IMG/VR virus record: IMGVR_UViG_3300025832_000058
Span: 1-25,795 of that record
Direction: 5' to 3' (one strand)
Length of the DNA stretch: 25,795 nucleotides
From: a virus
The notes beneath the pieces were generated by a model. The model was not told the origin of the DNA. It did not search any database and saw nothing but the letters and a program-made list of their open reading frames with translations. Position 1 is the first letter of the stretch. Every line of letters starts with the position of its first letter. Position numbers and translations under genes: made by a program. Positions 1 to 25,795 of this stretch are shown here, in pieces.

Positions 1-2
1 AA

Positions 3-326
3 GACTTTAACTGCCAAGAAACTGGGGAAAATAAAATGCATCCAGAATTTATTAAGAAGTTGGATCATTTGCGTGAGATTTGCGGTTTTCCGTTTATTAT
101 CACTAGCGGCTATAGGTCACCTAATCACTCTTTAGAGCGCTCTAAGCCAAATGGTGGCGGTAGTCACACTAAAGGCATTGCTGCCGACATACGAGCTTCT
201 GGAGGCTCTCAGAGGTATCAAATACAAAAGCATGCATACGCTTTAGGTTTTACTGGTATTGGTCAGCATAAATCCTTTATTCATTTAGATATTAGAGACA
301 CAAAGCCTGTTGCTTGGCCCTATTAA
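3..326 (+). CDS. M15-type peptidase (endolysin candidate), 5' end outside window
   Basis: Small zinc peptidase of the M15 (D-Ala-D-Ala carboxypeptidase / peptidoglycan peptidase) type, likely the phage endolysin that cleaves cell-wall peptides. Visible motifs are ITSGYRSPNHS, the zinc-binding SHTKGIAADI (S-x-H-x-x-G-x-A-x-D) and the late HLDIR. The first in-window ATG is at 36, with GGGGAAA upstream, but the same frame is open to the left edge and reads DFNCQETGENKMHPEF. That matches the N-terminal segment usual in this family (D/EF-x-C... then M-D/H-PEF), so the real start is probably left of position 1. There is no signal peptide in the visible part, so export would need a holin; none is identified with confidence here. 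It precedes the PRSRT protein on the same strand. Whether it is a carboxypeptidase or an endopeptidase cannot be told. Confidence 0.85.
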   Translation, partial: DFNCQETGENKMHPEFIKKLDHLREICGFPFIITSGYRSPNHSLERSKPNGGGSHTKGIAADIRASGGSQRYQIQKHAYALGFTGIGQHKSFIHLDIRDTKPVAWPY

Positions 327-431
327 TTTAAATATAACTAATGTTATACTTTGGGTGCGCTATTTGGCGTAAACTTTTTTCAATTGTTTCTTTTTGCCTT
401 GCTTATTGCGGGGTTTTTTTTGGTAACGCAA

Positions 432-923
432 ATGATAGAATTTATGGTTATTGGGCTTCCGCGCTCAAGAACAACATGGATGTCTAACTGGCTAACCACT
501 ACAGGTACTTTTTGCCTGCACGATTCTCTTTCTCAATATACTTTGTCAGAATTAAACCAGTACACTTGCAAAAAGACGTTCGGAGTTTCGGATACTGCCA
601 TTTATCAAGCAATGAAAGGCAGCATAAATTCACATCCAGCTAAAAAGCTAATTATTCATAGGCCCATTGATGAAATTAACGCATCACTAGGCCGTCATCA
701 AGTTTCTCAGTCAGATGCAGACGCTTTGCACGACATAAAAGGCATGCATGTAGACTTTAAAGACATAAATAGGATGGGTAAGCGCATTTGGATGCACTTA
801 ATAGGCGATGGATTCGACTCTGAAAGGTTTAATGAGTTAACGCTGATGAATGTTCAGCCTCACTTTGACGGTCTTCAGCCGATGAATCAGGCTAAAATAC
901 AATCTTGGCTATCTGGAAACTAA
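432..923 (+). CDS. P-loop sulfotransferase-like phage protein (PRSRT motif)
   Basis: A 163-residue protein opening with MIEFMVIGLPRSRTTWMSNW. This resembles the phosphosulfate-binding loop of sulfotransferases (G-x-PRS-x-T-T). Phage proteins with a GLPRSRT-x-W start followed by a C-(H/L)-H-(E/D) stretch are a recurrent family of unknown function; here the second element is TFCLHDSL. The rest has no motif I can name. The start is uncertain. No good Shine-Dalgarno precedes ATG 432 or ATG 444, and the frame stays open back to TTG 351, which would add a hydrophobic membrane segment (codons 351-431). A 48-codon ORF in another frame begins at ATG 341 and overlaps that segment. Substrate and role are unknown. 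It sits just after the lysis peptidase and converges on the tiny leftward unit at 941-1006. Confidence 0.6.
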   Translation: MIEFMVIGLPRSRTTWMSNWLTTTGTFCLHDSLSQYTLSELNQYTCKKTFGVSDTAIYQAMKGSINSHPAKKLIIHRPIDEINASLGRHQVSQSDADALHDIKGMHVDFKDINRMGKRIWMHLIGDGFDSERFNELTLMNVQPHFDGLQPMNQAKIQSWLSGN

Positions 924-941
924 AAATGCCCCGAAAGGCAT
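922..941 (-). terminator. Leftward intrinsic terminator of the 21-aa peptide gene
   Basis: Read leftward, a 5-bp stem (937-941 with 926-930) and a 6-nt loop are followed by five T. The hairpin abuts the stop codon of the leftward peptide gene at 941-943. There is no T-run on the + strand, so it probably does not stop rightward transcription well. Confidence 0.6.
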
Positions 942-1006
942 CATGATAAATCTTCTTTTGCTACTGCAAACAATCCTGCGATTACTACTACTAACATAAT
1001 TAACAT
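941..1006 (-). CDS. 21-residue hydrophobic membrane peptide
   Basis: Short leftward ORF from ATG 1004-1006 to TGA 941-943. It begins MLIMLVVVIAGLFAVAKE and ends with three more residues (D, L, S): one hydrophobic helix plus a short charged tail. Support for real expression is unusually good for so small a gene. A near-consensus GGAGGC Shine-Dalgarno lies at 1011-1016, a promoter-like TTCAAA-N17-TATAAT at 1032-1060, and an intrinsic terminator directly follows. It would insert in the inner membrane. The size and composition recall type I toxin peptides and tiny lysis or regulatory membrane peptides, but no homologue is recognised. The gene is monocistronic, separated from the main leftward operon by a terminator and the repeat region, and converges on the late rightward genes. 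Confidence 0.6.
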   Translation of the reverse strand: MLIMLVVVIAGLFAVAKEDLS

Positions 1007-1031
1007 CTGGGCCTCCTATTCATGGAAGCGC

Positions 1032-1060
1032 ATTATAAATACTATCGTTTATGATTTGAA
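1032..1060 (-). promoter_or_regulatory. Leftward promoter for the 21-aa peptide
   Basis: Leftward reading gives -35 TTCAAA (1055-1060), a 17-bp spacer and a perfect -10 TATAAT (1032-1037). Transcription would start about 20 bp before the peptide's ATG, which fits the Shine-Dalgarno position. Confidence 0.55.
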
Positions 1061-1284
1061 ATGATGGTTTAACATGGAATGTATATCATAAATGGTATGC
1101 TCACTGTAGTTACCATTTTTATGCGACCGTAATCTGTTACGGTACCAAATGTCAGATTTTTAACCCGTCATAATTGTCGTGTAAGCTAACTTGTGGTTAT
1201 TAAAACGTCATAATTGTCGTGTATTTGATCAATATACGAAACAATGTACATTATAAGATGCATTACAGCATCTAAAGTCTTAAA
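1061..1284. repeat. Non-coding interval with direct and inverted repeats
   Basis: No credible ORF. It contains two identical 18-bp direct repeats, CGTCATAATTGTCGTGTA, at 1166-1183 and 1206-1223, with 40-bp periodicity (close to four helical turns). Perfect inverted repeats are 1090-1097/1111-1118 (8 bp, followed by T's on +, a weak rightward terminator candidate), 1126-1132/1137-1143 (7 bp, 4-nt loop) and 1256-1261/1268-1273 (6 bp). The repeats could be operators, a packaging or attachment site, or part of an RNA. Nothing in the sequence decides between these. Confidence 0.5.
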
Positions 1285-1303
1285 GAGTAGCACGATGCTA
1301 CTC
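1285..1303 (-). terminator. Terminator at the end of the leftward early region
   Basis: A perfect 8-bp inverted repeat (GAGTAGCA / TGCTACTC) with a 3-nt loop, followed leftward by TTTAAGACTTT. It lies just past the stop codon of the last leftward early gene (1314), where an operon terminator is expected. The T-run is interrupted. Confidence 0.6.
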
Positions 1304-1313
1304 ACCAAAGTAT

Positions 1314-1577
1314 TTAAGTTTCTTTTTCATTACTATTCCTTTTGCGCCTAGAATAAACTGTCAGCGACAAGCTAAAACATAGCCATTGCAACACTATGTC
1401 TGTATTTTCCCAAGGCTTAAAACTACCGCCATTTGTAAAAAGGTTAGGCAGCCAAAACCACCAGTTTCGGCCAAAACGCGGCCTGCTTTTAGCGTCTAGC
1501 TCCCACTGTTCAAACTCAACGCCTTTGCTGCTGCCAGAAACAATTAAGTTTATAAATATGTAATCGGTAATCTGCAT
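1314..1577 (-). CDS. Small phage protein of unknown function (87 aa)
   Basis: Last gene of the leftward early region. ATG 1577 is preceded by a strong GGAGGA. The middle is rich in Trp/Phe/Pro/Arg (EFEQWELDAKSRPRFGRN, then WWFWLPNLF) and the C-terminal third has a hydrophobic segment (IVLQWLCFSLSLTVYSRR) that may be a single membrane helix followed by a positive tail. Two bases separate it from the upstream 58-aa ORF, so the two are probably translationally coupled. A terminator follows immediately. No function assigned. Confidence 0.6.
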   Translation of the reverse strand: MQITDYIFINLIVSGSSKGVEFEQWELDAKSRPRFGRNWWFWLPNLFTNGGSFKPWENTDIVLQWLCFSLSLTVYSRRKRNSNEKET

Positions 1578-1579
1578 TA

Positions 1580-1756
1580 CTATTCCTCCATATCAAACTC
1601 AAATGCTTCATCAAAGCCATTCATTATGTATTCAGCAATGCAGTTTGTTATTGTATATTCATCAGGGGTATCGGTATGCTTGTGCGCCCTGTTCCACCCT
1701 GCGTCTATTCCTTCCTCAACTATCCGCTCTATAAGCGGGTACATTTTAATTTTCAT
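1580..1756 (-). CDS. Small acidic protein (58 aa), possibly N-terminally broken
   Basis: Leftward ORF, ATG 1756 to TAG 1580, beginning MKIKMYPLIERIVEEGIDAG and ending FEFDMEE. It is acidic and probably helical, with no recognised domain. The start codon has no convincing Shine-Dalgarno (GTG 1759 is an alternative). Exactly in frame upstream lies ATG 1798 with a strong AAGGGG, opening a 10-codon ORF that stops at TAA 1766-1768. The gene may therefore have been about 72 codons before a nonsense change, or the short ORF may be a leader allowing reinitiation 9-12 nt later. It is coupled to the 87-aa gene downstream (2-nt gap). Confidence 0.5.
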   Translation of the reverse strand: MKIKMYPLIERIVEEGIDAGWNRAHKHTDTPDEYTITNCIAEYIMNGFDEAFEFDMEE

Positions 1757-1811
1757 CACGATATTTTAACTTATTTTCCATTGCTCTGTTGGACACATAG
1801 ATATCCCCTTT

Positions 1812-1844
1812 AAAAAGTAGTCCGTTGTCACCACCAGTGGACTA
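1812..1844 (-). terminator. Leftward terminator after the 75-aa gene
   Basis: Leftward reading gives a 6-bp stem (1839-1844 with 1818-1823), an inner partial hairpin (CCA/TGG) in the loop, and then a run of five T at 1812-1816. It lies between the 75-aa gene ending at 1879 and the short ORF starting at 1798. Confidence 0.5.
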
Positions 1845-1878
1845 GGCTGGCTCAAAAGGATGCGGGGACACCCTTGGC

Positions 1879-2106
1879 TTAATAAATAATTATCTCATAG
1901 GCAATGAAGCCAAAAAGACAAAAGTAAACTACTGCAAAATAAACCCGCTTGATAACAATGTCTGACATTAACCATGACTTTAAATTATGCCATGCCAAAC
2001 TTTTATCTTTATTCTTTTCTGCATTTTGAAATATTGCGTCAAAGTTATTAGCAAACTTGTCGCTGCTAACTGACATTGGACGCGCCTTATCTCCCTTACC
2101 GCTCAT
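1879..2106 (-). CDS. MSGKGDK-type small phage protein with C-terminal membrane helix (75 aa)
   Basis: Starts MSGKGDKARPMSVSSDKFAN followed by NFDAIFQ. This N-terminal signature (M-x-GKGD-x-RP...SV...A-N-x-D-x-IF) is common in small phage proteins of unknown role encoded in early regions. The C-terminal third (YFAVVYFCLFGFIAYEIIIY) is a strong membrane helix, so this version looks like the soluble module with an added anchor at the inner membrane. ATG 2106 has AGGTGA upstream. It starts 3 nt after the stop of the repeat-protein gene, so it is likely co-transcribed from the promoter at 2600-2628, and it is followed by a terminator at 1812-1844. Confidence 0.65.
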   Translation of the reverse strand: MSGKGDKARPMSVSSDKFANNFDAIFQNAEKNKDKSLAWHNLKSWLMSDIVIKRVYFAVVYFCLFGFIAYEIIIY

Positions 2107-2109
2107 AAA

Positions 2110-2562
2110 TCACCTGCAATTTACAGTGCCAAGTAAATCTTTTCTGCACACAATTCCGGTATTGCTTCTAGTGTTGCCTAATACATCGGTGCGCCAAGTA
2201 GTTCCATCAGAGCCTCGAGTAGTTCCTAGAACATCTGTTCGATAGGTAATGCCAGTAGATGATCGGGTAGTGCCTAATACATCGGTGCGCCAAGTAGTAC
2301 CTGTCATGCTGTCTCTGGTGGTTCCCAGAACATCGGTACGCAAAGTCCCAGATTGGGATGCCCCGCAAGAATATTGAATGTTGCCTAAAGCGTTAGTTCT
2401 ATATGAGCATGAAGCATCTGCTGTAAGGCTAAAAATAAGTAGACCTGAAACTGCAAACGCTAACCCGTATGCTTTCCAGTTTATTTTTTTCTCGTCAATA
2501 TACTGATCAGCTATTTTATTTGCTTCTTTAATAATTATTTTTGCTTGGCTTGTCTTTTTCAT
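2110..2562 (-). CDS. Membrane-anchored or secreted tandem-repeat protein (150 aa)
   Basis: Starts at ATG 2562 (MKKTSQAKII); an in-frame TTG at 2601 is less likely. The N-terminal 26 residues are charged and helical, followed by one hydrophobic segment (YGLAFAVSGLLIFSL) and then TADASC, which resembles either a signal anchor or a late signal-peptide cleavage region. The rest consists of five to six repeats of 16-17 residues with core RTDVLGTTR followed by S/T/G-rich linkers ending in aromatic or Cys residues. Paired Cys residues in the first and last repeats hint at a disulphide-stabilised outer part. DNA is also repetitive: a 28-bp stretch is identical near 2176 and 2272. Similar LG-T-T-R repeats occur in phage and bacterial proteins of unknown function. 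It has its own promoter and palindrome, so it may be a cargo ('moron') gene acting at the cell surface; that is inference. Confidence 0.6.
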   Translation of the reverse strand: MKKTSQAKIIIKEANKIADQYIDEKKINWKAYGLAFAVSGLLIFSLTADASCSYRTNALGNIQYSCGASQSGTLRTDVLGTTRDSMTGTTWRTDVLGTTRSSTGITYRTDVLGTTRGSDGTTWRTDVLGNTRSNTGIVCRKDLLGTVNCR

Positions 2563-2599
2563 ATTGGTTATCCCGTTTTTGTGTGTTTTATTTCCGATC

Positions 2600-2628
2600 A
2601 AAATACCACTATATATTGATTAAATCAA
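2600..2628 (-). promoter_or_regulatory. Leftward promoter with palindromic operator for the repeat-protein gene
   Basis: Leftward reading gives -35 TTGATT (2623-2628), a 17-bp spacer and -10 TATTTT (2600-2605). A perfect palindrome, TTGATTTAATCAA (2616-2628), covers the -35 element and would suit a dimeric repressor. The promoter lies between NinG (stop 2634) and the repeat-protein start, so the latter can be expressed separately from the early operon. Confidence 0.5.
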
Positions 2629-2633
2629 CATTA

Positions 2634-3068
2634 TTAATGTATTTCTCCTATTCTCCACTCTTGCTCCTTAATCTGTTCTTTAAGGTTTCTAGCAAATTGG
2701 ATCACTTCCTCTCTATTAAATTTTGGTGAAGACCTCCAAGCCAGACGCTGCATTGCCCTTATCCTTCTTGGGCCGTACATATCTTCCATGTATATGCGAT
2801 AAGCTTCTTGGATTTTTGTTGTTTTCATGCCGAACATATTGCAGCCCGCACATTGCGGATTTATGTTTTCTTCAAATAGCTTAAATACCGAATGTCGGCG
2901 GCTGTAAAAATGCCCACCTTGCATGTTCTTGTAGTGGTCTATTTTGCCGCAGGTGACGCACTGGCAGTATCCGTGATCATCGCTTGCCTTTAGCCTTACA
3001 AGTCGCTGCAAAAGCTTTGCGGCCTTATCTACTTCTTGAGCGATAGTAGACTTCTTACGCTTGGCCAT
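2634..3068 (-). CDS. ninG: NinG-like recombination protein (Rap family)
   Basis: A 144-residue member of the lambda NinG/Rap group, which stimulates phage recombination and resolves branched DNA in lambda. Visible are a basic N-terminus (MAKRKKSTIAQE), the zinc-binding cluster with YCQCVTCGK, the HNH-like QGGHFYSRRHS segment, and NPQCAGCN as the second Cys pair. The C-terminus is basic and helical. ATG 3068 is preceded by GAGGAAG; an upstream in-frame ATG at 3092 lacks a good site. The gene overlaps the end of the DUF3310-like gene by 14 nt. It is shorter than lambda NinG but has the complete core. Confidence 0.85.
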   Translation of the reverse strand: MAKRKKSTIAQEVDKAAKLLQRLVRLKASDDHGYCQCVTCGKIDHYKNMQGGHFYSRRHSVFKLFEENINPQCAGCNMFGMKTTKIQEAYRIYMEDMYGPRRIRAMQRLAWRSSPKFNREEVIQFARNLKEQIKEQEWRIGEIH

Positions 3069-3429
3069 ATTCTTCCTCTTCCAGCGTTTCAATAAGCTTA
3101 TCTAAGTACCATCGGCACTTCTGCAAGTCCTGTATCGGGTTTTCCTTCGCCTCATACCTCCACAAGTATTTCTGGCAGTTGCCTTTCAGGTAACCGTGAA
3201 ACGCATAAGAAGCCATTGATTCCTCAATTGCATCAATACACTCAATCCCACCACTTGCATAATGGTCTGGGTTATTTACTGCATCTGGCTCATCAAAATC
3301 AAAAATACTTGTGTTTATTTCAAACATTTCGTCTATTACTTGATCTATCCGTTCATTGTCATCAAAATCAATTGGTGGGTGTTCCTGCCTAAGTCTTTGC
3401 CAGTGGCTTTTATCAGCTTTATTTATCAA
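3055..3429 (-). CDS. DUF3310 (SaV-like) protein, TTG start
   Basis: A 124-residue protein whose C-terminal half carries the DUF3310 pattern common in phage early regions: VNNPDHYASGGIECIDAIE, then GNCQKYLWRYEAKENPIQDL and KCRWYLDKLIE. The N-terminal 50 residues are acidic and variable. Function is unknown; such genes often sit among nucleotide or replication genes. The start is TTG 3429, chosen because a strong GGAGGAAA lies 5-6 nt before it and the preceding 58-aa gene's TGA overlaps it (ATTGA). It overlaps NinG downstream by 14 nt, so translation is coupled through the block. Confidence 0.75.
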   Translation of the reverse strand: MINKADKSHWQRLRQEHPPIDFDDNERIDQVIDEMFEINTSIFDFDEPDAVNNPDHYASGGIECIDAIEESMASYAFHGYLKGNCQKYLWRYEAKENPIQDLQKCRWYLDKLIETLEEEEYGQA

Positions 3430-3602
3430 TGTATTTCCTCCAACGGGACTGTAAGTTCTTCAGGGTTGTCAAGGTTGCAGCGAGGGCACATACCATAAGC
3501 GCAATCGTCAGAACCAAGCCAGTATTCAAGAGGTAGACCGCATTCACAGTGCATCTTTTTGACTTTGATGCCGTGCATCGGAAATTCAATTACTTTGCTC
3601 AT
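3426..3602 (-). CDS. Zinc-ribbon microprotein (58 aa)
   Basis: Leftward ORF from ATG 3602 to TGA 3426, starting MSKVIEFPMHGIKVKKMH. Four Cys residues form two pairs, CEC (19 and 21) and CPRC (39 and 42), with one more at 34, suggesting a zinc ribbon. Its ATG overlaps the stop of the metallophosphoesterase gene (ATGA), and its own stop overlaps the TTG start of the DUF3310 gene. Internal GGAGG near its 3' end provides the ribosome site for that gene. The overlaps on both sides argue strongly that it is real. It may bind nucleic acid or a protein; the partner is unknown. Confidence 0.7.
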   Translation of the reverse strand: MSKVIEFPMHGIKVKKMHCECGLPLEYWLGSDDCAYGMCPRCNLDNPEELTVPLEEIH

Positions 3603-4768
3603 GTTTCCACCTTTATTTTTACTCTAGAGTCTTCACCGTTTTCTTTATGGTATACAACAGCCGTCATAGAACGCTCCGCACCGTATCCTGAATCTGAGTG
3701 CCATTGATCCGTAGCAGTAAGGCTACCCCAATGCTCAAAATGCATAGAGCCTACCTCTCTGGCCGTGTGATGATGTATATGACCTAGGTGACAGTATCTA
3801 TTCTTAGACTGGCTCCATTCGTCATCGAGATTCTTAATAACTGCCTGCAATATCTGTTCGTGCTTCATGCGATCACCGTGATGGAAGACAAACAGATTAT
3901 TGTGCCACTGGTAGTGAATAAACTTTGAGTAGTTTGGTAGGACGTTAACGCGGGTTTCATTGCTATACAAAAGCTCAAGACAGCTAGATAGGTGGCAAGC
4001 CATATCAGAATCATGATTGCCCCTAACATTAATAACTACTACCTCACCATGAACCTCAAGCATCTTATCTATCAACACCTGAAACAATCTACCAGCCAAT
4101 TTGAAGGTCTTGCCTATGCGAGTATCGACATCGACCGGCGTTCCTTTGGTGGTGGTATTGGCGCTGCTGTCGGCATGAAAAAAGTCGCCAACATTGAGCA
4201 GTACGCCAGTGTGAGCATCCCCAACCCTGTTAGCCAATCTGTCAGTAGCATCAATCAATATCTGAGTTGCTATCTTTACGTCCCAGTCATCGTCATCAAT
4301 CTTAGTTTCTGAGTCAGCTAACATTCCAAAATGGTGATCGCCAATCATGTACATGGCTAGGTAATCGTCATCAAGTGTTGCGGGTTGATCAACAGGCAAC
4401 TTAAAGCCAGTAAGGTCATCAGTCATCCCTTCCATCAAAGCATCAATCTTTTGCTTCATATTGCGCTTTTGAGGCTCTTGAATAACCCATTGCAAGGCTA
4501 TTGATCCGTCTTCTTTGTAAGCCGTAGACACCCGCTTGGCATCAAAGCCTTCCATCGTTTCCCTGTCTACGCTCTTATGAGGGGCTACACCCTTCGATGC
4601 TGCTGCCCTTTCTATACGCAGCATGATTCTATCTACGTTCCTTCGATCAATGCCAAGATCATAAGCTGCTTTTATATTTGATCCGTTTTTAATTACTGCA
4701 TTGCAAACTTCTTTTTGCCTTTCAGATTGTGCGAACTCCAATAAAACACTAGGGTCAATCTTGGCCAT
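3599..4768 (-). CDS. Calcineurin-like metallophosphoesterase with N-terminal HTH
   Basis: A 389-residue protein. Residues about 1-65 look like a helix-turn-helix (NIKAAYDLGIDRRNVDRIML), a layout resembling the DNA-binding end of small terminases or regulators. The metallophosphoesterase core follows, with GDHH (143-146), NVGDFFHAD (192-200), RGNHD (249-253), HHGD (296-299) and GHIHHH (329-334), which are the metal-binding motifs of the calcineurin/Mre11-type fold. Related phage proteins are annotated as phosphoesterases or DNA-repair nucleases; the substrate is unknown. ATG 4768 has AGGAGA upstream and follows the NinB stop by 1 nt; an upstream in-frame extension to 4813 lies inside NinB and is not needed. 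All metal ligands appear present, so it should be active. Confidence 0.85.
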   Translation of the reverse strand: MAKIDPSVLLEFAQSERQKEVCNAVIKNGSNIKAAYDLGIDRRNVDRIMLRIERAAASKGVAPHKSVDRETMEGFDAKRVSTAYKEDGSIALQWVIQEPQKRNMKQKIDALMEGMTDDLTGFKLPVDQPATLDDDYLAMYMIGDHHFGMLADSETKIDDDDWDVKIATQILIDATDRLANRVGDAHTGVLLNVGDFFHADSSANTTTKGTPVDVDTRIGKTFKLAGRLFQVLIDKMLEVHGEVVVINVRGNHDSDMACHLSSCLELLYSNETRVNVLPNYSKFIHYQWHNNLFVFHHGDRMKHEQILQAVIKNLDDEWSQSKNRYCHLGHIHHHTAREVGSMHFEHWGSLTATDQWHSDSGYGAERSMTAVVYHKENGEDSRVKIKVET

Positions 4769-4769
4769 G

Positions 4770-5228
4770 CTATCTCTCCTGCTGGTTTTGCAAGGCGGCG
4801 TATTCGCTCTCATGCGGCACGCTTAACATAACCCCCTGCTTGGTAGCCCAATGATACACTTGATCCAGAAAGTAAGCCATTTCACCTTTATTTAGGTTTT
4901 TTGTTGATTTAACTTGGTCTGACATTACTTCTTTTCCGATGTTTACAGTGTAACTACCAATAAACCTTTTTTTAAGCCAGAGCTTCCAAACCTCTTCAGG
5001 CTTGTCATGCGTCACAACGTGGCCTTTCTTTGCCATCTCTTCAGATATTTTTCTGTACCAAACATGCGCCATAGCGTCTTGGCTTAAAGACCTGCTGTTT
5101 TGATAGGCTTCAAACTTTATGCACAGAGGTTTTGAGTAATCCCAGCTCTCTATTCTGTTTAACAAAAACGGCAACCGCTTTTCTACTTCGGATTTGTCGT
5201 TAATTTTTACAAAGTCACCTTGGCTCAT
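4770..5228 (-). CDS. ninB: NinB-like recombination protein
   Basis: A 152-residue homologue of lambda NinB (Orf), a single-strand-DNA-binding recombination mediator that helps replace RecF/O/R functions in phage recombination. Recognisable are the acidic-aromatic start (FVKINDKSEVEKRLPFLLNR), SRSLSQDAMAHVWYRKISEE, the PEEVWKLWLKKRFIG segment and the C-terminal TKNLNKGEMAYFLDQVYHWA. ATG 5228 is favoured because GAGGGT lies upstream and the codon overlaps the stop of the preceding gene (ATGA); another in-frame ATG at 5246 lacks a site. It forms a lambdoid recombination set with ERF, exonuclease, SSB-like protein and NinG. Confidence 0.88.
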   Translation of the reverse strand: MSQGDFVKINDKSEVEKRLPFLLNRIESWDYSKPLCIKFEAYQNSRSLSQDAMAHVWYRKISEEMAKKGHVVTHDKPEEVWKLWLKKRFIGSYTVNIGKEVMSDQVKSTKNLNKGEMAYFLDQVYHWATKQGVMLSVPHESEYAALQNQQER

Positions 5229-5569
5229 ATTAATACCCTCAACCATTTATCAGATAATCTCATACTGGAGGTTTCCAGCTTGTCAGACCCTCTAGTTCTC
5301 ATCATGTAATCAGACGGTTTCTTCTGGGCATCACCAACTCTGTACAAGTCTCGATCAGTAAAGAATGGCTTACCGTACAACCTGCCCTTAATTGTTGCTT
5401 TGCTGACGTTAACTGCCTCTTGCAGTTGCTTATAAGTGTAATAGTTACCGTATTCCAGTTTAGTATTATGGCATCCACAAACTGGGTTTATGCAGTTGTG
5501 ACATTCAGGATGCTTTTTATACTGAATCAATCTTGGTTTATTAGATGCTGGCACGAAATTCTCCATCAT
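5225..5569 (-). CDS. Cys-cluster plus HTH protein of unknown function (114 aa)
   Basis: Residues 23-34 form a compact Cys/His cluster (CHNCINPVCGCH) that could bind zinc. Residues about 44-75 (YYTYKQLQEAVNVSKATIKG) look like a helix-turn-helix of the kind used for DNA recognition. The C-terminus is basic. It starts inside the end of the replication-type gene: ATG 5569 gives a 29-nt overlap, and a GTG at 5554 with GGAG 6 nt upstream is an equally good start. Its stop overlaps the NinB start (ATGA), which supports expression. It may be an early DNA-binding regulator or replication partner; no family is recognised with certainty. Confidence 0.6.
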   Translation of the reverse strand: MMENFVPASNKPRLIQYKKHPECHNCINPVCGCHNTKLEYGNYYTYKQLQEAVNVSKATIKGRLYGKPFFTDRDLYRVGDAQKKPSDYMMRTRGSDKLETSSMRLSDKWLRVLI

Positions 5570-5930
5570 AGTAATAGCCGCGCAAATTTAGGTAATACTG
5601 CTTCATCTGCATTAGCTGTTCAGGGTCAGTAATCCAAGTCACATCAGTCAATTGCATATCTAATGTCTTGGCCCGTAGACTATCTGGGTCTTTGTATTTT
5701 TTGTAGCTAGAAGGGCTACCAGAAGATCCGCCCTGCTCTTGAGCGCGACCTAACCAACTGTTGCAGAACTTCATAACTCCAGAAGGCGTTTTCCTTTTTG
5801 CTGGGTTAGCCTCACACCAAGTAGCCATCTTCTTTAGTTCCTGCTCAACATCTACCTTTTCGTAAGCGCCCTTCCACTCTTCAATGGCCTCCTCGCTAGG
5901 ATTCCAGTCTTTACCTGACTTTAACTTCAT
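5541..5930 (-). CDS. Replication-module protein resembling the C-terminal part of phage replication initiators
   Basis: A 129-residue protein. The segment NPSEEAIEEWKGAYEKVDVE, then LKKMATWCEANPAKRKTPSG and FCNSWLGRAQEQGG, follows a pattern (D-V-x-x-x-L...W...ANPA-x-RK...F...WL-x-R) frequent in the C-terminal region of phage replication proteins of the O/DnaT type. The N-terminal DNA-binding domain of such proteins is absent, so this is either a stand-alone short version or a remnant left after loss of the upstream half, with the HNH gene now in its place. ATG 5930 has GGAG 8 nt upstream and overlaps the HNH stop (ATGA). It overlaps the next gene by 29 nt. Confidence 0.55.
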   Translation of the reverse strand: MKLKSGKDWNPSEEAIEEWKGAYEKVDVEQELKKMATWCEANPAKRKTPSGVMKFCNSWLGRAQEQGGSSGSPSSYKKYKDPDSLRAKTLDMQLTDVTWITDPEQLMQMKQYYLNLRGYYYDGEFRASI

Positions 5931-6427
5931 AATATAACTCCATGATTGCAAAATTGACCGTGAAGAGATTCTCTCTTTTTCCTTACAGCTTTAACAGCTT
6001 CATTAAGATCATCAAACATTCCAATGTGAATTTCCTCGCCTCTCATCTTTAATCTGGCTCTCCATTTTTTGCTTGCACTGTGCCAGCCAACACCTTTAAA
6101 ACCTGAATTGTTAGACTTTGATAGCATAGCATTCCAGCAATTTTCCTCAACGCTGCATGCCCTTAGATTCTCAATTCTGTTATCTAACGGGTCGTTGTTA
6201 ATATGATCAATTACTTCAGGCAAAAACCCGTTATGGATAAAAAATATAACCCTATGGTCTAGATAGGTTTTCTTGTTAAGCGTTAAAACACGGTAACCCC
6301 TATTCCCTAGATGACCAGCCCTTTCTCCTACTCTGCCCTTTCCCTTATTAACTTTATGAAAGAACTTACCGTTTCCGTCATACTCGTAAACAGAAACAAC
6401 ATTCTTGTAGTCTTTAATTTTTAGCAT
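5927..6427 (-). CDS. HNH endonuclease with AP2 DNA-binding domain (homing-type)
   Basis: A 166-residue protein. An N-terminal beta-rich part leads into the HNH motif LDHRVIFFIHNGFLP...VIDHINNDP...NRIENLR (His58, Asp74, His75, Asn78, Asn83, Asn87). Residues about 108-157 form an AP2-like domain (SGFKGVGWHSASKKWRARL...HIGMFDDLNEAVKAV). This is the standard architecture of phage HNH homing endonucleases, which nick or cut intron- or gene-free alleles to spread. ATG 6427 has AAGGGGA upstream; an in-frame extension to TTG 6502 runs into a hairpin and is unlikely. The stop overlaps the following ATG (ATGA), so the gene is fitted neatly into the leftward operon. It lies directly downstream (leftward sense) of the structured interval 6515-6850. 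Confidence 0.85.
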   Translation of the reverse strand: MLKIKDYKNVVSVYEYDGNGKFFHKVNKGKGRVGERAGHLGNRGYRVLTLNKKTYLDHRVIFFIHNGFLPEVIDHINNDPLDNRIENLRACSVEENCWNAMLSKSNNSGFKGVGWHSASKKWRARLKMRGEEIHIGMFDDLNEAVKAVRKKRESLHGQFCNHGVIL

Positions 6428-6472
6428 ATCTTTTCCCCTTGGTTCGGCAAGCCTCACCCTGTTAACAAAAAA

Positions 6473-6500
6473 GGTTTTAGTCTGTATGTCTTCTAAAACC
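6473..6500 (-). terminator. Weak leftward terminator-like hairpin before the HNH gene
   Basis: Perfect 8-bp inverted repeat (6473-6480 with 6493-6500) with a 12-nt loop. Leftward it is followed by six T (6467-6472). The stem is AT-rich, so termination would be partial. It could act as an attenuator in front of the endonuclease gene. Confidence 0.4.
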
Positions 6501-6514
6501 AACTTTATTCAAAA

Positions 6515-6850
6515 CGATTTAACCCTTTTACTTGCAAAAGTAAATTTACGATCTAAGGGCCAAAGCAACTTAGCGGTTAAACAAATGTCTGTATCGGATA
6601 TCCAACCTATCCTTCAAGAACAACCGAGTTCTATCAGGGGCTATGTACTGGAGGGTCAACCACGCTCTGACGTTTATCTAAGGAGTTCGTCAGCCTCTAG
6701 CCCAAACATTTGTTTGCAATAAAGAAAGGTGGATATTAGGTATCAGTAGGAAACCACTGATATACTTGCCTTTCTTCCTCTTCGCACGAGAAGTATAAAC
6801 CTCCTCAAGGTTTAAAGTAAAGCCCCCGTAACAGGGGGTTTTTTTATTAC
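6515..6850 (+). ncRNA. Candidate structured RNA ending in an intrinsic terminator
   Basis: No credible ORF, but dense well-nested pairing. Element 1: 6518-6524/6575-6581 closes two hairpins, 6527-6533/6538-6544 (7 bp, GCAA tetraloop on +) and 6553-6557/6569-6573. Element 2: 6579-6588/6706-6715 (10 bp, perfect) closes 6596-6600/6608-6612, 6617-6621/6628-6632, and a composite stem 6638-6643/6698-6703, 6651-6654/6694-6697, 6667-6672/6688-6693 whose 3' strands are contiguous. Element 3: 6722-6729/6769-6776 (8 bp) closes 6741-6747/6756-6762. Then 6796-6802/6808-6814 (7 bp), and finally a C5/G5 terminator with seven T on +. The T-run and the GNRA loop favour a + strand RNA, antisense to the operon. 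No clear promoter was found. Elements 1 and 2 share three bases, so they may be alternatives. Confidence 0.5.
6823..6845 (+). terminator. Rightward intrinsic terminator
   Basis: CCCCC (6823-6827), 6-nt loop, GGGGG (6834-6838), then seven T. Read leftward it follows the HTH gene stop, but the leftward T-run is broken (CTTTACTTT), so the strong direction is rightward. Confidence 0.75.
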
Positions 6851-7062
6851 TTTTCTCTAGTCTCCAATTTAATAAATTCACTAGGCTCAATCTGGAATAT
6901 CTCGCACAGTCTTAACATGGTGTGATACTTCATGTCAGGCATGATTCGCAGTCTAGAAGCGACCTGCGGCGATGTCATGAGCTTTTCAGCCAGTCTAGCG
7001 GTGTTTAGGTCATACTTAACTTGAGCTATCTTGAGGCACTTGCCTAGATTTGGTTTTGTCAT
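6847..7062 (-). CDS. Small HTH regulator, Cro/CI-like (71 aa)
   Basis: A 71-residue protein that is essentially one XRE-type helix-turn-helix domain: TARLAEKLMTSPQVASRLRI is the HTH, followed by KYHTMLRLCEIFQIEPSEFI, the usual closing helices. It has no dimerisation or autocleavage domain, so it is closer to Cro or a small repressor than to full CI. ATG 7062 has AGGAT 8 nt upstream; the longer frame to 7113 lacks a site. It sits between the recombination genes and the HNH gene, bracketed by two rightward-facing terminators. The palindromes at 12058-12074 and 2616-2628 are possible targets, but nothing in the sequence links them. Confidence 0.75.
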   Translation of the reverse strand: MTKPNLGKCLKIAQVKYDLNTARLAEKLMTSPQVASRLRIMPDMKYHTMLRLCEIFQIEPSEFIKLETREK

Positions 7063-7124
7063 ATTACTATCCTGTGGTAATCTAATTAAGCAAGGTATTC
7101 CCCTGCTTTGCACTCTCCTAGTTT

Positions 7125-7150
7125 CCCCCCTCGAAAGGGGGGGGTTTTTT
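7125..7150 (+). terminator. Rightward intrinsic terminator between SSB-like and HTH genes
   Basis: C6 (7125-7130), TCGAAA loop, G8 (7137-7144), then six T on the + strand. On the leftward strand the 3' flank is GAAAC, so it would not terminate the leftward operon. An adjacent hairpin lies at 7088-7092/7104-7108. Confidence 0.7.
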
Positions 7151-7154
7151 AGAG

Positions 7155-7481
7155 CTAGAAGGGTAAGTCATCATCTTCAGCAAACCCAACAGCCGCTGGT
7201 GCTGGTGCGCCTTGAGAGGCTTGAGGCTGACCGCCATCGGTATAAAACACCTTGCAGTTGCCTAATATAGGCGTTTTCTCAGCACCCGCATCACGCTCTT
7301 CCTTGCTTAATTCTTGTGCAATGAAGCCATGCTTGCCGAACTTATCCTCTTCTGCGGTGTTAATAAACGTAGTCAAATCTAAAAACAGCTTTCGCTCTTG
7401 CGTTTTTGGGTTAATCCACTCGCGCAGTCGTGATTTATCCATTTTTAATACGTCAATATTGATTCCGATACCTAATTTCAT
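7155..7481 (-). CDS. SSB-like protein with acidic DDDLPF tail
   Basis: A 108-residue protein with a beta-rich N-terminal part (MKLGIGINIDVLKMDKSRL, LFLDLTTFINTAEED) and a disordered Gln/Pro/Ala/Gly linker ending in AEDDDLPF. That acidic tip with a terminal Phe is the hallmark of bacterial and phage single-strand DNA-binding proteins, which use it to recruit repair and replication partners. The body is shorter than E. coli SSB and I do not recognise a textbook OB-fold pattern, so it may be one of the divergent phage SSBs. Its ATG overlaps the exonuclease stop (ATGA). The partnership with exonuclease and ERF gives a complete strand-annealing recombination set. Confidence 0.7.
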   Translation of the reverse strand: MKLGIGINIDVLKMDKSRLREWINPKTQERKLFLDLTTFINTAEEDKFGKHGFIAQELSKEERDAGAEKTPILGNCKVFYTDGGQPQASQGAPAPAAVGFAEDDDLPF

Positions 7482-8077
7482 TTGTATTGCTCCACTTGGT
7501 TTTTAACTTCAGTTACGGCAGCGTTAACTTCTACTGCCAATTTAGATATAAATTCCTCATCACGTTCAACCCGCACAAGGACATGCTTCATTTTGGGATG
7601 GAAGGCAAAAGCATCCCACCAATCCCGCTTAGTAACCCACATACAGCCCTGTATCTGCTGGTAATAGGCTTTAACTAATTCATCATTGTTTTGGTAATAC
7701 TTCATCATGGTAGTAGCCGCTGGGCATTTGATTTCAATGCCTCCATCTGCGCCGACTAATCCGTCAGGTGAGCATCCAAACTCTTCACTATCATCGAGAA
7801 TAAAACCAACCTCTAAAACATCATTTTCAGATATAAACTCGTATGCTTCCCTCGCTTCAGGCTCAAGTTCAGTACCCCTAGCCATATGCTCATTGGTATA
7901 AAACGCCTCAGACTCGCCAGAAAGCCGCTCTCCTGCCAACTTATTGATGTATCCAGCCGCTTGAGTAGATGGCTTGCCTTTAGTAGTTATGAGTTTAGAA
8001 AACATGCTTGCTGATGGTCGGCCCAAACGTGCAGCCAACCATTCATCACTTCCTTGTTCATGGTCTAAAATAATCAT
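7478..8077 (-). CDS. YqaJ-type / lambda-exonuclease-like recombinase nuclease
   Basis: A 199-residue PD-(D/E)XK nuclease of the YqaJ group that resects double-stranded DNA ends 5' to 3' so that an annealase can act. Visible are QGSDEWLAARLGRPSAS (the conserved WL-x-x-R-x-G-x-x-x-A/G-S entry motif), ARGTELEPEAREAYE, and the catalytic GCSPDGLV...GIEIKCPA (Asp and E-x-K). The length is typical. Its ATG overlaps the ERF stop (ATGA) and its stop overlaps the SSB-like start, so the three proteins are made together. It acts in the cytoplasm during phage DNA replication. Confidence 0.9.
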   Translation of the reverse strand: MIILDHEQGSDEWLAARLGRPSASMFSKLITTKGKPSTQAAGYINKLAGERLSGESEAFYTNEHMARGTELEPEAREAYEFISENDVLEVGFILDDSEEFGCSPDGLVGADGGIEIKCPAATTMMKYYQNNDELVKAYYQQIQGCMWVTKRDWWDAFAFHPKMKHVLVRVERDEEFISKLAVEVNAAVTEVKNQVEQYK

Positions 8078-8643
8078 TTGATCTTGCTCTTCAAAGCCGA
8101 TACTGCACGATCAAAGTATTGAACCTGCATTTGGTCTACGGTTGAGCATTTAAACGCCTTACAGAACTTATCAACATCACTTTCAGTCACTTCCAGCAGC
8201 TCTTTAACTGACTCTGCCTGCTGTGCGCTAATCTTGCGGGTAATGTCTTCACCACGCATCATTGCAGCTTCTGCATCGTCATCTGCTGTCGGAATTCCAG
8301 CCATTGATTGTAAAGCGTACCGTCTTGCGTAAGTTATTGCCGAGCCAGCAGCCTGTGGATCACGCTTTACTAAAGGTAAAACGTATTCTTGCTGCAACCA
8401 TTGGCCCGAAACATGCATAAGCATGGTGACAACCCCTACACATGACTCATCATTGATCGGAAACTGGGTATAACTTAGCCCATTGTCCGAAAAAGGCTGT
8501 TTGATAGCCTTAATGATCGAGGTAAGGTCAGCATAGTTGGATTTAAAGAAAGGATTAGCTGAATCTTTGACTGCTCCCCCCATTTTTGCTTGAGCATTGC
8601 ATAATGCAGATGCTAATTCATTAATTTCACTGCTTGAATTCAT
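8074..8643 (-). CDS. erf: ERF-family single-strand annealing protein
   Basis: A 189-residue protein of the P22 Erf family, which anneals complementary single strands and promotes genome circularisation by recombination. Family features: NELASALCNAQAKMGGAVKD, NPFFKSNYADLTSIIKAIKQ, the central GSAITYARRYALQSMAGIP and the acidic ADDDAEAA stretch. The C-terminal part is helical and less conserved. ATG 8643 has GGGGAAA upstream and overlaps the preceding stop (ATGA). It is second in the operon from the promoter at 8855-8883. Confidence 0.9.
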   Translation of the reverse strand: MNSSSEINELASALCNAQAKMGGAVKDSANPFFKSNYADLTSIIKAIKQPFSDNGLSYTQFPINDESCVGVVTMLMHVSGQWLQQEYVLPLVKRDPQAAGSAITYARRYALQSMAGIPTADDDAEAAMMRGEDITRKISAQQAESVKELLEVTESDVDKFCKAFKCSTVDQMQVQYFDRAVSALKSKIK

Positions 8644-8825
8644 CGTATTTCCCCTAGTAATTGTTCCATTTCATATCGGGCAGCATAGCCCCTATCGTAA
8701 TCAGTACCTTTTCCTTCTGCGTGCGCTACACCGTCAAGACAATCTAGCTCACCCTGAATAAACATTGCCGCATCCAGTATAGGCATGCTTGCAACGTGTT
8801 CGTTAAACGCTTTCTGGACGTTCAT
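8640..8825 (-). CDS. First gene of the leftward recombination operon, unknown (61 aa)
   Basis: Small acidic protein starting MNVQKAFNEHVASMPILDAA, with GTDYDRGYAARYEMEQLLGE near the C-terminus. No family is recognised, though similar small proteins with a Y-x-R-G-Y element occur in phage early operons. ATG 8825 follows a strong GGAGAGG, and the stop overlaps the ERF start (ATGA). Being promoter-proximal and directly coupled to ERF, it may modulate recombination or counter host nucleases; that is only context. Confidence 0.65.
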   Translation of the reverse strand: MNVQKAFNEHVASMPILDAAMFIQGELDCLDGVAHAEGKGTDYDRGYAARYEMEQLLGEIR

Positions 8826-8854
8826 TATCCCTCTCCTTTTTTGAATGTGCGTAT

Positions 8855-8883
8855 ATTAAACATTATTTTTAATAGATTAACAA
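8855..8883 (-). promoter_or_regulatory. Leftward early promoter
   Basis: Leftward reading gives -35 TTGTTA (8878-8883), a 17-bp spacer and -10 TTTAAT (8855-8860), about 30 bp before the first gene of the recombination operon. The iteron array begins 13 bp upstream, so iteron-bound protein could also control this promoter. Confidence 0.55.
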
Positions 8884-8895
8884 CTTAATTTTGGT

Positions 8896-9078
8896 AACCA
8901 GTACACTTATTTTATATGGCGCAACCCGTACATTTATATTTAGTCACGCAACCCGTACACTTAATGCTAACCCGTACACATAGCGGCGAAACCCGTACAC
9001 ATAGCGGCGAAACCCGTACACCTGCGAAATTACGCAACCCGTACACCTGATTACGCAACCCGTACACAACCCGTACAC
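8896..9078 (+). repeat. Iteron array, nine copies of AACCCGTACAC
   Basis: Same-strand 11-bp repeats start at 8896 (one mismatch), 8923 (last base T), 8950, 8969, 8990, 9011, 9036, 9057 and 9068. Start-to-start distances are 27, 27, 19, 21, 21, 25, 21 and 11 bp, mostly near two helical turns, so a bound protein would line up on one face. Several copies share longer flanks (GCGGCGA before, CT after). This is the appearance of replication iterons or a multi-site operator. There are no spacers of CRISPR size. It lies in a non-coding gap between two leftward operons. Confidence 0.8.
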
Positions 9079-9279
9079 CTAGGCAAAATCGGCCAAAATG
9101 CGGAAATTTCCCATAAAATGGCCAAAAATCGGGGCAAAGTGGGGTTCCAGCCCAAAATCACCCGATTTTTTGGGTGAAAGTGGGGTTTTTGCCCATTTTG
9201 CAAATTTACTTTTTGGGCCATTTTGGCGCTTTTCGGGCGGCATTTTGCAACGTAGGAATAAGAATCATTGGCATTTAGC
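9079..9279. other. Non-coding tract rich in CAAAAT / ATTTTGG motifs, candidate origin part
   Basis: About 200 bp with many short motifs of the type GGCCAAAAT, GCCCAAAAT and their complements in both orientations. An imperfect inverted repeat lies around 9150-9173, which leftward could also form a CACCC/GGGTG hairpin followed by ATTTT. There are two copies of AAAGTGGGGTT at 9136 and 9177. Runs of A/T alternate with GGCC/GCCC blocks. A rightward ORF here (9098-9283) shows only this repetitiveness and is not believed. Together with the iterons it resembles a replication origin with an unwinding or hairpin region. No DnaA box was found by eye. Confidence 0.45.
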
Positions 9280-9588
9280 CTAAAAATTATAGTCGTAAAA
9301 TTTACTTGGTTTGTCTGACAGTTGGAATCGCTGGCCAGTCGCCGACTTCCACCCGCTTACGCCTAGGCGAATTCGGAATACAGGGGCGCTGTTATCGCTT
9401 GTAATAGTCCATTGCTGCCGGTGCTGATCGGAACAATGCCCAAAAAAGCCCCCCGCTTTGAATCCTAGGTCAATGCCCTCCACCCTTTCGGATTGCATGG
9501 CCCTAACTTCTAGGCATTTAGCGCTAACTATGCGCGTTATTTCATGGGGGTGTATATCGGTATAACCGTGTAAATTTGCATACTTCAT
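9280..9588 (-). CDS. Conserved phage/plasmid protein with KFYDYNF end (102 aa)
   Basis: Starts MKYANLHGYTDIHPHEITRI at ATG 9588, with AAAAGGA upstream; the longer frame to GTG 9615 overlaps a terminator and is less likely. The pattern Y-A-N-L-H-x-YTD-x-x-P-x-E...V-S-x-K-x-LE-x-R...GGFFGHC...IRIRL...LSDKPSKFYDYNF is one I recognise as widespread in phages and plasmids, without a known function. A Cys/His pair (GHCSDQH) is present. It is the last gene of the second leftward operon, after an internal terminator, and faces the candidate origin. Confidence 0.7.
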   Translation of the reverse strand: MKYANLHGYTDIHPHEITRIVSAKCLEVRAMQSERVEGIDLGFKAGGFFGHCSDQHRQQWTITSDNSAPVFRIRLGVSGWKSATGQRFQLSDKPSKFYDYNF

Positions 9589-9617
9589 TGGGTTTTGTCC
9601 TTTTATTAGTTTCACGC

Positions 9618-9638
9618 AAAAAGCCCCAATAAAGGGGC
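9618..9638 (-). terminator. Leftward internal terminator / attenuator
   Basis: Leftward: GCCCC (9634-9638), 6-nt loop, GGGGC (9623-9627), then five T. It lies between the 83-aa gene and the KFYDYNF gene, so it would reduce expression of the latter. Confidence 0.65.
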
Positions 9639-9660
9639 GGGCGAAAGGATTTAACGGGGC

Positions 9661-9912
9661 TTATTTCAGCCTTAATTGTCCTTTGTCGTACAGCTTTCGC
9701 ATTTGTTCGACTCTGATATCTAGAAGCCGGTTATTTTCTGCCGCCTCTATTTTGGCCGCGTCTATCTCGCTTTGAGACATTGGCAAATAGTCATTGGGGC
9801 GATCTCTATAGCTATCTTCCGGTTCTGTTAGGTAGTCCAAAAAGCGATTAAAGGGGTTAAATTCTTCCGGCGGGTCTGTGCGGTTTGGGTCTTCTGGCAT
9901 TCTGTTAGTCAT
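9661..9912 (-). CDS. Small hydrophilic protein, unknown (83 aa)
   Basis: Pro/Asp/Glu/Arg-rich N-terminal half (MPEDPNRTDPPEEFNPFNRF) and a helical C-terminal half likely to be a coiled coil (SEIDAAKIEAAENNRLLDIR). No family recognised. ATG 9912 has GGAG 8 nt upstream inside the previous gene and follows its stop by 2 nt. A leftward terminator follows the gene. Confidence 0.55.
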   Translation of the reverse strand: MTNRMPEDPNRTDPPEEFNPFNRFLDYLTEPEDSYRDRPNDYLPMSQSEIDAAKIEAAENNRLLDIRVEQMRKLYDKGQLRLK

Positions 9913-9914
9913 GG

Positions 9915-10205
9915 CTATGACTCCAAGGTTTGGGTTAGGGAAATAATCTCGCCATATGCGTCCTTTAGGTCGTCATAATGATTGTTTAAAAGGGTCGCAG
10001 TAGTCTCTGACATACAGTCCCAACTATTTAAATCGCCCATAATTTCATCTATGGCGTTTTCTAGCAGCGCAATTACTAAACGCCCCGTTTTGTTGGTTAT
10101 CTGGTTATTTTCGGCGCGGTAATAATCGACAATCGATAAAAGCCGGACTACTTCCGCCCTTAATTCTGGCATGGTTACAGCTTTAAGTTTTGTTTTATTT
10201 ATCAT
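9915..10205 (-). CDS. Helical early protein, unknown (96 aa)
   Basis: Predicted all-helical and acidic: MPELRAEVVRLLSIVDYYRA in the first half and TLLNNHYDDLKDAYGEIISL in the second. This fits a coiled-coil or dimeric helical bundle. ATG 10205 has AAGGGA upstream. It is separated from the upstream gene by a terminator-like hairpin at 10234-10257, so it may need read-through or a local promoter. It is coupled to the 83-aa gene downstream. No function assigned. Confidence 0.55.
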   Translation of the reverse strand: MINKTKLKAVTMPELRAEVVRLLSIVDYYRAENNQITNKTGRLVIALLENAIDEIMGDLNSWDCMSETTATLLNNHYDDLKDAYGEIISLTQTLES

Positions 10206-10233
10206 GGTTTCCCTTTTTTTGGTTAGTAGGTTT

Positions 10234-10257
10234 AAAAATTACCGCTCGTAAGAACGG
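10234..10257 (-). terminator. Leftward internal terminator / attenuator
   Basis: Leftward: a 6-bp stem with one G-U pair (10252-10257 with 10242-10247) and a 4-nt loop, then AATTTTTAA. It follows the 68-aa gene. Confidence 0.5.
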
Positions 10258-10280
10258 CAACAATTAAAGCGACTAAATGG

Positions 10281-10487
10281 CTATTTAACGGCCTTTATTA
10301 ATCCCCGCGACATAATCACTTCTGCAAAAAATTCGCGCCCTTTTCCTGTAATATGCGGCCTATTAGCGCCAAAAATAGAGCCATCCGGCACAAATTCAGG
10401 GCCGAATAAACTGGTTTCGATATAGTCCAAGCGCTGGCCTATGCGCTCCCTTAGTTCTTTTTTGCTCTTATAATTTAAGACAATCAT
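10281..10487 (-). CDS. Conserved small phage protein (68 aa)
   Basis: MIVLNYKSKKELRERIGQRL, then a YIETSLFGPEF core and NRPHITGKGREFFAEV. I recognise this pattern (LNYKSKKEL...G..L.Y.ETS.FG.EY...G...G.NRPHI.G..REFFA.V) from small proteins in phages and plasmids; its function is unknown. ATG 10487 has GAGGTG 6 nt upstream and starts 2 nt after the GP88-like stop, so translation is coupled. A terminator-like hairpin follows. Confidence 0.7.
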   Translation of the reverse strand: MIVLNYKSKKELRERIGQRLDYIETSLFGPEFVPDGSIFGANRPHITGKGREFFAEVIMSRGLIKAVK

Positions 10488-10489
10488 AA

Positions 10490-11341
10490 TTACACCTCTA
10501 TTAATTGGCCTAGTTGGGCCAGTGTGGATTTATTGAAGAAAAAATTGGGGCGGCTTTCATCTGTTGCCCTTTCGGTTTTGTTTGATCCTTTGCGCTTTAA
10601 TACGCCGATAGAATCGCGCTTATCCTTAAAACGTACATCTGTGTCATCCATATTTAATAGGGGTATTAATCCGATCCTTTCGGGTAATTTATATTCACCC
10701 TTAGTTTCGGCGGTATTAACGGCCAAAACCGTTCTGTGGCCTAATTTGATCGCCCTAGCCGTTATTTCGAGCGCCTTATCACTGTTAGCACTTCCCGAAA
10801 ATGTGAGGTCGTAATTGGCTAATCCGTTACTTTTTACGCGCTGGAATATCTTGGTATAGTCGTAAAATTGTACGGTTGGAAGTGATTCAATTAGGGTATT
10901 GAAATTGATATCACTAGTGCCGTTTAAACGAACGGCCAATTTATCGCCGTGCTTATTGTAGTGGCGTATTATTTCGCGCCTTAACTCCGATTCAAAGCGT
11001 ACCGGCTCCAGTAGATGGCAAATTGTTCTTTTAATTTTGGCATTGTCTGCGGTTTTCATTCCCAACTGGCCCGAACTTTCCAAGCATCCGCGCTTGCATC
11101 CGAATAGATCGGCGGCGGCGCATATTGTAGTAGCTGCGACTAAATCGGCGGGCTTTAAATACAGGATCGCGGTAAACACGTTTAGTTTTTCGCCCTTTTC
11201 TATCTTGGTCGAGCTGTTAACGTTAACCAATGGTGTGTTTGTTTGGGTTAAATACTCCCAATTAGAAAGCGCCCATTTTTTGGCAGATTCGTTTATTTTA
11301 TCGCTATTGATTAGCGTATTTTGATCCGTTTTTAATCTCAT
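10490..11341 (-). CDS. GP88-like phage protein (283 aa)
   Basis: Resembles the mycobacteriophage gene-88 type family, found in many phages and plasmids without an established function. Shared marks are the Cys cluster CAAADLFGCKRGCLESSGQL, then KLAVRLNGTSDINFN, VQFYDYTKIFQR, YDLTFSGS, a VLAVN strand, and near the end DTDVRFKDKRDSIGVLKRKG. Regular strand-helix alternation suggests a barrel-like fold. Key Cys residues are kept. ATG 11341 has AGGGGT upstream and overlaps the stop of the 59-aa membrane protein (TAATG). It is the largest gene of an operon that faces the iteron region, which makes a replication or maintenance role conceivable but unproven. Confidence 0.7.
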   Translation of the reverse strand: MRLKTDQNTLINSDKINESAKKWALSNWEYLTQTNTPLVNVNSSTKIEKGEKLNVFTAILYLKPADLVAATTICAAADLFGCKRGCLESSGQLGMKTADNAKIKRTICHLLEPVRFESELRREIIRHYNKHGDKLAVRLNGTSDINFNTLIESLPTVQFYDYTKIFQRVKSNGLANYDLTFSGSANSDKALEITARAIKLGHRTVLAVNTAETKGEYKLPERIGLIPLLNMDDTDVRFKDKRDSIGVLKRKGSNKTERATDESRPNFFFNKSTLAQLGQLIEV

Positions 11342-11520
11342 TATTTAACCCCTAAAATCAGTAATGTAAAAATTACAGTTATACCGGCGCAAAGAATGCC
11401 GGTCTCTATGTTGATGCGCTTAATATCGCGCTTTAATTCTGCATTTTGGGCTAAGTATTTAAGGGCCGCTTTTTCGGTTACTTTGTCTAAATAAGCTTCT
11501 CTAGCATTGTAGTTATGCAT
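11341..11520 (-). CDS. Membrane microprotein with N-terminal helix (59 aa)
   Basis: ATG 11520 to TAA 11341. The N-terminal 38 residues are charged and helical (AREAYLDKVTEKAALKYLAQ), followed by one membrane helix (GILCAGITVIFTLLILGV) and a short tail. GGGGA lies upstream of the start. Both ends overlap neighbours by the TAATG arrangement, which strongly supports expression. The topology is probably N-in with a cytoplasmic coiled coil. No function known. Confidence 0.65.
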   Translation of the reverse strand: MHNYNAREAYLDKVTEKAALKYLAQNAELKRDIKRINIETGILCAGITVIFTLLILGVK

Positions 11521-11813
11521 TATATATTCCCCATCTGGCAGCCATACCCAAAATGGGCGGCATATTGTTTATTAAGGTTTAATTGCTCGCGGGCCGGTAG
11601 TAATTCCCAAAGATCATAGATTCGATTATAGGTTTTATCTATTTTGCGATCTTTTGCAATCTCAAGGCGCTCAATTTGCTTATCAGTTTCGGCGGCATCT
11701 ATTTCCGCATTAAGGGCGTCTTCTAGATCAACGTGCTTACGATCCGCTGTAAGGTACTTATTAACAGTCTTTTGATGGGCTTGGTTGATTGCTTCAAAGG
11801 TTAGCATAGTCAT
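11520..11813 (-). CDS. Helical charged protein, unknown (97 aa)
   Basis: Start MTMLTFEAINQAHQKTVNKY. The middle (LEDALNAEIDAAETDKQIER) is highly charged and coiled-coil-like, and the C-terminus is FGYGCQMGNI. ATG 11813 overlaps the stop of the 54-aa membrane protein (TAATG) and is preferred over the longer frame to 11861. Its own stop overlaps the next start. It lies between two membrane microproteins and may form a complex with one of them. Confidence 0.55.
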   Translation of the reverse strand: MTMLTFEAINQAHQKTVNKYLTADRKHVDLEDALNAEIDAAETDKQIERLEIAKDRKIDKTYNRIYDLWELLPAREQLNLNKQYAAHFGYGCQMGNI

Positions 11814-11977
11814 TACAGCGCACCGTCTAGCAGTAGAACCATGACGTACCCAAAACCGCATATTAGGAGCGCAAATAAGCCCGCCAGCGGTAAAACACCA
11901 CCAAGCAGCGAAGCCGTAAAACCGATAACAGCGGCCAATATAAGTAACAGGTTAGAGATAATGGTTAAAGTATTCAT
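11813..11977 (-). CDS. Two-helix membrane microprotein (54 aa)
   Basis: First gene of the second leftward operon: ATG 11977 to TAA 11813, starting MNTLTIISNLLLILAAVIGF, with a second hydrophobic stretch (LAGLFALLICGFGYVMVLLL) and a short DGAL end. Only a few polar residues separate two likely membrane helices, giving a hairpin in the inner membrane. AAGGGA lies 8 nt upstream. The size and shape would suit a holin, but its place at the head of an early operon argues against a lysis role. Overlap with the next gene (TAATG) supports translation. Confidence 0.6.
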   Translation of the reverse strand: MNTLTIISNLLLILAAVIGFTASLLGGVLPLAGLFALLICGFGYVMVLLLDGAL

Positions 11978-12032
11978 TGTAGTATTCCCTTTTGGTTTAT
12001 TGTCAGAAAGGGGAAGCCCTTTCGATAATAGG

Positions 12033-12074
12033 ATTGTACCAAAATAATCTATATAAAAACAATATTATATTGTT
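12033..12074 (-). promoter_or_regulatory. Leftward promoter with palindromic operator, second operon
   Basis: Leftward: -35 TTGTTT (12057-12062), 18-bp spacer, -10 TACAAT (12033-12038). A perfect palindrome with 8-bp arms and one central base (AACAATAT / ATATTGTT, 12058-12074) covers the -35 box, as expected for a repressor site. The leader contains a 7-bp hairpin (GAAAGGG / CCCTTTC) around 12006-12023. Confidence 0.6.
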
Positions 12075-12111
12075 ATATAAGCTAAATAAATTTTGGTTTG
12101 GCTTATTAGGA

Positions 12112-12140
12112 TTGTTTAATCGATAGTTTTTTCTTATTAT
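12112..12140 (+). promoter_or_regulatory. Rightward promoter at the start of the late region
   Basis: TTGTTT (12112-12117), 17-bp spacer, TATTAT (12135-12140), divergent from the leftward promoter 50 bp away. TTATTAGG occurs at 12103-12110 and 12137-12144 (34 bp apart), a possible activator or repressor pair. The 110 bp after it holds only 18-19 codon ORFs with no good ribosome site. Confidence 0.5.
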
Positions 12141-12251
12141 TAGGGAGGATTCAAGCATAGATTGATATCTAGATGGCGATCAGCTATAAAAAGTCCAGAT
12201 ATATTTACACTAATTTAAACGGCAAACAGTAACAGGATCAATGGTTTAGCT

Positions 12252-12596
12252 ATGGATACGAAACACGATAACAATATTTACATTAGGCTTAAGGAATGTT
12301 TGGCTAATGATTGGTATGACCTTGCCGAACATCTAAACAATATAACCGGCGCATTAATTGACGTTCCAGAGTCTGGCCATGCCATCCGCTGCGAGTTGAT
12401 CGGTTGGTGTGACGAAGTAGACGGACGAATAGAAACGCTAACCCGCGCCCCAAGCTCAAGCCTAGATGATAATGATTCTCATTCGTATGGGGGGGTATGG
12501 GGGGGTCAGTCCCAGCCAGAGAGCGCCGACCTACCCCAAAATACGGCCAGCTTTTTTAGCGACCCTTGTGGAGATAAGTTCGGCTGTGAGAGTTAA
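12252..12596 (+). CDS. Unknown protein at the head of the late region (114 aa)
   Basis: ATG 12252; the nearest Shine-Dalgarno-like AGGA is 15 nt upstream, so the start is weakly supported. An in-frame stop at 12216 limits any extension. The N-terminal 65 residues look folded and helical (MDTKHDNNIYIRLKECLAND...LIDVPESGHAIRCELIGW), while the rest is Ser/Gly/Pro-rich. Two tandem TATGGGGGGG units (12486-12505) encode SYGGVWGGQ. No family recognised. It precedes the terminase genes, where phages often have a regulator or packaging accessory. Confidence 0.45.
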   Translation: MDTKHDNNIYIRLKECLANDWYDLAEHLNNITGALIDVPESGHAIRCELIGWCDEVDGRIETLTRAPSSSLDDNDSHSYGGVWGGQSQPESADLPQNTASFFSDPCGDKFGCES

Positions 12597-12689
12597 TCTG
12601 TTCCGTTGTGGCTGGGTTTAATGTATATTCACACAATCTATCCAATAAGCTCCCTAAAGGGCTTAAAACGCAATTTAGAGGCATATAAG

Positions 12690-13064
12690 ATGGCTAAGAA
12701 AGGTAAACAGGGTGATGGTGGTGGTAACCCTGACAAAGCATTGATTGTATTCGATTATGATATGACTAAGGAATTACAAGACCTTGCTAGTGTTTTGAAT
12801 AAAGGGCAGCTTGCTTCTTATTTTGGAATCACAGAAAGAACGTTAAGTAATATTGAAAAGAGACAGCCTGAAGTTCGTCAAGCTTATGAGTTTGGCCGTG
12901 CGTCTAAAATTGCTGCTATGGGTAACAACTTAGTTCAATTAGCCCTTGATGGAAATGTTACTGCTAACATCTTCTACTTAAAGACTCAGGGTGGCTGGAA
13001 AGAAGAGCAAGCAGAATCTTCGGCTCAACCTATTAGTATTAATATTGTTCAACCATCTGAATGA
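12690..13064 (+). CDS. terS: Terminase small subunit
   Basis: A 124-residue DNA-recognition subunit of the packaging motor. It has a basic Gly-rich start (MAKKGKQGDGGGNPDKA) and a helix-turn-helix (NKGQLASYFGITERTLSNIE). The C-terminal element IAAMGNNLVQLALDGNVTAN, followed by IFYLKTQGGWKE, is diagnostic for one common terS group. ATG 12690 has GAGG upstream; the longer frame from 12606 is rejected for lack of a site. The stop overlaps the large-subunit start (ATGA). Its binding site (cos or pac) was not identified. Confidence 0.85.
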   Translation: MAKKGKQGDGGGNPDKALIVFDYDMTKELQDLASVLNKGQLASYFGITERTLSNIEKRQPEVRQAYEFGRASKIAAMGNNLVQLALDGNVTANIFYLKTQGGWKEEQAESSAQPISINIVQPSE

Positions 13065-14299
13065 ATACAATAAGTCCTACTGGCCCGCAGTTTGAGTACA
13101 TGACAACGACTGCTAAATACCCTGCTCTGGTAGCGGGGTTTGGCGCAGGTAAAACTGAAGCTGCTGTTAAACGAGCTATCGTTGGAAAAATACAAAGCCC
13201 TAAAACAGATCGTGGTTTTTATGCACCTACTTACGATTTGATTAGGATGATTGCTTTTCCTCGATTTGAGCAGGCTTTAGAAGAATTGGGAATTGGATAT
13301 AGACTTTATAAGTCCCCGCTTAATTATCTGGAGATTACTGGTTACGGTAGAATCTACTTTAGGTCTATGGATGCCCCGCACCGGATTATTGGATATGAGC
13401 ATGCTGATGCTGATGTAGATGAGTTGGATACTATGAAGCCTGAAGATGCGGCTTATGCTTGGCGGCAGATTGTAGCAAGAAACAGACAGAACAAAGAGAA
13501 CGGTAGTCAAAACACTATCGGCGTTACTACTACCCCTGAAGGATTTAAGTTCGTATATGATACATGGGTAAAAGACCCTAAAGCTGGATATGAAATAATC
13601 CAAGCGCCTACGATGAGCAATCCGCATTTACCAGAAGAATACGTCCAGAGTTTAAGGGATATATACCCTGCTAACTTGCTGGCGGCCTACCTAGAAGGTA
13701 AGTTTGTTAACCTGCATTCTGGGACGGTGTTTAACAACTATGATAGAATCGCATGTAGATCAGCAATGACTGCGGATCAATCCACTCTAGTTCGTATAGG
13801 GATGGATTTTAACGTGACTAATATGTCAGCCGTGGTTTATATAGTTCATGACGATGAGTGGCATGCCGTGAACGAGTTTAAGGGGATTTATGATACCCCT
13901 GCCATGATTAGGGCAATACAAGAACATTATCCTAATCACGTTATCAGAATCTACCCCGATGCTAGTGGCCGGAGTAGGAAGACCGTTGATGCGTCTATAT
14001 CTGATATATCATTATTAGAAAGCGCGGGATTTGCTGTTTATGCAAATAAAGCTAACCCGTTTGTTAAAGATAGGATTTTGGCCGCTAACACGGCTTTTGA
14101 GAAAGGCAGGCTTTTTGTCAATGATGACCTATGCCCTGATTACGCTAGATGCCTTGAGCAACTTGCTTATGATGACAATGGAACTCCAGATAAGAAATCT
14201 AACCTTGATCACTTGCCTGATGCGGGTACATATCCGATAGCCTTTGAAATTCCAGTGGTTAAGCCTGTGGCTGACCTGAGAGTCCGATTTGCGAGATAA
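13061..14299 (+). CDS. terL: Terminase large subunit
   Basis: A 412-residue ATPase-nuclease that pumps DNA into the prohead and cuts it. The N-terminal ATPase shows Walker A GFGAGKTEAAVKRA (about 26-39) and Walker B ADADVDELDTM (about 114-124). The C-terminal RNase H-like nuclease shows RIGMDFNVTNMSAVVYIV, IRIYPDASGRSRKT and SNLDHLPDAGTYPIAFE, with conserved acidic residues. The length is on the short side of normal but both domains are complete. Its start overlaps the terS stop. Confidence 0.95.
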   Translation: MNTISPTGPQFEYMTTTAKYPALVAGFGAGKTEAAVKRAIVGKIQSPKTDRGFYAPTYDLIRMIAFPRFEQALEELGIGYRLYKSPLNYLEITGYGRIYFRSMDAPHRIIGYEHADADVDELDTMKPEDAAYAWRQIVARNRQNKENGSQNTIGVTTTPEGFKFVYDTWVKDPKAGYEIIQAPTMSNPHLPEEYVQSLRDIYPANLLAAYLEGKFVNLHSGTVFNNYDRIACRSAMTADQSTLVRIGMDFNVTNMSAVVYIVHDDEWHAVNEFKGIYDTPAMIRAIQEHYPNHVIRIYPDASGRSRKTVDASISDISLLESAGFAVYANKANPFVKDRILAANTAFEKGRLFVNDDLCPDYARCLEQLAYDDNGTPDKKSNLDHLPDAGTYPIAFEIPVVKPVADLRVRFAR

Positions 14300-14304
14300 A
14301 AATT

Positions 14305-15795
14305 ATGCCAGTAGATAGCAGACACCCCCAGTACGACAAAAACGTAAATAAATGGCTATTAGTCCGAGATTGTGACGAAGGCGCTTACGCTGTGAAGTCT
14401 AGATCAAAAGGAACCGATAGTGCTATCGGAGCCATGAAAGGTACTGCCTATTTACCACCGCCAAATGCTAGTGATGGTTCTAAAGATAATAAATTGCGCT
14501 ACCAAGCTTATGTTGATAGAGCTAACTTTGTAAACTTTACGGCTCACACCAAGGAAGGCATGCTTGGAATGGTGTTCCGCAAGCTATCAACCATTGAAGT
14601 AGACTCGTCTATTGATTACATGCTTAAAAACGCTAATGGCGATGGTCTTTCACTCGATCAGATGATTAAAGACTCTGCTAGTGACGCGTTAATGGTTGGA
14701 AGGTATGGATTATTAGTTGATTACCCGTCTGCACCTGAAGGATTGACTGATTACGAGGTTTCTTCACTGTATTTGCGGGCTAACATACTCCCTTACCCAG
14801 CAGAATCTATTATTAACTGGCGAACAGTTAATGTTGGTGGTCTAAAGAAGCTTTCATTGGTTGTATTGCAGGAACCTACGCTAAAACCGTCAGAAGATGG
14901 CTTTGATTACGAAGAATGCATGTATCACCGAGTACTACGCCTTGAAAATGGTGTATATGTTCAGAATCTGTACGATGAAGACGGAGAACTGGTTATTTAC
15001 GAAGATGGAAGCTCTGATATCTATCCTCGCAAATTTGATGGCTCATTTTGGGATGAAATACCCTTTTCTTTTGTTGGCTCAGTAAATAATGATGAAAGTG
15101 TTGATAAAGCACCGCTATATGACATCGCTGAGATCAATATATCTCATTACCGTAATTCTGCTGACTATGAAGAGTCATCTTTTCTGGTCGGACAGCCTAC
15201 ACCTACGTTTTCTGGCCTAACTCAGTCTTGGGTTGATCAAAATATGTCCAATGGCATATCTTTTGGGTCAAGATCGGCTATTTTGCTGCCTGAAGGTGGC
15301 GGAGCTGAATTATTGCAAGCCAGTGAAAACCAAATGCCATTAAAAGGCATGCAAATGAAAGAAATGCAAATGGTTAAGATTGGAACCCGCATAATTGAAG
15401 ACGGTGGCGGAGAAGAAACTGCTGAAGCGGCTAAAATCCGGTTTGCTGGTCAAAATAGCAAGCTTGGAGCAATTATTATTAACGTAGAGTCTGCTTTTGA
15501 GAAATGTTTAGACTGGGCCATGATGTATATGGGTGGAAACGCCGAGCCAAGCATTGAAATCAACAAACAGTTCTACGATGCCACTATTGACCCGCAATTA
15601 TTGATGGCTAACATCCAATTAATGGAAAAAGGCATAGTTGCTAAGTCAGATGTGCGATATTTAATGCGTAAAGCAAGCTTAATTAGCCCAGAACGGACTG
15701 ATGAAGACCTTGATGCAGATATCAGTCAACAAACACCAATTCTGTCGGCTGAAACAGAAGAAGAGCTGTATACGCCGGAGCCATTAAAGGGATAA
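14305..15795 (+). CDS. Portal protein (DUF4055 type)
   Basis: A 496-residue portal forming the dodecameric ring at one capsid vertex, which docks terminase and then the tail. It matches the DUF4055 portal group: an N-terminal HPQYDKNVNKWLLVRDCDEG, RYQAYVDRANFVNFTAHTKE, ASDALMVGRYGLLVDYP, then DIAEINISHYRNSADYEES and the C-terminal MMYMGGNAEPSIEINKQF. It starts 5 nt after terL with a weak ribosome site (GAGA). A hairpin covers the stop codon (15786-15807). Confidence 0.88.
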   Translation: MPVDSRHPQYDKNVNKWLLVRDCDEGAYAVKSRSKGTDSAIGAMKGTAYLPPPNASDGSKDNKLRYQAYVDRANFVNFTAHTKEGMLGMVFRKLSTIEVDSSIDYMLKNANGDGLSLDQMIKDSASDALMVGRYGLLVDYPSAPEGLTDYEVSSLYLRANILPYPAESIINWRTVNVGGLKKLSLVVLQEPTLKPSEDGFDYEECMYHRVLRLENGVYVQNLYDEDGELVIYEDGSSDIYPRKFDGSFWDEIPFSFVGSVNNDESVDKAPLYDIAEINISHYRNSADYEESSFLVGQPTPTFSGLTQSWVDQNMSNGISFGSRSAILLPEGGGAELLQASENQMPLKGMQMKEMQMVKIGTRIIEDGGGEETAEAAKIRFAGQNSKLGAIIINVESAFEKCLDWAMMYMGGNAEPSIEINKQFYDATIDPQLLMANIQLMEKGIVAKSDVRYLMRKASLISPERTDEDLDADISQQTPILSAETEEELYTPEPLKG

Positions 15796-15915
15796 ATTTG
15801 TCCCTTTTGCTGGAAAAGCTTATACTTGTATGATACTGGGGAGTAGGAACGCATTTATGCTCTCCTTTTTATAAGCGGTCAGTGACTGCTTGGTTTGTGA
15901 CCAAAGGTGATTAAA
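15786..15915 (+). promoter_or_regulatory. Internal promoter and structured leader before scaffold/coat genes
   Basis: A 7-bp hairpin (15786-15792/15801-15807, then T) overlaps the portal stop and could end or weaken upstream transcripts. It is followed by TTGCTG (15807-15812), a 16-bp spacer and TATGAT (15829-15834). The new transcript would begin with a hairpin (15840-15843/15862-15865 with an inner GCA/TGC) followed by five T (15866-15870). Two mutually exclusive pairings, GGTCA/TGACC and TTGGT/ACCAA, lie between 15877 and 15905, next to the ribosome site AAGGTGA. This looks like attenuation or translational control of the head operon. Confidence 0.5.
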
Positions 15916-16572
15916 ATGAGTGAACAAGAAACAGAAACTGTAGAAATTGAACCAGTAGAAGAAAATATAATTGATGCTGGCGAATTATCAAAACTGATGG
16001 CAGAAAATGCATCTATGAAGTCTAAAATGGATGAATTACTGACTGAAGCTAAAAGAGCGAAGCAAGCCAAAAGAGACATTGAGGCCGAAACGCATGCAGA
16101 ACGGGAAAGAGTGGCAAAAGAGCAGGGTGATTATCAACAATTACATAAATCCGCTCAAGAAAAGTACGAAAGCACTTTAAAGGAGCTGGATAGTCTGCGC
16201 CAAGGCGTGGCAAATGAGAAGAAAAACAACACAGCATTAAAACTAGCTGCCGACCTTGCAGATGGCGCAAATGCTGAGATTTTAAGTGAGTTTATTGGTC
16301 GCAGATTGAAGTTCCATGATGACGGTGTTAAAGTTACCGATGCTAATGGAAGTTTAACTGTGTCTTCACTTGAAGACTTAAAGAACGAGTTTAAAAACGA
16401 TGCAAGATACTCTGCATTGTTAAAAGGAAATCAATCATCGGGCGGCGGTGCCTCTGGTGGCTCAAATAGTGGCGGTGCCACAAAGGTAAGAAGTCGTGCC
16501 GAGTTTGAGGCACTTAACCCCGTTAAAAGGATGGAATTTGTGAAGTCCGGCGGAACTATAACTGATAATTGA
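15916..16572 (+). CDS. Capsid scaffolding protein
   Basis: A 218-residue acidic coiled-coil protein directly before the coat gene, the usual place and make-up of a scaffold that nucleates coat assembly and leaves before packaging. It starts MSEQETETVEIEPVEEN, followed by a long heptad region (about 25-110, rich in Ala/Glu/Lys), a small folded part (about 115-170) and a Gly/Ser linker leading to RSRAEFEALNPVKRMEF, a basic helix of the type that contacts coat protein. ATG 15916 has AAGGTGA; GTG 15907 is less likely because it lies in that site. Confidence 0.8.
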   Translation: MSEQETETVEIEPVEENIIDAGELSKLMAENASMKSKMDELLTEAKRAKQAKRDIEAETHAERERVAKEQGDYQQLHKSAQEKYESTLKELDSLRQGVANEKKNNTALKLAADLADGANAEILSEFIGRRLKFHDDGVKVTDANGSLTVSSLEDLKNEFKNDARYSALLKGNQSSGGGASGGSNSGGATKVRSRAEFEALNPVKRMEFVKSGGTITDN

Positions 16573-16585
16573 AAGGTAATTTAAC

Positions 16586-17728
16586 ATGGCTAATAACATT
16601 ACGGCACTTGTGCCAGATATCTACGAAGCACTGGACATCGTTTCTCGTGAACTAACGGGCATGATCCCATCTGCTACTATGAACGCATCAGCAAGCACTG
16701 CTGCTGTTGGACAAAACATCCGAGTTGACGTTGAGCCTGCTGGCAACGTATCTGACATCTCTCCTGCAATGGTTGTTCCTGATCCTACTGGTCAGACTTC
16801 TGGCTCTACCGACATCGTAATCACTAAGTCTCGCGCTGCTGAGTTTGGTTTTAACGGTGATGAGCAACTAGGTCTGCAAGGCGCTGGATACCAGAACGTC
16901 CGTGCTGCTAAGATCGCTCAAGCAATCCGCGCAGTAACCAACGAAGTAGAAACTGATCTGTGTGCTTTGCAGTCTACTTTCTCTCGCGCATACGGCACCG
17001 CTGGCAGCAGCCCTTTTGGTACTGCTAACGATTACACCGATGCTTCTAACGTCTTGAAGATTCTGAAAGATAACGGCGCTCCTTTGCAAGATAACCAGCT
17101 AGTAATTGATACTTCTGCTGGCGTTAACCTTCTTGGTAAGCAAGCTGCTGTTGCTGATGCTGGTAGCGATTCTATCTTGCGTCAAGGCGTACTGCTTGAT
17201 GTAAACGGCATGCCTATTCGTGAATCTGCACAGGTTAACACTTCTGTTGCTGGAACTTCAGCTAACGCCGTAAGTGCTGCTGCTCACGTTGTTGGTCAAA
17301 CAAGCATCGTGCTTAAAGCTGCTGGTACTGGCACTATTGTTGCTGGAGATGTAATCAGTTTTGCTGGTGATACTAACAAGTATGTTGTTGTTACTGGTGC
17401 TGCTGCTGTATCTGGCGCAACTATTGTTATTTCATCCCCCGGATTGCAAGTTGCTCAAGGTACTGGCGACAAAGCAATTACTATTACTGCTGCTGCTACT
17501 CGTAACATGGCGTTTAACCGCTCTGCAATCGTTCTAGCTTCTCGCGCTCCTGCTCGTCCTTCCGAGGGTGACATGGCGACTGACGTAATCGTAATTACTG
17601 ATCCTCGATCTGGTCTTAGCATGGAATTTGCCATGTACAAAGGCTACAGAAAAGTTCGTTATGAAGTTGGTCTAGCTTGGGGTGTTAAGAACATCAAGCC
17701 AGAGCATACTGCTCTTCTGTTAGGTTAA
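16586..17728 (+). CDS. Major capsid protein, P22 coat-like
   Basis: A 380-residue coat protein of the P22 gp5-like group (HK97 fold). Features: MANNITALVPDIYEALDIVS, the N-arm; QNIRVDVEPAGNVSDISPAM; NEVETDLCALQSTFSRAYGT on the spine helix; the NDYTDASNVLKILKDNGAP segment; and the C-terminal FAMYKGYRKVRYEVGLAWGV. A Val/Ala/Gly-rich stretch (VLKAAGTGTIVAGDVISFAG, about 246-265, and onward) looks like an inserted beta domain, comparable to the I-domain of P22 coat. Strong ribosome site and a terminator directly after it suggest very high expression. It assembles the icosahedral shell together with the scaffold. Confidence 0.88.
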   Translation: MANNITALVPDIYEALDIVSRELTGMIPSATMNASASTAAVGQNIRVDVEPAGNVSDISPAMVVPDPTGQTSGSTDIVITKSRAAEFGFNGDEQLGLQGAGYQNVRAAKIAQAIRAVTNEVETDLCALQSTFSRAYGTAGSSPFGTANDYTDASNVLKILKDNGAPLQDNQLVIDTSAGVNLLGKQAAVADAGSDSILRQGVLLDVNGMPIRESAQVNTSVAGTSANAVSAAAHVVGQTSIVLKAAGTGTIVAGDVISFAGDTNKYVVVTGAAAVSGATIVISSPGLQVAQGTGDKAITITAAATRNMAFNRSAIVLASRAPARPSEGDMATDVIVITDPRSGLSMEFAMYKGYRKVRYEVGLAWGVKNIKPEHTALLLG

Positions 17729-17738
17729 GTCTATATCT

Positions 17739-17765
17739 AGCCACCTCTTTCGGGGGGTGGCTTTT
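17739..17765 (+). terminator. Terminator / attenuator after the coat gene
   Basis: AGCCACC (17739-17745), about 10-nt loop, GGTGGCT (17756-17762), then TTT. It likely lowers downstream gene expression relative to coat. Confidence 0.7.
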
Positions 17766-17782
17766 ATAATTGAGGAATAGAT

Positions 17783-18253
17783 ATGGCTACTATAGTAGTA
17801 GAGACAGGCAGTGGTTCATCAACTGCAAATTCTTATATTTCCGAAGCTGAATTAGCTACTTATGCGTTAGATCGAGGAGTTACCCTAACAGGCACTTCAG
17901 CGGTTCTAATTATTCAGGCTATGGATTACTTAGAGTCTAAGATGTTTATTGGAACTAAGTCTACTGACCCACAAAATCTGCAATGGCCAAGAACTGGCGT
18001 TGAGGTTGATAATTTCTACATAAACTCTACGACTATACCCAGACTTCTTAAAGAAGCTGAGATGGAGTTGTGTATCGCTTTGGATGGCGGCGTAAACCCG
18101 CTTGCTAATCAAGGTAGAGAAACAGTAAAAGAAAAGGTAGGCGAATTGGAAGTGGAATACTCTCCAAGCGCAAGAGCTGTTACATATTTGACAGCAGCAG
18201 AGACTAAACTGCAAAAGCTATTGTTAAACTCAGCGAGGGTTATTCGTGTTTGA
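17783..18253 (+). CDS. Head-tail connector (gp6-like, often labelled DnaT-like)
   Basis: A 156-residue protein matching a group often annotated as 'DnaT-like ssDNA-binding', which by position and fold is a head-tail adaptor: VETGSGSSTANSYISEAELA, then AMDYLESKMFIGTKS, LQWPRTGVEVDNF and a C-terminal helix region (LKEAEMELCIALDGG, and further to the end). It would bind under the portal to extend the neck. ATG 17783 has GAGGAAT upstream. It overlaps the next gene by 8 nt. Confidence 0.75.
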   Translation: MATIVVETGSGSSTANSYISEAELATYALDRGVTLTGTSAVLIIQAMDYLESKMFIGTKSTDPQNLQWPRTGVEVDNFYINSTTIPRLLKEAEMELCIALDGGVNPLANQGRETVKEKVGELEVEYSPSARAVTYLTAAETKLQKLLLNSARVIRV

Positions 18254-18602
18254 TTACGAGTCGCTTAAAAAAACAGCATCTAAGTTAATAGCTAACTTTG
18301 GTGCTGACGCTGTTATATCTAGAAAAGATGGAACAGGATATGACCCAGCTTCAGGGTCGCTTTATCATGGTGTGTCTGTAACTTTCACTGCAAAAGCAGT
18401 TAGAGCGCAATTTACTATTTCTGAAAAGGCTTCTTCTGCCGTACAGGAGTCAGACATCAAGATGTTAGTTGAGTCAGGCAAGGGCGTTCCTGAAATAGAC
18501 AATACTATAAAGTTTGATAGTATTTCTTATCGCATAATGGATGTTACTAAGGTTTCTCCATCTGGAAAGGATGTTTATTATGAGCTTCACCTTAGAGCTT
18601 AA
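18246..18602 (+). CDS. Neck / head-closure protein (118 aa), GTG start
   Basis: Beta-rich protein in the position of head-closure or tail-attachment proteins: TASKLIANFGADAVISRKDG, then VTFTAKAVRAQFTISEKASS and IKFDSISYRIMDVTKVSPSG. The pattern of a G-A-D-A-x-I-x-R-x-D entry and a Y-R-I-x-D-V strand resembles small siphovirus neck proteins. Start GTG 18246 with GAGGG 6-7 nt upstream, overlapping the previous stop by 8 nt. It presumably seals the filled head and presents the surface for tail joining. Confidence 0.65.
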   Translation: MFDYESLKKTASKLIANFGADAVISRKDGTGYDPASGSLYHGVSVTFTAKAVRAQFTISEKASSAVQESDIKMLVESGKGVPEIDNTIKFDSISYRIMDVTKVSPSGKDVYYELHLRA

Positions 18603-19020
18603 AGAATACGCTGATAAGACTGAAAAAGACATTGTTGAAATAGTCCAGCTTTCATGCATAGACGTTTTCAGCAAGGTCATCATGGACACGCCGGTTGGTA
18701 AGCCTGAATTATGGAAAAGAAAGCCCCCAGCAAATTATAAAGCTGGTGCTTTAAAAGCTAATTGGCAAGCATCGTTAAATACAAGATTAACAGGCAGGCT
18801 AAAGAAAAAAGACAAGAGTGGCAAGCGAACCATAAACAGAATGCTTGCTATGGTAAAAAAGTATGACGGTGAAGGTTCTGTCTGGCTAGTAAACAACCTT
18901 CCGTATGCCTCAAGAGTAGAATATGGCCACTCAACACAAGCGCCAACAGGTATGGTGCGGGTAAATCTTTTGGCGTTTAAGAATGCAATGGCAGCAGCCA
19001 TTAAGAAGGTTAAGAAATGA
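18580..19020 (+). CDS. HK97 gp10-like tail-joining protein
   Basis: A 146-residue member of the HK97 gp10 / minor tail component group: helical start MSFTLELKEYADKTEKDIVE, then VIMDTPVGKPELWKRKPPAN, YKAGALKANWQASLNT and NNLPYASRVEYGHSTQAPTG, with a basic end. The triad TPVGKP...G-x-LK-x-NW...YA-x-x-VEYGHS-x-QAP-x-GM is characteristic. ATG 18580 has AAGGA 8 nt upstream and lies within the end of the previous gene; the longer frame from 18541 is not supported. Its stop overlaps the next start (ATGA). Confidence 0.85.
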   Translation: MSFTLELKEYADKTEKDIVEIVQLSCIDVFSKVIMDTPVGKPELWKRKPPANYKAGALKANWQASLNTRLTGRLKKKDKSGKRTINRMLAMVKKYDGEGSVWLVNNLPYASRVEYGHSTQAPTGMVRVNLLAFKNAMAAAIKKVKK

Positions 19021-19433
19021 GTACAGTATTTTCAGACATAAGCGCCGCTTTAGACACAAGGCTAAGTACTTTGTTTCGATCCCCGCCTGTGGCGTGGGAA
19101 AATATTGCCTATAAGCCTATTAAAAATAAGCTATACTTGAGGCCGACTCATTTGCCATCCGCTACAGTTCAGGCTGGACTTGGAACTGCGGGCATAGATG
19201 GGTATTCAGGGTTATACCAAATTGATGTATTTGCCATTGCCGGTAAAGGCAGGGGCGAAGCGGAAGCGAAAGCAGACGCAATTGCCGATCATTTTAAGCG
19301 TGGTACAGATTTATTGTACAATGGCGTTTACGTTAGGCTTGGTGATGTATCAAGAAACGCAGGACTTATTGACGAAGATCGCTTCGTTATTTCAGTAACA
19401 ATTAATTATATGGCTCATGTAGCACCGAGGTAA
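19017..19433 (+). CDS. Tail terminator protein (DUF4128-like)
   Basis: A 138-residue protein in the tail-terminator position. Signature: FSDISAALDTRLSTLFRSPP, VAWENIAYKPIKNKLYLRPT, GTAGIDGYSGLYQIDVFAIA, GKGRGEAEAKADAIADHFKR and a final YMAHV strand. This order corresponds to the DUF4128 / lambda gpU-like fold, which caps the tail tube at its head end and stops polymerisation. Its start overlaps the previous gene (ATGA), and it ends 3 nt before the tube gene. Confidence 0.8.
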   Translation: MSTVFSDISAALDTRLSTLFRSPPVAWENIAYKPIKNKLYLRPTHLPSATVQAGLGTAGIDGYSGLYQIDVFAIAGKGRGEAEAKADAIADHFKRGTDLLYNGVYVRLGDVSRNAGLIDEDRFVISVTINYMAHVAPR

Positions 19434-19436
19434 ATT

Positions 19437-20348
19437 ATGACTATTGCAACAGGCTCAAGACACAACATGGCGTATGTTGTCGAATCTACATTCGGTACTA
19501 CTCCGTCAACACCTTCATTTCTACCCATTCGTCACACTGGCACAACTATTGGATTGTCGAAAGACGCAATTGAATCCGAAGAGTTGCGTGAAGATCGTCA
19601 AGTAGCTCATTTCCGTCATGGAAACAAGAGTGTTGCCGGTGATGTTAATGTTGAACTATCTTACGAATCATTTGATGACTTACTTGAAGCAGTATTATGC
19701 GGCACTTGGGCTACAGATGTATTGAAAGCCGGAACTACTCGCCGCAGCTACACTGTTGAGCGTCATCACCAAGACATCGGTAAATACTTGCGCTCTACTG
19801 GCTGCAACTTCAACTCTATGTCTTTGTCTGTTGCCCCTAACTCAATGGTTACTGGGTCGTTCTCAGTAGTTGGCAAAGACTTTACAATTGCGTCTACTCC
19901 TATTACTGGCGCTACTTATGGAACAGAAACTACTACTGCACCATTTGATTCGTTTACAGGGTCTATTACAGAAGGCGGTTCAAGCATTGCTGTTGTTACT
20001 GCGATTGAGTTGAGCTTAGATAACGGCATGGAATCTATGTACGTTGTAGGCTCTGACTCTACGCTTCAGCCTTCTATTGGCAAGTCTTCTGTCAGCGGTT
20101 CTATTACTGCTTACTTTGAGAACAGCACGCTAATTGACAAGTTTATTAACGAAACGTCTTCTAGCCTAACTTTTGTACTAACTGATCTGGCTGGTAACTC
20201 TTACACGTTTAATCTACCAAACGTCAAATACAACTCAGGTAATCCTGAAGTTGGCGGCGCTGGTGCAGTGACAGTATCCTTAGACTTTGTAGCGTTATAC
20301 AATTCTAGCGATGCATCTCAGATTAAGATTACAAGAGCAGACGCTTAA
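19437..20348 (+). CDS. Major tail tube protein
   Basis: A 303-residue tube protein: MTIATGSRHNMAYVVESTFG, TTPSTPSFLPIRHTGTTIGL, the element EELREDRQVAHFRHGNKSVA, and GDVNVELSYESFDDLLEAVL. This is the usual signature of siphovirus tube proteins in which ring subunits share a beta-barrel. A long beta-rich C-terminal half (about 140-300) completes it. No separate Ig-like domain is obvious. Abundant codons and a hairpin just after the stop suggest it is strongly expressed like the coat gene. Confidence 0.9.
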   Translation: MTIATGSRHNMAYVVESTFGTTPSTPSFLPIRHTGTTIGLSKDAIESEELREDRQVAHFRHGNKSVAGDVNVELSYESFDDLLEAVLCGTWATDVLKAGTTRRSYTVERHHQDIGKYLRSTGCNFNSMSLSVAPNSMVTGSFSVVGKDFTIASTPITGATYGTETTTAPFDSFTGSITEGGSSIAVVTAIELSLDNGMESMYVVGSDSTLQPSIGKSSVSGSITAYFENSTLIDKFINETSSSLTFVLTDLAGNSYTFNLPNVKYNSGNPEVGGAGAVTVSLDFVALYNSSDASQIKITRADA

Positions 20349-20354
20349 CAAACT

Positions 20355-20375
20355 AAGGGGCCGCAAGGCTCCTTT
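20355..20375 (+). terminator. Terminator-like hairpin after the tail tube gene
   Basis: 8-bp stem with one G-U pair (20355-20362 with 20367-20374) and a GCAA tetraloop, then TATT. The short T-run suggests partial termination or mRNA 3' protection. Confidence 0.55.
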
Positions 20376-20394
20376 ATTAACTCTGGAGAGAGAA

Positions 20395-20748
20395 ATGGAT
20401 ATTGAACAACTTTATACTGCTGACGCACATGAAGAGGGCGCAGAAATACGCATATTAAGCCCGATTAACGGCGATGAAACTGATTTCTACATCATCGTAA
20501 AGGGTGTTGACTCAAAGTCGTACAGAGAAGCTGTAAGGGCGTATCACAGGAAGTTAATAAATAAAGAGGATGGTGGCGAAATTGATCTGTTAGTAGCTAT
20601 CACTAAAGGTTGGCGCGGATTGCAGAGTAAAGGCAAAGAAGTAAAGTTTACTTCTAAATTAGCTTATGATCTTTACGTCAATGCTCCTAACATTGCTTCT
20701 CAAGTAGATGCGTTTGTAGCTGAACGAAGAAATTTTACCAAGGGCTAA
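20395..20748 (+). CDS. Tail assembly chaperone, short product (G-like)
   Basis: A 117-residue protein between the tube and tape measure genes, the position of lambda G. Starts MDIEQLYTADAHEEGAEIRI; acidic, with a tail-chaperone-like arrangement (LSPINGDETDFYIIVKGVDS, KSYREAVRAYHRKLINKEDG, DAFVAERRNF). ATG 20395 has GGAGAG upstream; a longer frame from 20311 lies inside the tube gene. It would bind the tape measure protein during tail assembly. The codons AGA-AAT-TTT near its end form a canonical -1 slippery site, so it also gives a longer product. Confidence 0.8.
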   Translation: MDIEQLYTADAHEEGAEIRILSPINGDETDFYIIVKGVDSKSYREAVRAYHRKLINKEDGGEIDLLVAITKGWRGLQSKGKEVKFTSKLAYDLYVNAPNIASQVDAFVAERRNFTKG

Positions 20749-21077
20749 CTGAAGAGTTATGTACTTTTGCTTCATGGCAGTTTTGGGCTGCTGGATACGA
20801 CAAAGGTTCAACAGTTAGCCGCATAGCTAATCTACGTCAAGTTGCTAAAAGCTTGGGCCGCAATCCCAAAGAGCTAGATGATGAGCCTGAATTAAGGCAA
20901 GAATTGTCGTATCTTTGGGAATTGTTCGTGTCGTTAAAAAATGCCTCCTCTGGCGCAATCAGTTACAATGAAATAAATTCGTATATGTCTATTTATGGAA
21001 AGCTATCTACTTTTGAGGTAGACCTTATTCGTACATTAGACACCTTACACGCTAAAGAGGTTAGTAATAATGGCTGA
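20395..21077 (+). CDS. Tail assembly chaperone, -1 frameshift product (GT-like)
   Basis: Reading 20395-20736 in frame 0 and then shifting -1 (next codon starting at 20736) gives a fusion of about 227 residues ending at TGA 21075-21077. The shifted part reads YQGLTEELCTFASWQFWAAG and later GRNPKELDDEPELRQELSYL and NEINSYMSIYGKLSTFEVDL. There is no good independent start for this second part. Lambda G/GT and most siphoviruses use the same device to set the ratio of the two chaperones, which coat and recruit tape measure protein. The end overlaps the tape measure start by 8 nt. Confidence 0.75.
20730..20736 (+). other. -1 ribosomal frameshift site A AAT TTT
   Basis: Heptamer AAATTTT in the correct phase (AGA-AAT-TTT) 10 nt before the zero-frame stop. 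It fits the X-XXY-YYZ rule. The -1 frame is open from here to 21077. Confidence 0.75.
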
Positions 21078-22833
21078 TAATACTTCAACGCTTGGTATCG
21101 AGGTAACAACTAAAGGCATAAGCAAAGCTACTGAAGAAGTAGAAAAGCTTTCTAATGCTGGAGCCAAAGCCGAGAAAAACACGCAAAATCTTGGGAAAGC
21201 AGCTAAAAGCACAGTTGCTCCTATGAAAAATATGCGCGCTCAAGCGCAGCAAGCTTCGTATCAGTTGCAGGATATTGCAGTTCAAGCTCAAATGGGGACA
21301 AGTGCTTTTACTATTATTGGGCAGCAGGGTTCTCAGTTGGCTTCCGTATTTGGCCCAGCAGGTGCAGTAACAGGTGCGCTTATTGCTTTTGGTGCAATTA
21401 TTGGTGGGTTCTTATGGGACTCCATGAATAAATCTGGTGATGCTGCTGAAGAGCTTGCTGACCGCATGAAAACTCTTGGCGATAGATTTGATGTTGCTAC
21501 TAGAGCGCAAAAGTTGTTTTTGAGAGCTGAAGCAACTAAAACGATATCCGAAAGAAAAGAAGAAATAAAGTCACTTACCGAAGAAATGGGCAAGCTTAAT
21601 AATAATCAATTTGATTTGTCTGAGATTTTTAGTGGCGACCTTACTTATCAAGAAAGGATTGATAAAACAAATGAACTGGTAGCTAAAATTGATGAGCTAA
21701 ACATTCTAAATGAAGAAACTGCTCAATCAGTTAATGGCACTAGCAAAGAAACAGCCTCATATGTTTTAAAGCTGACAGAGCAGGCAGATGTTTTGGGGTT
21801 TACTGCAAAGCAATTAGCCCAATATAAAATTAATCAGCTTGGCGCTACAGGCGCAGATGCGGCTGCAATTCACGAAAAATCTCGACTAATCTTTTTGTAC
21901 GAAAAAGAGCAAGAAGCTTTAAAAGAGGCAGCAAGGCAAAAAACAAAAGATGAGGCGGCAGAGAAAAAGAAAGTTGCGGCTGATGCTAGAAAAGCAGCTA
22001 AAGATCAAGCCAAGTCAGACCGAGACGCAGAAAAACTAAAGAAAGACAAAGAAAGCGCCCAAGGTCGATTATTGCAAATTGCTCAATCAGCAATGGAAGA
22101 AGCAGCCCTTATTGATTCTTTGGAGGCCGAGGCTGTAGCAAAAACTCAAGCTGACAGGGATGCCAAGCTAATAAGCCAAGAAGAGTTTGAGATAGCTAAA
22201 GGCCAGCTAGAGGAAAAATACAGCAAAGACAGAGTTGCTCTTGCCGAAGCAGAAGCTCAAGCTAAAACAGATATTCAACAACAGGTTCTTACAAGTTTAG
22301 GTGGAATGGCCGGTCAGTTAGCAGGCATAGCCGCTGAAGGGTCAAAAGAAGCTAAAGTTTTATTTGCAATGCAAAAAGCCATTGCTATAGCTCAGATTAT
22401 AGTTTCCACCGAAGTTGCTGCTCAGGCTGCTGCCGCTCAAGCTGCAATCCTTACTGGGCCTGTTGGGTATTTTGCTACAGCGGCAGGCATTAGGGCTGTA
22501 GGTTACGCATCTGCCGGTATTGTTGCCGGAACCGCTATTGCTGGTGGTCGAGCATTAGGTGGTCAGGTTAGAGGCGGTGAATCGTATCTTGTTGGTGAGC
22601 GTGGCCCAGAGCTGCTTACTATGGGTAGTTCAGGTCGTATTGCTACTAACGAGAACCTAAAGAAAGCTGTTGGATCAGAAAGTGGTCAGTCTCAAGCCAA
22701 TGTTAGTGTAAACTTCAGCATACAGGCTAATGACACTGCTGGATTTGATAGGCTTCTAAACTCCCGCAGAGGTCAGATTGTTTCTATGATTAACCATGCG
22801 GTCAATAATCGCGGAAGAGCGTCTATAACATGA
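21070..22833 (+). CDS. Tail tape measure protein
   Basis: A 587-residue tape measure that sets tail length and is ejected with the DNA. The N-terminus is coiled-coil (MADNTSTLGIEVTTKGISKA, and VEKLSNAGAKAEKNTQNLGK), followed by QASYQLQDIAVQAQMGTSAF and a hydrophobic helix (GAVTGALIAFGAIIGGFLW). Long charged coiled coils (about 280-420) come next, then a second Ala/Gly-rich hydrophobic region (about 425-500), then GGQVRGGESYLVGERGPELL, a motif common near the C-terminus of tape measures. By the usual 0.15 nm per residue, the tail would be roughly 85-90 nm. ATG 21070 has GAGGTT upstream. Confidence 0.9.
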   Translation: MADNTSTLGIEVTTKGISKATEEVEKLSNAGAKAEKNTQNLGKAAKSTVAPMKNMRAQAQQASYQLQDIAVQAQMGTSAFTIIGQQGSQLASVFGPAGAVTGALIAFGAIIGGFLWDSMNKSGDAAEELADRMKTLGDRFDVATRAQKLFLRAEATKTISERKEEIKSLTEEMGKLNNNQFDLSEIFSGDLTYQERIDKTNELVAKIDELNILNEETAQSVNGTSKETASYVLKLTEQADVLGFTAKQLAQYKINQLGATGADAAAIHEKSRLIFLYEKEQEALKEAARQKTKDEAAEKKKVAADARKAAKDQAKSDRDAEKLKKDKESAQGRLLQIAQSAMEEAALIDSLEAEAVAKTQADRDAKLISQEEFEIAKGQLEEKYSKDRVALAEAEAQAKTDIQQQVLTSLGGMAGQLAGIAAEGSKEAKVLFAMQKAIAIAQIIVSTEVAAQAAAAQAAILTGPVGYFATAAGIRAVGYASAGIVAGTAIAGGRALGGQVRGGESYLVGERGPELLTMGSSGRIATNENLKKAVGSESGQSQANVSVNFSIQANDTAGFDRLLNSRRGQIVSMINHAVNNRGRASIT

Positions 22834-23408
22834 GTGGAACATACCCAGCATCACCCGTATTTGCATCTATCGGGTTTAAGAGCCAGCATTACAATTTGGC
22901 TAGTGAAAGCGTCTCAGGCCGCACCCAAGTCAGAAACATTGGCGGGCAGCGGTTTGAGTTCTCAGCCCAATACTCTAAGCTTAGTCGTGCGGAGTTTGCT
23001 CCGGTTATGGCGTTTGTTATGGCTCAAAGAGGTATGGCAGAAACATTCTCTATTGTATTGCCAGAGATAAGCTCCAAAAGTGGAACTGCTTCTGGTACTG
23101 CGCGGGCTAACGGCGCTGCTGTTATTGGCGCAACATCGGTTAATGTCGATGGGTTTAGTGGAGTGTTAAAGGCTGGCGATATGGTAAAGTTTTCTAACCA
23201 TAGTAAAGTCTATATGATTACCGCAGACCGATCCGGCGCTGGTGCATTGGCAATTCAGCCTGCTCTAAGAGTCGCGTTGACTAACGATTTAGTTGTGACA
23301 TACGACAATGTACCATTTACGGTACGTTTAAATAACGATGTTCAGAGTTATTCTTTGGAATCTGCATCTTTACTTGATTACGAAGTAGACTTTATAGAGG
23401 CAGTGTAA
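22830..23408 (+). CDS. Distal tail protein (lambda gpM-like position)
   Basis: A 192-residue beta-rich protein directly after the tape measure: PASPVFASIGFKSQHYNLAS, SESVSGRTQVRNIGGQRFEF, LSRAEFAPVMAFVMAQRGMA, then an inserted beta segment (GTASGTARANGAAVIGATSV, later VFTVR-like strand VPFTVRLNNDVQSYSLESAS). The order corresponds to distal tail or baseplate-hub proteins of lambda-like tips. Its start overlaps the tape measure stop (ATGA), and its stop overlaps the next start (TAATG). Confidence 0.65.
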   Translation: MSGTYPASPVFASIGFKSQHYNLASESVSGRTQVRNIGGQRFEFSAQYSKLSRAEFAPVMAFVMAQRGMAETFSIVLPEISSKSGTASGTARANGAAVIGATSVNVDGFSGVLKAGDMVKFSNHSKVYMITADRSGAGALAIQPALRVALTNDLVVTYDNVPFTVRLNNDVQSYSLESASLLDYEVDFIEAV

Positions 23409-23962
23409 TGACAAGATCAATAAACGCAGCAACTATTGCCGAACTTGCAAAAGATAACTTTAATCTTGCTACTTTGATTCAATTTGATTTGTCTACTACC
23501 TTGTATCTTACAGACTGGGATAGAAACTTATCTGCCTTGTCTCAGACATGGGTAAGCAGCTCACATTTCTTGGGTGTTGGAGATGTTACAGAAACATCTG
23601 ATTTAAGAGTGAACACCCTTGACGTTACTTTGTCTGGCGTTGAGCAATCTTATGTCGCTATCTTTCTAGCCCAGAATTACATTGACCGGCCTGTAAAAAT
23701 ATACAGGGCCGCTATTAGCGCATCTGATGCAGTAATCGGCGATCCAATACTGTTATTTGAAGGCTTAATGACTGGCTTTAATATTCAAGACAGTAAAGAT
23801 ACAAGTACCATTACAGTACAACTTGCTTCTCACTGGAAAGACTTTGAGAAAGAAGTTGGCCGAAAGACAAACAACAACTCGCAATCTATTCATTTCCCTG
23901 CTGATAAAGGGTTTCAATTTGCGGCTAAAACAATTAAAGATTTAAAGTGGGGTCGTGAATAA
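23408..23962 (+). CDS. Minor tail protein (lambda gpL-like position, DUF2163-like)
   Basis: A 184-residue tail-tip protein: MTRSINAATIAELAKDNFNL, ATLIQFDLSTTLYLTDWDRN, SSHFLGVGDVTETSDLRVNT, LDVTLSGVEQSYVAIFLAQN, YIDRPVKIYRAAISASDAVI. This pattern (V/I-x-FD-x-ST-x-x-YLTD-W, LDVTLSG, RPVKIYRA) is typical of DUF2163-like tail proteins that link distal tail and J-like proteins. No cysteines are seen, so the Fe-S cluster of lambda gpL is absent. Both ends overlap neighbours by TAATG. Confidence 0.75.
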   Translation: MTRSINAATIAELAKDNFNLATLIQFDLSTTLYLTDWDRNLSALSQTWVSSSHFLGVGDVTETSDLRVNTLDVTLSGVEQSYVAIFLAQNYIDRPVKIYRAAISASDAVIGDPILLFEGLMTGFNIQDSKDTSTITVQLASHWKDFEKEVGRKTNNNSQSIHFPADKGFQFAAKTIKDLKWGRE

Positions 23963-25795
23963 TGGCATTGTTTTGGGTAGCAGCGGCATTTGTAGGTGCC
24001 ACAACCGTTTCATACGTCATGACGCAAAAGGCGAAAAAAGCGGCGCAAAAAGCTGCCGATGCTATGGCTGGCGTTCTTGTTAACAAAGAATCTAACATTG
24101 AGCCTATTCCCGTTATTTACGGTACTAGAAGAGTTGGTGGTGTTCGTGTATTTGTTTCGACAAGAGATGCTTCTGGGGGTGATCCAAATGAATTCTTATA
24201 CATTGCTATGGTTTTAGCCGAAGGCGAAGTTGACGATATTACAGATATACACATTGATGACACTCCAATATCTGACAGCAAATATAATGGTCTTTATACA
24301 ATTAATGTCCATACTGGCGCTGACAATCAAGCTTACGATTCTCTTCTTACGCAAGCTAATGCTGGCTGGACAACCGCTCATAAATTAAGTGGAGTTGCTT
24401 ATCTAGCTATTAAGCTAAAGTGGGATTCTGATGTATTCCAAGGGGTTCCAGATATTACTGCGCTTGTTCGTGGCAGAAAAGTATACGACCCGCGATCACC
24501 TAGCGCCGCTAACGCTTACAGCACTAACCCTGCTTTATGTTTGCGCGATTACATGACTAACACAAGATTTGGTAAAGGACTTCCAGCATCAGCAATAGAT
24601 GATGTTGCGTTTTCAGCAGCGGCTACAGATTGTGACGAAAGTGTAACTTTTTACACTGGAAGTGGAACAGGAAAGATATTTGAGACAAATGCAGTACTGC
24701 AAACAGACGAAACATTATTCTCTAACATAGAAAAAATGCTAATGGGCTGTCGTGGGTTCCTGCCTTATACGCAAGGCAAGTACGGATTGATCATTGATAA
24801 ATCTAGATCAGTTAGCTACGCATTTGATACAGATACAATCGTTGGCGGAATCTCTATTCAAGGTGAATCAAAAGAGAACAAGTTTAATAGGGTTATTGTT
24901 AAGTTTGCTAATCCTGCTGTAGATTATCAACCTGATCAAGCTACATGGCCTGATGCTGGGTCTAGCGAAGAGACTGCATTTTTAAGCGAAGATAATGGCA
25001 CGTTGTTGGTTACAGATTTAGATATGCCAACAGTTACTAACTACTATGCTGCCAGAGATTTGGCGAGAGTCATTCTTAAACGATCTAGAAGCTCTTTGCG
25101 CTGTAGTTTTAAGACTACAAGTGAAGCCTTACAGCTATCGGTTGGTGACGTAGTTACAGTTACTCACCCTACGCCAGCTTGGGTAGCAAAGCCTTTTCAG
25201 ATAGAAGAGATTACCCTTAACTATGACGGGACTTGTTCTGTTTCTTTGCTGCAATACGATTCAACTATTTACACTTACGATCTAGCGGCAGAAGAAATTA
25301 CTTATCCGCAATCGGTATTGCCTAATCCGTTTTCGGTAGTGCCACCATCATCTTTAAGCACATCTGCAACTACTAGCGTTGCATTAGATGGAACTATAAT
25401 TCCTGCAATTGAAGCATCTTGGACTGCAAGTACAGACTCATTTGTAGCGCAATATGATCTTCAGTGGAGTACAGACAACACTAATTTCCAATCGGTTGTT
25501 ACTGACAATACTAGGTTTATAGTATCTCCGACTATTGCTGCGGCAACATATTACTTTAAGGTAAGATCAATTAACTCTTTAGGAGTTAAAAGCGTATTTG
25601 TAACAGCTAACCAAGGTTCTGTTGGAGATACTACAGCTCCTGCTTTGCCTACAGCGTTATCAGCAACCGCTGGCTATAAGTCCATTAGCCTTGAGTGGAC
25701 TAACCCAGCAGACAAAGACTTTTCAAATACAGAAGTTTATAGGGCTACATCTTCTGGCGGCACTTATGCTGAAGTGGCTACTGTAGGCGGTGGAT
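23962..25795 (+). CDS. Tail-tip attachment protein, J-like, 3' end outside window
   Basis: Open reading frame of 611 codons to the right edge, starting MALFWVAAAFVGATTVSYVM, which includes one hydrophobic N-terminal helix. The body matches the central tail-tip / host-specificity proteins: EPIPVIYGTRRVGGVRVFVS, then LYIAMVLAEGEVDDITDIHI, ALVRGRKVYDPRSP, LCLRDYMTNTRFGKGLP, and later NRVIVKFANP and LQLSVGDVVTVTH. From about residue 470 two fibronectin type III-like domains begin (IEASWTASTDSFVAQYDLQW; YKSISLEWTNPADKDFSNTE). It forms the tip that touches the receptor. The TAATG overlap with the previous gene supports the start. The frame is continuous as far as read. Confidence 0.88.
   Translation, partial: MALFWVAAAFVGATTVSYVMTQKAKKAAQKAADAMAGVLVNKESNIEPIPVIYGTRRVGGVRVFVSTRDASGGDPNEFLYIAMVLAEGEVDDITDIHIDDTPISDSKYNGLYTINVHTGADNQAYDSLLTQANAGWTTAHKLSGVAYLAIKLKWDSDVFQGVPDITALVRGRKVYDPRSPSAANAYSTNPALCLRDYMTNTRFGKGLPASAIDDVAFSAAATDCDESVTFYTGSGTGKIFETNAVLQTDETLFSNIEKMLMGCRGFLPYTQGKYGLIIDKSRSVSYAFDTDTIVGGISIQGESKENKFNRVIVKFANPAVDYQPDQATWPDAGSSEETAFLSEDNGTLLVTDLDMPTVTNYYAARDLARVILKRSRSSLRCSFKTTSEALQLSVGDVVTVTHPTPAWVAKPFQIEEITLNYDGTCSVSLLQYDSTIYTYDLAAEEITYPQSVLPNPFSVVPPSSLSTSATTSVALDGTIIPAIEASWTASTDSFVAQYDLQWSTDNTNFQSVVTDNTRFIVSPTIAAATYYFKVRSINSLGVKSVFVTANQGSVGDTTAPALPTALSATAGYKSISLEWTNPADKDFSNTEVYRATSSGGTYAEVATVGGG

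Follow-up and report, generated by a model that had tools for sequence, protein, structure and literature searches.

The left arm of the 25.8-kb IMG/VR virus record analysed here (the whole of which is called the window below) consists of genes transcribed leftward, with one interval of about 420 bp in which no gene is convincing. Read in the direction of transcription, this interval follows the genes for an Erf-like annealing protein, a YqaJ-type exonuclease, a small protein of unknown family and a small HTH protein, and it precedes those for an HNH endonuclease, a 136-aa protein weakly resembling replication initiators, NinB, and an exonuclease (Table 1). An earlier note on this DNA had proposed a large nested RNA structure at 6515-6850, built from inverted repeats, without a credible ORF and antisense to the operon. 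The inverted repeats are present as described, and covariation among homologues indicates that a large nested structured RNA is real; the 3' part of the element (6520-6441) and the promoter (6821-6792) had been overlooked.

Homologues of the element occur on about a hundred or more viral contigs, as judged from two motif scans that returned 62 and then at least 119 contigs, a minority of the second set being chance matches; two candidates from a scan of genome contigs (L095 and L096) lacked the rest of the element and were likewise taken as chance. Six close relatives show no substitution at all across 6535-6960, with the HNH gene diverged in one of them, and in distant relatives, most of whose proteins share 38-82% identity, the element persists at about 73% DNA identity and this HNH gene is absent. 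DNA searches of INPHARED gave no match or short chance-like matches only, and the protein searches returned no isolate above 60% identity. Divergent members were found with a covariance model (R1): of 80 loci retrieved through the replication-like gene only, 73 match it (70 in full length, three cut by the contig start), and the remaining seven contigs start downstream of the RNA, which is therefore present at every one of these loci that extends far enough upstream. No empty site, i.e., a locus without the RNA, was seen among the members examined. All 90 distinct loci show the same location and orientation; 76 of them have the HTH gene on the upstream side and 71 the replication-like gene on the downstream side, and truncation at contig ends is the probable reason for at least some of the loci without these neighbours. 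Among the genes that follow the RNA, the constant one is the replication-like gene, two homologues of which resemble replication-initiation proteins with E values of 0.0003 and 0.0013. At one locus (L235, positions 3794-4002) a very different core lies between flanks that are near-identical to those of L090 and L044, which suggests that recombination exchanges RNA cores as a whole.

Folding energies lend the structure moderate stability only, with z values relative to shuffled sequences of -2.7 (plus strand) and -3.3 (minus strand) for the 336 nt, and of -2.0 and -2.8, respectively, for the core alone. Since neither strand is clearly favoured by folding single sequences, energy alone could not settle the structure or the strand, which is achieved by the homologues. 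In an alignment of 64 distinct main-type cores after de-duplication (A2), the structure read on the minus strand comprises 51 pairs in nine helices, with 94.4% of the cells paired, compared with 33-43% when the structures are slid by one to three columns. Two-sided changes affect 30 pairs and 425 cells, against 128 (sd 16) in shuffled alignments, a contrast partly due to the structure being derived on the same sequences. Another 12 members, fitted to the model and not rows of its own alignment, were aligned separately and show 92.3% paired cells and 99 two-sided cells against 34. The comparative evidence, which the earlier note had suggested as a check, is strong. A further 20 distinct cores carry extra hairpins in P2. 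The 10-bp closing helix noted previously (6579-6588/6706-6715) corresponds to P1, which is longer on the minus strand (13 bp with one U-G pair), and the contiguous strands at 6688-6703, formerly taken as 3' strands, are there the 5' arms of P2a, P2, and P1. The stem at 6722-6776 belongs to the 5' domain of the window's subgroup, which is missing from short-type members, and the GCAA hairpin at 6527-6544 is P6. A coding explanation was rejected, in agreement with the lack of a credible ORF: 394 of 455 gaps in the 64 homologues are 1 nt long, and an open plus frame crosses the core in only seven of the 64.

Table 1. Features of the RNA element and its neighbourhood in the window, in the order of leftward transcription.
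Feature	Position	Strand	Remarks
Small Cro/C1-type HTH gene	6847-7062	minus	E 0.00027, just under the Pfam cut-off; directly upstream of the RNA
G+C hairpin with T7	6819-6842	plus	between HTH gene and minus-strand promoter
Putative sigma-70 promoter	6792-6821	minus	-35 TTTACT (6821-6816), 18-bp spacer, -10 TATACT (6797-6792)
Palindrome TAAACC-N7-GGTTTA	6796-6814	none	across promoter spacer; 19 distinct spacers
5' domain of the window's subgroup	6716-6786	minus	conserved start TGCGA; bulged stem closed by 6777-6769 / 6732-6724
Core multibranch domain	6579-6715	minus	closed by P1; holds P2, P2a, P2b, P3, P4
P1	6715-6703 / 6591-6579	minus	compensatory changes
P2	6702-6699 / 6642-6639	minus	
P2a	6693-6688 / 6672-6667	minus	compensatory changes
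P2b	6663-6660 / 6651-6648	minus	compensatory changes
P3	6638-6628 / 6621-6611	minus	compensatory changes
P3 hexaloop UCGGUU	6622-6627	minus	5' strand of pseudoknot; invariant in A2
P4	6610-6606 / 6597-6593	minus	compensatory changes
AACCG after P1	6574-6578	minus	3' strand of pseudoknot; invariant in A2
Hairpin P5	6553-6573	minus	CUAAG/CUUAG; in relatives CAAAG/CUUUG, CUGAG/CUCAG, CGAAG/CUUCG
Hairpin P6 and conserved GGGUU	6521-6544	minus	UUUACUU-UUGC-AAGUAAA; arms UUUACGG/CCGUAAA in other members
A+T-rich spacer	6459-6520	minus	
Window-lineage stem, then six T	within 6459-6495	minus	GGUUUUAG/CUAAAACC
3' hairpin P8	6441-6458	minus	GGU-GAGGCUUGCCGA-ACC; directly before Shine-Dalgarno sequence
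HNH endonuclease gene	5927-6427	minus	first gene of the transcript in the window phage; ATG at 6427, 16 nt past P8
Gene for replication-initiation-like protein	5541-5951	minus	136 aa; E 0.008

The strand follows from the wobble pairs: reading A2 on the minus strand gives 113 G-U and 10 A-C cells, and reading it on the plus strand swaps these counts, so that the functional RNA is the minus strand; consensus folding agrees (-72 for the minus against -61 for the plus strand). As judged from these comparisons, the RNA is in the sense of the leftward operon. The earlier note had instead envisaged a plus-strand antisense RNA ending at the C5/G5 hairpin with seven T at 6819-6842. Such an RNA would be positioned like the oop RNA of phage lambda, a 77-nt antisense RNA encoded between a cII/cro-like HTH gene and a replication gene. 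The element indeed lies between an HTH gene and a replication-like gene, but differs from oop in its sense orientation and its much larger size. The hairpin exists and is a good plus-strand terminator, and many relatives contain a TATAAA-like box on its 5' side. However, it lies upstream of the RNA's own promoter, and many members with the core lack both the hairpin and the 5' domain, while the promoter on the minus strand is conserved and the RNA continues into the ribosome-binding site downstream. Together with the pair counts, this makes the antisense proposal scarcely credible.

Beyond the nested helices, the core contains a pseudoknot between the loop of P3 and a strand downstream of P1. 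Because both strands are invariant in A2, covariation is not to be seen there, and it is supplied by the divergent members found with R1. The pairing CGGUU/AACCG of the window is replaced by two compensated variants, namely CGGUA/UACCG, found as UCGGUA with UACCG in six members (L229, L247, L278, L280, L262, and L258), and UGACU/AGUCA in L235, L231, L240, L219, L267, and their relatives. Comparison of these sequences therefore demonstrates the pseudoknot.

Sequence comparison also supports a dedicated minus-strand promoter directly 5' of the RNA, with transcription predicted to start near 6785. Matches to the promoter consensus are no commoner in this region than in shuffled sequences, and the significance of this one derives from its recurrence at the same place in diverse relatives, with a spacing of 17-18 bp; in short-type relatives, transcription would be expected to begin on the 5' arm of P1. 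Members of the window's subgroup carry in the promoter spacer a palindrome whose arms vary between lineages in a mostly symmetric manner around a centre of 7 nt in most of them, and which is regarded as a putative operator; the adjacent HTH protein may be the one that binds it, and its gene is a candidate for the regulator of the RNA promoter. Symmetric change between lineages is also what would be expected for operators of diverging repressors. The hairpin at 6819-6842 is found only in the subgroup with the 5' domain, is compensated in L042 (CCCCC/GGGGG to CCCTCC/GGAGGG), and was also scored in a terminator-like form on the minus strand (6837-6823). Another strong palindrome, terminator-like on the plus strand, lies at 7122-7144, between the HTH gene and the next gene upstream.

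At its 3' side the element passes through a spacer, which averages 82% A+T among the members as compared with 58% for the window, into hairpin P8. Most relatives contain P8 in the form GGC-GAGGCUUGCCGA-GCC, and its stem is compensated (GGC/GCC, GGU/ACC, GAC/GUC, UUC/GAA); the hairpin may contain tandem G-A pairs and a CUUG tetraloop. It does not represent a dispersed repeat, as at most one copy occurs per fetched sequence, and contigs that contain the 16-mer of P8 without a core mostly represent chance occurrences in other surroundings or are truncated. The distance from P8 to the start codon is 15-17 nt in nearly all of the 88 distinct first genes, whose products fall into 18 sequence groups; leaving aside one group that stems from a chance contig and counting the two with HNH-type proteins once, they represent at least 16 unrelated families, few of which are recognized by Pfam (HNH_3, winged HTH_39, and C5 DNA methylase). 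The site after P8 (6441-6427 in the window) looks like a swap site for the first gene, apparently exchanged between related phages. A terminator-like stem is present in only five of 96 spacers, the most convincing one being that of the window lineage, where the stem and the following six T form a possible attenuator or terminator that may attenuate the HNH endonuclease gene.

With a little better than even confidence, we regard the element as a cis-acting structured leader RNA that sets the expression of the operon containing the replication-initiator-like gene. Strand, fold, pseudoknot, and fixed position of the leader are established by comparison of the homologous sequences, and its promoter, the operator and its co-transcription with the operon are supported by sequence only: the RNA has a putative promoter of its own upstream and a co-directional gene directly downstream, and no conserved terminator separates them, the window lineage being counted among the five exceptions. 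Transcription would start at the sigma-70 promoter just downstream of the small HTH gene, and the RNA would fold while it is made into the P1 multibranch with P2, P3, and P4 as well as P5 and P6, with the loop pseudoknot locking the domain. It would then run on through the A+T-rich spacer and end with P8 abutting the first ribosome-binding site, and P8 would shape translation of the first gene, whichever this may be. Given that the same leader serves at least 16 unrelated first genes, action of the core on the whole transcript, through the elongating polymerase or mRNA stability, is more likely than action on one particular protein. The molecular action (on polymerase, on translation, in origin priming, or in trans), the bound partner, and the biochemical effect are inferred. 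In the downstream operon, only two intrinsic terminator-like sites were scored for the minus strand (near 1460 and 940), which means that a need for antitermination is not evident, and the stem with T6 in the window lineage could release the element as a short independent RNA.

The latter feature, a terminator-like site after P6, would also suit a trans-acting RNA, which after processing or termination would bind a host or phage protein, for example to serve as a decoy, to inhibit a defence or to form part of a ribonucleoprotein; the downstream genes would then do no more than share its promoter. The compact fold with its pseudoknot, the extended, conserved segments without pairing (GGUUGACCCUCC, UCGGUU), the variability of the downstream genes and the exchange of whole cores between near-identical flanks, which could indicate a trans-acting specificity function, are consistent with such an RNA, but the lack of a conserved terminator, the fixed distance of P8 from the start codon, and the invariable locus and orientation render it unlikely. 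Even less probable is a role as pre-primer or R-loop activator at a replication origin, by analogy to ColE1 RNA II or the R-loop origins of T4, with the spacer as the unwinding site. Its position before the replication-initiator-like gene, the A+T content of the spacer, an invariant single-copy G+C hairpin after the spacer, and its universal presence in the clade would fit; however, A+T-rich leaders are common for other reasons as well, and the GC skew keeps its sign at the RNA, the cumulative skew being lowest at about 8.5-11.5 kb, near divergent transcription. Of the likeness to a ColE1-type primer RNA, only the position and the A+T-rich spacer are compatible. HNH endonucleases often accompany group I introns, and the pseudoknotted core might suggest a self-processing RNA, i.e., a ribozyme or an intron remnant linked to the HNH gene. 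This is very improbable, as Rfam yielded no intron or ribozyme match even at lenient E values, no member shows an empty site, and HNH genes are just one of many alternatives in the first position, which also led us to reject an association of the group I intron type.

The element is best read as a new class of structured phage leader RNA, of a kind that is known in general. In line with the earlier note, which recognized no known class, Rfam 15 gave no match at gathering score for the window and seven relatives, the families tested including riboswitches, group I and II introns, HEARO, ROOL, and GOLLD; lenient scans of the window, L136, and L235 gave no credible match, and a limited search of the open-access literature found no description of the RNA. 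A metabolite riboswitch was rejected, there being no Rfam aptamer, and the first genes coming from at least 16 unrelated families instead of one pathway. The put RNA of phage HK022 binds RNA polymerase and suppresses termination. It is a leader RNA of a phage early operon, located downstream of the promoter and acting independently of the following gene (PMC9378689). The element is likewise promoter-proximal in a phage early operon, with the promoter at its 5' edge, and action on the whole transcript would be analogous to that of put; however, put is about 70 nt long, with two stem-loops, and occurs in two copies, while the element has a core of about 200 nt in a single copy, with a multibranch and a pseudoknot, and these differences in size and architecture keep us from classing it with put. 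T4 gp43-type translational operators are short conserved hairpins beside the ribosome-binding site, as is P8, which differs by preceding many unrelated genes and by being one part of a longer leader. ROOL and GOLLD RNAs often occur near tRNA genes, unlike the element, as the window contains no tRNA gene. They are large pseudoknotted phage RNAs of unknown function (PMC12286853), from which the element further differs by its smaller size and its fixed place at the head of one operon. A bolder interpretation, possible but rather doubtful, sees a single-copy pseudoknotted RNA device without close known counterpart, universal in one uncultured phage clade, that would directly target RNA polymerase or the machinery of replication; it would have become the constant front part of a site where gene cassettes are exchanged, and would drive any gene inserted behind P8.

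Start, fold, pseudoknot and 3' end of the RNA are defined; it is found in every examined member of the clade and heads an operon with a freely exchanged first gene, making it a directly testable case of RNA control of phage gene expression or replication. To our knowledge, few large RNAs of phages are backed by solid covariation, and the function of most of them is unknown; the A2 alignment and the R1 model can seed a new RNA family. Elsewhere in the window, the region 2110-2601 encodes a protein with degenerate tandem repeats of RTDVLGTTR-like motifs.
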